From Bartonella callosciuri (GTDB lineage Bacteria; Pseudomonadota; Alphaproteobacteria; Rhizobiales; Rhizobiaceae), in NCBI RefSeq assembly GCF_014203215.1, contig NZ_JACHIM010000001.1, positions 1 through 64,000 on the forward strand: a DNA stretch of 64,000 nucleotides, given 5' to 3'. The translations under genes and the position numbers were made by a program. The notes beneath the pieces were generated by a model, which saw nothing but the letters and a program-made list of their open reading frames with translations, was not told the origin of the DNA and made no database searches. Below are positions 1 through 64,000 of the stretch, piece by piece; positions within the stretch are counted from its first letter, which is position 1, and the number at the start of each line of letters is the position of its first letter.

Positions 1-81
1 ATGGAAGAGAAGCTTCGTTTTGCTATTCGTGAAGGTGGTCGTACTGTTGGTGCCGGTATCGTTTCTAAGATTATTGAGTAA
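1..81 (+). CDS. tuf: Elongation factor Tu, C-terminal end (partial)
   Basis: The last 26 codons of EF-Tu, ending in GAG TAA; the gene begins before the window. The residues FAIREGGRTVGAGIV belong to domain 3 of the GTPase that carries aminoacyl-tRNA to the ribosome. The opening ATG is an internal Met and not a start. Position directly upstream of rpsJ fits the usual fusA-tuf-rpsJ order at the head of the S10 operon, so tuf and the ribosomal genes are probably cotranscribed. Confidence 0.95.
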   Translation: MEEKLRFAIREGGRTVGAGIVSKIIE

Positions 82-94
82 ATAATGGTTGTTG

Positions 95-123
95 AACGAC
101 GTCTTTATTACAGAGGTCGTTTT
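95..123 (+). other. Hairpin in the tuf-rpsJ spacer (possible weak terminator or attenuator)
   Basis: AACGAC at 95-100 can pair with GTCGTT at 116-121, and the pairing extends to nine positions with one mismatch if the next three bases are included. A short T run follows at 120-123. It lies between the EF-Tu stop and rpsJ. It could reduce read-through from tuf into the ribosomal operon or form a leader structure. The stem is modest, so this is a weak call. Confidence 0.3.
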
Positions 124-146
124 GCGTGGCAGGGAAATAAAAGAGC

Positions 147-455
147 ATGAACAGTCAAAATATCCGAATTCGCTTGAAAGCGTTTGATCATAGAGTTCTT
201 GATTCATCAACGCGTGAAATTGTATCGACTGCTAAGCGTACTGGTGCAAATGTCCGTGGTCCTATTCCGCTTCCAACACGGATTGAGAAGTTTACGGTTA
301 ATCGTGGACCACACATTGATAAGAAGAGTCGCGAGCAGTTTGAAATGCGTACACATAAGCGTCTTCTTGATATTGTTGATCCAACACCGCAAACAGTAGA
401 TGCGCTTATGAAGCTTGATCTTTCTGCTGGTGTGGATGTAGAGATTAAGCTCTGA
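147..455 (+). CDS. rpsJ: 30S ribosomal protein S10
   Basis: A 102-residue protein of normal length for S10, a 30S head protein also known as the transcription antitermination factor NusE. The N-terminal [14 protein letters not shown] and the segment GPIPLPT are family hallmarks. It is the first ribosomal gene of the S10 operon, 65 bp after tuf and 28 bp before rplC. The start is the first ATG after a purine-rich stretch. No anomalies seen. Confidence 0.97.
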
Positions 456-483
456 GGTTTGAAGGACGGAAGGAACAGATCCG

Positions 484-1224
484 ATGCGTTCAGGTGTAAT
501 AGCACAGAAGCTGGGCATGACCCGTATTTATAATGAAGCTGGTGAGCATGTACCGGTAACAGTACTTCGTTTGGAGAGCTGTCAAGTTGTGGCTCAGCGT
601 ACGGTTGAAAAGAATGGTTATACTGCTGTTCAACTAGGTGTAGGCTTTGCCAAGGTTAAGAATACCTCTCGAGCTCTTCGTGGGCATTTTGCTAAGGCTT
701 CTGTTGAGCCAAAAGCTAAAATAGCAGAATTTCGCGTGAGTCCTGATAATCTTCTTGATATTGGTACAGAGATTACAGTAGAGCACTTTGTTCCGGGACA
801 GAGAGTTGATGTGACAGGTACGAGTATCGGTAAAGGTTTTGCTGGTGTTATGAAGCGGCATAATTTTGGTGGACATCGTGCTTCTCATGGTAATTCAATA
901 ACACACCGTGCTCATGGTTCGACAGGACAGTGTCAAGATCCGGGTAAAGTTTTTAAAGGTAAAAAAATGGCTGGCCATATGGGGCAGGTCTGTGTAACAA
1001 CACAAAATATTGAGGTTGTTTCTACAGATGTTGAACGTGGTTTAATTTTAGTGCGTGGTGCTGTTTCTGGTTCTAAAGGCGCTTGGATTTTGGTGCGTGA
1101 TGCTGTAAAGAAACGTCTTCCTGATACTGCACCTAAACCTGCTGGTATTCGCCATCTTGCGAAGGATAAAACTGAAATGGTTACTCCGGTATTGGAAACC
1201 TCTGAAGTTGAGGGAGCCGAATAA
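484..1224 (+). CDS. rplC: 50S ribosomal protein L3
   Basis: A 246-residue L3, longer than the E. coli protein (209) through a C-terminal tail of about 30 residues, as is common in alphaproteobacteria. The N-terminal [13 protein letters not shown] and the loop [20 protein letters not shown] are diagnostic; in the family the loop reaches the peptidyl-transferase centre and a Gln in it is methylated by PrmB. AAGGA lies upstream of the ATG. Its stop TAA shares one base with the start of rplD, implying coupled translation. Confidence 0.97.
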
Positions 1225-1844
1225 TGGATCTTGTAATTAAAACCCTTGATGGTAATGAAGCCGGCAAGTTAAAAGTTTCTGAGGCTATCTTTGATCTTGC
1301 TCCACGTGAAGATGTTTTGCAGCGTGTTATTCGTTGGCAGCTTGCACGTCGTCAGCAGGGGACTCATCAATCACAAGGACGGTCTGATGTGTCGCGAACA
1401 GGGGCAAAGATGTTTAAACAAAAAGGAACTGGACGTGCTCGACACTCATCTGCTCGTGCACCACAGTTCCGAGGTGGTGGTAAGGCGCATGGTCCGGTTG
1501 TCCGTAGCCATGCACATGATCTTCCTAAAAAGATTCGTGCGCTTGGGGTGCGTCTTGCTTTATCCGCAAAATTAAAGGCGAATGATTTAATTGTCGTTGA
1601 TGATTTGAGTATTAAAGATGCTAAAACAAAAATGCTTGTTTCTTGTTTTTCTAAACTTGGGTTTGATAATGCTCTTTTAATTGGTGGCAAGGAAATAGAT
1701 ATTACTTTTTTTCGTGCAGCATCTAATATCCCTAATATCGATATTTTGCCAATTCAAGGGATTAATGTTTATGATATTTTGCGTCGCAGTAAACTTGTTT
1801 TATCAAAAGCAGCTGTTGAGGCTCTTGAGGAGCGTTTTAAATGA
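1224..1844 (+). CDS. rplD: 50S ribosomal protein L4
   Basis: A 206-residue L4. The basic segment with [15 protein letters not shown] and the loop [10 protein letters not shown] is the extended arm that lines the exit tunnel, a known site of macrolide-resistance changes; the arm looks wild-type here. In gammaproteobacteria L4 also represses the S10 operon, but I see no evidence for or against this here. The start overlaps the rplC stop (TAATG) and the stop overlaps the rplW start (ATGA). Confidence 0.96.
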
Positions 1845-2134
1845 CAGATCTTCGCCATTATGATATAATTATTAGTCCAGTTATTACTGAAAAGTCGACT
1901 ATGATTTCTGAGTATAATCAAGTTGCTTTTAATGTCGCGCCGAAGGCGACAAAGCCTGAGATTAAGGCAGCTGTTGAGGCAATTTTTAGTGTAAAAGTTA
2001 AAGCAGTTAACACGATAGTCCGTAAGGGTAAAGTGAAGCGTTTCAAAGGCACTGTTGGTCGGCAGAGTGATGTAAAGAAAGCGATCGTGACCCTGGCTAG
2101 GGGTCAGTCTATCGACGTTTCGACAGGTCTTTAA
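1841..2134 (+). CDS. rplW: 50S ribosomal protein L23
   Basis: A 97-residue L23, a tunnel-exit protein that docks trigger factor, SRP and SecY. The motif [11 protein letters not shown] near the N-terminus and [18 protein letters not shown] in the second half are characteristic. The ATG overlaps the rplD stop by four bases (ATGA), and rplB follows after 21 bp. Length and composition are normal. Confidence 0.96.
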
Positions 2135-2155
2135 AGAGGCTCGGAGATAAGAATA

Positions 2156-2989
2156 ATGGCACTTAAGAACTTTAATCCAACTACGCCCGGGCAGCGTCAG
2201 CTTGTTATTGTAGATCGTTCCTGCCTTTATAAGGGTAAGTCTGTAAAAACGCTGACTGAAGGTTTGTCGTCAAAAGGCGGGCGTAATAATCATGGTCGTG
2301 TTACTGCCCGTTTTCAAGGTGGTGGTCATAAGCGCAGCTATAGGCTTGTTGATTTTAAGCGTTTTAAACGTGATATTGCTGCGAAAGTTGAGCGTTTGGA
2401 ATACGATCCAAATCGTACTGCTTTTATTGCGTTAATACGCTACGAAGATGGCCAATTAAGTTATATTCTTGCACCACAACGTCTTGGTATAGGTGATTCT
2501 ATTATTGCTGGTTTGAGTGTTGATGTTAAGCCAGGGAATGCTATGCCGCTTGGTAATATGCCTGTGGGTACAATTATTCATAATGTTGAGATGAAGCCTG
2601 GAAAAGGTGGTCAGATTGCACGTTCAGCTGGTGCTTATGCGCAGTTGGTTGGACGAGATCAAGGGATGGTTATTCTTCGTCTTAATTCTGGGGAGCAGCG
2701 TTTGGTGTCTAGTCGCTGTTTTGCAACCGTTGGTGCGGTTTCAAATCCTGATCACGGAAACATTAATGATGGGAAGGCAGGAAGATCACGTTGGCGTGGT
2801 AGACGTCCACATGTCCGTGGTGTTGCTATGAATCCAGTTGATCATCCACATGGTGGTGGTGAGGGTCGTACATCGGGGGGGCGTCATCCGGTGTCTCCTT
2901 GGGGTAAACCTACGAAGGGTAAGCGTACGCGCTCCAATAAAGTCACTGATAAATTTATTATGCGTACGCGTCATCAGCGCAAGAAATGA
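2156..2989 (+). CDS. rplB: 50S ribosomal protein L2
   Basis: A 277-residue L2, an RNA-binding protein at the subunit interface needed for peptidyl transfer. The segment [18 protein letters not shown] in the N-terminal half and the C-terminal [13 protein letters not shown] carrying the conserved His are both present. It sits in the standard L23-L2-S19 order and is preceded by a GGAG-like ribosome-binding site. Confidence 0.97.
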
Positions 2990-3004
2990 GAAAGGTAGTC
3001 TGAA

Positions 3005-3283
3005 GTGGTTCGTTCAGTTTGGAAAGGTCCGTTTGTTGACGGCTATCTTCTTGGAAAAGCAGAAAAGGTCCGTGCGAGTGGGCGTAATGAAGTTATTAAA
3101 ATATGGAGTCGTCGCTCTACTATTTTACCACAGTTTGTTGGTTTGACTTTTGGTGTTTACAACGGCAATAAGCATATTCCTGTTTCTGTTTCTGAAGAGA
3201 TGGTTGGGCATAAGTTTGGTGAGTTCGCTCCTACCCGAACTTATTATGGGCATGGTGCAGATAAAAAAGCGAAGAGGAAGTAG
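3005..3283 (+). CDS. rpsS: 30S ribosomal protein S19
   Basis: A 92-residue S19, part of the 30S head that contacts the A-site tRNA and forms bridges to the large subunit. It begins with GTG (read [13 protein letters not shown]), placed behind AAAGG; no ATG gives the conserved N-terminus. The internal [22 protein letters not shown] is diagnostic. Only two bases separate its stop from rplV. Confidence 0.95.
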
Positions 3284-3285
3284 GA

Positions 3286-3675
3286 ATGGGAAAAGATAAG
3301 GTTCCCCGCCAGCTTAAAGATAATGAGGCGAGGGCTGTTGCCCAGATGATTCGTGTTAGTCCGCAAAAACTTAATTTGGTTGCTGCGATGATTCGTGGTA
3401 AGAGAGTTAATGTGGCACTAGCTGATTTGACATTTTCACGTAAACGTATTGCTGTGACTGTCAAAAAAGCACTTGAATCAGCGATTGCAAATGCAGAGAA
3501 TAACCACGATCTTGATATTGATTCGCTGGTTGTTGCAGAAGCTTACGTTGGTAAGTCGGTAGTGATGAAGCGTTTTCATGTTCGCGGTCGTGGACGTGCT
3601 AGTCGGATTGAACGTCCGTTTTCGCATCTTACTATTATTGTTCGTGAAGTTACCGAAAAAGTGGAGGCCGCATAA
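3286..3675 (+). CDS. rplV: 50S ribosomal protein L22
   Basis: A 129-residue L22. The core begins at about residue 15 with [20 protein letters not shown], and the tunnel-lining beta-hairpin is [20 protein letters not shown] near the C-terminus. Large deletions in that hairpin confer macrolide resistance in other bacteria, and none is seen. The stop TAA shares its last base with the rpsC ATG, so the two are translationally coupled. Confidence 0.96.
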
Positions 3676-4385
3676 TGGGTCAGAAGATCAATCCAATAGG
3701 ACTTCGTCTTGGAGTTAATCGGACTTGGGATTCCCGTTGGTATGCTGACAGTGGTGAATATGGACGTCTTCTTCATGAGGATTTAAGAATTCGTTTGTAC
3801 GTGCTTGAAGAGTTGAAACAAGCCGCTATTTCTAAGGTTGTCATTGAGCGTCCTCATAAAAAGTGCCGTGTAACGATTTATTCAGCGCGTCCTGGTTTGA
3901 TTATTGGCAAAAAGGGTGCTGATATAGAAAAGCTTCGTCGTAAGCTTTCAGAAATGACTAATGCTGAAACTTCGTTGAATATTGTAGAGATACGTAAACC
4001 GGAAATTGATGCGACGATTATAGCGCAATCAATTGCTCAGCAGTTAGAACGTCGTGTTGCTTTTCGGCGTGCAATGAAACGGGCAGTTCAATCAGCTATG
4101 CGTCTTGGAGCAGAAGGTATTCGTATTAATTGTTCTGGTCGTCTTGGTGGTGCTGAAATTGCTCGTATGGAGTGGTATCGTGAAGGTCGTGTTCCACTTC
4201 ATACCTTGCGTTCTGATGTTGATTACGGTACAGCAGAAGCTAAAACTGCTTATGGTATTTGCGGTGTTAAAGTTTGGGTCTTTAAGGGAGAGATTCTCGA
4301 GCATGACCCTATGGCTTCAGAACGTCGTGCTACGGAAGCTGATAATTCTGGTTCCTCGTCAAATCGTCGCCGCGAAAATGCTTAG
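3675..4385 (+). CDS. rpsC: 30S ribosomal protein S3
   Basis: A 236-residue S3 at the mRNA entry site. The type II KH domain shows the GxxG loop ([14 protein letters not shown]), and the C-terminal half carries [25 protein letters not shown]. The last about 20 residues ([20 protein letters not shown]) form a low-complexity basic tail. It overlaps rplV by one base. The 36-bp gap to rplP is longer than the neighbouring junctions. Confidence 0.96.
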
Positions 4386-4421
4386 TTTTTGTGATTAAAC
4401 TAAAGTTTGGAGTAGAGAGCA

Positions 4422-4835
4422 ATGTTGCAGCCAAAGCGCACAAAATTCCGTAAACAGTTTAAGGGCCGTATTCACGGTGCTTCGAAGGGTGGTACGGGTT
4501 TAAATTTCGGTGCTTACGGTTTGAAGGCTGTTGAGCCGGAGCGGATTACTGCTCGTCAAATTGAAGCAGCACGTCGTGCGATTACACGTTATATGAGGCG
4601 TTCTGGTCGTGTATGGATTCGTATTTTTCCGGATCTTCCGGTTACATCTAAGCCGACTGAAGTTCGTATGGGTAAAGGCAAGGGAAGTGTTGATTATTGG
4701 GCAGCTCGTGTTGCGCCTGGGCGTATCATGTTTGAGCTTGATGGGGTTTCTGAGGATGTGGCGCGTGAAGCGCTGAGGTTGGGCGCTGCAAAGTTGCCTA
4801 TTAAAACACGTTTCATCCAACGTATTGCTGAATAA
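4422..4835 (+). CDS. rplP: 50S ribosomal protein L16
   Basis: A 137-residue L16, which helps position the A-site tRNA. The N-terminal [16 protein letters not shown] and central [25 protein letters not shown] are unmistakable; the VRMGKGKG loop reaches the peptidyl-transferase centre. Normal length. Preceded by GGAG and followed after 12 bp by rpmC. Confidence 0.97.
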
Positions 4836-4847
4836 AGAGGTTAAGCG

Positions 4848-5048
4848 ATGAGAGCCATGGAGTTACGGGCGCAAACGCTCGACCAAATAAAAGATGAATT
4901 GGCTAAGTTAAAGAAAGAGCAGTTTAATTTGCGCTTTCAGAAAGCAACTGGCCAATTGGAAAAGACTGCACGTGTTAGGCAAGTTCGTCGTGATATTGCG
5001 CGTGTTAAAACTTTTCTTCGTCAGAAGATAAACGAAAGTAAGGTTTAA
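4848..5048 (+). CDS. rpmC: 50S ribosomal protein L29
   Basis: A 66-residue, largely helical L29 at the tunnel exit next to L23. The motif [35 protein letters not shown] is typical. A GAGG-type site precedes the ATG at a good distance. rpsQ follows after 11 bp. Confidence 0.96.
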
Positions 5049-5059
5049 GGAAATAAGAG

Positions 5060-5299
5060 ATGCCTAAACGCATTTTGCAGGGAGTCGTCGTTAGTGACAA
5101 GAGCGATAAGACTGTTGTTGTTAAAGTAGAGCGTCGTTATTCTCATCCGCTTCTTAAAAAAACTGTTCGACAGTCTAAAAAGTATAAGGCACATGACGAG
5201 AACAATCAGTTCAAGATTGGGGATCAAATTTCTATTCAGGAATCTAAACCAATTTCGAAAGATAAACGTTGGATTGTTGTTAAAAGCAGTGTAGCGTAG
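5060..5299 (+). CDS. rpsQ: 30S ribosomal protein S17
   Basis: A 79-residue S17, an OB-fold primary 16S rRNA-binding protein. It starts [26 protein letters not shown], with the conserved HPLLKK and KYKAHDE segments. It is the last gene of the S10 block; a 147-bp spacer separates it from rplN. Confidence 0.96.
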
Positions 5300-5446
5300 T
5301 TAATTAGGTTTATTGTTTTAAAATTTTACAGCGGTTCTATTTTCGTTTGTAGATTTGAGGGCAGTAGCTTTATCGTTGTTTGGCAGGCAAGTTCTGGGGT
5401 GTTAAAAGCACCACCGGATATAAATATTAAGAGAAGGTGGCCAGTC

Positions 5447-5815
5447 ATGATTCAGATGCAAACAAACCTCGATGTTGCTGATAATTCCGGTGCTCGTCGT
5501 GTCATGTGCATCAAGGTGTTGGGCGGTTCAAAGCGAAAATATGCTTCGGTCGGCGACATTATTGTTGTTTCGGTCAAGGATGCTATTCCTCGTGGCCGTG
5601 TTAAAAAGGGTGATGTGATGAAAGCTGTGGTGGTTCGTACTGCTAAGGATATTCGTCGCACAGATGGTAGTGTCATTCGTTTTGATAGTAATGCTGCTGT
5701 TTTAGTGGATAACAAAAAAGAGCCGATCGGTACACGTATCTTTGGACCAGTTCCTCGCGAACTTCGTGGTAGGAATCATATGAAGATCATTTCGCTCGCT
5801 CCTGAAGTGTTATAA
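5447..5815 (+). CDS. rplN: 50S ribosomal protein L14
   Basis: A 122-residue L14, an interface protein whose family start [17 protein letters not shown] fixes the start at this ATG. The reading frame is open further upstream, but that extension has no family counterpart and lies in the spacer; AAGGTGG lies just before the ATG. L14 opens the spc block. The 147-bp spacer behind rpsQ may hold a promoter or processing site, though no convincing -35/-10 pair stands out. Confidence 0.95.
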
Positions 5816-5827
5816 GGAGTGCGTATT

Positions 5828-6142
5828 ATGCAGAAGATTCGAAAAGGTGATAAAGTTGTTGTTTTATCCGGTAAGGATAAAGGATCTAGTGGTGAAGTAA
5901 TTAAGGTAAATCCGAAAGAGAATAAGGCTTTTGTTCGTGGGATTAATATGATTAAACGTCATCAGCGTCAGACACAAAAGCAAGAGGCTGGAATTGTTTC
6001 TAAAGAAGCTCCGATTCATTTATCTAATTTGGCGATTGCTGATCCTAAAGATGGTAAGCCTACGCGTGTAGGTTTTCGTATGAATGCAGATGGTAATAAG
6101 GTTCGTTTTGCCAAGCGTTCGGGAGAGTTGATTAATGGCTGA
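5828..6142 (+). CDS. rplX: 50S ribosomal protein L24
   Basis: A 104-residue L24, an assembly-initiator protein with a KOW motif ([17 protein letters not shown]) near residues 10-27. I take the ATG at 5828, eight bases behind AAGGAG, and not the in-frame GTG nine bases earlier, which would overlap that ribosome-binding site. Its last eight bases overlap the start of rplE. Confidence 0.94.
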
Positions 6143-6692
6143 GGAAAAACAAACGCCGCGCATGAAGACGCATTATTTTGAAGTAGTTCGTAAGATTCTT
6201 CAAGAGAAGTTTAATTATAAGAATGTAATGCAAATTCCACGGGTTGATAAAATTGTACTTAATATGGGGATTGGTGAAGCAACTGCTGATTCTAAAAAGC
6301 CGTCTATTGCTGTTGAGGATTTGGGGTTAATAGCAGGTCAGAAGGCTGTTATTACGCGTGCCCGTAATTCTATTGCAACCTTTAAAGTCCGTGAGGGAAT
6401 GCCACTTGGAGCTAAGGTTACGTTGCGTAAAGATCGTATGTTTGAGTTTTTGGATCGTCTTGTTACGATTGCACTTCCGCGGGTTCGTGACTTTCGTGGT
6501 CTGAACCCAAAAAGCTTTGATGGCCGTGGTAATTTTGCTATGGGTATTAAAGAGCACATTGTTTTTCCAGAAATCAACTATGATAAAGTTGATCAAATTT
6601 GGGGAATGGATATTATCGTTTGTACGACAGCAAAAACGGATGATGAGGCACGTGAATTGTTACGTGCTTTTAATTTTCCTTTTCGTTCGTAA
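6135..6692 (+). CDS. rplE: 50S ribosomal protein L5
   Basis: A 185-residue L5, which binds 5S rRNA and the P-site tRNA. Hallmarks are [18 protein letters not shown], the [25 protein letters not shown] core and the C-terminal [17 protein letters not shown]. The ATG lies within the end of rplX, a typical coupled junction in the spc operon. Confidence 0.97.
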
Positions 6693-6716
6693 CGGCAGAC
6701 AGAGCGAGGTAAGATT

Positions 6717-7022
6717 ATGGCCAAAGTAAGTGCTGTTGAAAAAAATAAGCGTCGTGAGGTGATGGTAAAACGTTATGCTGCGCGTCGTGCACGTTTAAAA
6801 GCAATAGTTATGGATCAAAAGGTTTCGCTTGAAGAGCGTTTTAAAGCTTCTGTTCAATTGGCGGAATTGCCGCGTAACTCTGCAAGAGTTCGTGTTCGTA
6901 ATCGCTGTGAGGTTTCAGGGCGTCCACGGGCTTATTATCGTAAGTTAAAAATGTCGCGGATTGCTTTGCGTGAGCTTGGTTCTATAGGCCATATTCCTGG
7001 TATTATTAAATCTAGTTGGTGA
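6717..7022 (+). CDS. rpsN: 30S ribosomal protein S14 (zinc-independent type)
   Basis: A 101-residue S14 of the long C-minus class: only one Cys is present, so there is no CxxC-x-CxxC zinc site. The C-terminal core [20 protein letters not shown] and the ending [10 protein letters not shown] are diagnostic. It lies between rplE and rpsH as expected. RBS GAGG sits upstream of the ATG. Confidence 0.96.
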
Positions 7023-7036
7023 GAGGAGATTACTCA

Positions 7037-7435
7037 ATGTCTATGTCAGATCCTCTTGGTGATATGTTAACCCGTATTCGTAATGCACTTGGTCGTAAAA
7101 AAGGTAAAGTCGCTACACCTGCATCTAAACTTCGTGCGCGTGTTCTTGATGTTCTTCAATCTGAAGGCTATATTCGTGGATATAATCAAGTCGATTTAGG
7201 TGATGGAAAATCTAAAATTGAAATTGAATTGAAATATTTTGAAGGGTTATCTGCTATTCGTGAAATTTCACGTGTTTCAAAGCCTGGTCGTCGTGTCTAT
7301 GTTTCTGCTAAGTCCCTTCCTCAAGTGGCAAATGGTCTTGGTATTTCGATTTTGTCAACTTCTAAGGGAGTTATGGCGGATTATGAGGCGCGTGAACAAA
7401 ATGTTGGTGGAGAGCTTCTTTGTCGTGTTTTCTAA
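7037..7435 (+). CDS. rpsH: 30S ribosomal protein S8
   Basis: A 132-residue S8, a primary 16S rRNA binder and, in enterobacteria, the repressor of the spc operon. The start is the ATG at 7037, eight bases behind GAGAGGAG; in-frame TTG and GTG codons upstream fall inside the end of rpsN and would place the ribosome-binding site within the coding region. [14 protein letters not shown] and the C-terminal [12 protein letters not shown] are diagnostic. Confidence 0.95.
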
Positions 7436-7473
7436 TTTATATCAAGAAAACAGAAGAAAAATAGGTTAGAACA

Positions 7474-8007
7474 ATGTCTCGTATTGGAAAAAAGCCCATT
7501 TCAGTTCCTGTTGGGGTTACTGCGACTGTTGAAGGTCAGGTGGTTAAGGCGAAAGGTCCCAGAGGTGAACTGAGTTACGTTGTAAATGACGAAGTCTTGG
7601 TCAGGTTTGAAGGAAATGTTATATTAGTTTCGCCGCGAGATCAGTCAAAAGATGCGCGCTCTAAATGGGGTATGTCACGCTCAATGATTGAAAATATTTT
7701 TTGTGGTGTAAAGGATGGTTTTGAAAAGAAGCTGGAGATCAACGGAGTTGGTTATCGTGCTGCTTTGCAGGGAAGGGATGTTCAGCTGTCGTTAGGGTTT
7801 TCGCATGATGTGATTTATAAAGTGCCATCGGGAGTTACTGTAACAGTTCCTAAACCTACAGAAATTGTTGTTTCTGGAATTGATAAGCAGCAAGTTGGGC
7901 AGGTTGCAGCAGAAATTCGCGAATACCGTAGTCCAGAGCCTTACAAAGGTAAAGGCGTTAAGCATGCAGATGAACCTATCTTCCGTAAAGAAGGTAAAAA
8001 GAAGTAA
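7474..8007 (+). CDS. rplF: 50S ribosomal protein L6
   Basis: A 177-residue L6, made of two similar alpha/beta domains beside the sarcin-ricin loop. The start [15 protein letters not shown] and the C-terminal [24 protein letters not shown] are conserved family ends. Length is normal. The rpsH-rplF spacer (38 bp) is AT-rich without an obvious hairpin. Confidence 0.97.
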
Positions 8008-8019
8008 GGATTTTGTATT

Positions 8020-8382
8020 ATGCTTTCATCTAAGGACATTATCCAACATCGTGCGCGGCGTGTTCGTCGTAGACTTAAAATGGTTTCTAGTGGTCGTCCG
8101 CGGCTTAGTGTATATCGTTCAAATCAGAACATTTATGCTCAAATTATTGATGATTCGCATGGCTATACGCTTGTTTCGGCATCTACCCTTGAAGGTGATT
8201 TAAAAAAATCGTTAAAAAGTAGTGCTGGTAAAGAGGCAGCTTCTGCTGTTGGTAAATTAATTGCTGAACGTGCGAAAGAAGCCGGTGTTCATGAGGTGGT
8301 TTTTGACCGTGGAGCATATGTTTACCATGGTAGAGTAAAGGCTTTGGCTGAGGCTGCTCGTGAAGGTGGCTTAAACTTCTAA
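8020..8382 (+). CDS. rplR: 50S ribosomal protein L18
   Basis: A 120-residue L18, the 5S rRNA-binding protein of the central protuberance. Diagnostic segments are [20 protein letters not shown] and the C-terminal [26 protein letters not shown]. It starts 12 bp after rplF. A larger spacer of 114 bp follows before rpsE and contains a short open frame with its own ribosome-binding site. Confidence 0.97.
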
Positions 8383-8420
8383 AATATTTTATTCAGAATT
8401 TTGAATAAGGAGATTTTAGA

Positions 8421-8465
8421 ATGTTTCGTGTAAGTTCCTCTCGTTTTGTGATGGAACTTTGTTAG
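8421..8465 (+). CDS. Possible 14-codon leader peptide between L18 and S5
   Basis: A minute open frame, MFRVSSSRFVMELC, preceded by AAGGAG (8407-8412) eight bases before its ATG, which is as good a site as those of the ribosomal genes. It ends 31 bp before rpsE, which has its own ribosome-binding site. It may be a leader peptide tuning rpsE translation, or chance. No relative is known to me, so the call rests only on the ribosome-binding site and position. Confidence 0.25.
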   Translation: MFRVSSSRFVMELC

Positions 8466-8496
8466 CGTTATTCCGGAAAAGAAAAAGGAATGAGGA

Positions 8497-9045
8497 ATGG
8501 CACAAAAAGAACGTGGTGAGCGAGATGAACGTGAGAGTGAATTTGTCGATAGGCTTGTTCATATCAATCGTGTTGCTAAAGTTGTGAAGGGTGGTCGTCG
8601 TTTTGGCTTTGCTGCTCTTGTTGTTGTTGGAGATCAAAAAGGACGTGTAGGTTTTGGTCATGGTAAGGCACGTGAGGTTCCAGAGGCAGTTCGTAAAGCT
8701 ACAGAAGCTGCAAAGCGTGGAATGATTTATGTTCCGCTTCGGTCTGGGCGTACATTGCATCATGATCTTGAGGGTTTTCACGGAGCCGGTCGTGTTTTGT
8801 TGCGTTCAGCTTCTGCTGGTACTGGTATTATTGCTGGTGGGGCGATGCGTGCTATTTTTGAAACTCTTGGTGTACAGGATGTCGTTGCAAAATCAATGGG
8901 TTCATCCAATCCTTATAACGTTGTACGTGCAACATTTGATGCGTTAAAAAATCAAATGCACCCTAGAGATGTGGCAGCTCAACGTGGTATAAAATATTCG
9001 ACTTTGCAGGCACGTCGTCGACATTTAATTGATGCAGAAGGTTAG
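8497..9045 (+). CDS. rpsE: 30S ribosomal protein S5
   Basis: A 182-residue S5, involved in decoding accuracy and mRNA helicase action. The dsRNA-binding-like N-terminal domain contains [20 protein letters not shown], and the C-terminal domain contains [19 protein letters not shown] and [15 protein letters not shown]. The N-terminal loop ([10 protein letters not shown]) altered in spectinomycin-resistant strains looks wild-type. AGGAAT precedes the ATG. Confidence 0.97.
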
Positions 9046-9076
9046 TTTCTGAGATTATCAGAGAAGGAATTAGGGA

Positions 9077-9283
9077 ATGGTTCAGAAAAAATCTCAGAGT
9101 GGCAGAACTATAACAGTAGAGCAGATTGGAAGTCCAATTCGGAATTCGCGAATACAGCGGGCGACTTTGAAAGGGCTCGGATTGAATAAAATGCGGAGAC
9201 AGTGTGTTTTAGAGGATACATCGTGTGTGCGGGGTATGGTTGCCAAGGTTCAGCATCTTGTTCGCGTTATAGATGAAGATTAA
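9077..9283 (+). CDS. rpmD: 50S ribosomal protein L30
   Basis: A 68-residue L30. The core [28 protein letters not shown] is family-typical, followed by a C-terminal [15 protein letters not shown]. The N-terminal eight residues form a short basic extension. It sits between rpsE and rplO with gaps of 31 and 20 bp. Confidence 0.95.
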
Positions 9284-9303
9284 AGGTTGCGGGAGTATAA
9301 AAT

Positions 9304-9771
9304 ATGAAACTCAATGAACTACGTAATCGCGAAGGTGCAACAAAAAATCGTAAACGTGTTGGGCGTGGTATTGGTTCAGGTATAGGGAAAACGGGTGGTC
9401 GTGGTGTAAAAGGGCAAAAATCACGTTCTGGTGTTTCGCTTAATGGTTTTGAAGGTGGGCAAATGCCTATCTATCGTCGTTTGCCAAAGCGTGGATTTAA
9501 GAATTTTTTTTCTAAAACCTATAACGAAGTTTCGTTAGGGCGTATTCAGTTAGCAATTGATGTTGGTAAGTTGAATATTGAAAAGCCTGTTGATATTATT
9601 GCATTGAAAGAGGCGGGTATCATTCGTCGTGTGAAGGATGGAGTGCGTCTTCTCTCTGATGGCGAGTTAAAAACAAAGATTATCTTTCATGTTTCTGGTG
9701 CTTCTGAGGCTGCTCGTATGAAGATTGAAAAAGTGGGTGGTCAAATTGTTTTTCCTGAGGCTATTCGGTGA
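9304..9771 (+). CDS. rplO: 50S ribosomal protein L15
   Basis: A 155-residue L15. The long Gly/Arg-rich N-terminal tail ([18 protein letters not shown] and [27 protein letters not shown]) penetrates the 23S rRNA core; a globular C-terminal domain follows. A 166-bp spacer separates it from secY, long enough for a separate promoter, although I cannot pick one with confidence. Confidence 0.97.
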
Positions 9772-9937
9772 TTTATTTTGATCTGGATGGTATTCTAGAG
9801 AGGTGTGTATATTTCCTTTGAGGATATCTTTGGTGGAGAGTTATTTAAGTTTTTCATTTATTTCTGTATGACAGTATGGTTTTTTAAAGTTATACTCCTA
9901 TGATTTAAAGAACTGGAGTGGGGACTGGAGACGTTTT

Positions 9938-11284
9938 ATGGCATCAGCAGCAGAGCAATTTGCTTCCAATATAAACTTTGGTACTTTTTCACGTGCAACG
10001 GAATTAAAAAAACGCATTTGGTTTACTCTGGCTGCGCTTCTTGTTTATCGTTTTGGTACTTATATTTCTCTTCCTGGTATCAATATAGATTCTTTACGGC
10101 AGACGTTGGAACATCATGCATCTGGTGTTTTAGGACTATTTAATATGTTTGCTGGAGGTGCTGTTGGGCGTATGGCAATTTTTGCATTGGGAATTATGCC
10201 ATATATATCGGCGTCAATTATTGTGCAGTTGCTAACCTCAGTTATTCCTTCGTTGGAGACTCTCAAAAAAGAGGGGGAAATAGGACGTAAGGTTATTAAT
10301 CAGTATACTCGCTATGTAACAGTAGTATTGGCGATTCTACAAGCCTTTGGTCTTGCAGTTGCACTTGAAACAGGTATAGGAACAGGGCTTCAAATTGTTG
10401 TGGAGCCGGGTCTTATGTTCCGTATTTCTTCTGTTATTACACTTGTTGGTGGGACGATGTTTTTGATGTGGCTTGGTGAACAAATCACGTCACGCGGTGT
10501 TGGTAATGGAGTTTCTCTTATCATTTTTACAGGAATTGTGGCTAACCTGCCTTCGACTTTTGCTCAACTTTTGACTGCTCATAGTCAGGCTGATTTATCG
10601 ACTTTTTTGTTAATAGGAATTCTTTTTATTGCAATTTCTGTTATAGGGATTATTGTTTTTGTAGAGCGTGCGCAGCGGCGAATTCTTATTCAGTATCCGA
10701 AACGCCATGTTGGTAATCAAATGTTTCAAGGTGATATGTCTCATCTTCCTTTAAAACTGAATACTGCCGGTGTTATTCCACCAATTTTTGCTTCATCTTT
10801 GTTGTTGTTGCCTGCAACTATTAATAACTTTTCCGACAAAATGCCACAGTGGATTCAAAGCATTTCTTATTCTCTTGGTCATGGACAGCCACTTTATATG
10901 ATCGTCTATGCGCTTTTAATGGCGTTTTTTTGTTTTTTTTATACGGCTATTGTATTTAATCCAAGTGATACAGCAGACCAATTGAAAAAGCACTCTGGTT
11001 TTATTCCTGGAATTCGTCCTGGTGAGCGTACAGCTGAATATATTGATTATGTTTTGACACGTATTACTGTTGTGGGGGCTATTTATATTATCTTGGTTTG
11101 TTTGTTACCTGAATTTATGATATCTGCCCTACAGGTTCCTTTTTATCTTGGGGGAACATCCTTGTTAATTGTGGTTACTGTGACGCTTGATACAGTTGCT
11201 CAAATTCAGGGATATCTTGTTGCGCACCAATATGAAGGGTTGATTAAAAAATCAAAACTTCGTGGAGGTAAAAGGAATCGATGA
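9938..11284 (+). CDS. secY: Protein translocase subunit SecY
   Basis: A 448-residue channel subunit of the SecYEG translocon in the inner membrane, with about ten hydrophobic helices. Recognisable parts are the plug region [27 protein letters not shown], the cytosolic loop after [14 protein letters not shown], and the C-terminal [17 protein letters not shown]. Its stop overlaps the adk start (ATGA), so the two are coupled. Length is normal for the family. Confidence 0.97.
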
Positions 11285-11856
11285 GAGTTATTCTTTTAGG
11301 TCCCCCAGGGGCTGGAAAAGGTACACAGGCTAAAATGTTGGCTGAGGAGTATCATATTCCTCAGTTGTCAACAGGCGATATGTTACGGGAAGTTATTGCC
11401 AGAGAGACAGAAATTGGCAAAAAAGCTAAAACTATTATAAGTTCTGGTGCTTTGGTTTCTGATAGTGTTGTTAATCAAATTGTATCAGATCGAATTGACG
11501 AAAGTGATTGTGTAAACGGTTTTGTCTTGGATGGATATCCAAGAACTGTGGGGCAGGCAGAAGCCTTGCAACAGATTATGCAGTCAAAAAATATGCAGCT
11601 TGATGCTGTTATCGAATTGAATGTTGATGAAAATGCGTTGATTGAACGTGTGGAGAAACGCGTTCAAGAAACAATAACTGCTGGTGGGCAAGTCCGTTCA
11701 GATGATAATCCTGTTGCTTTTGCGAAGCGATTAGTGGAATATCATGAGAAAACAGCTCCCTTATCTAAATTTTATTTGGAAAGGGGATTATTGAAGGTCG
11801 TTGATGGAATGATTGATGTTGCGGAGGTATCACGCATGATTAGAAAATTTCTTTAA
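11281..11856 (+). CDS. adk: Adenylate kinase (short-LID type)
   Basis: A 191-residue enzyme that converts ATP and AMP to two ADP. The P-loop [10 protein letters not shown] is at residues 7-16; STGDMLRE and DGYPRT are the AMP-site motifs. The LID domain is short (after RVEKRV, about 11 residues), so this is the compact form, unlike the 214-residue E. coli enzyme. Common in alphaproteobacteria. It overlaps secY by four bases and is followed by a terminator. Confidence 0.96.
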
Positions 11857-11938
11857 TAAGGAATTTTTTAGAAATAGATAAAAGTGTTGACTTTTTTGAT
11901 GAAATCTATCAAAAAGTGCTTTAATATTTCAGTAAAAT

Positions 11939-11977
11939 AATGGAACTCGGAGTGTATTTATACCGAGCCATTTTTTT
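11939..11977 (+). terminator. Rho-independent terminator after adk
   Basis: ATGG at 11940-11943 and CTCGG at 11946-11950 pair with CCGAG at 11963-11967 and CCAT at 11968-11971, leaving a two-base AA bulge and a 12-base loop. A run of seven T follows. It ends the S10-spc transcript after adk, implying that rpsM-rpsK-rpoA-rplQ has its own promoter in the about 60 bp that follow, where the stretch TTAATATAAT just before the ribosome-binding site is a -10 candidate. Confidence 0.75.
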
Positions 11978-12035
11978 CTGTAAGGTATATCAGGTATTTT
12001 ATGGTTAATTGTTAATATAATCAAGGAGAATAGGC

Positions 12036-12404
12036 GTGGCTCGTATTGCTGGCGTCAATATCCCAACGAATAAGCGTGTAATTATTGCGCTTCAATATAT
12101 CCATGGGATTGGACCAAAATTTGCTCAAGAAATTACTAAAAAAGTTGGTATTCCTATAGGGCGCCGTGTGCATGAACTTTCGGATGCAGAGGTGTTGCAG
12201 ATTCGTGAGGCGATAGATCAAGGCTATCAAGTTGAGGGAAACCTCCGTCGTGAGGTCGCTATGAATGTTAAGCGTTTGATGGACCTTGGTTGTTATCGTG
12301 GTTTGCGTCATCGCCGCTCTCTGCCTGTTCGTGGGCAGCGCACACATACAAACGCGCGCACGCGTAAGGGGCCAGCTAAGGCAATTGCTGGTAAGAAAAA
12401 GTGA
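12036..12404 (+). CDS. rpsM: 30S ribosomal protein S13
   Basis: A 122-residue S13 of the 30S head, which contacts the P-site tRNA and L5. It starts with GTG ([15 protein letters not shown]), seven bases behind AAGGAG. The C-terminal [27 protein letters not shown] is diagnostic. It is the first gene of the alpha block, downstream of the adk terminator. Confidence 0.96.
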
Positions 12405-12446
12405 GATTCTTTTTTAGAAAGGGATTCTTATTTTAAAATATTCTGT

Positions 12447-12472
12447 TTCTTGTTAAAGTTTTTTAGCAAGAA
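12447..12472 (+). other. Hairpin in the rpsM-rpsK spacer
   Basis: TTCTTGTTAAA (12447-12457) pairs with TTTAGCAAGAA (12462-12472) over 11 positions with one G-T pair and a four-base loop GTTT. No T run follows; purine-rich CGAGGAAGG comes next. It lies in the unusually long (125 bp) gap between S13 and S11 and could be an RNA processing site or a regulatory structure of the alpha operon. Confidence 0.4.
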
Positions 12473-12529
12473 CGAGGAAGGTGGAGCTGCTGGTGTTACG
12501 GCAGTGAGGAGATCAGTGAAAGGAAGACT

Positions 12530-12919
12530 ATGGCCAAAGAAGCCACACGTGTTCGTCGTCGCGAGCGCAAAAATATTTCATCAGGTGTTGTGCATATCAA
12601 TTCAACATTTAACAATACAATGATTACCATTACTGATGCTCAGGGGAACACAATCGCGTGGTCATCTGCTGGTGCTCAGGGATTTAAAGGTTCACGCAAA
12701 TCTACGCCTTTTGCTGCTCAGGTTGCTGCAGAAGATTGTGCTAGAAAAGCACAGGAACATGGTATGCGTTCATTAGAAGTGGAAGTTTGTGGTCCTGGAT
12801 CGGGACGTGAGTCTGCTTTGCGTGCGTTACAAGCTGTTGGTTTTGTCATTACTTCCATTCGTGATGTAACACCAATTCCTCATAACGGATGTCGTCCGCG
12901 AAAAAGGCGGCGTGTTTAG
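12530..12919 (+). CDS. rpsK: 30S ribosomal protein S11
   Basis: A 129-residue S11 of the platform of the small subunit. Conserved parts are [43 protein letters not shown] and the C-terminal [18 protein letters not shown]. Start ATG lies behind AAGGAAGAC. A 94-bp gap follows before rpoA. Confidence 0.97.
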
Positions 12920-13013
12920 TTGGGTATTGTTTTTTGTTGTCAGAGTCTTCTCTGATGTTCATATTGGTCGTTACGATTGAATGGTAGCGAAACTAAAGAA
13001 TGGGAATAAAAAT

Positions 13014-14027
13014 ATGATCCAGAAAAACTGGCAGGAACTCATTAAACCCAATAAGGTTGAGTTTTGTACACATGATAATCCAAACATCTCGAGTGTGATA
13101 GCAGAGCCTCTTGAGCGTGGTTTTGGCTTAACATTGGGGAATGCGCTTCGTCGTGTGTTATTGTCATCGCTTCGTGGTGCCGCGATTACCGCTGTACAGA
13201 TTGATGGTGTCTTACACGAATTTTCATCAATTCCGGGTGTTCGTGAGGACGTTACAGATATTATTCTTAATATCAAGGAAGTTGCACTTCGTATGGAAGA
13301 AGAGGGGCCTAAACGTGTCGTTCTTTCTAAGGAAGGGCCAGGTGTTGTGAGAGCTGGAGATATCAGTACCGTTGGAGATATGGAGATTCTAAATCCAGAA
13401 CATGTGATCTGTACTCTTGATGAGGACGCTGAAATTCGGATGGAGTTTATTGTTAGTACAGGGAAGGGGTATGTTCCATCTGATCGCAATTTCGTTGATG
13501 ATACACGAATAGGTCTTATCCCAGTTGACAGTCTTTATTCACCAATTCGTAAAGTGTCTTATAAAGTAGAAAATACACGTGAAGGGCAGGTTCTGGATTA
13601 TGATAAATTAACCCTCACAATTGAAACCAATGGTGCTGTTAATGGAGAAGATGCTGTTGCTTTTGCAGCGCGTATTCTTCAAGATCAATTATCGTTGTTT
13701 GTTAATTTTGAGGAACCGCAGAAGCAAACTGTTGAAGAGTCTGATTCGGATCTTGCTTTTAATCCTGCACTTCTCAAAAAGGTGGATGAATTAGAACTTT
13801 CAGTCCGTTCGGCAAATTGTCTTAAGAATGATAATATTGTTTATATTGGTGATCTTATTCAAAAGACAGAATCTGAAATGCTTCGAACACCAAATTTTGG
13901 ACGAAAGTCGTTAAATGAGATTAAAGAGGTTTTGGCATGTATGGGTTTGCATCTTGGTATGGAAGTTTCTGCATGGCCGCCTGAGAACATTGATGATCTT
14001 GCTAAACGTTATGAAGATCAATATTAA
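13014..14027 (+). CDS. rpoA: DNA-directed RNA polymerase alpha subunit
   Basis: A 337-residue alpha subunit, the usual alphaproteobacterial length. The start [17 protein letters not shown] is the family start; an in-frame ATG 33 bp upstream would add an unconserved basic leader. The N-terminal assembly domain has [18 protein letters not shown], and the C-terminal domain (about 255-325) has [20 protein letters not shown] and [18 protein letters not shown], which bind UP elements and activators. Confidence 0.96.
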
Positions 14028-14051
14028 AATTTAGAACTTAAGGAGAGGGCC

Positions 14052-14480
14052 ATGCGCCATAGTAAGTCAGGCCGCAAGTTGAACCGGACTGCCAGTCACC
14101 GTAAAGCAATGTTTGCTAATATGGCGGTTTCGCTGATTGAGCATGAGCAGATTGTAACAACGCTTCCAAAGGCTAAAGAAATTCGTCCTATTGTTGAGAA
14201 GTTAGTGACGCTCGGTAAACGCGGAGGTTTGCACGCACGTCGACAAGCAATTTCTGCACTTCGTGATGCAGGAAAAGTTGCAAAATTATTCGATACGCTT
14301 GCGCCGCGTTATGCATCACGCAACGGTGGATATTTGCGCATTATGAAGGCAGGTTTTCGTACAGGTGATAATGCTCCCATGGCTGTTATAGAATTTGTCG
14401 ATCGTGATGTTGATGCGAAGGGGACTGTAGATCGTGGGTGCACAGAAGATACTGCAAATGAAAAAGCAGTTTCTTCATAA
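14052..14480 (+). CDS. rplQ: 50S ribosomal protein L17
   Basis: A 142-residue L17 near the tunnel exit. The start [24 protein letters not shown] and central [28 protein letters not shown] are diagnostic; the last about 20 residues form an acidic tail. AGGAGAG precedes the ATG. It closes the alpha block and is followed 36 bp later by a strong terminator. Confidence 0.97.
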
Positions 14481-14515
14481 AGATTAAAGTATTTTCTGTC
14501 TGTTGAATTTTAGAG

Positions 14516-14540
14516 AACCGCTTTTCCAGAGCGGTTTTTT
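14516..14540 (+). terminator. Rho-independent terminator after rplQ
   Basis: AACCGCT (14516-14522) and AGCGGTT (14530-14536) form a perfect seven-base stem with a seven-base loop TTTCCAG, followed by further T residues. It marks the end of the ribosomal protein cluster. Confidence 0.88.
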
Positions 14541-14749
14541 TATGTGCATTTTGATCGGTTTTGTTCAAGAGATAAACATCGAGAAAAGATTACAAAATAT
14601 TGAATTATTTGATTTTTATCATATTTATTGCTCAAATAGTTGTTTTTCTTTTTCATTATAATATTAATAGATATACTTAGGTTATAAAGGATGAGGGATT
14701 TCTTATCCTCTTAAGATTAAAGAGTGAGTTAGTTTTAAAGGAGTGAGTA

Positions 14750-16150
14750 ATGAGATATTCTCTTTTGGCGTGGTTTTTTTTTGCTATTATGAGTATGACA
14801 CAGATATTCTTTCATCGTGCATATGCTCAAATTCCGCAAACACAAAAAGAAATCACTCTTTCCTTTGCTCCTTTAGTTAAAAAGACGATTCCATCTGTTG
14901 TAAATATTTATGCAGCTCGACAGATTAGAGCACGTTCACCTTTTGAAGGAGATCCATTTTTTGAGCAATTTTTTAGCCGTTTTCAAAATAATCTACCTGT
15001 ACGGAAACAATCTTCACTAGGGTCTGGGGTAATTGTTGATTCGCGTGGTTTAGTCGTTACAAATTACCACGTTATTAAGGATGCCAACGAAATTAAAGTT
15101 GCTCTTTCTGATGGACGGGAATTTGAGAGTAAGGTTATGCTAAAAGATGAAGCAACGGATATTGCTGTGCTTGAGATTGATGCAAAAGGTGCGCAGTTTC
15201 CTGTACTTCCTTTGGGAAATTCTGATGCAGTTGAAGTTGGTGATCTTGTTTTAGCAATTGGTAATCCTTTTGGTGTTGGTCAAACGGTTACAAGTGGTAT
15301 TGTTTCAGCGCAAGCACGTACACGTGTTGGTATTTCTGATTTTGACTTTTTTATTCAAACAGATGCTGCCATTAATCCAGGAAATTCTGGTGGTGCTTTG
15401 ATTGATATGAAAGGACAGTTAATCGGGATTAATACGGCTATTTATTCGCGTTCAGGTGGTTCTGTAGGGATTGGTTTTGCTATTCCAGCGAATCTTGTAA
15501 AAGTGATGCTTGATACTGTTAGACGTGGTGGGAAGTATTTTGTGCCACCTTATATTGGTGCATCTTTTCAAAATGTTACATCTGATATTGCAGGTGGTTT
15601 AGGTTTAGAGCGCCCCCATGGTGCTCTTGTTATTGAAGTTATCAAAGACAGTCCTGCTGCAAAAGCAGATTTGAAAGTAGGAGATGTTATTTTGAGCGTA
15701 CAGGGGGTGCGCGTTGATAACCCAGATAGTCTTGGATATCGTTTAATGACAGCTGGTATTGGGAACACTCTTGTTTTAGAGTATTTACGAAGTGGAAAAG
15801 TTTTAAAGACGGAAATAACTGTTGCATCAATATCAGAATCTGCATTTTTGAAATCTGAAAAAATTGTTGATGGAGGTCCTCTTTCTGGTGCTGAAGTATT
15901 AGATTTAACACCGCAAAATAGTCAACGTTTTCATCTTCCTATATCTGCAAGAGGTGTTGTGATTACCAATCTTGATGAGATGAGCAATGCAGCTGGAATT
16001 TTTCGTCCAGGGGATATCTTACGTGTTGTTAATGGCCATAAAATTCAAACAGTTAGACAATTGAAAAAGATTCTTATGCAAGGTCGTCAAAATATGTGGC
16101 AATTGGAATATGAACGTGATGGTATGTATATTCGTCAGTTTATTCGCTGA
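14750..16150 (+). CDS. Periplasmic serine protease of the Do/DegQ (HtrA) family
   Basis: A 466-residue secreted protease and chaperone for misfolded envelope proteins. Residues 1-26 are a signal peptide ending at AYA. The trypsin-like domain has the triad His107 (VTNYHVI), Asp137 (ATDIAVLEI) and Ser213 (NPGNSGGAL); two PDZ domains follow, the first with GALVIEVIKDSPAAKADLKVGDVI at about 285-310. AAGGAG precedes the ATG. It lies between rplQ and rarA, a common place in this group. Which Do paralogue (degP, degQ, htrA) applies cannot be decided here. Confidence 0.92.
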   Translation: MRYSLLAWFFFAIMSMTQIFFHRAYAQIPQTQKEITLSFAPLVKKTIPSVVNIYAARQIRARSPFEGDPFFEQFFSRFQNNLPVRKQSSLGSGVIVDSRGLVVTNYHVIKDANEIKVALSDGREFESKVMLKDEATDIAVLEIDAKGAQFPVLPLGNSDAVEVGDLVLAIGNPFGVGQTVTSGIVSAQARTRVGISDFDFFIQTDAAINPGNSGGALIDMKGQLIGINTAIYSRSGGSVGIGFAIPANLVKVMLDTVRRGGKYFVPPYIGASFQNVTSDIAGGLGLERPHGALVIEVIKDSPAAKADLKVGDVILSVQGVRVDNPDSLGYRLMTAGIGNTLVLEYLRSGKVLKTEITVASISESAFLKSEKIVDGGPLSGAEVLDLTPQNSQRFHLPISARGVVITNLDEMSNAAGIFRPGDILRVVNGHKIQTVRQLKKILMQGRQNMWQLEYERDGMYIRQFIR

Positions 16151-16158
16151 GGTTTTTT

Positions 16159-17472
16159 TTGAATAAAGATTTTTTTACTTCGTCTTTTGATCTCCAAGTT
16201 AATAAGAGTCGGCCACTTGCAGAAAGAATGCGTCCTCATTCTCTCAATGATGTGATGGGACAAAATCATTTGTTTGGAGAGAAAGGGATGCTCTCGCGTA
16301 TGCTGGCAGTTGGCTCCATGAGCTCGATGATTTTTTGGGGACCACCAGGGACAGGGAAAACAACGGTTGCGCGTTTGTTAGCACTTGAAACGAATTTCGC
16401 TTTTGAGCAAGTTTCTGCTATTTTTACTGGGGTTTCTGAGCTTAAGAAGATTTTTGAAGTTGCTCGAGCGCGTTTTATGTCTGGATGTCAAACACTTCTG
16501 TTTGTTGATGAGATCCATCGATTTAATCGTGCACAGCAGGATAGCTTTCTTCCCGTTATGGAAGATGGTACTATCATTCTTATAGGTGCAACAACTGAAA
16601 ATCCTTCATTTGAGCTTAATGCTGCTCTTCTTTCTCGTGCCCGTGTTTTGACATTTCTTCCGCATGATAATAAAAGTTTGGGTATGCTTTTGAATCGTGC
16701 TGAAGAAGTGGAAGGAAAGCGCCTTCCTTTAGATGATGATGCGCGAGATGTTTTGATAGGGATGTCTGATGGTGATGCTCGGGTGGCATTAACATTGGCA
16801 GAGGAAGTTTGGTGTGTCGCACGACCGGGGGAGATATTGGATACTGTTGCTTTGCGAGAAATCGTTCAGCGTCGCGCACCGATTTATGATAAAGGGCGAG
16901 ATGGACACTATAATCTCATTTCAGCACTGCATAAGTCCGTTCGTGGATCTGATCCTGATGCGGCTCTTTATTATTTAGCACGTATGTTTGATGCCGGTGA
17001 AGATCCTCTCTATATTGGGCGAAGATTGGTTCGTATGGCTGTTGAAGATGTTGGTTTGGCGGATCCGCAAGCTCTTGTCATTTGTAATGCCGCCAAAGAT
17101 GCTTATCATTATTTAGGTTCACCAGAGGGAGAATTGGCTTTGGCGCAAGCATGTCTTTATGTTGCAACAGCGCCGAAATCAAATGCAACATATCTCGCAT
17201 ATAAAGCAGCTATGCATTGTGCACGTAAAAATGGTTCTTTGCCTCCCCCTAAACACATCCTTAATGGGCCTACAAAATTTATGAAGGAAGAAGGATATGG
17301 GCATGGTTATCGTTATGACCATGATGAACCAGATGCTTTTTCAGGACAGGAATATTTTCCTGAAAAACTTGGGCGTCAGAGCTATTATCAACCACGAGCA
17401 CGTGGTTTTGAGCGTGAGATTGGCAAGCGGCTTGCGTGGTGGAAGCAATTGCGCCAAAAACGAGCCAAGTAA
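16159..17472 (+). CDS. rarA: Replication-associated recombination protein A (AAA+ ATPase)
   Basis: A 437-residue AAA+ ATPase (RarA/MgsA, related to WRNIP1) acting at stalled forks. Walker A is GPPGTGKTT, Walker B is LLFVDEIHRF, and sensor 1 is IGATTENPSFELN. The C-terminal tetramerisation part ends in REIGKRLAWWKQLR. It starts with TTG behind GAGG, nine bases after the protease stop, so it is probably cotranscribed with it; no ATG gives the conserved N-terminus RPLAERMRP. Length is normal. Confidence 0.93.
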   Translation: MNKDFFTSSFDLQVNKSRPLAERMRPHSLNDVMGQNHLFGEKGMLSRMLAVGSMSSMIFWGPPGTGKTTVARLLALETNFAFEQVSAIFTGVSELKKIFEVARARFMSGCQTLLFVDEIHRFNRAQQDSFLPVMEDGTIILIGATTENPSFELNAALLSRARVLTFLPHDNKSLGMLLNRAEEVEGKRLPLDDDARDVLIGMSDGDARVALTLAEEVWCVARPGEILDTVALREIVQRRAPIYDKGRDGHYNLISALHKSVRGSDPDAALYYLARMFDAGEDPLYIGRRLVRMAVEDVGLADPQALVICNAAKDAYHYLGSPEGELALAQACLYVATAPKSNATYLAYKAAMHCARKNGSLPPPKHILNGPTKFMKEEGYGHGYRYDHDEPDAFSGQEYFPEKLGRQSYYQPRARGFEREIGKRLAWWKQLRQKRAK

Positions 17473-18094
17473 GAATGAAATTTTAATTGCGAAAAGACTT
17501 TTTATTGGTCTTGAGCTTATTTTTCATCCGTTATGTAATTATCGTTCTATTAATGATTTGTATTATGTCTCTTATTGTTTCTCGTAGAGTAAAAAAATCT
17601 TTTTGTATGAAAATTCATATATTGCTTAAAACGCAAGCTTAAGAAATATTTGTCTCATTTTAATTGGTGGCTTGCTTTGTATTTGTGATTTCAGTTGTGC
17701 GTGGTTTACTGCGGTTTTGAGTGATAATGGATTTTGTGGGGGTATCAAGAGTAGGGGATTGGTGAAGAGGTTTGATCTTTTAAGTTTTTACGAAAGAATA
17801 TGAGAGGTGCTGTGTATAAAGTACAGTATTGAGATTGTTTCTTTTCTAGAGGAAGGGATATAAAAGTACTCAGTTTTTCTCCTTTATAGACATGTGTTTT
17901 ATTGCGATGTATTTTGTGTCATAAGATGGAAGGGATGGTAAATCCTTTTTTGGGCGGTAATGAGATGGTGTGGACATAATATGAGAATAGGAATAGAAAT
18001 AGTCTGTGCAAATCTAAACTCAAGACTTTGGTTAAACTAAAATAACAGTGTAAACTAAAAGTTTGTTTATTATGAATCGATCAAGGATATAATC
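17473..18094 (+). other. Gene-free 622-bp spacer upstream of recA
   Basis: No coding frame of any length with family resemblance was seen on either strand. Near recA there are two exact copies of TAAACTAAAA (18033-18042 and 18051-18060), 18 bp apart, with a partial third (CTAAACTCAA at 18014), placed where an operator or promoter would be. I see neither GAAC-N7-GAAC nor GTTC-N7-GTTC, the usual alphaproteobacterial LexA box, in the last 150 bp. Confidence 0.5.
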
Positions 18095-19138
18095 GTGGAT
18101 AAAACAAAAGCTCTCGATGCGGCTCTCTCACAAATTGAACGTTCTTTCGGTAAAGGCTCAATTATGCGTCTTGGGCAAAAAGAGCAGGTTGTTGAAATTG
18201 AAACAGTTCCAACGGGCTCACTATCCTTGGATATTGCTTTGGGTATTGGTGGATTACCGAAGGGCCGTATTGTTGAGATTTATGGACCAGAAAGTTCTGG
18301 AAAGACGACATTGGCTCTTCATGCTATTGCTGAAGCACAGAAAATTGGTGGAATTTGTGCTTTTATCGATGCCGAGCATGCTCTTGATCCTATTTATGCG
18401 CGTAAGCTTGGTGTTGATTTAGAAAATTTGTTTATTTCTCAACCAGATACTGGTGAACAGGCACTGGAAATTACAGAAACATTAGTGCGTTCTGGTGCTG
18501 TGGATGTGCTTGTTGTTGATTCTGTAGCAGCTTTAACACCACGTGCAGAAATTGATGGCGAGATGGGTGATGCTTTACCTGGATTGCAAGCACGGTTAAT
18601 GAGTAAAGCTTTGAGAAAATTAACTGCATCAATTTTCCGTTCTAATTGTATGGTGATCTTTATTAATCAAATTCGCATGAAAATTGGTGTAATGTTTGGT
18701 TCGCCTGAAACAACAACAGGTGGGAATGCTCTAAAATTTTATGCTTCTGTTCGTTTAGATATTCGTCGCATTGGATCCATTAAGGATCGGGATATGATTG
18801 TTGGCAATCAGACGCGTGTTAAAGTGGTGAAAAATAAATTGGCACCTCCATTCAAACAGGTTGAGTTTGATATTATTTATGGTGAAGGTATTTCCAAATT
18901 AGGTGAGTTGATTGATCTAGGGGTCAAAGTTGGTATTGTGGAAAAGTCTGGCTCGTGGTTCTCTTATAATTCTCAACGTTTAGGGCAGGGGCGAGAAAAT
19001 GCAAAGCAGTTTTTACGTGAACACGCAGAAATAGCTACAGAGATTGAAATGGCTTTGCGTCAAAATGCTGGTTTGATTGCCATTGAATTATTAGAAAATG
19101 CAGGGTCAGAAGATACAGAAAGCGATGAAGTAATTTGA
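18095..19138 (+). CDS. recA: Recombinase RecA
   Basis: A 347-residue RecA that loads on single-stranded DNA for homologous recombination and triggers LexA cleavage. Walker A is GPESSGKTT (about 65-73), the L2 region includes [22 protein letters not shown], and the C-terminus is acidic. It starts with GTG seven bases after AAGGA; the nearby ATG at 18072 is out of frame and meets a stop after six codons. A long gene-free leader precedes it. Confidence 0.97.
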
Positions 19139-19347
19139 TGGGAATGTTTTTTAAGTATAATTTCTTTATTTACAATTTTTCTGTTTTCGTTTGTTGTAGT
19201 TTCTAAATATAAGATTGCTTATTTCTGAGATTTTTCAAGTAAATACTTCACTCTTTGATTAAATTGACTCCAGGTATGGCAAAGAGGATATTTAATGAGG
19301 GTGGGTTTTGCTTTTATTGTTTTGTGCTGTATTCTGCAGGTGTCAAT

Positions 19348-22011
19348 ATGAATAGCGTTAATAGCATACGTTCAACTTTTCTAGAATATTTTCATCTGAA
19401 TGGGCATAAAGTTCTTGCTTCTGGCCCACTTGTTCCGCGTAATGATCCCACACTCATGTTTACAAATGCAGGAATGGTGCAGTTTAAAAATGTTTTTACT
19501 GGACTCGAACAGCGCACCTATAAGCAGGCAACAACAGCACAAAAATGTGTCCGTGCGGGTGGAAAACATAATGATCTTGATAATGTTGGCTATACGGCAC
19601 GCCATCATACATTTTTTGAGATGTTGGGTAATTTTTCTTTTGGTGATTATTTTAAAGAAGAAGCCATTTTTTTATCGTGGCATCTTTTAACGAAAGAATT
19701 TTGTCTGCCAAAAGAAAAATTGTTGGTGACAGTTTATCATAGTGATGATGTTGCTGCCAAATTATGGCGCAAAATCTCAGGTCTTCCAGACGAAAAAATT
19801 ATCCGTATTGCGACGGCTGATAACTTTTGGGCAATGGGAGATACAGGTCCCTGCGGTCCTTGTTCAGAGATTTTTTATGATCATGGTGATAAAATCTGGG
19901 GTGGACAACCTGGCAGTATGGAAGAAGATGGTGATCGCTTTATTGAAATTTGGAATCTTGTCTTCATGCAGTATGAGCAGGTAAGTAAGGAGGAGCGTGT
20001 TGAATTGCCTCATCCTTCTATTGATACAGGAATGGGATTAGAGCGGATTGCTGCAGTTTTACAGGGTGTTCATGATAATTATGACATTGATCTTTTTCGT
20101 GCGTTAATTAATGCATCACAAGAGATAACAGGAGTTAAGGCAACAGGTGATTTTATTGCGAGCCATCGTATCATTGCTGATCATCTTCGCTCATCGGCAT
20201 TTTTGATTGCTGATGGTGTTCTTCCTTCCAATGAAGGTAGGGGGTACGTTTTACGGCGTATTATGCGTCGTGCTATGCGTCATGCGCATCTTCTTGGGGC
20301 TAAAGAACCATTGATGTGGCGTCTTTTGCCTGCTTTGGTCTGCGAAATGGGACAGGCTTATCCTGAATTGGTGTGTTCTGAGTCTTTGATTTCCGAAACT
20401 TTAAAGTTAGAAGAAATGCGTTTTCAAAAAACTCTTGATCGAGGACTTAGTTTGTTAAATGAAGCAAGTACAGATCTTAAAGAAGGGGATCATTTTAATG
20501 GTGAAGTTGCTTTCAAACTTTATGATACCTATGGTTTTCCGCTTGATTTGACGCAGGATGTTTTGCGGCGTCGTGGAATATCTGTTGATGTTGACACCTT
20601 TGATAAAGCGATGAAACGTCAGAAAGAGGAAGCGCGTGCTCATTGGTCTGGTTCTGGTGAAGTTGTAACAGAGACGATTTGGTTTGCTCTTTGTGATCAA
20701 GTAGGGGCCACGGAGTTTTTGGGGTATGAAACAGAAACAGCCGAAGGCATTATTACAGCTCTTGTGCGTGATGGTAAAATTGTTGATCATATTTCTTCAG
20801 GGCAGAAAGCCATTCTTATTTTGAATCAAACACCTTTTTATGGTGAATCTGGTGGGCAGGTTGGTGATAGCGGTATCATTTCTGGTAAAAATTTTGTTTT
20901 TGAAGTGCATGACACTCAGAAAAAGTGTAATGGTGTTTTTATCCATATTGGAGAAGTTAAATCTGGTCAGGCAAAGACATCTGATTGTGTAGAACTAACG
21001 GTTGATTCCGTTCGTCGTAAAAAAATCCGTGCGAACCATTCTGCTACTCATTTATTACACAAAGCTTTACGTCAAGTGTTGGGAGCTTATGTTACACAAA
21101 AGGGTTCTCTTGTATCGCCGGATCGGTTACGTTTTGATTTTTCGCATCCTAAGCCCCTTTCTTTAGAAGAATTGAAAAAGATAGAAGATTTAGCAAATGA
21201 CATTGTTTTGCAAAATAGTGATGTAACAACACGTCTTATGCTTGTGGATGATGCAATTTCTGAAGGAGCAATGGCGTTATTTGGTGAAAAATATAGTGAT
21301 GAAGTGCGCGTTGTTTCTATGGGAAACCAGCTTGAGCAGGAAGCATTAAAAAGGCGTTGGTCAGTTGAGCTTTGTGGAGGGACACATGTGGAGAGAACGG
21401 GGGATATTGGTTTAATTCATATTGTTTCTGAAAGTTCTGTAGCGGCTGGAGTGCGTCGTATTGAAGCTTTAACAGGTACAGAAGCACGTCTTTATCTTCG
21501 TCGCCAAGATGAACGTATCCGTGAAATTGCTGATCTTTTTAAAACTTCTTATTGTGATGTGGAAGCACGTGTGCAGGCTTTACTTGATGATCGTCGTAAA
21601 CTTGAAAAAGAGTTAAATGATGTACGCAAAAAAATGATGCTAAGTGGTGTGACAAGACAAGGCGGTCAAGAAGATATTACAATCATCAATGGTGTTTCTT
21701 TTATGGGACGGATTGTTAAAAATATTTCACCACGGGATCTTAAAGCGTTCGTGGATGCTGGAAAAAAACAGATTGGATCTGGGATAGTTGCTTTTATCAG
21801 CATTTCAGAGGATGACAAGGCGAGTGCTGTTGTCGGTGTTACTGATGATTTAACGAAGAAGTTAAATGCTGTTGATCTCGTTCGTATTCTTTCAAGTACT
21901 CTTGGCGGACAAGGTGGTGGTGGTCGTCCTGATATGGCTCAGGCTGGTGGTCCTGCAGGAAATAAGGCTGATGAGGCTCTTACGGCATTAAAAGCTTCTC
22001 TTAAAGGATAA
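19348..22011 (+). CDS. alaS: Alanine-tRNA ligase
   Basis: An 887-residue class II synthetase that also edits Ser/Gly-tRNA(Ala). The start [15 protein letters not shown] is the family N-terminus; 31 upstream in-frame codons have no counterpart. Motifs in order: [13 protein letters not shown], the catalytic region with [11 protein letters not shown], the editing-domain zinc ligands HSATHLLH and [10 protein letters not shown], and a C-terminal C-Ala domain with [16 protein letters not shown]. It follows recA by 209 bp, a frequent pairing in bacteria. Confidence 0.96.
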
Positions 22012-22110
22012 TTTCTGATTGGTTATTTGTTCTGCTTCGTTTCCTATCTTTTAAAAGAGAGGATTTTGTTGTTGAGACACGCTTTTTATACTTAAAGGTA
22101 GAGTGTTGCT

Positions 22111-23898
22111 CTATGATGCTATGGCTTCCTGCAAGGGAAATATATTTTCATCTCTTCCTTTTGTCGCTGGTTGATCGATTGTCAAGCCGCTGGGTTTTAA
22201 GAGTTTATAAAAGCGGCCACCTTTATTGATCAATTCCTGAAAGCTTCCTGTTTCAATTAAATGACTATGTTCTAGAAAAAGTACAACATCGGCATTGCAT
22301 ATTGTTGAAAGGCGATGTGCTATAATGAAGGTGGTACGGTTATGGCTTATGCAATCAAGGGCATTTTTTACGCGCCTTCTGTTTCGACATAAAGGGCACT
22401 TGTTGCTTCGTCTAAAATAAGAATGGGTGCATTTTTTCCAACCGCACGTGCTATTGCTAATCGTTGCTTTTCTCCACCTGACAATTGAGAGCCATGCTTG
22501 CCAACTATTGTGTCGTAACGATCAGCTTTTTTCAAAATAAAGTCATGAGCCGATGCTATTTTGCTGCTTCATACAGTTCTTCATTCGTTGTGGTTAGGTT
22601 TTCCTATTGAAATATTGTGGTGAATACTACGGTTGAAAAGACCAGCATCTTGAAATACTGTTGCTAAAGATTTGCGTAAGGATTCACGATTAACAAAGCG
22701 TATATTTATTCCGTCAATAGAGATATGTCCAAGTGTAGGTTCGTACACACGCCACAACAAATTGATTAATGTTGTTTTTCCAGTGCCGGTTGGTTCCACA
22801 ATCGCAACAGTGTGTCCTGTATTCACTTCAAATGAAATATCAAAAACACCTTGAGAAGAATTTGGAAACTTATAGGTAACATGATGAAATTCTATTGCTC
22901 CCTTAACATTTTGGAGAGAAGGAAGATTTTTAGGTTCATTGATATGAAAAGTTGCGTTTTCCATTGCAAAAAATTCTTGGAGTTTTGCTTTTGAGGATAC
23001 GATTAAATTAATAAAACTGCTCATTTGATCCAAGCGGTTAATCATTAATTGTGCAAATCCGATAAAAGCAATGACTTCACCTATTTGTAATAGGCCTTTT
23101 GCTACAAAAAAGGCTCCAAGTAGAAGGATAAAAACTATTGAAATTGTCGAGGCCATTCGGATTAGTCCACTCGCAAGAGCCCACCAATTGAAAACAGGGT
23201 TTTGTGCTTTAAGAAGATTGTTTATATGCTGATGCAATAGAGAAGTTTCTTCTTTTATTCGGTTATAACTTTGTAAAATAGAAACGTTCGTAATCGAATC
23301 GCTAATATGTTTAAAAAGATTATGGTGATAGCACTCTACAACGGGCTTGTCCGTCTTTTGTTTTTCGCATCACTAAACGTGCAATCAAGACATAGATGAT
23401 AGCGAGCACAACCAACACTGTTGAAAGGCACAAACTCATGTTAAAGGCTATGGGAATGAGAACCAATAATGCGAAAAGAGTTGAGAGATGCTGACGCATA
23501 AAATCAAGCCATATGGTTGACATAGAGTCTACAGCGCGCAAAAGTATATGAAGAACGTTGGAAGTTCCGCGCTGTTGATGTCAAATTAAGGGCATGGCGA
23601 TAAGACGTTCGAAAGATTCAGTTAAAACAGTTAAGCGGCGTTTATGTGCCAAGCGGTCAGCACTGCGAGCAACAAGGACATAAGCAATAATGTGAGAAAG
23701 ACCAAAGCATCCCCAAATTGTGAGGGTAAGAACAATATCAGATTTTTCTGTCATGGAATCAATGACACGTCCAAATAAAATAGGTTCTGCGATGGCGATA
23801 CAGGCCAATATAATATTCGCAATACAGTTTAAAACAGATGCACTTTTTTCTTTGTTTAAATAAGTAAGGACACGAGCATAGGTTTTGAATAAGGACAC
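22111..23898 (-). pseudogene. ndvA: Pseudogene of the NdvA/ChvA cyclic beta-glucan ABC exporter
   Basis: Translation along the minus strand, switching frames, gives a whole NdvA/ChvA-like ABC transporter: a six-helix membrane domain starting MSLFKTYARVLTYL, then an ATPase with [24 protein letters not shown] and LDEATSAL. It is broken by a nonsense codon at 23581-23583 (TGA where relatives have Trp before HHQRGTSN) and by frameshifts near 23335-23345, 22585-22595, 22560 and 22375. The Walker A also reads EPTGTGKTT where relatives have GPTGAGKTT. It normally exports cyclic beta-1,2-glucan to the periplasm. Decay this advanced means no function. Start would be GTG. Confidence 0.9.
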
Positions 23899-24106
23899 AG
23901 GTGATTATCTCCACGAGCTATCTTATAATTGTAATTGCTAGATTTTTAGTTAATAAAATTTAAACGGAAAGAAAATGCAATTTCGAATACTAACTATAAT
24001 ATGATGTGATAAAGTCAATTCTATAAGATATGAATTTCTATGTTTATAAAAATTAGGGCGCGAAACGGGTCAATAGAATTATTTGGCAAGGAATAAGGGA
24101 ACTTTC

Positions 24107-25090
24107 ATGGCGGGCGTAGAAATAAAACAGGTTGAGGCAGATGAGAGCGGAATGCGCTTAGATCGCTGGTTTAAAGTCCATTATGCAGGACTTGGATTTG
24201 GACATTTACAAAAGTTACTGCGTTCTGGTCAGATACGGGTTGATGGTGGGCGTGTTAAAGCCGATACGCGTCTTCTTATGGGGCAATCTGTTCGTGTACC
24301 CCCTTTACCTGTTGATGAAAAGGAAAATCTTCCTGTAACGGATAACATACTTCGTGGTCAAGATGATGGAACTCTTTTGAAAAAAATGCTACTCTATGAA
24401 GATCCAAAAGTTTTTGTTTTTAACAAACCTGCGGGTTTAGCTGTACAAGGTGGCTCGGGTTTAACGCGCCATGTGGATAGTATGCTTGAGGTATGGCGTA
24501 ATAAAAAAGGTGAAAAACCGCGGTTGGTTCATCGTCTTGATCGTGAGACCTCAGGTGTGCTCATTGTTGCTCGGTCGAGAGGTGCTGCGCAGGCTCTAAC
24601 GGCTGCTTTTAGAACACGGGAAACAAAAAAGACTTATTGGGCATTGGTTCGGGGAGTGCCTAAAAAAAAGCAGGATAAGATTTCAACATGGATGGTTAAG
24701 GAAAGCACTGCACAAGGTGATAAAATGTGCGTTTGTCAACATGGAGAACCAGATTCTAACCATGCAGTTTCTTACTATCGCGTTTTAGATACTCGAGGAC
24801 GGGCTCTTTCGTGGCTTGAAATGGAACCTTATACAGGTAGGACACATCAGCTGCGTGTGCATGCTGCTTATATGGATCATCCTATTATTGGGGATTCAAA
24901 ATATTTTTTTTCTGATAGTAATTGGAAGTTACCGGGGGGAATTCAAAATAGACTTCATCTTCATGCACGTCGTATTCGTATCCCTCATCCTTCAGGAAGT
25001 GTATTGGATATTATCGCACCTTTACCACCTCATATGGTACAAAGCTTTAATCTTTTGGCTTTTAATGAGAGTGATGGTGAAATAGAATAA
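24107..25090 (+). CDS. rluC: Ribosomal large subunit pseudouridine synthase, RluC/RluD type
   Basis: A 327-residue RluA-family enzyme that makes pseudouridine in 23S rRNA. An S4 RNA-binding domain (about 15-65, with LQKLLRSGQIRVDGGRV) precedes the catalytic domain, which has the Asp in HRLDRETSGVLIVAR. PYTGRTHQLRVHAAY and DPHI-like MDHPIIGDSKYF follow. I take the ATG behind AAGGGA; an in-frame TTG eight codons earlier is less likely. RluC is favoured over RluD by overall resemblance, but the target uridines cannot be read from sequence. Confidence 0.88.
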   Translation: MAGVEIKQVEADESGMRLDRWFKVHYAGLGFGHLQKLLRSGQIRVDGGRVKADTRLLMGQSVRVPPLPVDEKENLPVTDNILRGQDDGTLLKKMLLYEDPKVFVFNKPAGLAVQGGSGLTRHVDSMLEVWRNKKGEKPRLVHRLDRETSGVLIVARSRGAAQALTAAFRTRETKKTYWALVRGVPKKKQDKISTWMVKESTAQGDKMCVCQHGEPDSNHAVSYYRVLDTRGRALSWLEMEPYTGRTHQLRVHAAYMDHPIIGDSKYFFSDSNWKLPGGIQNRLHLHARRIRIPHPSGSVLDIIAPLPPHMVQSFNLLAFNESDGEIE

Positions 25091-25323
25091 TGAAAAAATT
25101 TCGTAATTATATTTTCTTGAATGATGCGTGAGGGTATTTTGTCATTGGAGATTGACGTTTTACTCTACAGATAAAAACTGGTTTCTGCTCAGTGTGAAAT
25201 TGATTCTATGATTGTGGTTAATCGTTTTTGAGTATTATTCAGTTGTCTTTATTTTTTAAAAGTTGGTGCTTTTTTCTTTAGAAAAATCTTTAAATTTATT
25301 AAAAATATCAGAGGTAAAATGAT

Positions 25324-26106
25324 ATGCGCGAAATTTTGGATCACTTTGATATGCCATTAAATAAAGATCCTTCCGTTCAGAAGCCTCAAAAGCTTTCATG
25401 TCAGTCATACCCCAAGCGATTTTATAAAGAAGTAAAGATTTTTTGTGAAGAAGGAAATTTTGCTATATTATTGGATGGATGTCCAGTTAAAACGCCAGCA
25501 AAACGTCCTTTTTTCGTGCCAACAGAAGCGTTAGCTACATTAATAGCACAGGAATTTGGAAGACAAAAGCAAGTTATTGATCCAACAAAAATGCCTATAA
25601 CCCGTCTTGTTAATACTGTTATTGATGGCATAGCTTATAATATGCAGATTATTTTTGAGGATTTATTACGTTTTGTTACATGCGATATGGTTTTTTATCG
25701 CGCACAAACACCAAAAGAGCTGGTACAGCGACAATGTGAAAAGTGGGACCCTTTACTGGATTGGGCAGAAGAAAAACTTGGTGCCCGTTTTTATTTAGCC
25801 GAAGGTCTTATGCATGTTGAACAATCACAGCAAGCTATTCAAGCGGTAAGCAATTATCTCCGTAAAGTTGAGTCTCCTTATATGCTTGCCGCTCTTCATG
25901 CGATGACAACTTTAACAGGATCAGCTCTCATTGCTCTTGCTGTTATGGCGGAAAAAATTGATGCAGATCATGCTTGGGATATTGCCCATTTAGATGAAGA
26001 TTGGGTGATGGAAAAATGGGGCGGTGATGAAGAAGCAATAGCACGCCGTTCTTATAAACAAGCTGAATTCAATGCTGCTGCTAAAGTCATTACAGCTTGT
26101 TTGTAA
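25324..26106 (+). CDS. ATP12 family chaperone for the F1-ATPase alpha subunit
   Basis: A 260-residue protein with the ATP12 signature: KRFYKEVKIF near residue 35, ILLDGCPVKTPAKRPFFVPTEALA, IDPTKMPITRLVNTVID and a C-terminal DEDWVMEKWGGDEEA. In mitochondria ATP12 holds the alpha subunit of F1 before assembly; the alphaproteobacterial homologue is inferred to do the same. It follows the rluC-like gene, the usual alphaproteobacterial neighbourhood, after a 233-bp spacer. AGAGG precedes the ATG. Confidence 0.88.
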   Translation: MREILDHFDMPLNKDPSVQKPQKLSCQSYPKRFYKEVKIFCEEGNFAILLDGCPVKTPAKRPFFVPTEALATLIAQEFGRQKQVIDPTKMPITRLVNTVIDGIAYNMQIIFEDLLRFVTCDMVFYRAQTPKELVQRQCEKWDPLLDWAEEKLGARFYLAEGLMHVEQSQQAIQAVSNYLRKVESPYMLAALHAMTTLTGSALIALAVMAEKIDADHAWDIAHLDEDWVMEKWGGDEEAIARRSYKQAEFNAAAKVITACL

Positions 26107-26155
26107 GAACATGTTTTCTTTTATTTATATTATTTACACGTGCAGTTTTTCTCAA

Positions 26156-26701
26156 TCATAGTATTTTTGTGATTTTTTGGGGATTTACTTTTATTTTTTC
26201 AAGTCCAGGAAATGCTGTACTGGTGATGTTTAAGGTTGCTTCATCGTTGCCACGGATAAAGTACCACTTGTTATTGTCAAGAAGAGCAATAACCTCAGTT
26301 TGGATAGAGCACTTTTTTCCAGTATTTGTTGTAGTTATAAACTCTATAGGTATAACGAAATAAGGGATACCATTATCAAGTTTGCCTTCACGCTTTTGTT
26401 TTTGGTTAATGTGAATACTGTCAATCTTATAATTTTCTGCCAATCGTTCTATTTGACTTCTCATGATTTGTTGGAATTGTGATTTACTGAGATTCTTTTT
26501 GGCAGTTAAGCTGTTTATAACTTGGGGAGGAAGAGAATTTAAGAGAGTATTTGCATCAGCATTTTGAATCGCTTTGCTGTAGGCAAACGCTGCTTTTTCA
26601 AGGTCTATAAGTTTTTGATTTGTGACTGTATAAGCTTGAGCCGCCGGTAGAATAAAGGCAATGTATAAAAAAATAGGAAGTAGTGAACGAATTCGCAGCA
26701 T
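26156..26701 (-). CDS. Small exported protein of unknown function
   Basis: A 181-residue protein with a clear signal peptide (LRIRSLLPIFLYIAFILPAAQA, cut before YTVTNQ), so probably periplasmic. The mature part has an amphipathic helical half (LIDLEKAAFAYSKAIQNADANTLLNSLPPQVIN) and a beta-rich half ending LNITSTAFPGLEKIKVNPQKI. I prefer the ATG at 26701, six bases after AAGG; an in-frame TTG at 26716 overlaps that site. I do not recognise the family. It is convergent with the ATP12 gene and downstream of glnA. Confidence 0.75.
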   Translation of the reverse strand: MLRIRSLLPIFLYIAFILPAAQAYTVTNQKLIDLEKAAFAYSKAIQNADANTLLNSLPPQVINSLTAKKNLSKSQFQQIMRSQIERLAENYKIDSIHINQKQKREGKLDNGIPYFVIPIEFITTTNTGKKCSIQTEVIALLDNNKWYFIRGNDEATLNITSTAFPGLEKIKVNPQKITKIL

Positions 26702-26764
26702 TAGAAACCTTGTCAATTGATTTGAATGGATTCACTTAAATTTATAAAGGAAAAGCATATTAAC

Positions 26765-26785
26765 AAAAAGCCACTTGTGCTTTTT
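26765..26785 (-). terminator. Second hairpin between glnA and the exported-protein gene
   Basis: AAAAAGC (26765-26771) pairs with GCTTTTT (26779-26785) around a seven-base loop. The A/T tracts within the arms give a U-rich end in either direction. It lies downstream of the stronger glnA terminator and upstream of the exported-protein gene, so it may be a back-up terminator. Confidence 0.45.
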
Positions 26786-26801
26786 GATGAAAAGAATACC
26801 C

Positions 26802-26829
26802 AAAAAAATAGAGATTGAAACCTCTATTT
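26802..26829 (-). terminator. Rho-independent terminator of glnA
   Basis: On the minus strand AAATAGAG pairs with CTCTATTT (plus positions 26822-26829 and 26806-26813) over eight bases with an eight-base loop, followed by further T residues to about 26802. It begins 30 bp after the glnA stop and fits intrinsic termination of the glnB-glnA transcript. Confidence 0.75.
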
Positions 26830-26858
26830 CTGAATCAAAAAAATACACCTATTCTTCT

Positions 26859-28268
26859 TTAAACAGAATAGTACATATCAAATTCGACAGGATGAGGCGT
26901 TGTTTCATAACGTAAAACTTCTTGCATTTTTATTTGAATGAAAGAATTAATTTGATCATCGTCAAAAACGTCGCCGGCCTTAAGAAAACTACGATCTTTA
27001 TCAAGTGCTTCAAGTGCTTCGCGCAGACTTCCTGAGACTGTAGGGATTTCTTTAAGCTCTTTTAAGGGAAGATCGTAAAGATCTTTATCCATAGCATATC
27101 CAGGATGAATTTTATTTTTGATTCCATCAAGACCAGCCATTAAAAGTGCTGCAAATGCTAAATAAGGATTTGCTGTTGGATCTGGGAAACGCACTTCTAC
27201 ACGCTTTGAATTTGGCGAAGCACTCATTGGAATACGGCAAGACGCAGAACGATTACGCGCGGAATAAGCAAGAAGGACAGGCGCTTCATAACCAGGCACT
27301 AAACGCTTGTAGGAGTTTGTGGATGGATTGGTGAAGGCATTGATTGCTTTTGCATGCTTAATAACACCGCCGATAAAAAATAAGCAAGTTTCTGATAGTC
27401 CAGCATATTCGTTGCCCGCAAAAATTGGTTTGCCATCTTTCCAAATGGATATATGAACATGCATGCCTGAGCCGTTATCACCAAAAATTGGTTTTGGCAT
27501 GAAAGTAGCTGTTTTTCCATAGCTATTTGCTATTTGATGGACTACATATTTAAAAATTTGCATCTTGTCAGCTTCCCGAACGAGTGTATCAAAGCGAATA
27601 CCCAATTCATGCTGTCCTGCTGCCACTTCATGATGATGCTTTTCCACGCGGACGCCCATATCTTTAAGTGCGATGAGCATTTCAGAGCGCATATCTTGGC
27701 AGGAATCAACTGGAGGAACTGGAAGGTAACCGCCCTTCATTCGTGGACGATGGCCAAGATTCCCCGTCTCATATTCCGTATCATCATTAGCTGGAAGCTC
27801 ACTTGAATCGAGTTTAAATCCTGTATTGTAAGGATCCGTTTTATAGCGGACATCATCAAAAATAAAAAACTCCGCTTCTGGTCCTACATTGATTGTATCT
27901 CCGATTCCTAAAGACTTCATATAGATTTCAGCTCTCTTGGCGATAGAACGAGGATCTCTACGATAAAATTCTCCAGAAACAGGATCAAGAACATCACAAA
28001 ATATGGCTAAAGTCGATTGAGCAAAAAAGGAATCAATATGTGCTGTTTCTGGGTCCGGCATCAAAACCATGTCAGATTCATTAATTGTTTTCCATCCGCA
28101 AATTGAAGAACCATCAAACATAACGCCATCGCTAAATGTATCTTCACTGATTTCTGCGATATCCATTGTAATGTGATGCAGCTTTCCTCGCGGATCAGTA
28201 AAACGTAAATCAACAAAACGGATTTCGTTATCTGCAATCTGTTTGATAATATCTGATGCGGTTGTCAT
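26859..28268 (-). CDS. glnA: Glutamine synthetase, type I
   Basis: A 469-residue dodecameric enzyme that joins ammonia and glutamate using ATP. Conserved parts: [18 protein letters not shown], the ATP-site region [21 protein letters not shown] and the glutamate site [12 protein letters not shown]. The adenylylation site is present as [10 protein letters not shown] near residue 400, so GlnE control is expected. glnB lies 61 bp upstream on the same strand, and PII normally drives that control, so the pair forms a nitrogen-assimilation operon. Confidence 0.97.
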
Positions 28269-28329
28269 ATTTAATTTCCTTATGTGGGATTGAGGTGAAT
28301 AAAAAAGCTAAAGATTTTGTCATTATTTA

Positions 28330-29175
<846 letters not shown>

Positions 29176-32076
29176 TTATAAGGGACGACGTAACAGAATT
29201 TCTTTCAGAAATTTTCCTGTAGAGGAAGCCGGAACATGAATAATATCTTCAGGACGCCCAACTGCAACAATTTCACCGCCGCGATCTCCACCTTCAGGAC
29301 CTAAGTCAATAATCCAGTCAGCTGTCTTTATAACTTCAAGATTATGCTCAATGACTGCAACCGTATTGCCTTGCTCGACGAGTTCATGCAGAACTTCAAG
29401 GAGTTTAGAAATATCATGAAAATGGAGACCTGTTGTTGGTTCATCTAAAATGTAGAGCGTACGCCCCGTTGTTTTGCGTGAAAGCTCTTTGGCAAGTTTT
29501 ACACGTTGGGCTTCACCACCAGAAAGTGTTGTGGCTTGTTGTCCTACTTTAATATAGCCGAGACCGACTTTAACGAGTGTCTTCATTTTGTGGTGAATGG
29601 TTGGAACAGCTTGGAAAAAATCCTCTGCTTTTTCGATTGTCATCTCCAAAACATCAGCGATAGATTGCCCTTTAAACTTTACTTCCAACGTTTCTCGATT
29701 ATAACGTTTTCCTTGGCAGACATCGCAAGTGACATAAACATCCGGTAAAAAATGCATTTCAATTTTGATAACCCCATCGCCTTGGCACGCTTCACAACGT
29801 CCTCCCTTAACATTGAATGAAAACCGTCCTGTTTTGTAACCACGAGCCTTTGATTCTGGAAGTTCGGCAAACCATTCACGGATCGGGGTAAATGCGCCCG
29901 TATAGGTTGCGGGATTAGAGCGTGGGGTGCGTCCAATAGGTGATTGGTTGATATCAATGACCTTATCAAGAAATTCTAATCCTTCAATTTTATCATAACT
30001 TGCGGGGCTGTGATGACTTCCCATGATATGTTGTGATGCAGCTTTGAAAAGAGTTTCAATGAGGAATGTTGATTTTCCTCCGCCTGAAACGCCGGTTATG
30101 CATGTAAAGGTTCCAAGAGGAATGCCTGTACTGATGTTTTTGAGGTTATTTCCTCGGGCTCCGATAACTTTAAGTATTTTCGATTTTGATATTTTGCGTC
30201 GTTGAGCAGGTACTGTAACAGCCATTTTTCCTGAAAGATATTGGCCTGTAAGAGAAGATGGATTTTCTATAATTTCCTGCGGTGTACCTTGCGCTATGAT
30301 TTCTCCGCCATGAACGCCTGCGGCTGGGCCCATATCAACCACATGGTCTGCACTAAGAATGGCATCTTCATCATGTTCAACAACAATAACTGTATTGCCA
30401 AGATCACGCAGATGGTGCAGCATTTTCAGAAGGCGTTCATTATCGCGTTGGTGTAAACCGATGGATGGTTCATCTAGAATATAAAGGACACCTGTAAGAC
30501 CAGAGCCAATCTGAGATGCTAACCGGATACGTTGACTTTCACCCCCTGAAAGGGTGCCTGAACTTCGAGATAAGGTGAGATATTCAAGCCCGACATGATT
30601 TAAAAAAGCTAAGCGTTCACGAATTTCTTTTAAAATACGTGTTGCAATACTCCGTTGTTTCTCAGTGAGATATTGATCAATATTGGCAAACCAGTCATCT
30701 GCTTTGAGAATAGAAAGTTCTGATATTTGCCCAATATGCATTCCGTGAATTTTGACAGCGAGTGCCTCTGGTTTTAAACGATAACCATGACAAGCTGGGC
30801 AGAGTGAAGAAGACATATAACGCTCAATTTCTTCACATAACCATGTAGAATCGATTTCTTTCCATCGCTGCTCCATATTAGGAATGATGCCTTCAAAATA
30901 TTGAGTCGTTTTATGCGAATCTGAATCATTTTTATAAATAAAGGAGATTTCTTTTCTTTTTGTACCATAAAGAATAGCATGTTGTGCTTCATCTGAGAGT
31001 ACACACCATTTGTCTGTAAGTTTAAATCCGTAAGTTTTTCCCAATGCCTCTAGGATTTGACTATAGTAAGGTGAAGGTGATTTAGACCAAGGTGCAATTG
31101 CGCCATCCTCTAAGGTAAGATTTTTATTTGGTACAACTTTTATCGGGTCTATTGCCTTTTTAATGCCAAGTCCATCGCAAGTGGGGCAAGCACCAAAAGG
31201 GTTATTAAATGAAAAGAGGCGTGGTTCAATTTCAGGGATAGAAAATCCAGATATGGGGCAGCAAAACTTTTCTGAAAAAATAAGACGTTTGTGTGTTTCA
31301 TTTTTTGATTTATGAGCAGATTCTTTCGTGGTTTCGTTTTGTACTAAAGGTTGGTCAGCCATTTCAGCAACTGCAAGCCCATTTGCTAGCTGTAAACAGG
31401 TTTCTATACTGTCTGCTAAGCGGGAGGCAATGTCACTGTTTACAACAATGCGATCCACTACCACATCTATGTCATGTTTATACTTTTTATCAAGAGGAGG
31501 AATATCAGGAATTTCATAGAACTTTCCATCAACTTTGGCGCGCTGAAATCCTCTTTTTAAAAGTTCAGCGAGTTCTTTCTTATATTCTCCTTTTCGTCCT
31601 CGAACGAGAGGGGCCATAATAAAAGCCCGTGTACCTTCTGGTAAGTCCAGAATTTGGTCAACCATTTGGCTTACCGTCTGACTTTCAATAGGACGTCCTG
31701 TAGCCGGAGAATAAGGAATACCAATACTTGCAAAGAGAAGCCGCATATAGTCGTGGATTTCAGTTACGGTACCTACTGTTGAGCGAGGATTGCGGCTGGT
31801 CGTTTTTTGTTCAATGGAAATGGCTGGAGAAAGACCATCTATTCTGTCCACATCTGGTTTTTGCATCACTTCCAGAAATTGGCGTGCATAGGCAGAAAGA
31901 CTTTCAACATAACGACGTTGCCCTTCGGCGTAAATAGTATCGAAAGCTAAGGATGATTTGCCTGATCCAGAAAGTCCCGTGATCACAATCAGTTTATTAC
32001 GAGGGAGATCTATATCAATATTTTTAAGGTTATGCTCACGCGCACCACGAATGGAGATGTATTTTTGATGAGCCAT
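29176..32076 (-). CDS. uvrA: Excinuclease ABC subunit A
   Basis: A 966-residue damage-recognition ATPase of nucleotide excision repair. Two ABC modules: Walker [14 protein letters not shown] (about 33-45) and [10 protein letters not shown] (about 655), signatures [16 protein letters not shown] and [15 protein letters not shown], with zinc-binding insertions [14 protein letters not shown] and [10 protein letters not shown]. The first insertion reads CPISGF where E. coli has CPIC; I recall the same in other Rhizobiales. It is divergent from ssb, an arrangement conserved in many proteobacteria. Confidence 0.96.
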
Positions 32077-32290
32077 ATTTTATCCTTGGCATATGTAGCA
32101 AAAATTGAGCATTTAAAATAGAATAAAACTGTTTTTTAGAATTACAATCTATTTCATTGCTCTAACGGGGATAAAGAATGCAAGTTCTGTGAAAAGAAAA
32201 GTTGGGAACAGCTTTATTCTTCTCTAACGGTGGAATAAACTATGCGTTGTTATCATCTTTTGTTATAATTACGGTATGATATCTTAGAGG

Positions 32291-32373
32291 GTAACAAAAT
32301 CCACATTGAAGGTCAATTGCAGATATGCAAGTGGTTAGGTCAAGATGGTAATGATCTCTATAGAACAAATATA
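32291..32373 (+). pseudogene. Fossil partial copy of ssb
   Basis: This stretch closely matches the internal part of ssb at 32638-32717: it would read GNKIHIEGQLQICKWLGQDGNDLYRTNI against [28 protein letters not shown] in the intact gene. Upstream, 32245-32290 has weaker traces (a VIIF-like match to IVIF) with stops and shifts. It lacks a start, OB-fold N-terminus and acidic tail, so it cannot function. It looks like a tandem duplicate or replaced old copy caught between uvrA and ssb. Confidence 0.85.
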
Positions 32374-32416
32374 TAATAAAGATTATTTTGCGAATTAAAA
32401 TTTTGGAGTTTATGCA

Positions 32417-32935
32417 ATGGCTGGTAGCCTTAATAAAGTTATTTTGATTGGTAATCTTGGTGCGGATCCTGAAATCCGCCGTTTGAACTCTGGTGATCAA
32501 GTAGCAAATTTACGTATTGCTACTTCAGAAAGTTGGCGTGATCGTAATACAAATGAGCGAAAAGAACGAACCGAGTGGCATAATATTGTTATTTTTAACG
32601 AAAACCTTATCAAAGTTGTAGAGCAATATTTAAAAAAAGGCAGTAAAATCTACATTGAAGGTCAGTTACAGACACGCAAATGGCAAGATCAAAACGGCAA
32701 TGACCGTTATACAACAGAGATTGTTTTGCAAAAATACCGTGGTGAATTACAAATGCTTGATGGACGTGGAGCAGCTGGTGGGGAACAAATGCAAGGTGTA
32801 AATCAGACAGGTGGCAGTTATGCCAGTGGTGGTTTTGGTGATAGTAGTTCAAACCAGAAAAATGCTTTCGGGCAAAACAATAACCAATCAGAGGAAAGTT
32901 TTTCACATAAATTAGATGATGACGTTCCTTTTTAA
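32417..32935 (+). CDS. ssb: Single-stranded DNA-binding protein
   Basis: A 172-residue SSB. The OB fold spans about residues 1-112 ([41 protein letters not shown]); a Gly/Asn/Gln-rich linker leads to the acidic tip DDDVPF that recruits repair and replication partners. GGAG precedes the ATG. It is divergent from uvrA with a 340-bp gap that contains a decayed ssb piece. Confidence 0.97.
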
Positions 32936-33164
32936 TAGTCTTTAAGGGGCCCTATGATTATTACTTTGGGTGTTCTTTGTTTTAGGTTTTTAAATTTTAG
33001 CAAAGAGAGTTTTGTTCATTTTATCTATGATTTTTAACACAAATAAATAACATGTTGAAAATTATTGTTAAATTTCTTCCCTGTTATAAGAGAGAAATTA
33101 GCATTTTGATGTATTTTTCGATATACAAAGAGTAAAGTGATTCTTTTTTGAAAGTCTTGAAGTT

Positions 33165-35945
33165 GTGACCGATCTTACTCCACACTCAGAACGTGATGTG
33201 CTGACCGGTATTGAACCAATCAGTATTATTGATGAAATGCAACGCTCCTATCTCGATTATGCTATGAGCGTAATTGTTTCGCGTGCACTTCCGGATGTAC
33301 GTGATGGTCTTAAACCAGTTCATCGGCGTATTCTTCATGCCATGAATGAAATGGGGCTTTCTTTTAATAAGTCTTATCGTAAGTCTGCCGGGGTTGTTGG
33401 TGAGGTTATGGGGAAATTCCATCCCCATGGTGATGCCTCAATTTATGATGCTTTGGTGCGTATGGCACAGGATTTCTCTTTGAGAAATCCGTTGATTGAT
33501 GGTCAAGGAAATTTTGGCTCTGTTGATGGTGATCCGCCTGCAGCGATGCGCTATACAGAATGTCGTTTAGAAAAAGTTTCAGAAGAGCTTTTAGCTGATA
33601 TTGATAAAGAAACTGTTGATTTTCAGGACAATTATGATGGGCGTGAACGTGAACCGGTCGTCTTACCCGCACGGTTCCCTAATCTTTTGGTCAATGGGTC
33701 AGGTGGTATTGCTGTAGGAATGGCAACCAATATTCCTCCCCATAATCTTGGTGAAGTTGTTGATAGTTGTATCGCTTTGATTGATAATCCTGATATAACA
33801 CTTGATAAGATCATTGAAATTATTCCTGGTCCTGATTTCCCCACCGGTGGTATTATTCTTGGTCATTCCGGTGTCCGTTCGGCTTATGAAACGGGACGCG
33901 GTTCAATTATTATGCGTGCTAAGGTCGATATTGAAGAAATTCGCAATGGTCGACAGGCAATTATTGTGAGTGAGATACCTTATCAAGTTAATAAAGCAAC
34001 GATGATTGAGAAAATGGCTGAATTGGTGCGCGATAAACGCATCGAAGGGATTTCTGATTTGCGTGATGAATCTGATCGTGATGGATATCGTGTCGTTATT
34101 GAGCTGAAGAAAGATGTTGTTGCGGAAGTTGTTTTGAACCAATTATATCGTTATACGCCACTGCAAACTTCCTTTGGTTGTAATATGGTTGCGTTGAACG
34201 GTGGAAAACCTGAGCAGATGTCGTTGCTTGATATGCTTCGTGCATTTGTTTCTTTCCGGGAAGAAGTTGTAAGTCGGCGAACAAAATATCTTTTGCGTAA
34301 AGCACGTGAGCGTGCCCATGTTTTGGTTGGTCTTGCACTTGCTGTTGCAAATATTGATGAAATTATAGCCCTCATTCGTAAAGCTCCTGATCCACAGACA
34401 GCGCGTGCACAATTAATGGAATGGCGCTGGCCGGCTACTGATGTAGCGCCTTTGATTAAACTTATTGATGACCCCCGCCATATTATTCACGAGGATAGTA
34501 CTTATAATTTATCTGAAGAGCAGGCGCGTGCTATTTTAGAATTGCGCTTGCAAAAGTTAACGGCACTTGGGCGTGATGAAATTGCTGATGAATTGAATAA
34601 AATTGGAGTGGATATTACCGATTACCTTGGTATTTTGGCGTCCCGTTCGCGTATTATGAGTATTGTTAAGGATGAGCTAAGAGCTCTTCGCGAGGAATTT
34701 GCAACGCCCCGACGCACTGTCTTTGGTTTTGGTAGTGCTGAGATGGATAGTGAAGATCTGATCGCACCGGAAGATATGGTGGTAACGGTTAGTCATAGTG
34801 GCTATATTAAACGGGTACCTCTCAATACATACCGTGCGCAGCGCCGCGGTGGTAAGGGGCGTTCTGGTATGTCAACGAAAGATGAGGATTTTGTAACGCG
34901 ATTGTTTGTGGTTAATACACACACACCGGTTCTTTTCTTTTCTTCGCGTGGGATTGTTTATAAGGAAAAAGTTTGGCGTTTGCCTATCGGTACCCCGCAA
35001 TCGCGTGGGCGAGCTCTGATTAATCTGCTTCCCTTACAGCAAGGTGAGCGCATAACAACTATTATGCCCTTACCAGAAGATGAAGCGCGTTGTAGTGCAT
35101 TGGATATTATGTTTGCAACCACCCGTGGAACTGTGCGTCGTAATAAGTTATCAGATTTTGTTCAGGTTAATCGTAATGGCAAAATTGCAATGAAACTTGA
35201 TGAAGAAGGAGATGAAATTCTTTCTGTTGAAACCTGTACAGAGCAGGATGATGTTGTTCTGACAACGGCTAATGGACAATGTATTCGTTTTCCAGTTGTT
35301 GAGGTTCGTGTTTTTGCAGGACGTAATTCAGTAGGGGTCCGTGGTATCAATTTAGCTCATGGTGATAAAGTCATTTCGATGACACTCTTAAAGCATGTTG
35401 AAGCAACATCGGTTGAGCGTTCTGCTTACGTTAAACGTGTGATTAATGAACGGCGTGCTGCTGGTGTTGATGCTGAAGATATTCTGTCTCTTGACGAAGA
35501 AGATGGAGGAATAGGGACAGAGTTGACAGAGGAGCGCTATGCAGAACTTCATGCGCGCGAACAGATGCTTTTAACAGTGAGTGAGTTTGGTTATGGGAAA
35601 CGATCTTCCTCGTATGAGTTCCGGATTTCGGGACGTGGTGGGAAAGGGATTCGTGCAACAGATCCATCTAAGACAGTTGAAATTGGCAAATTAGTGGCGG
35701 CTTTTCCGGTGAAGGCACAAGATCAAATTATGCTGGTATCCGATGGGGGGCAGCTTATTCGTGTCCCTGTTGATGGTATTCGTGTAGCTGGTCGTTCGAC
35801 TAAAGGGGTGACAATTTTCAATACAGCTGAAGGTGAAAAAGTCGTATCGGTTGAGCGTATTTCTGAATCTGAAGAGGATGATAGCCAATTAGATGGTGAA
35901 TCTGGAAAACATTCTGATACGGTTGATGTGAACGAAGACAAATAA
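33165..35945 (+). CDS. gyrA: DNA gyrase subunit A
   Basis: A 926-residue GyrA, about 50 longer than the E. coli protein. The catalytic Tyr is Tyr130 ([10 protein letters not shown]). The quinolone-determining region reads [15 protein letters not shown]: Ala91 replaces the Ser83 of E. coli, while Asp95 (E. coli Asp87) is kept. The beta-pinwheel C-terminal domain has the GyrA box QRRGGKG and ends in an acidic tail (SESEEDDSQ). Start is GTG ([11 protein letters not shown]). coaD follows after 26 bp and is probably cotranscribed. Confidence 0.97.
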
Positions 35946-35971
35946 TTTTGAAGGGTATGCGGAGTAAAATA

Positions 35972-36466
35972 ATGAAAATCGCTCTTTATGCGGGTTCCTT
36001 CGATCCTCTTACAAATGGTCATCTTGATGTTTTGCGAGGCAGTTTCGTTTTGGCTGATAAGGTGGTTGTGGCTATAGGTCGACAAGCTAAAAAAGAACCA
36101 CTTTTTAGTTTTGAAGAGCGTGTTAATTTGATTGCCCAGGTAGGAAAAGAGTTATTAAATATAAATCCGGATCAATTGCAGGTTATCTCGTTTGATACTC
36201 TTTTGATTGATAAGGCTCGTGAAATTGGTGCTTCACTTCTTATTCGCGGGTTACGTGATGGCACTGACCTTGATTATGAAATGCAAATGGCGGGAATGAA
36301 CAGTATTATGGCTCCTGAATTACAAACTGTTTTTTTACCGGCGAGCGTTTCTGGGCGTGCAATAACTTCCACATTGGTGCGCCAGATTGCTGCTATGGGA
36401 GGTGATGTGGCACCCTTTGTACCTGCAAATGTTGCAAAAGCTTTGCGCTTAAAATTTCAATTTTAG
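35972..36466 (+). CDS. coaD: Phosphopantetheine adenylyltransferase
   Basis: A 164-residue enzyme for the penultimate step of coenzyme A synthesis. The nucleotidyltransferase motif is [14 protein letters not shown] at residues 9-22; [19 protein letters not shown] and [15 protein letters not shown] complete the site. The start ATG lies behind GGAG; in-frame TTG and ATG codons upstream add residues that relatives lack. It sits between gyrA and two cyclophilins, a common Rhizobiales order. Confidence 0.94.
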
Positions 36467-36478
36467 GGGAGAATGATT

Positions 36479-37072
36479 GTGTATCTTAGAATTTTTGCTG
36501 TTTTAACATGTATTTTTTGCTTTTTTTCTTTGGGTGCTGTAGCAAATAATTTTAATACCGCTGATGATTCTAACGTTCTTGTTTTATCTCTCAAAAATGG
36601 TGATGTAGTTATTCGTCTTCGTCCTGATTTGGCACCAAAGCATGTTGCACAAATCAAGAGGTTAACAAAGGAAGGTGCTTACAACAATGTTGTATTTCAC
36701 CGTGTTATTCCAGGTTTTATGGCACAGACTGGTGATGTAAAATTTGGAAAAAAGGACAGTCCAGATTTTGATCTTAAGCGCGTTGGTATGGGAGGCTCAA
36801 ATTATCCCAATATATCGGCGGAGTTTTCAAAGCAGCCATTTAAGCGTGGTACCGTTGGAATGGCACGTTCACAAGATCCAAATTCCGCTAATTCTCAATT
36901 TTTTATTTGTTTTGATGATACCGCCTTTTTAAATGGTCAGTATACTGTTGTTGGGGAAGTCATAAAAGGAATGGATGTTGTTGATAAAATAAAAAAAGGC
37001 ACTACACGTAATAATGGATCTGTAAAAAATCCCGATGTTATTAATACTGCCGCTTTGCAAGATGATAGATGA
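36479..37072 (+). CDS. Periplasmic cyclophilin-type peptidyl-prolyl isomerase
   Basis: A 197-residue cyclophilin with an N-terminal signal peptide (YLRIFAVLTCIFCFFSLGAVA), so it probably folds proteins in the periplasm. The active-site motifs FHRVIPGFMAQTGD and SANSQFFICF are intact. I take the GTG start, seven bases after AGGGGAG; the ATG six bases earlier is only one base from that site. A nearly identical fold encoded without a signal follows 19 bp later, so the pair arose by duplication. Confidence 0.9.
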   Translation: MYLRIFAVLTCIFCFFSLGAVANNFNTADDSNVLVLSLKNGDVVIRLRPDLAPKHVAQIKRLTKEGAYNNVVFHRVIPGFMAQTGDVKFGKKDSPDFDLKRVGMGGSNYPNISAEFSKQPFKRGTVGMARSQDPNSANSQFFICFDDTAFLNGQYTVVGEVIKGMDVVDKIKKGTTRNNGSVKNPDVINTAALQDDR

Positions 37073-37091
37073 ATCAAAGGAGTTTAGCCAT

Positions 37092-37604
37092 ATGGCCAAG
37101 ACTAAGAATCTAGAGAATACCTTAATTCTTGAAACAACGAAGGGCAGAGTTGCTATTGAACTTTTTGCTGAGTTAGCACCTGGTCATGTTGCACGTATTA
37201 AGGAACTTGTACGTGAAGGTGCTTATGATAACGTGATTTTTCATCGTGTTATTGATGGTTTTATGGCACAAACCGGTGATGTAGAATTTGGAAAAAAGGA
37301 TGCTGAAAAATTTAATTTATCGCGTGCGGGTATGGGTGGTTCACAGAAGCCGAATTTGACAGCAGAGTTTTCGAATCTTTCTCATAAGCGTGGTACAGTT
37401 TCTATGGCGCGTAGTCAGAATCCCAATTCTGCTAATTCACAATTTTTTATTTGCTTTGCTGATGCTCCTTGGCTTGATCGTCAATATTCCATATGGGGGC
37501 AAGTTATTGAAGGTATGGAAAATGTTGACCAAATTAAGCGTGGTGAGCCTGTTGTAGATCCTGATACAATTATTAAAGCTACAATTGCTGCGGATGCACA
37601 ATAG
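37092..37604 (+). CDS. ppiB: Cytoplasmic cyclophilin-type peptidyl-prolyl isomerase
   Basis: A 170-residue cyclophilin without a signal peptide, hence cytoplasmic. FHRVIDGFMAQTGD and the substrate-site NPNSANSQFFICFADAPWLD are conserved. The start MAKTKNLENTLILET follows AAGGAG by nine bases; the frame is open upstream but overlaps the previous gene. It is the last gene before a 1.28-kb gap, where related alphaproteobacteria have queA. Confidence 0.92.
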   Translation: MAKTKNLENTLILETTKGRVAIELFAELAPGHVARIKELVREGAYDNVIFHRVIDGFMAQTGDVEFGKKDAEKFNLSRAGMGGSQKPNLTAEFSNLSHKRGTVSMARSQNPNSANSQFFICFADAPWLDRQYSIWGQVIEGMENVDQIKRGEPVVDPDTIIKATIAADAQ

Positions 37605-38883
37605 AATAATTATATCAGTTTTAATCGTAATATTATCAAGTGAAGATATTTCCGTCTGCTTCTTGTTTTGAGTGCGATGAAGGGTAATTTATTGTGGCTT
37701 TTATTCATACGAAAATTCAATTGTTATGGGTCGTTTTTTGCATTAAGATTTTTTGCTTTTAGGTACAATAGGTTTATGGCATGTTATCTGCCTATTTGTC
37801 TGCCTATTATTGGCAAATGTCATTTGCCAAATAGGACATTATGCTCAAGTTTTTGTGCTTGTATTATAATACGGTTTATTCCCACACTTCTCTTTATAAT
37901 CGTTGGGATAGCAAGAACCTTAAGCGTATTTATATGAATCAGGTATCTACTCTTAGGAGAAGTATCACTTTGGGCAATCTTTTTATCTTTTAATGTTGTA
38001 TCTGGGAGCTAAGTGTGTTGCGCATTGGGGAATATATGAGTTTTTTTATTTGTCTGAGTTCTCTGTTTACGCAAGTGACATTTTAGAGATTTCACTTGTC
38101 ACGTGCGATAAGCTTGCATTGAGGTTTGCTTGTTTGGATGAAAAGATTATTTTGCTTTGGGTTGTTCAAAAGTGTATATAAGAAAGGATTTTTATGTCCG
38201 TCTCTTTTGAAGATTTTTGATGACGGAAAGATATAAATTTAAATATTATAGAGATCACTAGAGTATATGAATGCTTTTGATGTTCACTGTGATACGCTAT
38301 TTAAATGTGCATATTTCTATTCTCATATTATTATGAAAGTGTGTTTAAGAGCTTGAAAGCAAAAATGTAAAGCTCCTTTTTACTTGTGAGACAAGTGATA
38401 AAATATACTCTACTGATTTGTATTTTATTAGAAAATTACAGGACAGCTTTAGACTGGTTATATTTCAATAGAGACATAAAAATTTTTTATCTGTGAAAGT
38501 AAACATATTTGAGGCTCTGTATTTAGAGGTTTCTTCTCTTACTGCAAAACTCTCTCGGCATTACAGGGAGTGAAAGTATATACGAATATGGTCGTTGTTA
38601 TTAAAAAGCAGCCTCATAGTTTTTGAAAACTGTGGTGAGTAAGGAAAGCTTTTTAAGATATTATGTTAAAAGGTATTCTTAGTATTTTTGTGAAATGAGA
38701 TTATCATTTTAACTGTAGTCATTGCTTAGTCACAAAACTGTATTTATTTCGTTTAATTTTTTATTCTAATGGCAATATTTAGCGAATCGAGAATCAATCC
38801 ATAAAATTTATGATATTGCTGGCAAGAGAAGTTTCTCTTTTCTTTCTATAGCTTTATGAATTTATGAAATCAAAAAGACGAGA
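37605..38883 (+). other. 1.28-kb gene-free gap between ppiB and tgt (expected site of queA)
   Basis: Only short frames with odd composition occur here; none resembles a known protein, and I could not find QueA remnants by eye in any frame. Visible structure: a strong inverted repeat at 37803-37835, two direct copies of CTGCCTATT just before it, and AAGAGA (38824-38829) pairing with TCTCTT (38834-38839) just upstream of tgt. The gap is about the size of a queA gene (near 1.1 kb), which sits between ppiB and tgt in Rhizobiales relatives. Confidence 0.6.
37803..37835. repeat. Inverted repeat downstream of ppiB
   Basis: TTGGCAAATG (37810-37819), one central T, then CATTTGCCAA (37821-37830) make a perfect 21-bp palindrome. 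Outer CCTAT and ATAGG lengthen the stem to 15 pairs with a two-base bulge. No T run follows directly. It could be an operator, an extruding stem, or a terminator of the gyrA-coaD-ppi transcript working with another factor. Confidence 0.6.
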
Positions 38884-40005
38884 ATGATGATAAAGACATT
38901 TCATTATAGGAAAATTGCTCAAGATGGCTATGCGCGTCGTGGCGAAATCATAACGAGTCGTGGGTGTGTCCGCACACCCGCATTTATGCCAGTTGGGACG
39001 GCAGGAACCGTTAAGGCTATGTATATGGATCAGATCCGTGCTCTTGGAGCAGATATCATTTTGGGTAATACTTATCATTTAATGTTGCGTCCGGGGGCAG
39101 AGCGTGTTGCGCGTTTAGGGGGCTTACATGAATTTTCACGCTGGTTTGGACCTATTTTAACCGATTCTGGTGGATTTCAGGTTATGTCATTGGCGGGAAT
39201 CCGTAAAATTACAGAACAAGGTGTAATTTTTCGCTCTTATATTAATGGAGCGTACTATGAAATGAGTCCAGAGCGCTCTATTGAAATTCAAGGGCTTCTT
39301 AATGCGGATATCCAGATGCAACTGGATCAATGTATCGCATTACCTGCAAGTGAAAAAGAAATAGAAGCTGCTATGGAACTTTCATTGCGGTGGGCACAGC
39401 GTTGTAAAACAGCTTTTGGTGATCAGCCAGACAAAGCACTTTTTGGTATTGTTCAAGGCGGTGATAATATGAAATTGCGTGAACGTTCTGCCAAAGCATT
39501 AAAAGAGATGGATTTGAAGGGCTATGCTATTGGAGGGCTTGCAGTTGGTGAACCGCAGAGTGTTATGACAGCCATATTGGATGCTACTTGTCCGATTTTG
39601 CCAGAGGATAAGCCGCGTTATCTCATGGGGGTAGGAACACCTGATGATATTTTAAAGAGTGTTGCTCGCGGTATTGATATGTTTGACTGTGTGATGCCAA
39701 CACGTGCGGGACGTCATGGTTTAGCTTTTACACGCTTTGGGAGAATTAATTTGCGTAATGCACGTTATGCAGAAGATCCATATCCTCTTGATCCACAGTC
39801 GCTTTGTCCTGCTACATCTGATTATAGTTGTGCTTATTTGTATCATTTGATCAAATCTGGTGAATCTCTTGGTGGTATGTTGTTGACTTGGAATAATCTC
39901 TTTTATTATCAGAATCTTATGCAAGGAATTCGTGATGCCATTGAAGAAGGATGTTATGCTGACTTTTGCGCTGAAACTCGTGCTTTGTGGATGCAGGGAC
40001 GCTAA
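38884..40005 (+). CDS. tgt: tRNA-guanine transglycosylase with degenerate zinc site
   Basis: A 373-residue bacterial-type TGT that swaps guanine-34 for a queuosine precursor in GUN-anticodon tRNAs. Catalytic Asp94 (LTDSGGFQ), Asp148 (LDQC) and Asp268 (MFDCVMPTRAGRHG) are present, and the pocket keeps Cys150 and GGLAVGE, the preQ1-type signature. The zinc site is unusual: where E. coli has Cys302, Cys304, Cys307 and His333, this protein has Ser306, Cys308, Thr311 and Asn337. The Shine-Dalgarno is weak; the second ATG, three bases on, is an equal candidate start. Confidence 0.93.
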   Translation: MMIKTFHYRKIAQDGYARRGEIITSRGCVRTPAFMPVGTAGTVKAMYMDQIRALGADIILGNTYHLMLRPGAERVARLGGLHEFSRWFGPILTDSGGFQVMSLAGIRKITEQGVIFRSYINGAYYEMSPERSIEIQGLLNADIQMQLDQCIALPASEKEIEAAMELSLRWAQRCKTAFGDQPDKALFGIVQGGDNMKLRERSAKALKEMDLKGYAIGGLAVGEPQSVMTAILDATCPILPEDKPRYLMGVGTPDDILKSVARGIDMFDCVMPTRAGRHGLAFTRFGRINLRNARYAEDPYPLDPQSLCPATSDYSCAYLYHLIKSGESLGGMLLTWNNLFYYQNLMQGIRDAIEEGCYADFCAETRALWMQGR

Positions 40006-40723
40006 AATGTTAACCGTCATGCATAGTGGCTGTCTTTTTCATGTTGCCTAATTTATTTTGCACCAAAAGTTTTTGCTTAAAAATAAAATTAGAAATGCTT
40101 TTTAAAAGGATAAAATTATATTGAGCTAAAAGATGAATGCACAGTTTTATTGGTCTACATTCTCCTGCGATTGTAGTGATAAACAGAAACTGTTGACTCC
40201 GGTACGCGCTACCTGATCCGGAGAAAAACAGTTTTTCTGCTTCTGATGACTGTTTAGATCAACAATGTTAATGAGGCGTTAGCGAACTCTTAAAGAAGTA
40301 TGAAAATTGCGTTTTTATAGGGTATTTTTTATTTTTTTCGTTAAAAATGAAGCCTTAACGAAGGCTATCTCATTAAGGATGGTGGTGATTTAGTTTGAAT
40401 TAGAGATTTAGAAAATGCAAACGGTTAATATTTTAAAGTGCTGTGTTTATTTTTTCTAATAGCGATATTCTAATATAATTGAAGATTCATTGAAGTTACA
40501 TAATATTGCAGCTGCTATGCAGTTAAAAAATAAGTTTTATTTGTGAATAGACATTTTATTATGCCACTAAAAAGAAAAATAAAGGTGTTAGTCTTTTCAC
40601 TGTGGAAGATATTTTAATACTTCTTTGGAAATTCTTAGATAGAGATATAAGAAGATTCTTCTTTCACTTATACCATATTACAGATAGCTACAATTAAAGT
40701 GTCAATATGCAGAAACGCTAACA
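40006..40723 (+). other. Gene-free 718-bp spacer after tgt
   Basis: No coding frame could be supported on either strand. Apart from the bipartite hairpin at 40186-40236 it is plain AT-rich sequence with scattered short T runs. It must contain the promoter of the MFS gene that follows, but no clear -35/-10 pair was seen. Confidence 0.5.
40186..40236 (+). terminator. Bipartite hairpin downstream of tgt, possible terminator
   Basis: Outer arms AAACTGTT (40187-40194) and AACAGTTT (40227-40234) enclose inner arms CTCCGG (40197-40202) and CCGGAG (40218-40223) around a 15-base loop. The outer arm runs into five T. It is notably G+C-rich for this AT-rich gap. It lies 180 bp after the tgt stop, far for a terminator, so another structured RNA role is possible. 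Confidence 0.45.
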
Positions 40724-41923
40724 ATGAATAATTCTTATAGCCCCCCCCTTTTTGCATCAGAGATTGATTCGAAAACACGGTGTTTGGCAGTTTTAGCTCT
40801 TGCCGTGGGAAGTTTTGCTATTGGTACTGCAGAATTCGTTGCAATGGGACTACAGCCGGAGATGGCACGAAGCTCATCTGTTGATATTCCTACAGCGGGT
40901 CAATATATTTCTGCTTATGCATTGGGTGTTGTGATTGGAGCGCCTCTTTTAGCTATTGCAACAGCTAAGTTATCACGCAAAACTGTTTTGATAGGATTGA
41001 TGTTTTTTTATGCACTTGCAAATATTGCTAGTGCCTTTTTTTCTGATTTTAGCATATTGATAGGGTTGCGTTTTATCAGTGGTCTTCCACATGGTATCTA
41101 TTTCGGTCTTGCAACTATGGTTGCAGCTTCAATGGTGGAAATGAATGAACGTTCCAAAGCTGTTGGCTATGTTATGCTTGGTTTAACAATTGCGACCGTT
41201 TTGGGAGCACCCGGTGCAACCTGGATTGGTCAGCTTATTGGTTGGCAGATTGCTTTTATCCTTGTTGGCGCTATTGCTTTATTGTGTTGTTTGCTTGTTT
41301 GGAAGTTTTTGCCTTTTGATTTAAATCTTTTAAAAACAAGCCCTCTACGCGAATTGGGTGCGTTAAAACAAAAGCAAGTGTGGCTTCTTTTGACGATGGT
41401 TTCGGTTGGAGCATCAGGATTATTTTCTGTTTTTACTTATATTAAATCAACATTAATGCATATTGCTGGTGTTTCGCTTGATTGGGTGCCTTTTATTATG
41501 CCGTTAGTTGGGTTGGGGATGGTGGTTGGCAATCTTTTGGGGCCTAAGTTTGCGGCTAAATTCGGTATTTCACCAACGATATTTTTTTCTATGCTTTGGA
41601 GTACCTTTGTTTTTTTCCTTTTTTTCTTTTTATCCCATGCTCCGTTAACGGCCGCATTAGGATGTTTTTTTATTGGTACTTCTTTTGCAGCTATGCCTTC
41701 CATACAAACAAAAATTATGGATGTTGCTCTTCATGGGCAGGTTTTAGCGGGAGCATTAATGCAATCTGCTTTTAATATTGCAAATGCTCTTGGAGCAGAA
41801 TCTGGAGCATGGGTTTTAAAGTTGGGTTATAGTTACGAATATACTGCTGTTGTTGGGTGTGTTTTAACTCTGTGTGGATTACTGATTTTTTGCTTCTCAT
41901 GGTATGCAGAAGATTCTGATTAA
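40724..41923 (+). CDS. MFS efflux transporter, 12-helix DHA1 type
   Basis: A 399-residue inner-membrane protein with about 12 hydrophobic helices. The N-terminal half has the YdhP/AraJ-like signature SFAIGTAEFVAMGLQPEMA and a motif A-like loop after helix 2 (ATAKLSRKTVLIGLM), then RFISGLPHGIYFGLATMV; a helix-5 segment GLTIATVLGAPGATWIGQ resembles motif C of drug antiporters. Substrate unknown; sugar or drug efflux are the usual roles. It converges on a second MFS gene only 41 bp away. Confidence 0.85.
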   Translation: MNNSYSPPLFASEIDSKTRCLAVLALAVGSFAIGTAEFVAMGLQPEMARSSSVDIPTAGQYISAYALGVVIGAPLLAIATAKLSRKTVLIGLMFFYALANIASAFFSDFSILIGLRFISGLPHGIYFGLATMVAASMVEMNERSKAVGYVMLGLTIATVLGAPGATWIGQLIGWQIAFILVGAIALLCCLLVWKFLPFDLNLLKTSPLRELGALKQKQVWLLLTMVSVGASGLFSVFTYIKSTLMHIAGVSLDWVPFIMPLVGLGMVVGNLLGPKFAAKFGISPTIFFSMLWSTFVFFLFFFLSHAPLTAALGCFFIGTSFAAMPSIQTKIMDVALHGQVLAGALMQSAFNIANALGAESGAWVLKLGYSYEYTAVVGCVLTLCGLLIFCFSWYAEDSD

Positions 41924-41964
41924 CATTTCTTTTCGTTATTGAGAAAAAATATCTTTTTATTGCT

Positions 41965-43392
41965 TTAGTTCTTTGATTGCCCTGTTGGATTTTTAAATAT
42001 ATTATAGGAAACGCGTAGAGCAAATGGGATACCAAGAAAAAATAAAAGACCGATGAGTGCTGCAACAAGAGCTTTTGCTGCTGAAATTATGTCTACTATT
42101 CCTCCAGGATTAAAGAGACCAGCAAGATTGGTAATTGTTCCTGAAAGTGTTGCGCTTAACGCGGCTGAAAACAACTGTACAGAGGTAAGGGATTCGCTAG
42201 CACGTAGAGCATCTTCATTATTTGCACATTGTAAGATCCGAGTTAACAAATGCGGCCATGCTATACCAGCGCTGATTCCGATAGCAAATAATGAAAAGCA
42301 AATGATAAAAATATGTTCAGAGGTAGAAGCTTTTGTCGGAATAAACCATAAAAGAATGCTTATGCCTAACAGGTTTAAGATGGGAGAATATACAATGATT
42401 CTGCGAACTTTTTTTGTGGATATACCAGCACTTGATAGAGCACCACATGTCCAACCGAGACTCATGAGTGTTGCCATATAACCAGCAATGAGTGGGGCTT
42501 GTCCATGAAGTTCTTGAAGAAAAAGTGGAAAATAAAGCTCTATACTATATACCACTATAGTCATGGTGAGTATCAATGTGTAAACAGGAAAAAGCTCGGA
42601 AGAGAGGGAAAAGGAGTTGCGCGGTAACATAGGATGAAGTGTAGATGATTCGATCTTTGCTAGAACTAAGAGAAGACTCAATCCGATAACTAGACCGCAG
42701 ATTTTTGCAACTGTACTATCCATAGCTCCTCCAGCAGAAATGATGAAAATCAGTAAAATGAGTGTAAAGAGTTGTACGAGGGGGAGTGGGGATGTTGGAA
42801 TATAATTTTCATTTTCTTTTGGTAAAACTTTAAGGGCTATGAGCAAGAAGATTATTGCTAATGCACCAAGAACTAAAAAAGATGCTCTCCATACACCGTA
42901 ATGTACAGAAATGCCACCGATGGCAGGTCCTAATAAGGTTGATATTCCCCACATTCCAGAAATAACACTCAATGCATGTGACCATACAGATGGACTGAAA
43001 ACAATACGTATCATAGAATAGGATAGGGATAGTAAAGAACCACTGCCGAATCCCTGAATAAAGCGTCCTATTAAAAAAGATGGCATAGTCGATGCACTGC
43101 TGCACATAAAGGTTCCAACGGTAAAGAAGAGCGCAGAGACAGCATAAGCTTTGCGAGGACCTATTTTTTCCAGTATTTTTGTTGCAAATGAAGTACCAAG
43201 GAGTGATGCTGTAATAAAAACAGTCGCCACCCAAGAATAATAAAGTTCTCCACCAATGTCACTCATAAGAGAAGGCAGAATAGTAACAACAATGTAAACG
43301 TTGGTGGCGTGCAATATAACACCGCCTGTAAACGTTAAAAAGCGAACACCATTTCTACCTAATAAAAGCGCGGACCAGCTTTGTTTTTCCAC
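41965..43392 (-). CDS. MFS transporter, probable 14-helix drug-efflux type
   Basis: A 475-residue membrane protein with about 14 hydrophobic segments. Near the N-terminus VVTILPSLMSDIGGELYYSWVATVF matches the helix 1 region of EmrB/QacA-type (DHA2) carriers, followed by RFIQGFGSGSLLSLSYSMI and MWGISTLLGPAIGGISVHYGVWRASF, the last resembling motif C. Intact, no frameshift. Substrate cannot be predicted. It converges with the other MFS gene; icd lies 120 bp beyond its start on the same strand. Confidence 0.82.
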   Translation of the reverse strand: MEKQSWSALLLGRNGVRFLTFTGGVILHATNVYIVVTILPSLMSDIGGELYYSWVATVFITASLLGTSFATKILEKIGPRKAYAVSALFFTVGTFMCSSASTMPSFLIGRFIQGFGSGSLLSLSYSMIRIVFSPSVWSHALSVISGMWGISTLLGPAIGGISVHYGVWRASFLVLGALAIIFLLIALKVLPKENENYIPTSPLPLVQLFTLILLIFIISAGGAMDSTVAKICGLVIGLSLLLVLAKIESSTLHPMLPRNSFSLSSELFPVYTLILTMTIVVYSIELYFPLFLQELHGQAPLIAGYMATLMSLGWTCGALSSAGISTKKVRRIIVYSPILNLLGISILLWFIPTKASTSEHIFIICFSLFAIGISAGIAWPHLLTRILQCANNEDALRASESLTSVQLFSAALSATLSGTITNLAGLFNPGGIVDIISAAKALVAALIGLLFFLGIPFALRVSYNIFKNPTGQSKN

Positions 43393-43512
43393 TGTTTTTG
43401 CTATTTAGTAAAAAGTTGACCTCTTTTATTTATAAGGCAGTTATTTGAATTTGCCAAGAGAAGATTCAAAGCCCTTCTTTCGCAGAGCTTTGAGATTTAA
43501 TTAAGTTATGAC

Positions 43513-44727
43513 TTAACTGTTCATTGCATTTTGGAGATTTTCATCGACTTTATCAAGAAAACCTGTTGTAGAAAGCCATTTTTGTTTAGGACCAATCAAA
43601 AGTGCGAGATCCTTAGTCATAAAACCTTCTTCAACGGTTTTAATACAAACTTCTTCTAATGTTGTGGCAAAGTTTTTTAATTTTTCATTGTTATCCAGTT
43701 TGGCACGATGGGCGAGACCACGTGTCCATGCAAAAATAGAGGCAATAGAATTCGTTGATGTTTCTTCATTCCTTTGATGTTGACGGTAATGGCGTGTTAC
43801 TGTACCATGTGCAGCCTCTGCTTCAACAACTTTACCGTCTGGTGTCATGAGAACCGAAGTCATAAGGCCAAGGGAACCAAAGCCTTGAGCAACGGTATCT
43901 GATTGGACATCACCATCATAGTTTTTACATGCCCAGATATATCCACCTGACCATTTCAGTGCAGAAGCAACCATGTCATCAATTAAGCGATGTTCGTAAT
44001 ATAATTTACGACTTTCAAATTCAGCTTTAAATTCTGTATCAAATATTTCTTGAAAGATATCTTTAAAACGACCATCGTAAGCTTTCAGGATGGTGTTTTT
44101 TGTTGAAAAATAAACTGGAAGATTCCGCTGTAGCCCATAATTAAAAGATGCTCGCGCAAAGTCACGAATGGATTCATCAAGGTTATACATAGCCATAGCA
44201 ATCCCTGCACTTGGGGCATCAAAAATCTCATGTTCGATAACTTGATTATCAGCGCCGACAAATTTAATACTTAATTTTCCTTTGCTAGGAAATTTGAAAT
44301 CCGTTGCTTTATATTGATCACCAAAAGCGTGACGTCCGATAATAATTGGTTTTGTCCAGTTAGGAACGAGGCGTGGAACATTTTTGCAAATAATGGGTTC
44401 GCGAAAAATGACTCCTCCTAAAATATTGCGGATAGTACCATTGGGCGATTTCCACATTTTTTTTAAGCTGAATTCTTTAACACGTGACTTATCTGGTGTG
44501 ATGGTTGCACATTTTATGCCAACGCCATATTGCTTGATAGCATTGGCAGAATCGATAGTTACCTGATCGTTGGTTGCATCTCGGTTTTCGATGGAAAGAT
44601 CGTAATATTTGAGATCAATGTCGAGATAGGGATGGATCAGTTTGTCCTTGATATATTTCCAGATGATGCGAGTCATTTCATCGCCGTCGATTTCAACAAC
44701 AGGGTTTTCCACTTTGATCTTTGCCAT
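43513..44727 (-). CDS. icd: Isocitrate dehydrogenase, NADP-dependent (homodimeric)
   Basis: A 404-residue enzyme of the eukaryote-like class that oxidises isocitrate to 2-oxoglutarate in the TCA cycle, which also feeds GlnB sensing and GlnA. Conserved: [16 protein letters not shown] at the start, the substrate motif [44 protein letters not shown] with the metal-binding Asp residues, and [12 protein letters not shown]. Normal length. Confidence 0.96.
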
Positions 44728-45447
44728 TAGAAGTCCTTTTCCATTTAAGTTATATATATTTTATAACACTTTCAGGCTTATGATGAAAAGTAAAAACAAG
44801 AATGATAGAGGCGTATTCATATGTGATACCAATAAGCTCTATTCTCATAGGAGATAAATTTTTATTGAAAAACGCATATTTTGAGCGGATATTTACTGAT
44901 GAGGTAGGGGGGATTTATTTTTTGTTTGTGAAATGTTTTATCTAATTATTTGATAAATTTATGTTGCTCTTACTCTGTTTGTAGTTTTTGACTTATTGTG
45001 TTAGGTAAGAAAGGTTATAATAGCAATTGTTTTTATTGTTATTTCAGCTTTAAGGTTATGAGTTGTATTTTTAGATAAAGGTTTTATCTGATAAAGATGA
45101 GTTGTAATTAGAAACTAGTCACATATAAGCCCAGTTATAAGGTGACCTTTCATGATATCCTAGAGTTTCTTAGAGTTATTTTGAGTAAAAAGCTTATAAA
45201 GGATAGAGCTAGGTTTGCTAAAAAACTTACAGTATAAGCGTTATATTAATATAGCTCATGAATTCTAGCTTATTACGAGACGAAAACACTGAAAGATTCT
45301 ATTTTTGATGAATTCCCATTTTTTATTATCCGTATGTACAGAAAAGTATTCTCCTTGAGAAAGAACCAGTGACAGGGAAACTTTGATGATTTCTTATATG
45401 CGGGCATGCAAAAATACACCTAAGGTCTTACTCCCTAAGTTTTGAAA
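44728..45447 (+). other. Gene-free 720-bp spacer before the prophage scar
   Basis: AT-rich, without a supportable frame on either strand. Short frames overlapping the icd start are read from its complementary strand. A small hairpin (AGATAAA at 45073-45079 with TTTATCT at 45083-45089) is the only structure noticed. It lies outside the putative left attachment repeat, so it is probably old chromosomal sequence or fully decayed material. Confidence 0.45.
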
Positions 45448-45479
45448 ATATATGCAATGCAAGAGGATATGGTACGCCC
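45448..45479. repeat. Left 32-bp direct repeat, candidate attL
   Basis: ATATATGCAAT (45448-45458), ten unlike bases, then ATGGTACGCCC (45469-45479). The same two 11-base blocks with the same ten-base spacing recur at 46901-46932, where the second block is the 3' end of tRNA-Glu. Such a repeat at the far side of phage-derived sequence is what site-specific integration at a tRNA gene leaves behind. Confidence 0.6.
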
Positions 45480-45663
45480 GTGTGATAATGCAACATGTGA
45501 AGAAATACTTATCAGATATGGGGGATGTGATTGAAAGTATATTTAATGTTGATCTTGAACAACAAATAGCAGTAATTATGTTGTAAACTAAATCGCAATT
45601 TTTAGAATATCAGAATAGTTAGAGTTGTAAGTTTTTAGCTATGTGCAAGAACATAGGAGCAAC

Positions 45664-46269
45664 GATGATTTCCCTTTATAATGATTTAGATGTCAAATCT
45701 GTTTACAAGGGGACAGAAGTTGGTGCTTTGCCGTTGTCTGGAGGTGAGATACAGGAATGATGTATTTATAATTATTTATAATGATGAAAGTTGGCATCGT
45801 CTCAATCCTACACAGACACATTCAAAAAAAGATTTGCAAACCAAGCTTTATCCGTCTGGTTTTATAGGAAATTTTGCCATGCGAGAGATTCCAAAAGGTT
45901 GGTTATTGTGCGATGGGAAGGCTTATGTCGGATTGATTATAGTGATCTGTATGCATTGATAAGAATGATGTGATGTGAAAGTGATAGCTGGACGAAGTTT
46001 AATGTCCGAGATTTATTGGGATATTTTTACGCGGTGTTAATGGCGGAGACAAAATTGATCCGTAGTGTTCTTTTGCAAGAATATTGTTTAAAAGTCCATG
46101 ATCATTTTATAAGTCTCTCGTCTTCAGAGCAGCTTTCCTTTCGAAAGAAGCATGATCTCTTTTCGGTTGATAGTTATTTGAAGAGGAGGGGCAGAAGTTT
46201 ATTGATGAGGAGTGTGTGGGGTTGACAGGGATAGCTATGATAGGTGTAGAGAAGAATTTGTCAGAATAA
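45664..46269 (+). pseudogene. Remnant of a phage tail-collar/tail-fibre protein
   Basis: Fragments in successive frames make a tail-fibre C-terminal part: MISLYNDLDVKSVYKGTEV, then (extra T near 45720) GALPLSGG, then IGNFAMREIPKGWLLCDGKAY, the classic tail-collar motif, then RIDYSDLYALI, then WTKFNVRDLLG and GIFLRGVNGGDKIDP. Each step needs a frame change, so at least four shifts have broken it. A tiny frame at 45488-45586 (MQHVKKYLSDMGDV and on) may be another piece of the same phage. The last about 150 bp are assigned only by position. Confidence 0.7.
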
Positions 46270-46388
46270 TTGAAAATACAAAACCAATAGAGGCTCCTTT
46301 TGGGTTTGTAGAAGAAGATAAACCACCCCTCCTTAAAATGGCTGAAAAATACCCCGAAAAACAGGTCCTGATTCGTAATAATTTTTAA
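46212..46388 (+). pseudogene. Short coding-like fragment in the phage remnant
   Basis: A 58-codon open frame starting GTG (CGVDRDSYDRCREEFVRIIE, ending EKYPEKQVLIRNNF). Composition is protein-like, with a charged helix and then EAPFGFVEEDKPPLL, but no ribosome-binding site precedes it and I do not recognise it. It overlaps the end of the tail remnant in another frame. It may be the tail of a broken phage gene. Confidence 0.3.
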
Positions 46389-46437
46389 ATTTGCTAGAAT
46401 CACAATGCTATATTTATTTTTGACAGGATTATTTTAG

Positions 46438-46913
46438 ATGTTAACATCATTTGGTAAAACCTTACGCAGACTTCGCATTGATCACTCAGAACGGCTTTTG
46501 GATATGGGTGAGAAATTAGACAGATCTGTACCATTTTTATCTTCTGTAGAGATCGGCAAAAAGTTTTTACCGGTTGGCATGGAAGAAAAGATTATTGAAC
46601 TCTATGCTTTGGATCAAGAGAGATAGCCGCACTGTTGAGAAGAAAAATGGATACTTCTCGCAAAGGTTTTACAATAAAGCCTTGTGATCCGTTGAGTTGT
46701 AAAATTGTCGGTATGTTTTTAAAAATTTTAAATGATCTCTCACAACAGAACTTAGAATTATTAAAGAAATTTATTAACAGTATTAGTAAAGCGAAAAGAG
46801 AGGAAAATGCTACTGTTGTAGAGAAATATCAAAAAATCCTATTCCCTCACTTTAATTTACGTATCCCTCACCTTAAAAAAACACATATAAAATCAATAAG
46901 ATATATGCAATAA
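46438..46913 (+). pseudogene. XRE-type helix-turn-helix regulator split by a frameshift
   Basis: The first frame (46438-46626) encodes an HTH domain: FGKTLRRLRIDHSERLLDMGEKLDRSVPFLSSVEIGKK and GMEEKIIELYALDQER, then a stop. Shifting one base near 46620 continues as IAALLRRKMDTSRKGFTIKPCDPLSCKIVGMF and DLSQQNLELLKKFIN to 46913. From memory such HTH proteins are frequent in Bartonella prophage regions, intact at about 120-130 residues with both parts in one frame. The N-terminal 62-residue HTH could still be expressed. Confidence 0.75.
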
Positions 46914-46932
46914 AAAGTAACATGGTACGCCC
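46901..46932. repeat. Right 32-bp direct repeat, candidate attR at the tRNA-Glu 3' end
   Basis: ATATATGCAAT (46901-46911), ten bases, ATGGTACGCCC (46922-46932). It matches the copy at 45448-45479 in both 11-base blocks with equal spacing; the middle ten differ. The second block includes the CCA end and 3' acceptor arm of the tRNA on the opposite strand, a usual integrase core. Confidence 0.6.
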
Positions 46933-46997
46933 AAGGGGAATCGAACCCCTGTTTCCGCCGTGAAAGGGCGATGTCCTAACCGCTAGACGATGGGCGC
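46923..46997 (-). tRNA. tRNA-Glu (anticodon UUC)
   Basis: On the minus strand a complete 75-base cloverleaf including encoded CCA. The acceptor arm GCGCCCA pairs with TGGGCGT (first pair G-U), the anticodon loop is CTTTCAC with TTC at 34-36, and the T arm is ACAGGGGTTCGATTCCCCTT. The discriminator is A. It is the only tRNA found in the window, and its 3' end is duplicated at the far side of the prophage remnant. Confidence 0.95.
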
Positions 46998-48193
46998 AAA
47001 CCAATGATGAGGCTTATAGAGAGGATCTTTTTACTTCGCAAGCCCTATCCGTAATTTTTTTTGAAAAAAACTGTTTTATTGAATAATTTTTAGGTATATA
47101 TTTTTGAAAAGCATAAATGAAATCCCTATTTATCTCTATGTAGATGGCGGAAATAAGAGATTTTTGAAAGAGAATTAAAGTCGGTTGCTTATTCTTCCAT
47201 ATAATTTGAAACAATTTTTTCTGAAAGCTGCTAAGCATAGGAAGAATTGATTTAGGTATGTGTAACTGTAATTCATCAATATTTCAGGATTGCATTATGT
47301 GCAACTTGAGTCTTATGATTTTTACTTTAATGTAGGGATCCATTTATATATACATAAGATATTGAAATTTTTTGATTATTAGAGAAAAGTTGGATTATTA
47401 GAGAAAAGATATTTCTATAAATGGCCCAAGCTAGACAACGGTAGAAAAAGATATGGTATTATTTTCTAATCCAGTTTATTTTGTCCGTTCTCTTAATTTA
47501 TCATATGAAAGAATGTTTTTTGTTCAATAGTTGTTGAATCGGGTAAGGTATTTTTACCTGTATTTCATCAAGGCTTTAGCCAATTATTTGTTGTTTTTTG
47601 GAGCTCTTTTGATTCTAGGCTTTATTTATTCAGCTTAATTTTTATGAAAAAATTTTTGTTAAGATAGTAAACTATATTTTTTATAATTTGTTAAGGATAA
47701 TCTACATCTGTAAATCTTGATAGTTTTCATTGAGAATGTTTATAATAGTTGAGTTTATGTGTAAATATTTTTCAATGTTAGGATGGCAGATAAGTTTTGG
47801 CTATTGGAAACAAATAGTTTATTTATGCATATAGAATATTGTTGCATTTACTAAAGCATTTATATTCTCATACAAGTTATTGTTAATAATGCTTTTTTTA
47901 TCATTTATCTATATTGCTATTGTTTGAAGGATGTATAAAAAAACCCCGGTGTTAATGATGGGCAATTTTTTATCGGAATCAGTTGTTTTTCTAGAGGCTA
48001 TTAATCTTTGAAAAATATGAATATTTTTGTTTTTAGAACTTTTAATGAATGAGTTGATAATTCTTCTAGTAAGAAAAAATTTGTTTGAATAGAGCAGGGG
48101 GCTTTTTTTAGATTGTGGTGGTATAAGCATTATTTGCTTTAATTTTTGCATCATGTAACATTTTTAATGAAGGTAGGGATAAGCAGTTAGATA
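46998..48193 (+). other. Gene-free 1.2-kb spacer upstream of hom
   Basis: Highly AT-rich with only short, low-complexity frames (for example minus-strand frames at 47014-47238 and 47909-48154, rich in Lys, Ile, Phe and Ser, without ribosome-binding sites). A short direct repeat is present at 47374-47408. No remnant of a known gene could be recognised. Confidence 0.5.
47374..47408. repeat. 16-bp tandem direct repeat
   Basis: GATTATTAGAGAAAAG occurs at 47374-47389 and again at 47393-47408, separated by TTG, so the period is 19 bp. Only two copies are present, in a non-coding stretch. Probably replication slippage; an operator function is possible but unsupported. Confidence 0.7.
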
Positions 48194-49504
48194 ATGACAG
48201 AAGCTTTAAAAGTTGGCGTTGCGGGTCTTGGTACGGTTGGTGCTTCAGTCATCCGAATTTTGCGCGAAAAAGCTAACAGTTTGGCTTGCCAATGCGGGCG
48301 AACAATTAAAGTTGTTGCTGTGAGTGCACGTGATAAAGGGCGTAATCGTGGCATTGATTTGAGTGATGTCAAATGGTTTGATTCACCTGTGGAAATGGCT
48401 GCTTCTAATGAGATTGATGTTTTTGTTGAGTTAATTGGTGGTGAATTAGATCTCGTACATGCAGCGGTTAAGAAGGCGCTTGAGAGAGGGCATCATGTTG
48501 TTACTGCTAATAAAGCGCTTCTCGCTCGGCATGGTGTAACACTTGCTGTAAGTGCAGAAAAAAAAGGTATTTTTCTTCATTTTGAAGCTGCTGTTGCGGG
48601 GGGGATTCCCATCGTTAAAGCGATGAGAGAATCACTCTCCGGCAATTATCTATCGCGGGTTTATGGTATTCTCAATGGAACCTGCAACTATATATTGACA
48701 CGCATGTTTACTGAAGGTCTTTCATTTAAAGACTGTTTGGCAGATGCACAGAGGCTTGGTTATGCTGAAGCTGATCCAACTTTTGATATTGGGGGACATG
48801 ATACTGCCCATAAATTGGTACTATTGACAAGTTTGGCATTTGGGACAACGATTTCATTAGATGATGTTTATGTTGAAGGGATTAGCAACATTTCGCAGAT
48901 TGATATCCGTGCGGCTGATGAATTGGGGTATCGGATTAAGCTGTTAGGGGTTGCATTAAAAACCGATTCTGGAATCGAGCAGCGTGTTCATCCAACAATG
49001 GTACCAACATCATCAATGATCGCACAGATTCATGGTGTAACGAATGCTCTTTCTATTCAAAGTGATTTATTAGGTGAACTTCTGTTTTCTGGTCCTGGTG
49101 CTGGAGGAGATGCAACAGCATCAGCGGTTATTAGTGATTTAGTTGATATCGCAAAAGCGCGTCCTGGTTTTCAGTATGCACCTGTTTTAGGAAGCCCAGC
49201 GTTGCAGCTTGTTCCTCATAAAAAAGCACATGTTTCTCATCATACAGGTGGTTATTTTATTCGTTTGAATGTTCATGATCGAGCTGGTGTTTTTGCAGCC
49301 GTTGCAAGGCATATGGCTGATAATCAGATTTCATTGGAGTCGATTGTTCAAAGACCTTTTGTAGAAAGTCAGACTGTAAAGACAATCATTTTGATAACGC
49401 ATGAAACAACAGAAGTGAATGTACGAAAGGCACTTGCAGCGATTGAAAAAGATGGGCATCTTGTTACAAAATTTCAATTGATTCGTATCGAACCTATGAC
49501 ATAG
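48194..49504 (+). CDS. hom: Homoserine dehydrogenase
   Basis: A 436-residue monofunctional enzyme reducing aspartate semialdehyde to homoserine, toward threonine and methionine. The NAD(P)-binding motif GVAGLGTVGASVIRIL is at residues 8-23; catalytic-domain landmarks are VTANKALLA, FEAAVAGGIPIVK, GILNGTCNYILT and AYAEADPTFDIGG-like YAEADPTFDIGGHDTAHK. A C-terminal ACT domain (about 350-430, GGYFIRLNVHDRAGVFA) suggests allosteric control by threonine. glpX follows after 151 bp. Confidence 0.95.
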   Translation: MTEALKVGVAGLGTVGASVIRILREKANSLACQCGRTIKVVAVSARDKGRNRGIDLSDVKWFDSPVEMAASNEIDVFVELIGGELDLVHAAVKKALERGHHVVTANKALLARHGVTLAVSAEKKGIFLHFEAAVAGGIPIVKAMRESLSGNYLSRVYGILNGTCNYILTRMFTEGLSFKDCLADAQRLGYAEADPTFDIGGHDTAHKLVLLTSLAFGTTISLDDVYVEGISNISQIDIRAADELGYRIKLLGVALKTDSGIEQRVHPTMVPTSSMIAQIHGVTNALSIQSDLLGELLFSGPGAGGDATASAVISDLVDIAKARPGFQYAPVLGSPALQLVPHKKAHVSHHTGGYFIRLNVHDRAGVFAAVARHMADNQISLESIVQRPFVESQTVKTIILITHETTEVNVRKALAAIEKDGHLVTKFQLIRIEPMT

Positions 49505-49655
49505 AATTAACAATTTGCTTTATAATCGCAAAGGGAAGAAGCTTGAGCACTTTATTTTCTTGTAGAAAGTTCTCATCTTTGCCAAAAGCTTTCTTCTTAA
49601 TGTTTAGAAACAGATGCTAACGTTTTTTTAGTACTCATTCAGTAGGATTTTTCAT

Positions 49656-50642
49656 ATGTCCACAACTCAAAAGATTTTAAATGGACTTGATCGTATTTTA
49701 ACGCTTGAATTGGTACGTGTCACTGAACGCGCCGCTGTTGCGGCAGCGCGTTGGCGCGGACGTGGTAATGAAAAGGCTGCTGATCAAGCTGCTGTAGATG
49801 CGATGCGTCAGGAACTCAATCGCTTGCCTATTGATGGTACAGTGGTGATTGGCGAAGGTGAACGCGATGAAGCCCCTATGCTTTATATTGGAGAGAAAGT
49901 AGGTCTTCAAAATGGATTGGCGATTGATATTGCACTTGATCCACTTGAGGGAACGACAATTTGTGCTAAAAATCTTGCTAATTCCTTAGCTGTGGTTGCC
50001 ATTGCTGAAAAGGGTAACTTACTTTATGCTCCTGACGTTTATATGAAAAAACTTGCTATTGGTCCTGGTTATCCAGAGGGGATTGTTGATATAGATGCTT
50101 CTCCTGCTGATAATATTCATGCCCTTGCAAAGGCTAAAGGCGTTGTTGTTAATCAGATTACCGTTTGTATTATGGATCGACCTCGCCACGAAAAACTGAT
50201 TAATGAAGTGCGAACAACGGGGGCATCAATTCGTTTAATTGGTGATGGAGATGTTGCAGCCGTGATTGATACAACTGATTCAGATGAAACGGGTATTGAT
50301 ATCTATATGGGGATTGGTGGAGCGCCAGAGGGGGTATTAGCTGCTGCAGCTTTGCGCTGTATTGGTGGGCAGATGCAAGGGCGTTTGCTGCTTGATACAG
50401 AAGAAAAAATCGTACGTGCTGCCAAAATGGGGATCGATAATCCTAATAAAGCTTATACAATGGAAGAAATGGCAAAGGGTGATGTTTTATTTTCTGCAAC
50501 CGGAGTAACGGACGGCAATATGCTTTCTGGTGTTAAATTCACTCCTCGTTATATTCAGACAGAAACTCTTGTGATGCGTTCACATACGGGTACGATCCGT
50601 AATATTAAAGCAAAACATAGGGATTATTCAAAATTTGATTAA
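49656..50642 (+). CDS. glpX: Fructose-1,6-bisphosphatase, class II
   Basis: A 328-residue GlpX-type phosphatase of gluconeogenesis. Metal and substrate motifs: VIGEGERDEAPMLYIGE, IDIALDPLEGTTICAKN with the metal-binding DPLEGT, and GIGGAPEGVLAAAAL. Normal length. It lies directly after hom, an order found in other Rhizobiales. The preceding 151 bp contain a short run of seven T and no obvious terminator. Confidence 0.95.
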   Translation: MSTTQKILNGLDRILTLELVRVTERAAVAAARWRGRGNEKAADQAAVDAMRQELNRLPIDGTVVIGEGERDEAPMLYIGEKVGLQNGLAIDIALDPLEGTTICAKNLANSLAVVAIAEKGNLLYAPDVYMKKLAIGPGYPEGIVDIDASPADNIHALAKAKGVVVNQITVCIMDRPRHEKLINEVRTTGASIRLIGDGDVAAVIDTTDSDETGIDIYMGIGGAPEGVLAAAALRCIGGQMQGRLLLDTEEKIVRAAKMGIDNPNKAYTMEEMAKGDVLFSATGVTDGNMLSGVKFTPRYIQTETLVMRSHTGTIRNIKAKHRDYSKFD

Positions 50643-50763
50643 TTTCATCTTTTTTCGCAGTAGCTATTAAAAAATATCATTCTATGAATATACGCTTTTA
50701 TAAAGGCTTTGGGAGGTATACTCACAGAAGAATTGATGACTGTACTTAGAGATAGCTTTATTG

Positions 50764-51870
50764 TTATGAGAGTGGAACAAAATGTACCCAGCCATGTGTG
50801 TCTTCTGTATTTCCTTTTTGAAGGTTAACCAATTGTGTGCGAAGTTGCTGTGTAATCTCGCCAATCGTTTCATTTCCAATGATCAACTCTCCACCTTTAT
50901 ATTTAAAACGGCCAATTGATGTGATAACAGCAGCAGTCCCGCAAGCAAAAGCTTCTTTAAGGTGACCACTTTGTGCATCTTCTTTGAGTGATTCAAAAGA
51001 ATAAGGACGCTCCTCTATTATTAAACCCATCTGTTGTGCCAGCTTTAAAACTGAATCACGGGTTATTCCTGGGAGAATAGTACCATTAAGCGCAGGTGTT
51101 ACAAGTGTATTATTTGCCATAATAAAGCAAACATTCATGCCACCAAGTTCTTCAATCCATTTATGTTCAACCATATCAAGGAAGAGCACTTGGCTACAAT
51201 TATTTTGTATTGCATACTTTTGTACAAGCAAGCTCGCTGCATAATTACCGCCACATTTGGCAGCACCTGTTCCTCCTGGACCAGCACGGCTATAATCTGT
51301 TTCAAGCCATACGCTGACAGGTTTTTCTTCTCCCTTGAAATATGATTCAACAGGAGATGCTATGATACAAAAAAGATATTCTTCAGAAGGGCGAACGCCC
51401 AAAAAGTTTTCATTACCAAACATAAATGGGCGTATATAGAGGCTAGCATTTGGAAGACCGGAAACCCATTTTTGATCAATTTTTACCAATTGATTAACTG
51501 CTTCTAAAAAAATATCCTTTGGTAATTCGGGCATGGCTAACCGTTTTGCCGATTCTATAAAGCGTTGCGCATTGGCAGTAGGACGGAATAACAAAATGCG
51601 TCCATCTTCTGCACGATATGCTTTTAAACCCTCAAAAATTTCTTGTGCATAATGCAAAACAGTACTTGCTGGGCTAATTTCTAAAGGTTTGTATTGAGAG
51701 ATAACAGCGTTATGCCAACCTTTGGCTTTACTCCATTGGATGGTGCACATGTGATCTGTAAAAAATTTACCAAAACCCGGACTTCTTAGAATTTCTTCAC
51801 GGTTTTCGTTTGATAGAGGTGATGGGTGCTTTTCTATTTTAAACGGAAGCGATGATATGGGAGAGTTCAT
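50764..51870 (-). CDS. ilvE: Branched-chain amino acid aminotransferase
   Basis: A 368-residue class IV PLP enzyme that transfers amino groups between glutamate and the keto acids of Leu, Ile and Val. The PLP lysine lies in GTGAAKCGGNYAASL (about residue 209); YAQEIFEGLKAY and LNGTILPGITRDSVL are conserved, and ACGTAAVITSIG is the phosphate-binding region. It belongs to the longer type II class found in alphaproteobacteria and mitochondria. It converges with glpX. Confidence 0.94.
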   Translation of the reverse strand: MNSPISSLPFKIEKHPSPLSNENREEILRSPGFGKFFTDHMCTIQWSKAKGWHNAVISQYKPLEISPASTVLHYAQEIFEGLKAYRAEDGRILLFRPTANAQRFIESAKRLAMPELPKDIFLEAVNQLVKIDQKWVSGLPNASLYIRPFMFGNENFLGVRPSEEYLFCIIASPVESYFKGEEKPVSVWLETDYSRAGPGGTGAAKCGGNYAASLLVQKYAIQNNCSQVLFLDMVEHKWIEELGGMNVCFIMANNTLVTPALNGTILPGITRDSVLKLAQQMGLIIEERPYSFESLKEDAQSGHLKEAFACGTAAVITSIGRFKYKGGELIIGNETIGEITQQLRTQLVNLQKGNTEDTHGWVHFVPLS

Positions 51871-52160
51871 AAGTAGAGCCTTTATACATTATTTTTAAGT
51901 ACTTCTATTATAAGAACAATAAGATACTTTCATTGTAAATCTATTATTAGCAAATCCTTTGTGTCAATGTTTTATTACAAAATTTAAAGTGAAAACTATT
52001 CGCGGATACCTTTTTGATTCTATTTTTATGATTTTTCTTTTCAATTTTATCAAGCAATCTGGAACCGTTATACATAGTTATCGTTTTGCAAAATAACTGT
52101 CTAAATAATTTCATATAGGCATATCTTATAACTTAAAGATAGGGAAAAAAGGAATTTACT

Positions 52161-52316
52161 ATGATTGATAGAAATTACGAAACATACGAGGAGCATATAG
52201 CTTCAGAAAAAAAAGAGCGTGAACAGCTTAATTCAATTGGCAAAGGTATCTTTGCTATTCTTCTTGGGCTTTTTATTATTTGGCTTATTTTTGGCTTTTT
52301 AGGTTCTTTTTTTTGA
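52161..52316 (+). CDS. 51-residue single-helix membrane protein
   Basis: A small frame with a good ribosome-binding site (AAGGA nine bases before ATG). It has a hydrophilic, highly charged first half (DRNYETYEEHIASEKKEREQ) and one transmembrane helix (GIFAILLGLFIIWLIFGFLG). It ends in eight T then GA. A different frame continues open after the T run to 52426, adding about 37 polar residues (KNPLKHVSHDNTTQSEQ and on), so the true gene may be longer. I recognise no family. It is divergent from ilvE. Confidence 0.6.
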   Translation: MIDRNYETYEEHIASEKKEREQLNSIGKGIFAILLGLFIIWLIFGFLGSFF

Positions 52317-52581
52317 AAAATCCCCTAAAACATGTATCTCATGATAACACGACACAATCAGAACAGAGTATAATAAGCCCAGGAAAAGATTTAAATCCAA
52401 AAGCTCCATTACCTTACACCTATTAAGAGCATGGCCATCTTTATTTCATAAGTAGAACTCTTCAAAGGAAAAATCTAACTCAACATAAATTAAGTAGTAA
52501 AATTACCTTAAATATATATCTAGAAAAATCTAATAGGACTTTAATTCCAAAATTATTAGAGTAGTTAATGAGTTGCTGTGG

Positions 52582-52626
52582 AAATAAATAGTGCGACGGT
52601 TGTTGGAACCGTTGCACTATTTATTT
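52582..52626 (-). terminator. Long hairpin terminator at the end of the SPOR-protein gene
   Basis: Arms of 19 bases (52582-52600 and 52608-52626) pair with a single mismatch, a G-T contact in the RNA of one strand, around a seven-base loop. The arms begin AAATAAATAGTGC and end ACTATTTATTT, so transcripts from either side end in a U-rich arm. The right arm touches the stop codon of the SPOR gene. Probably an intrinsic terminator for that gene. Confidence 0.75.
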
Positions 52627-55177
52627 AGCGTGTGATGAAACAATTTCCCCCAGAGTTTTTAATATCTTCACAAAGATTTATGGCGTCATTCCGGTTTTGT
52701 GTTTGAATACGAATACGATAATATGTTCCTTTTCCTGGTATAAGAGCAGACTGAATATTTAAAGGACGAGAACCAATGAGGAATCCAAATCTAGACTTCA
52801 TTCTTTTCAAAGAATCCCTAGCGAGCGCCTGGGTCGGTTGGGATGCAAGTTGGACGTAATAATTTTCTGAGTGTTGTGCAACTGTCTTGCTTGGTAGTGC
52901 TGGGCGAGAAGAATCGTGTGTTTGTACCTCTGAATTGTCCTCTACATATGGAGGAATTGGTATAACTTTTTTTTCAATATCAGAAATAGAAGCGTTTTCC
53001 GCTATTATTTTATCAATCTCACTTGTGATATTATCTTCTGTTACGTTGGTATTTATATCGGCTTCGTTTGAAGAAATAGAGGAAGAATCTTGAAATTGAT
53101 CACCAGGAGTTTTATCAATTGTTTTTTCTAGTTCATCAGAGGTTTTTCCCTCTGTTTGATGCTTTGGTGATAAAGCAATTGTGCCATCTTGATTTACAAC
53201 AACAGTTTGTATTTCTCGCGTTGGAATAGTATGATTAATTGCCTCGGTCACAGCATTTTCAACATCAGATTCATCAAGAGAAGACGATGAAAAGTTTGTA
53301 GATTCTTGTTGATTTAATTCTGCCAAGTCTTCCGGCTGTTCAGATTTATCAATAAGAAACTGTTGTGGATTTTCTTGTTTTTCATTTTGTCCAGTTTTTT
53401 GTTTATAAATATCTAAATTATGTGCAATATCATTTTTCGTTTCAGTTATTTCTTGTTTGAATTTAAAAGGTGTATTGTCAGCCTGGATAATGGGAGTGCT
53501 TTCGTTTTGTTGTGATGGCATAAAGAAATGAGAATAACCGACAAAACCAATTGCCATTAAGATAAGAAAAACAGCACCTTTAATAATACTTTTTCCAATA
53601 ATAAAATTTTTAAAGGTAGAGGGGGGTGATACAGGAGTGGAGACTTCCTCTACACCTCTGTATGATGATTTCTCAGTAAAGGAAGAAGAATTATAATCCA
53701 CATTGTCAGCGGAGAAATATTTAGCATTTCTGTTTTGGGAATTTGTATATGCATCTTCTTTTTGATTTTGTATGGTTTGATGAAAGATTTCATTAACGAC
53801 TTGGCTTTGCCGCTGTTGCTGTGAAAAATCTTCTGCTGAAACATTTCCTACATTGAGTACATCAGCAAATTCTTCCTTTAAATCATCAATTGGTACATCA
53901 TATTCTGGAGCTTCATACGGGACTTTTGGAACCATAATTTGTCCAGTTTTTTCTACAATTTCCTCTGAAAATTTATAAGTATCAACATTTGGAGGGGGAT
54001 CATCTCTGTGTGTGTAGTTATGAGCAGAAACATTGCTCGTTTCTGTTATATTTAGAGTTTCTGATGCGTGGTGTGTATCATTTAAATTATTTTGGCTATA
54101 CAGAACTTCTTTTTTATTGGTTTGACTAGAGATATTTTCAGCATTACTGATATATTGGGATTGAGCATTGCGATATGTTAGTGCTTCTTCAGTATAAGTT
54201 TCTTTTTCTAAGAGACTCTCTCCATAAAATTCAGGATAATCAGTCGTATGGTCTTTTTGTGGAAAACCTTTTAAATCAGACGGGTTATTAATTTTTTCTG
54301 GATCTAAATATGATGAGAAGTCATTTCTTGTTTCATTTTTTACAGTGTTTTTTCTTTCTGAAACAAAGTTAGAAGATGGAAAAAACATATTTTCATCTAC
54401 AGGAGAGATATCTGTATAAAATTCTTCACTTAAATTTTCTTGATCAGCCGAAGCTTTATAGGAATGGTTTATGGGGGCATCGTAGAGATTTTGAGTCTCT
54501 TCATAATTTTGTTGTACGTCTGGAGTATTTGATTGTTGCTCGTTTGTGTTTGGAAAATGGTTGGCATGTTCAATGAAGACTGTTGTATCTTTATTATTGT
54601 CTCTATCAGCTTCATCAAAAAAGAAATTTTCTGATTGTGCACTAAAATCACTTTTTTTAAAAAAAAGATCAGCATTGGTCGAAGTTGCTCTATATTGAGG
54701 CGATTGATTCTTTTGAATAGGCAACGGTGAAAGCGCATCTAAAATTTGCTCTTCATCATGAGCAAGAGATGAGGAATCTGGATTTTTAGACAAAAAATTG
54801 TTTTCTTTAAATTGGTTAGAAGGAGAATATTGAGCAACATATGAGGTTTGTTCACTGCTCGTTGTATGTGAGTCCCATGGCTTCTTTTGATCATCAAAAG
54901 GTAGGTTATTCGTTAAATTATTTTCAAGTTCTGCTTCTAGAAAGGACAAATCTAAATCGTCATCATGAGATGAAGTTTTAGGGGGACGAGATCTTGATTG
55001 ATCAGTCTGTAAGGAAGATTGATCTTGCTGACTTACGCTTTGTTTGTTGGGATTAAAGAGTTGCGTAAGCCTCTCTAAAGGATCATGGTGTTCATGATCT
55101 CGTTTCATTTCGTGCAAATTTTTGCGATCGTTACCGCTCATAGCTTTTCTCACATGATGATTTGCATCTGCGTGCAA
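52625..55177 (-). CDS. Large SPOR-domain membrane protein
   Basis: An 850-residue protein. Residues 1 to about 555 are a long, very acidic, Asn/Gln/Ser-rich cytoplasmic part without recognised domains; one transmembrane helix follows (FLILMAIGFVGYSHFFM); then a periplasmic linker and a C-terminal SPOR domain (about 772-850, YYVQLASQPTQALARDSLKRM to SGGNCFITR), which binds denuded glycan at the septum. It is probably a division or cell-wall protein. It lies 115 bp downstream of argS on the same strand; in relatives a shorter SPOR protein is found here. Confidence 0.88.
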   Translation of the reverse strand: MHADANHHVRKAMSGNDRKNLHEMKRDHEHHDPLERLTQLFNPNKQSVSQQDQSSLQTDQSRSRPPKTSSHDDDLDLSFLEAELENNLTNNLPFDDQKKPWDSHTTSSEQTSYVAQYSPSNQFKENNFLSKNPDSSSLAHDEEQILDALSPLPIQKNQSPQYRATSTNADLFFKKSDFSAQSENFFFDEADRDNNKDTTVFIEHANHFPNTNEQQSNTPDVQQNYEETQNLYDAPINHSYKASADQENLSEEFYTDISPVDENMFFPSSNFVSERKNTVKNETRNDFSSYLDPEKINNPSDLKGFPQKDHTTDYPEFYGESLLEKETYTEEALTYRNAQSQYISNAENISSQTNKKEVLYSQNNLNDTHHASETLNITETSNVSAHNYTHRDDPPPNVDTYKFSEEIVEKTGQIMVPKVPYEAPEYDVPIDDLKEEFADVLNVGNVSAEDFSQQQRQSQVVNEIFHQTIQNQKEDAYTNSQNRNAKYFSADNVDYNSSSFTEKSSYRGVEEVSTPVSPPSTFKNFIIGKSIIKGAVFLILMAIGFVGYSHFFMPSQQNESTPIIQADNTPFKFKQEITETKNDIAHNLDIYKQKTGQNEKQENPQQFLIDKSEQPEDLAELNQQESTNFSSSSLDESDVENAVTEAINHTIPTREIQTVVVNQDGTIALSPKHQTEGKTSDELEKTIDKTPGDQFQDSSSISSNEADINTNVTEDNITSEIDKIIAENASISDIEKKVIPIPPYVEDNSEVQTHDSSRPALPSKTVAQHSENYYVQLASQPTQALARDSLKRMKSRFGFLIGSRPLNIQSALIPGKGTYYRIRIQTQNRNDAINLCEDIKNSGGNCFITR

Positions 55178-55292
55178 TAAATGGTTAATTGTGGTTTATT
55201 ATATTTAAAATTATAAACTCCCCCTCCTATGACAAGGATACATAAAAATTTTCATCAATAAAGTATTTATTTTATGTATTTATAGAACTTTT

Positions 55293-57050
55293 TCAACGCA
55301 TTTCTGTTGCTGCTTCGACTCCCACAATTGCAAGTCCTGATGTTAAAATATTCATGACAGCTTGTATCAACCCCAATCTGGCAAATGATAGCTCCTTATT
55401 ATCAGACTGAATAAAGCGTAAATTGACATTATCACTCCCTTTATTCCAATGGGCGTGAAAGTTGGAAGCGAGGTCATAGAGATAAAATGCCAATCGATGT
55501 GGTTCTTTATGGACTACAGCCTGTTCAATTATGCGTGGATATTCAGAAAGTTTGCGTATTAAGGATATTTCATTATCGTCTGTTAATAGGTTAAGATGCG
55601 CAATCATTGTGTCGTTTGAAAAACTTTCAATATGAAGGGATTCTTGTGCTTGACGAAAGACCGAATGACAACGCGCACTAGCGTATTGTACATAAAAGAT
55701 AGGGTTATCTTTTGATTGTTCTGTCACTTTTGCAAAATCAAAATCAAGAGGTGCTTCACACTTACGGTATAGCATCATAAAACGTACAGGATCACGCCCC
55801 ACTTCTTCTACAACATCACGCAAAGTGACAAATGATCCTGCTCTTTTTGACATGCGTACAGGTTGACCGTTGCGAAAGAGTTTTACCAATTGACATAAGA
55901 AAACGCTCAATTTGGCTTTATTACCAGAAATTGCTTTTGCCATCGCTTCTAACCGTTTTACGTAACCAGCGTGATCTGCACCTAGAATATAAATCATTTC
56001 ATCAAAATGACGATTGAATTTATCACGAAAATAAGCAATATCTGCAGCAAAGTAAGTGTAAGAACCGTCAGATTTAACTAAGACCCGGTCTTGGTCATCG
56101 CCAACATCCGTTGAACGAAACAAAGTCTGTTCGCTTGGTTCCCAGTCTTCTATATTTTGTCCCTTTGGTGGTGGGAGTTTTCCTTTGTAAATATAACCAT
56201 TTAAAGTGAGGTCATTAATCGTATTACGGATAGCACGTGCATTATCTGCGTAAAGCATCTTCTCAGAGAAAAAGATATCATGATAAATATTAAGAGCAGC
56301 TAAATCTTTGCGAATCATTGACATCATTGCATGAATTGCACGCTCTTTCACGATAGATAAAGCTTCATCTTTATCGATGGTGAGTAATTGGTCATCGAAC
56401 TCTTGAACAAGTGCTTTGCCCAATGGTATCAAGTATTCACCAGGATAAAGTCCTTCTGGAATTTCATTAATTTTTTCTCCAAGCGCTTCGCGATAGCGCA
56501 AAAGTACGGAGTGGGCAAGTACTTCGATTTGTTTACCAGCATCATTGATGTAATATTCTTTCGTAATGTTATAGCCTACAAATTGTAGTAAATTAGAGAG
56601 AACATCTCCAATAACGGCACCTCGACAGTGCCCCACATGCATTGGCCCTGTTGGATTTGCTGACACATATTCAACATTGATACGCTTGCCCTGTCCCAAG
56701 GGTATACGTCCGTAAGAGAGGCCTAATTCAAGCATGGATTTTATTGCATTTTGCCAAAATGCTGTTGTGAGCTTGATGTTGATAAATCCAGGACCTGCAA
56801 CACCAATAGAGTCGATAAAGGGATCATCTTTGAGACGTTCTATGATCTTCTCGGCAACAGCACGGGGATTCAGGCCAATAGGCTTTGCAAGCACCATGGC
56901 AGCATTGGTTGATAAGTGGCCATGTGAAGAATCGCGTGGGGAATCAACGGTGATTTTTGATAAATCTAAGTCTTCTCCATTTTTCCCTTTTATATCAGAT
57001 AATTCGAGTAATTTTTTAAGTTTTTTTTCGAAATTTTTAAAGACATTCAT
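55293..57050 (-). CDS. argS: Arginine-tRNA ligase
   Basis: A 585-residue class I synthetase. Order of parts: Add-1 tRNA-binding domain (about 1-110), the HIGH-like motif [17 protein letters not shown], the insertion with [26 protein letters not shown], then [13 protein letters not shown] in the KMSKS position, and a C-terminal DALR anticodon domain. Its start lies 31 bp downstream of the dgt stop, so dgt-argS is probably an operon. Confidence 0.95.
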
Positions 57051-57081
57051 ATTTAACTTCCATCATGGTATATAAAAGCAA

Positions 57082-58284
57082 TTAAATGAAATTATCTGTA
57101 TGGTCAAATAAGCGGTGGTATTCACGTAGAGCGTAGTGATCTGTCATACCCGAGAGAAAGTCAGAAATGAGACGTGCTAACTCATAACTTGTTAAGTCCG
57201 CTGTTCTTTTGCACCAATTTTCAGGCATTTTATCCGGACTTTTATAGTAACAGTCGAATAATTTTTGTACAATGCATTTTGCTGCATTGCGACGCTTGAG
57301 AACTTGATCATGGTAATAAAGATTTTTAAACAGAAAGTCTTTTAGTTCTTTTTCGTAAACAGCCATCATGGGTGAAAAGGCAACAATGGTTTGTTTTGCT
57401 TGGTGAACATCATTTATGCTTGTCGGTTTAATACGTGCTAAATTTTCCTGTGATTGTTTTATGACGTCCTCAACCATGGTTGTTATCTGTCTTCGTACAA
57501 GTGTGTAACCGCACCGAGCTTGATCGAGCTGTGGATGTTCGTTGGTTATATCTTTTAATAATGCTGCTGTCAGTGGAATTTGTTTGAATTGATCGAGTGT
57601 TAAAAATTGCGAGCGCAACCCATCATCAATATCATGCGCATTATAAGCAATATCATCAGCAATAGCAGCACATTGTGCTTCTAGTCCAGCAAAGCAGTCA
57701 AGCTCAAGATCTTGCTTTGTATTGTATTTTAGAATATCGATAGGAACATCTTTACCATTAGAATAAGGACCTAAAAGAGGACCGTTATGTTTCACAAGTC
57801 CTTCGAGTGTTTCCCAAGTAAGGTTAAGTCCATCAAAATTTGCATAGCGCTGTTCCAACTTTGTAACAATGCGTAACGCTTGTGCGTTATGGTCAAAGCC
57901 GCCATAAGGTGCCATTGCTTCATTGAGAGCATCTTCGCCTGCGTGACCAAAGGGTGTGTGCCCAAAATCGTGAACAAGGGCAATGGCTTCAGCTAGATCT
58001 TCATCAAGACATAGTGCACGGGCTAATGTTCGTGCAATTTGAGAAACTTCTATCGAATGTGTCAGCCTAGTGCGATAATGATCGCTTTCATCAGCAATAA
58101 AGACTTGTGTTTTGTGTTTAAGGCGTCGAAATGCATTAGAATGAATAATCCTATCTCTATCTCGTTGAAAAGGTGTTCTTGTGGTATTCATAGTTTCATG
58201 GAATAATCTACCACGACTTGTTTGCGGGTTGGTGCTATAGACCGCTCGAGACTGGTAATTTATATTGATATTGCTTATATTCAT
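57082..58284 (-). CDS. dgt: dGTP triphosphohydrolase-like HD protein
   Basis: A 400-residue dNTP triphosphohydrolase of the Dgt/SAMHD1 HD superfamily, which cleaves dNTPs to nucleoside and triphosphate. The metal site is formed by His in [11 protein letters not shown], the HD pair in [18 protein letters not shown] and Asp in [15 protein letters not shown]. It is divergent from the A-type Fe-S protein and precedes argS on the same strand, a conserved alphaproteobacterial order. Confidence 0.92.
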
Positions 58285-58388
58285 TGTAAGCTGTCCGTTA
58301 TCATTCTAAATTAAGGTTGGTTTATACTCAAACTTTTCTTTTTTGGGGGGATACTCTTTCTGGATAGTTTAATGCAAGGATATATAGA

Positions 58389-58712
58389 ATGAGTGTGAAT
58401 ATTTCGAATGTTGCTGCTAAGCGGATTACACAGATACTTTTGAGTGAACCTGATAAAATAGGATTACGTATTTCCGTTGAAGGTGGTGGGTGTTCAGGTT
58501 TTTCTTATAAATATGACTTGGTTTCGGAAGCGTGTGAAGGTGACCTTGTTCTTAAGAAAGATGGGGCAATTGTCTTTATTGATTCTCTCTCTCTTCCTTT
58601 CATGGAAGGGGCTGAAATTGATTTTGTTGATGATCTTATGGGACAGTCTTTTCAAATTCATAATCCCAATGCTATATCATCATGTGGTTGCGGTGTGAGT
58701 TTTTCAATTTAG
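58389..58712 (+). CDS. erpA: A-type iron-sulfur carrier protein
   Basis: A 107-residue HesB/IscA/ErpA-family protein that passes Fe-S clusters to target enzymes. The three cluster cysteines are present: GGGCSGFSYKYDL and SSCGCGVSFSI at the C-terminus. ErpA is the best fit by context (beside dgt and argS in alphaproteobacteria), but ErpA, IscA and SufA cannot be separated by sequence alone. AAGGA precedes the ATG. Confidence 0.88.
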   Translation: MSVNISNVAAKRITQILLSEPDKIGLRISVEGGGCSGFSYKYDLVSEACEGDLVLKKDGAIVFIDSLSLPFMEGAEIDFVDDLMGQSFQIHNPNAISSCGCGVSFSI

Positions 58713-58724
58713 AATGATGACTTT

Positions 58725-59720
58725 ATGATATTGCTTCTTGAAAAAATTATCACTTTGGTCAAAAATACAAAAATGGGTATTTTTATAAAAATATTGCGCC
58801 ACTATTTAAGGTTATGCGTGACGCTTACCTTACTGATTTGGAGTAATTGTGTCTTTTCTGAAGAAGGGGCAAAGCAGGATTATCAACAAAAACAACCGAA
58901 AAGTTTTATTTTAAAATCCCAAGATCATGAAAAAGAAAATTTCGTTTCTCAATCCCAACTTATTTTGCATGCTCAGTTAAAAAACAACGATGAAAATATC
59001 GTTAGAGGACTCATCTGGCGAATTTATGCACCCATTTTAGGGATTGATAATAAATTACCACTCATTGCAATTCATGAAGGGGGGAGTGCGCGTTTTGACT
59101 TAGATCCGGGAAGTTATCTTGTTCATGTCTCCTTTGGTCAGGCAAGTGCAGTGCACCATGTGAATTTAGAAAGTGGGCAGAATGTTGTTAAAAAATTTAC
59201 TCTTGATGCTGGTGGTGTTATTTTAAATGCTACACTGTTAAATGGTCCAGTCAATGAAAAGGAATTGCATTTCACTATCTATGAAGATGAGAAAGGAAAT
59301 GATGATACCGGCGTAATTTTGTCAAATATTAAACCTCATTCAATTGTGCGTTTGAAAGCTGGTAACTATCATGTTGCTTCCCATTATGGTTCCGTTAATG
59401 CGAGTGTTCGTTCGGATATCCAAGTCGATGCAGGCAAAATCACAGAAGTAACTCTTGAACATCAGGCCGCGCAAATCGTCTTAAAGTTGGTACGGCAAGA
59501 AGGAGGAGAAGCACTTGCAGATACAAGTTGGTCTATTACCAATGATTCTGGTGATATCGTATACGAAACAGTTGGTGCTTATGTTTCACTCGTTTTAGCT
59601 GAGGGTGAGTATATTGCGATTGCTAAAAATCAAGACAAAATTTATCAAAAAGTTTTTTCTGTTGTTTCTGGCCATGATGAAGATGTAAGTGTGATAGCAG
59701 ATACACAAAATATACAATAA
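58725..59720 (+). CDS. Exported protein with three beta-rich repeats, function unknown
   Basis: Up to 331 residues. A signal peptide (about residues 17-45, ILRHYLRLCVTLTLLIWSNCVFS) argues for the ATG at 58773 as an alternative, more typical start; neither start has a strong ribosome-binding site. The mature part holds three related beta units, each with a G-x-Y turn: DPGSYLVHVSFGQ, KAGNYHVASHYGS and AEGEYIAIAKNQD, spaced by about 100 residues, likely Ig-like folds. It follows erpA closely. No family name known to me. Confidence 0.78.
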   Translation: MILLLEKIITLVKNTKMGIFIKILRHYLRLCVTLTLLIWSNCVFSEEGAKQDYQQKQPKSFILKSQDHEKENFVSQSQLILHAQLKNNDENIVRGLIWRIYAPILGIDNKLPLIAIHEGGSARFDLDPGSYLVHVSFGQASAVHHVNLESGQNVVKKFTLDAGGVILNATLLNGPVNEKELHFTIYEDEKGNDDTGVILSNIKPHSIVRLKAGNYHVASHYGSVNASVRSDIQVDAGKITEVTLEHQAAQIVLKLVRQEGGEALADTSWSITNDSGDIVYETVGAYVSLVLAEGEYIAIAKNQDKIYQKVFSVVSGHDEDVSVIADTQNIQ

Positions 59721-59785
59721 ATTGATAAAGAAATGGATTAATAGTATTCATAGCATAGGTTGCAATGAGGGAGAGGTAGAGAGTT

Positions 59786-60574
59786 TTGATTATAGAAGTT
59801 TCAACAGTGAGTGTTTTTTTTGCCGGTGCATTATCTTTTTTATCGCCGTGTGTTTTACCATTGGTTCCTCCTTATTTGTGTTATATGGCAGGTATCGGTA
59901 TTGATGATTTTCGCTCAGAAAAGACTAATAGGAAAGTGTTTATACGGTGGGCACTTTTATCTTCTGTTATTGCTTTTGTGCTTGGTTTTACAACTGTTTT
60001 TGTTGCGTTAGGTGCTAGTGCAAGCACAATTGGTGAATTTATCAGTTATTATCGTGATTGGTTTGCATTTGCTGCTGGAGTTATCATTATTGTTTTCGGT
60101 TTAAATTTTTTAGGTCTTTTCAAGATTGCTTTTTTATTTCGTGAAGCGCGTTTTTCAACGCATAGAATGCCAGCTGGTCCTTTAGGGGCTTACGTTATTG
60201 GTTTAGCTTTTGCGTTTGGTTGGACACCGTGTATTGGTCCGATTTTGGGACCTGTTCTAACACTTGCTGGAACAAAAGAAACTGTGGGTGAGGGAGCTGT
60301 TCTTTTAGGGATTTACGCGTTAGGTCTTGCTGTGCCTTTTATGTTAGCAGCTCTATTTTCGAGCAGTTTTATGAGATTTTTAGGAGCTTTTCGTATTCAT
60401 TTGGGAAAAGTTGAAAAAATTATTGGTATTTTTCTGATTATTACAGGTATTTTGTTTTTAACAGGCTCTATGCATGACTTTTCATTTTGGCTTTTGGAAT
60501 ATTGCCCTTTGTTGAGTAATGTTGAAGGTATTCGTTGGCATGATATTATGAGTTTCTTTGGATTTTCTCGTTAA
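59786..60574 (+). CDS. ccdA: Cytochrome c biogenesis protein CcdA
   Basis: A 262-residue inner-membrane protein with six hydrophobic helices that carries reducing power from cytoplasmic thioredoxin to the periplasm for cytochrome c maturation. The two redox cysteines lie in [16 protein letters not shown] (helix 1) and [13 protein letters not shown] (helix 4). It starts with TTG behind a GAGAGGTAGAG purine tract; a GTG seven codons on is less likely. glmU begins 14 bp later. Confidence 0.92.
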
Positions 60575-60588
60575 TTTTGTGTGCTTTT

Positions 60589-61938
60589 ATGGTTAGAAAT
60601 TGTCTTTCTATTATTCTTGCAGGAGGTGAAGGGACGCGCATGAAATCGTCTCTTCCTAAGGCCCTTCATAAAATTGCTGGATTGCCGCTTATATGCCACG
60701 TCATAAGACAAATAGAATTGGCAGGTACTTCACAGTTAGCAGTGGTTGTAGGATTTGGCGCTAAAGATGTCACGGAAGTTGTTCACTCATTTGTAAAAGA
60801 TGCGATGATTTTTGAACAAAAAGAACGTTTAGGAACAGCTCATGCTGCGCTTTCTGCTCGCTTAGCTTTGCAAAAAGGGATGGATGATGTTCTTATTGTT
60901 TTTGGTGATACTCCTTTGATTGAGAAAGATACATTGCTACAAGTTCGTGCGCAGCTTGCTGTTGGAGCAGATGTTGTCGTTGCTGGTTTTCATGCCCCAG
61001 ATCCAACAGGTTATGGGCGTCTTCTTGAGAAAAATGGTAAGCTTATTGCGATTGTAGAAGAAAAAGATACGAATGAAGAAGAAAAGAAGATTTCTTTTTG
61101 TAATGGTGGAATACTTGCTATGAATGGAAAGCATGCGCTTTCTCTTTTAGATAAGATTGGTAAAAACAATTCAAAGCAAGAATATTACTTAACAGATGTT
61201 GCTTCTATTGCGGCGCATGAAGGATTAGATGTTCGTGTTGTTGAAGTGCCTTTTGATAATATTGTAGGAATTAATAACTGTTTTGAGCTTTTTGAAGCTG
61301 ATTCTTTATGGCAAAAGCGTAAAGCGTGCGATTTAATGTTGTCTGGTGTTACAATACTTAAACCAGAAACTGTTTATTTTTCTTATGATACAGAGATTGA
61401 ACCAGGTGTGTTGATTGAGCCAAATGTTTATTTTGGACCGGGGGTAAAAGTAAAATCTGGCGCAGTTATTCATGCATTTAGTTATCTAGAGGGCACTTTG
61501 GTTGGTATGGATGCACGGATTGGGCCCTATGCACGGTTGCGTCCTGGAACAGAGTTAGCGCGATCAGTAAAGGTTGGAAATTTTTGTGAAATTAAGCAAG
61601 CAAAAGTAGGAGAAGCTACTAAAATTAATCATTTAAGTTATATTGGCGATGCAGAAATTGGTGCATATACCAATATTGGAGCTGGTACTATTACTTGTAA
61701 TTATGATGGATTTCATAAATATAAAACAGTGATTGGTGATAATGCCTTTATTGGTTCTAATTCAGCTCTTATTGCTCCATTGATTATTGGAAGAAGTTCT
61801 TATGTGGCTTCAGGAAGTGTTATTACTGAAAATGTACCTATAAATAGTATAGCTTTTGGACGAGCACGACAGGTAATAAAAGAGGATCGTGCAGAAAAAT
61901 TGCGTGCATGTTTGTCGACAAATAAACAAAAAAAGTAA
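60589..61938 (+). CDS. glmU: Bifunctional UDP-GlcNAc pyrophosphorylase / GlcN-1-P acetyltransferase
   Basis: A 449-residue two-domain enzyme making UDP-GlcNAc for peptidoglycan and lipid A. The N-terminal uridylyltransferase has [18 protein letters not shown]; the C-terminal left-handed beta-helix (from about 250) has repeats such as [12 protein letters not shown] and the acetyl-CoA site with [14 protein letters not shown] take the ATG at 60589; an in-frame TTG four codons earlier adds MCAF. It is followed by glmS, the preceding step of the pathway, after 171 bp. Confidence 0.95.
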
Positions 61939-62109
61939 TCTTTTTCAGTTTATCTCTCAACTTTATAAGAATCTGATAATTGTGTAAAGACTTGTTCTTA
62001 AGTATTACCATACCATATGCAGTGTATATGATCTTTAAAGGTTTTAATAAGGACAGTTGGATTATTTTACCGGATCATTATAAATCTTGGATGTAAATTG
62101 GAGCTTTTA

Positions 62110-63933
62110 ATGTGTGGAATTATTGGAATTCTTGGAAATAGACCTGTTGCATCCTATTTGGTTGATGGTTTAAAGCGCCTTGAATATAGAGGATATGATT
62201 CATCTGGTTTAGCGACAGTCCATGAGGGGCGCCTTCATCGTATTCGCGCTGAAGGGAAGCTTATTCATTTAGAAGAAAAATTAAAGATAGCACCTTTGGA
62301 AGGTAAGCTGGGGATTGGTCATACGCGCTGGGCTACACATGGAATTGCTGTAGAGCGGAATGCACATCCTCATTTAACTGAACGGATTGCAGTTGTTCAT
62401 AATGGTATTATCGAAAATTTTTTAGAATTGCGAAAGGAACTCATTGAGGACGGTTATGTTTTTGAAACAGAGACCGATACGGAGGTTATTGCTCATTTAA
62501 TTACGCGCGCACTAAAAAGTGGTTTTTCTCCGCAAGAAGCGACACGCACGAGTTGGAAAAGATTGCAGGGTGCTTTTGCTCTTGCTCTTATTTTTGAAGG
62601 TGAAGATAACCTTATAATTGCTGTTCGTTCTGGTCCACCTTTGGTGGTTGGGTATGGAAAGGATGAGTTTTTTGTAGGGTCGGATGCAATTGCTTTAGCT
62701 TCATTTACAGATCGTATCAGTTATATGGAAGATGGTGATTTGGCTGTTCTCACGCGTGAAGGAGTAACAATTTATAATGGAGATAATCAGCCAGTAGAAC
62801 GTCCTATTACAACATTGTTTGATGGAAATTTCTTGGTTTCTAAAGGACATCATCGCCATTTTATGCACAAGGAAATGTTTGAACAACCTGACGTTATCTC
62901 GCATAATTTGGCACATTATCTTGATCTTGGAAATTATACAGTTCGCTTATTTGAAGATTTGATTGATTGGAAAAATATTAACCGATTGCTCTTTGCAAGC
63001 TGTGGAACCGCTTATTATTCAACTTTAGTTGCACGCTATTGGTTTGAGAACTTGGCGGGTTTAAGTGTTGATAATGATGTGGCTTCAGAATTTCGTTATC
63101 GTGAACCCCCTATAACACCTGATGTGTTGCCAATATTTGTTTCTCAATCTGGTGAAACAGCTGATACATTGGCATCTTTACGTTATTGTCGAGAACGTGG
63201 TGTGAGAACGGTGACAGTTGTGAATGTTGAGCAATCGACAATGGCGAGGGAGGCTGATTTTGTTTTACAAACATTAGCTGGTCCAGAAATTGGTGTTGCT
63301 TCAACAAAAGCTTTTACCTGTCAATTGGTGACACTTGCTTCAATGGCGCTTGGTGCCGCTAAGCAACGTGGTTATCTCTCAGAAAAGCAGGAGCAACAGT
63401 TCGTGCGACAATTGACAGAAGTGCCGCGAATTTTAAATGAGGTTTTGAAATTAGAGGATAAAATTGAGACTATTTGTCGTGATTTGATGAACGTAAAAGG
63501 GGCTCTTTATCTTGGGCGTGGTACTTCTTATCCAATTGCTTTGGAAGGAGCACTCAAATTGAAAGAGCTTTCTTATATTCACGCTGAAGGTTATGCGGCA
63601 GGTGAGTTAAAGCATGGTCCGATTGCGTTGGTTGATGAGACAATGCCGATTATTGTTGTCGCACCTTATGATAGGTGGTTTGAAAAGACTTTTTCTAATA
63701 TGCAAGAAGTAGCGGCACGCAAGGGGCATATTATTTTGATAACGGATAAAAGAGGTGAAAAAGCAATGCATCTTGATATTCCGTCGACTATTATTTTGCC
63801 GGATATTCCAGAATTTATTGCACCTATCATTTATGCTTTACCTATTCAATTAATCGCTTACCATACAGCTGTTTTATTGGGAACAGATGTTGATCAACCT
63901 CGTAATTTGGCAAAATCAGTCACTGTTGAGTAA
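62110..63933 (+). CDS. glmS: Glutamine-fructose-6-phosphate aminotransferase (isomerizing)
   Basis: A 607-residue enzyme making glucosamine-6-phosphate. The N-terminal Ntn glutaminase needs Cys at position 2, which fixes the start at MCGIIG (62110, seven bases after GGAG). Two SIS domains follow, with SCGTAYYSTLVARYW and SQSGETADTLASLRYC in the first and LGRGTSYPIALEGALKLKE in the second. The C-terminus NLAKSVTVE is conserved. The 171-bp leader shows no hairpin set suggestive of a glmS ribozyme. Confidence 0.97.
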   Translation: MCGIIGILGNRPVASYLVDGLKRLEYRGYDSSGLATVHEGRLHRIRAEGKLIHLEEKLKIAPLEGKLGIGHTRWATHGIAVERNAHPHLTERIAVVHNGIIENFLELRKELIEDGYVFETETDTEVIAHLITRALKSGFSPQEATRTSWKRLQGAFALALIFEGEDNLIIAVRSGPPLVVGYGKDEFFVGSDAIALASFTDRISYMEDGDLAVLTREGVTIYNGDNQPVERPITTLFDGNFLVSKGHHRHFMHKEMFEQPDVISHNLAHYLDLGNYTVRLFEDLIDWKNINRLLFASCGTAYYSTLVARYWFENLAGLSVDNDVASEFRYREPPITPDVLPIFVSQSGETADTLASLRYCRERGVRTVTVVNVEQSTMAREADFVLQTLAGPEIGVASTKAFTCQLVTLASMALGAAKQRGYLSEKQEQQFVRQLTEVPRILNEVLKLEDKIETICRDLMNVKGALYLGRGTSYPIALEGALKLKELSYIHAEGYAAGELKHGPIALVDETMPIIVVAPYDRWFEKTFSNMQEVAARKGHIILITDKRGEKAMHLDIPSTIILPDIPEFIAPIIYALPIQLIAYHTAVLLGTDVDQPRNLAKSVTVE

Positions 63934-64000
63934 AGATGGTTTTATGTCTTTTTTAGGGAATAATTAAGGGTGCAAATCATAAAAAACATTTATAACAGAT

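Follow-up and report, generated by a model that had tools for sequence, protein, structure and literature searches.

The tgt gene of Bartonella callosciuri, encoding tRNA-guanine(34) transglycosylase (TGT), lies on the forward strand of the window, that is, the whole stretch of 64,000 nucleotides that was analyzed. The genome (1.74 Mb in 36 contigs) contains one copy of the gene. The features considered here are the following, all on the + strand.

37605..38883, +: a 1279-bp gap without assigned gene, in the place of queA (gene order coaD-ppi-ppi-gap-tgt)
38884..40005, +: tgt, tRNA-guanine(34) transglycosylase, zinc-less form (373 aa; TIGR00430, PF01702)
39799..39816, +: codons of residues 306-311 (S-L-C-P-A-T), where other TGTs have C-x-C-x2-C (1ozm alignment and translation)
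39829..39831, +: codon of Cys316 (alignment columns)
39892..39894, +: codon of Asn337, where other TGTs have the fourth ligand His (Zymomonas H349; translation and 1ozm alignment)

The identity of the gene was established by a score of 453.4 bits against the NCBIfam model TIGR00430, above the equivalog cut-off of 306.75, and of 490 bits for its product against the Pfam family TGT (PF01702). Among the best 80 of 589 named loci, the TGTs of B. elizabethae and B. koehlerae were 94% and 91% identical to that of B. callosciuri. The closest solved relative is the Zymomonas mobilis TGT (1ozm), which shows 56.9% identity across the aligned part.

In the alignment to 1ozm, the Zymomonas zinc ligands C318, C320, C323 and H349 stand opposite S306, C308, T311 and N337 of B. 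callosciuri TGT. The catalytic Asp94 and Asp268 are present, as are Asp148, Cys150 and GGLAVGE (217-223) of the preQ1 pocket; their Zymomonas counterparts are the catalytic pair D102 and D280 and the pocket residues D156, C158 and GGLAVGE. The alignment and the translation thus bear out what an earlier note had read from the DNA, namely the loss of three of the four zinc ligands and the integrity of the catalytic and pocket residues. The latter are nearly invariant: D94, D148, C150, D268, G217, G218, L219, V221, G222 and E223 were found in 202 of 202 zinc-less TGTs, that of B. callosciuri included, and A220 in 201 of them. A larger TGT set agrees, except for gene pieces and single rows. With Val221 in all 202 sequences, the pocket is not of the Chlamydia type (queuine type), GG[LS][AS]G, which lacks the Val of GGLAVG. 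In the accessible text of PMC6165067, the zinc site is called a hallmark of TGTs and human TGT has a Cys-Cys-Cys-His zinc site, in agreement with the Zymomonas ligands; that of PMC9508795 describes TGT as requiring zinc. The hallmark C-x-C-x2-C...H is missing from B. callosciuri TGT.

In order to follow the spread of this loss, TGTs were taken from genome draws at genus, family, order, class and phylum rank, and the four ligand columns were read in alignments. The ranks of the drawn genomes are kinship labels, and we take the order to be Hyphomicrobiales, as the named loci indicate. Not one of the 243 other genomes examined in this order carries the C-x-C-x2-C...H set (116 from the order draw, one from the phylum draw, 59 new ones from the family draw and 67 intact ones from the genus draw). 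The order draw comprised 120 genomes, 117 of them with tgt, including B. callosciuri; C,C,C,H was found in 0 of the 116 others. All 60 other genomes of the family draw, one of which also occurs in the order draw, are tgt-positive and none has the set. Among 70 other Bartonella, the 67 intact TGTs are likewise without it, 62 of them being S,C,A,N and five S,C,T,N; two of the remaining genomes have a broken tgt and one, 85% complete, gave no match. Since 0 of 243 genomes keep the four ligands, the loss is neither chance nor sequencing error. A loss particular to the B. callosciuri genome is ruled out by the same order-wide absence.

Some records were left out of these counts: L001 (B. callosciuri itself), L182 (the same genome as L044), L381 and L382 (the genomes of L112 and L113), the broken genes L379 and L380, the second or weak matches L431-L433, and the second match of G211. 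Three genomes (G029, G298, G342) were scored from gene pieces. Within the genome draws, a tgt match was absent from G181, G022, G044, G111, G325 and five class genomes.

Outside the order, the set is common. It is kept in 41 of the 51 other Alphaproteobacteria with tgt, ten being without it, and in 43 of 43 other Pseudomonadota with tgt (one of them in a split gene), many of which belong to few families. The best 80 of 589 named loci, partly the same genomes as the draws and therefore kept out of the 243, gave a similar distribution. In that sample, 59 of 59 loci labelled Hyphomicrobiales are without the set, and the zinc-less genera include Agrobacterium, Sinorhizobium, Brucella, Mesorhizobium, Methylobacterium, Bosea, Xanthobacter and Bradyrhizobium. 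The zinc-less form also occurs in a Geminicoccaceae metagenome bin and in five records that carry no label; 15 loci keep the set (six Rhodospirillales, three Acetobacterales, one Rhodobacterales, one SAR116, four unlabelled).

Several single sequences of these samples are worth recording. None of the four ligands is left in five Bradyrhizobium loci among the best 80 (L325, L326, L328, L329, L331), where Trp replaces the last Cys. The Geminicoccaceae bin (L335) carries a TGT of the Hyphomicrobiales zinc-less type, by transfer or on a wrongly binned contig. One alphaproteobacterium outside the order (G216) has two TGT genes: L238, with a rebuilt zinc segment whose ligand state varies with the alignment (SC-H or FECH) and was scored as not intact in both, and L431, divergent (266 bits) and also without the Cys set. 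Another alphaproteobacterium with a 1.4-Mb genome (G214) has a divergent TGT (L424) with C,L,I,Y at the ligand positions, probably a separate loss.

A tree of 111 rows was computed with the four ligand columns omitted; the search was quick, 56 of 108 inner branches stay open and the outgroup does not form one side of any branch. In this tree, the zinc-less TGTs form one clade of 62 rows (SH-aLRT 98) with no C,C,C,H row inside. The class members L158, L162, L166, L237 and L241 fall within it, and L236 and L238, surrounded by zinc-type rows, appear to represent independent losses; the positions of L157, L164, L166, L236, L237, L238 and L241 are unsure. Parsimony gave five changes of zinc state, which is a rough count only. 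The fourth position is His in some Rhizobium and Agrobacterium deep within the zinc-less clade, and this residue, with 7 parsimony changes, has therefore changed more than once.

A model of the B. callosciuri TGT was calculated with AlphaFold2 from 61 zinc-less sequences (mean pLDDT 90.9, and 94-97 over residues 301-340). It has the TIM-barrel fold of TGTs with the C-terminal helical subdomain, and superimposes on the Zymomonas TGT with Z 55 and 1.4 Å over 370 residues (Foldseek TM 0.94, 1.5 Å). A zinc-type control (L143 and 26 others, a shallower alignment of 27 sequences) gave Z 57 and 1.0-1.1 Å, so that the zinc-less model is slightly farther from the Zymomonas enzyme (1.4-1.5 vs 1.0-1.1 Å). 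The helices at the site match: 309-312, 316-324 and 328-355 in the zinc-less model, 317-321, 324-332 and 336-362 in the control. As AlphaFold2 is blind to metal and follows homology, the model allows only the conclusion that the sequence fits the standard fold. The proposal that this TGT folds differently finds no echo in the predicted structure, which is that of a standard TGT.

The former metal site retains a definite choice of residues. Over the 116 order TGTs, Ser306 is found in 104, Cys308 in 101 and Trp336 in 95; 102 have Ala, Ser or Thr at position 311, and 107 have Ala, Asn, Ile or Val at position 337. Such conservation suggests that the place is still under constraint, favouring a capped helix with small or apolar packing over metal ligands. 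For Zymomonas, the accessible text of PMC5395182 describes an aromatic hot spot of the dimer (Phe92, Trp326, Tyr330, His333), whose counterparts here are F84, Y314, Y318 and H321. Phe84 is near-invariant, Tyr314 occurs in 108 of 116 order TGTs, and Tyr318 and His321 in all 116; as these residues are kept, formation of the homodimer and preQ1 base exchange should be as usual. Elsewhere in the protein, at residue 278 of the PTR-x-GRH segment, most zinc-type TGTs (62 of 70) have Asn or Thr.

Zinc could still be bound in another way. A different Cys/His set might have taken it over, and three residues come into question: Cys308, in 101 of 116 order TGTs; His278, in 115 of 115 zinc-less TGTs of the order draw vs 7 of 70 zinc-type TGTs; and Cys316, in 47 of 67 Bartonella. 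However, Cys308 is replaced by Trp in the five named Bradyrhizobium (among the best 80 of 589 loci), Cys316 is confined to part of one genus, and His278 precedes the subdomain, in the PTR-x-GR segment, and also occurs in some zinc-type TGTs. Compensation across the order was ruled out, as no nearby column gains Cys or His, and we consider a substitute set very unlikely. Alternatively, the remaining Ser, Thr and Asn with one Cys and water would hold zinc weakly, making a poor site that is nevertheless in use. One Cys is indeed left, and Cys plus His in some Agrobacterium and Rhizobium. Among 219 of the 243 TGTs, one Cys/His remains at the four positions in 195 and two in 13. Against such a site, none remains in 11 of the 219, and 70 of the 116 order TGTs have Ala, Ile or Val at position 337; we regard it as very unlikely. 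The possibility that these genomes carry an additional TGT with zinc was also ruled out: tgt is single in B. callosciuri and no second full-length TGT was found in the 120 genomes of the order draw. Second matches in G057 (44.5 bits) and G025 (28.3 bits) are weak and partial, and the pair in G029 is one gene split over two contigs.

The state of the queuosine pathway was examined next to that of the ligands. A queA gene was found in 116 of the 119 other genomes of the order, and the three without it are also without a tgt match; queG was found in all 44 order genomes searched, one genome having been taken per family code. Among the best 80 of 589 named loci, queA lies at most 3 kb from tgt in 50 of 59 Hyphomicrobiales, and four of the nine without queA in the fetched 3 kb are Bartonella. 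A search of the B. callosciuri genome found no queA; of 71 Bartonella genomes including this one, 13 have a queA above the cut-off and 57 have no match. In the queA-bearing Bartonella L381 the gene order is coaD-ppi-ppi-queA-tgt, and remnants of queA are seen at the same place in the relatives L137, L139 and L275. The gap upstream of B. callosciuri tgt gave a marginal collinear match to queA (23.9 bits, against 23.5 for the best of 200 mononucleotide shuffles); given the gene order and the clearer remnants in relatives, it is probably the old place of queA.

The earlier note had asked whether loss of the ligands coincides with loss of queA and queG. It does not, the ligands being equally absent where both genes are present, and all 13 queA-bearing Bartonella TGTs are S,C,A,N. 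The note had also named, as evidence against its own reading, relatives that have these residues and an entire, active queuosine pathway; such relatives were found, as far as queA and queG are concerned. As the queA-bearing Bartonella and the other genomes of the order are equally ligand-less, Bartonella lost the pathway only after the zinc ligands had disappeared, and seemingly long after. The ligand loss is neither special to B. callosciuri nor tied to loss of the queuosine pathway.

Selection on tgt was estimated as dN/dS by the method of Nei-Gojobori. Comparison of the B. callosciuri gene with ten other Bartonella gave values of 0.045-0.132, dS being saturated in two further of the 12 pairs. 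These values are at or below those of four rhizobial pairs in which queA adjoins tgt (0.075, 0.083, 0.100 and 0.169); a Bradyrhizobium pair gave 0.133. Within Bartonella, four queA-less pairs gave 0.064-0.092, and the two queA-bearing pairs L113/L116 and L113/L124, which have one member in common, 0.028 and 0.030. The gene is under purifying selection, somewhat less so in queA-less than in queA-bearing Bartonella pairs.

These data bear on the possibility that the ligands were lost by relaxed constraint once the queuosine pathway had gone, the enzyme being on its way out. In its favour, queA is missing from B. callosciuri and from most of the genus, dN/dS is higher in the queA-less pairs, and the TGTs of queA-less Bartonella are farther from the Brucella TGT (mean distance 0.257, n=54) than those of queA-bearing ones (0.206, n=13). 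Moreover, tgt is in pieces in two Bartonella genomes, L379 (G151) and L380 (G161), in line with the published decay of tgt in B. quintana. However, the 13 queA-bearing Bartonella, and the order genomes with queA and queG, have lost the ligands to the same extent, the B. callosciuri gene is constrained at the level of the queA-linked rhizobial pairs, and Asp94, Asp148 and Asp268 are unchanged in 67 of 67 intact Bartonella TGTs. Relaxed constraint, one of the two readings first offered for this gene, is thus contradicted as the cause of the ligand loss and is highly unlikely as an account of it; it may hold for other changes.

A candidate for such a change is the replacement of Arg316. Cys316 is present in 47 of 54 queA-less Bartonella vs 0 of 13 queA-bearing ones, hence its frequency in the genus given above. 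Elsewhere, Arg or Lys is the rule at this position, being found in all 116 order TGTs and all 70 zinc-type ones; the larger set adds Leu in 4 phylum rows. Arg316Cys may be one event in one clade. At residue 320, B. callosciuri has Tyr where the 67 other intact Bartonella TGTs have His. A mild loosening after loss of the pathway, separate from zinc, is possible. In Bartonella, the change of Arg316 to Cys, and possibly a mild rise of dN/dS, tracks the loss of queA; the loss of zinc ligands does not.

Experimental results are available for two enzymes of the order. One of the collected sequences (L361), probably the B. henselae TGT, carries S,C,A,N at the four positions and shares 93% identity with that of B. 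callosciuri. According to the accessible text of PMC11570991, B. henselae TGT exchanges G34 for preQ1 in E. coli: it restored a queDF tgt mutant in part, at preQ1 concentrations as low as 10 nM. Use of queuine was seen at more than 500 nM, with B. henselae TGT and a B. henselae transporter together, and B. henselae tRNA contains trace preQ1. If this enzyme is representative, the zinc site is not needed for activity; the partial complementation would also fit a weaker enzyme. In Sinorhizobium, the S. kostiense TGT is zinc-less. Insertion mutants of S. meliloti in queC, queF and tgt are reported, in the accessible part of PMC3568095, to be defective in symbiosis, a queA mutant being little or not affected; in a HeLa cell assay, preQ1 rescued the queC and queF mutants and not those in tgt or queA. 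The tgt mutant was a plasmid insertion, and complementation was reported in that part for queF only. Zinc is not mentioned in the main text of PMC11570991 nor in the accessible part of PMC3568095.

Taken together, the tgt gene of B. callosciuri very probably encodes an orthologous, working TGT whose zinc site was lost in the common ancestor of Hyphomicrobiales, with few similar losses elsewhere in Alphaproteobacteria. A metal-free state is suggested by the residues themselves, their spread over the order, the coexistence with queA and queG, the preserved catalytic centre, the selection on the gene and the modelled fold. Since the enzyme apparently works without zinc-holding residues across the order, zinc seems dispensable. 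The other reading of the earlier note, a zinc-free TGT, is therefore supported at the level of sequence, and for the whole order; that it would be special to one Bartonella is not.

We propose that the C-terminal helical subdomain, which is pinned by zinc in other TGTs, would be held here by packing and hydrogen bonds. Ser306 probably caps the short helix 309-312, and the small or apolar residues at 308, 311 and 337, beside Trp336, would fill the former metal site. In the absence of queA, B. callosciuri TGT would most likely insert salvaged preQ1, and the genome retains a YhhQ/QPTR-type gene (PF02592). On a bolder and rather improbable version of this proposal, the Hyphomicrobiales TGTs would be a distinct metal-free class in which the rebuilt subdomain alters dimer contacts or substrate choice, contributing for instance to the unusual use of queuine by the B. 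henselae enzyme, with Arg316Cys in queA-less Bartonella as a second step.

Zinc binding by TGT has reportedly been addressed by mutagenesis of the ligands of the E. coli enzyme, in a study of 1995. With the TGTs of Zymomonas mobilis and E. coli, that of B. callosciuri has in common the family, the catalytic aspartates, the preQ1 pocket, the fold and the dimer hot-spot residues, as compared with Zymomonas only; those enzymes have a structural zinc site, whereas it has none. The B. henselae TGT (PMC11570991) belongs to the same genus and uses preQ1, and queuine at high concentration with a transporter. Zinc-less variants are also described in Zur regulons, in the accessible part of PMC2770081, for the HemB2, DksA and PyrC paralogues. 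These are likewise zinc proteins with replaced ligands and a function that is kept, at least sometimes. However, they are additional paralogues, for which induction under zinc shortage is predicted, whereas tgt is the only copy, with no zinc-dependent one beside it, and its zinc-less form characterizes an entire order; the term tgt is absent from the main text of PMC2770081. A partial search of the open-access literature, covering the accessible text of papers that included PMC5395182, PMC4425180, PMC9508795, PMC6165067, PMC13416341 and PMC10965804, found no account of TGTs without zinc ligands in Hyphomicrobiales. Ligand-free variants of zinc proteins are an already known theme; an order-wide, single-copy zinc-less TGT is apparently new, as we found no paper on it.

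A whole order that includes pathogens and plant symbionts thus appears to make queuosine without zinc in its TGT. This questions the assumption that queuosine synthesis in Hyphomicrobiales draws on zinc at the TGT step, and is a warning that an enzyme annotated by its family name may be credited with a cofactor that it lacks. It would also separate the job of zinc, holding the subdomain, from the needs of the enzyme itself, and it provides natural variants for probing the roles of the metal and of the dimer. For Bartonella, the loss of the zinc site can no longer be taken as a sign of decay, and attention is directed to Arg316Cys instead.
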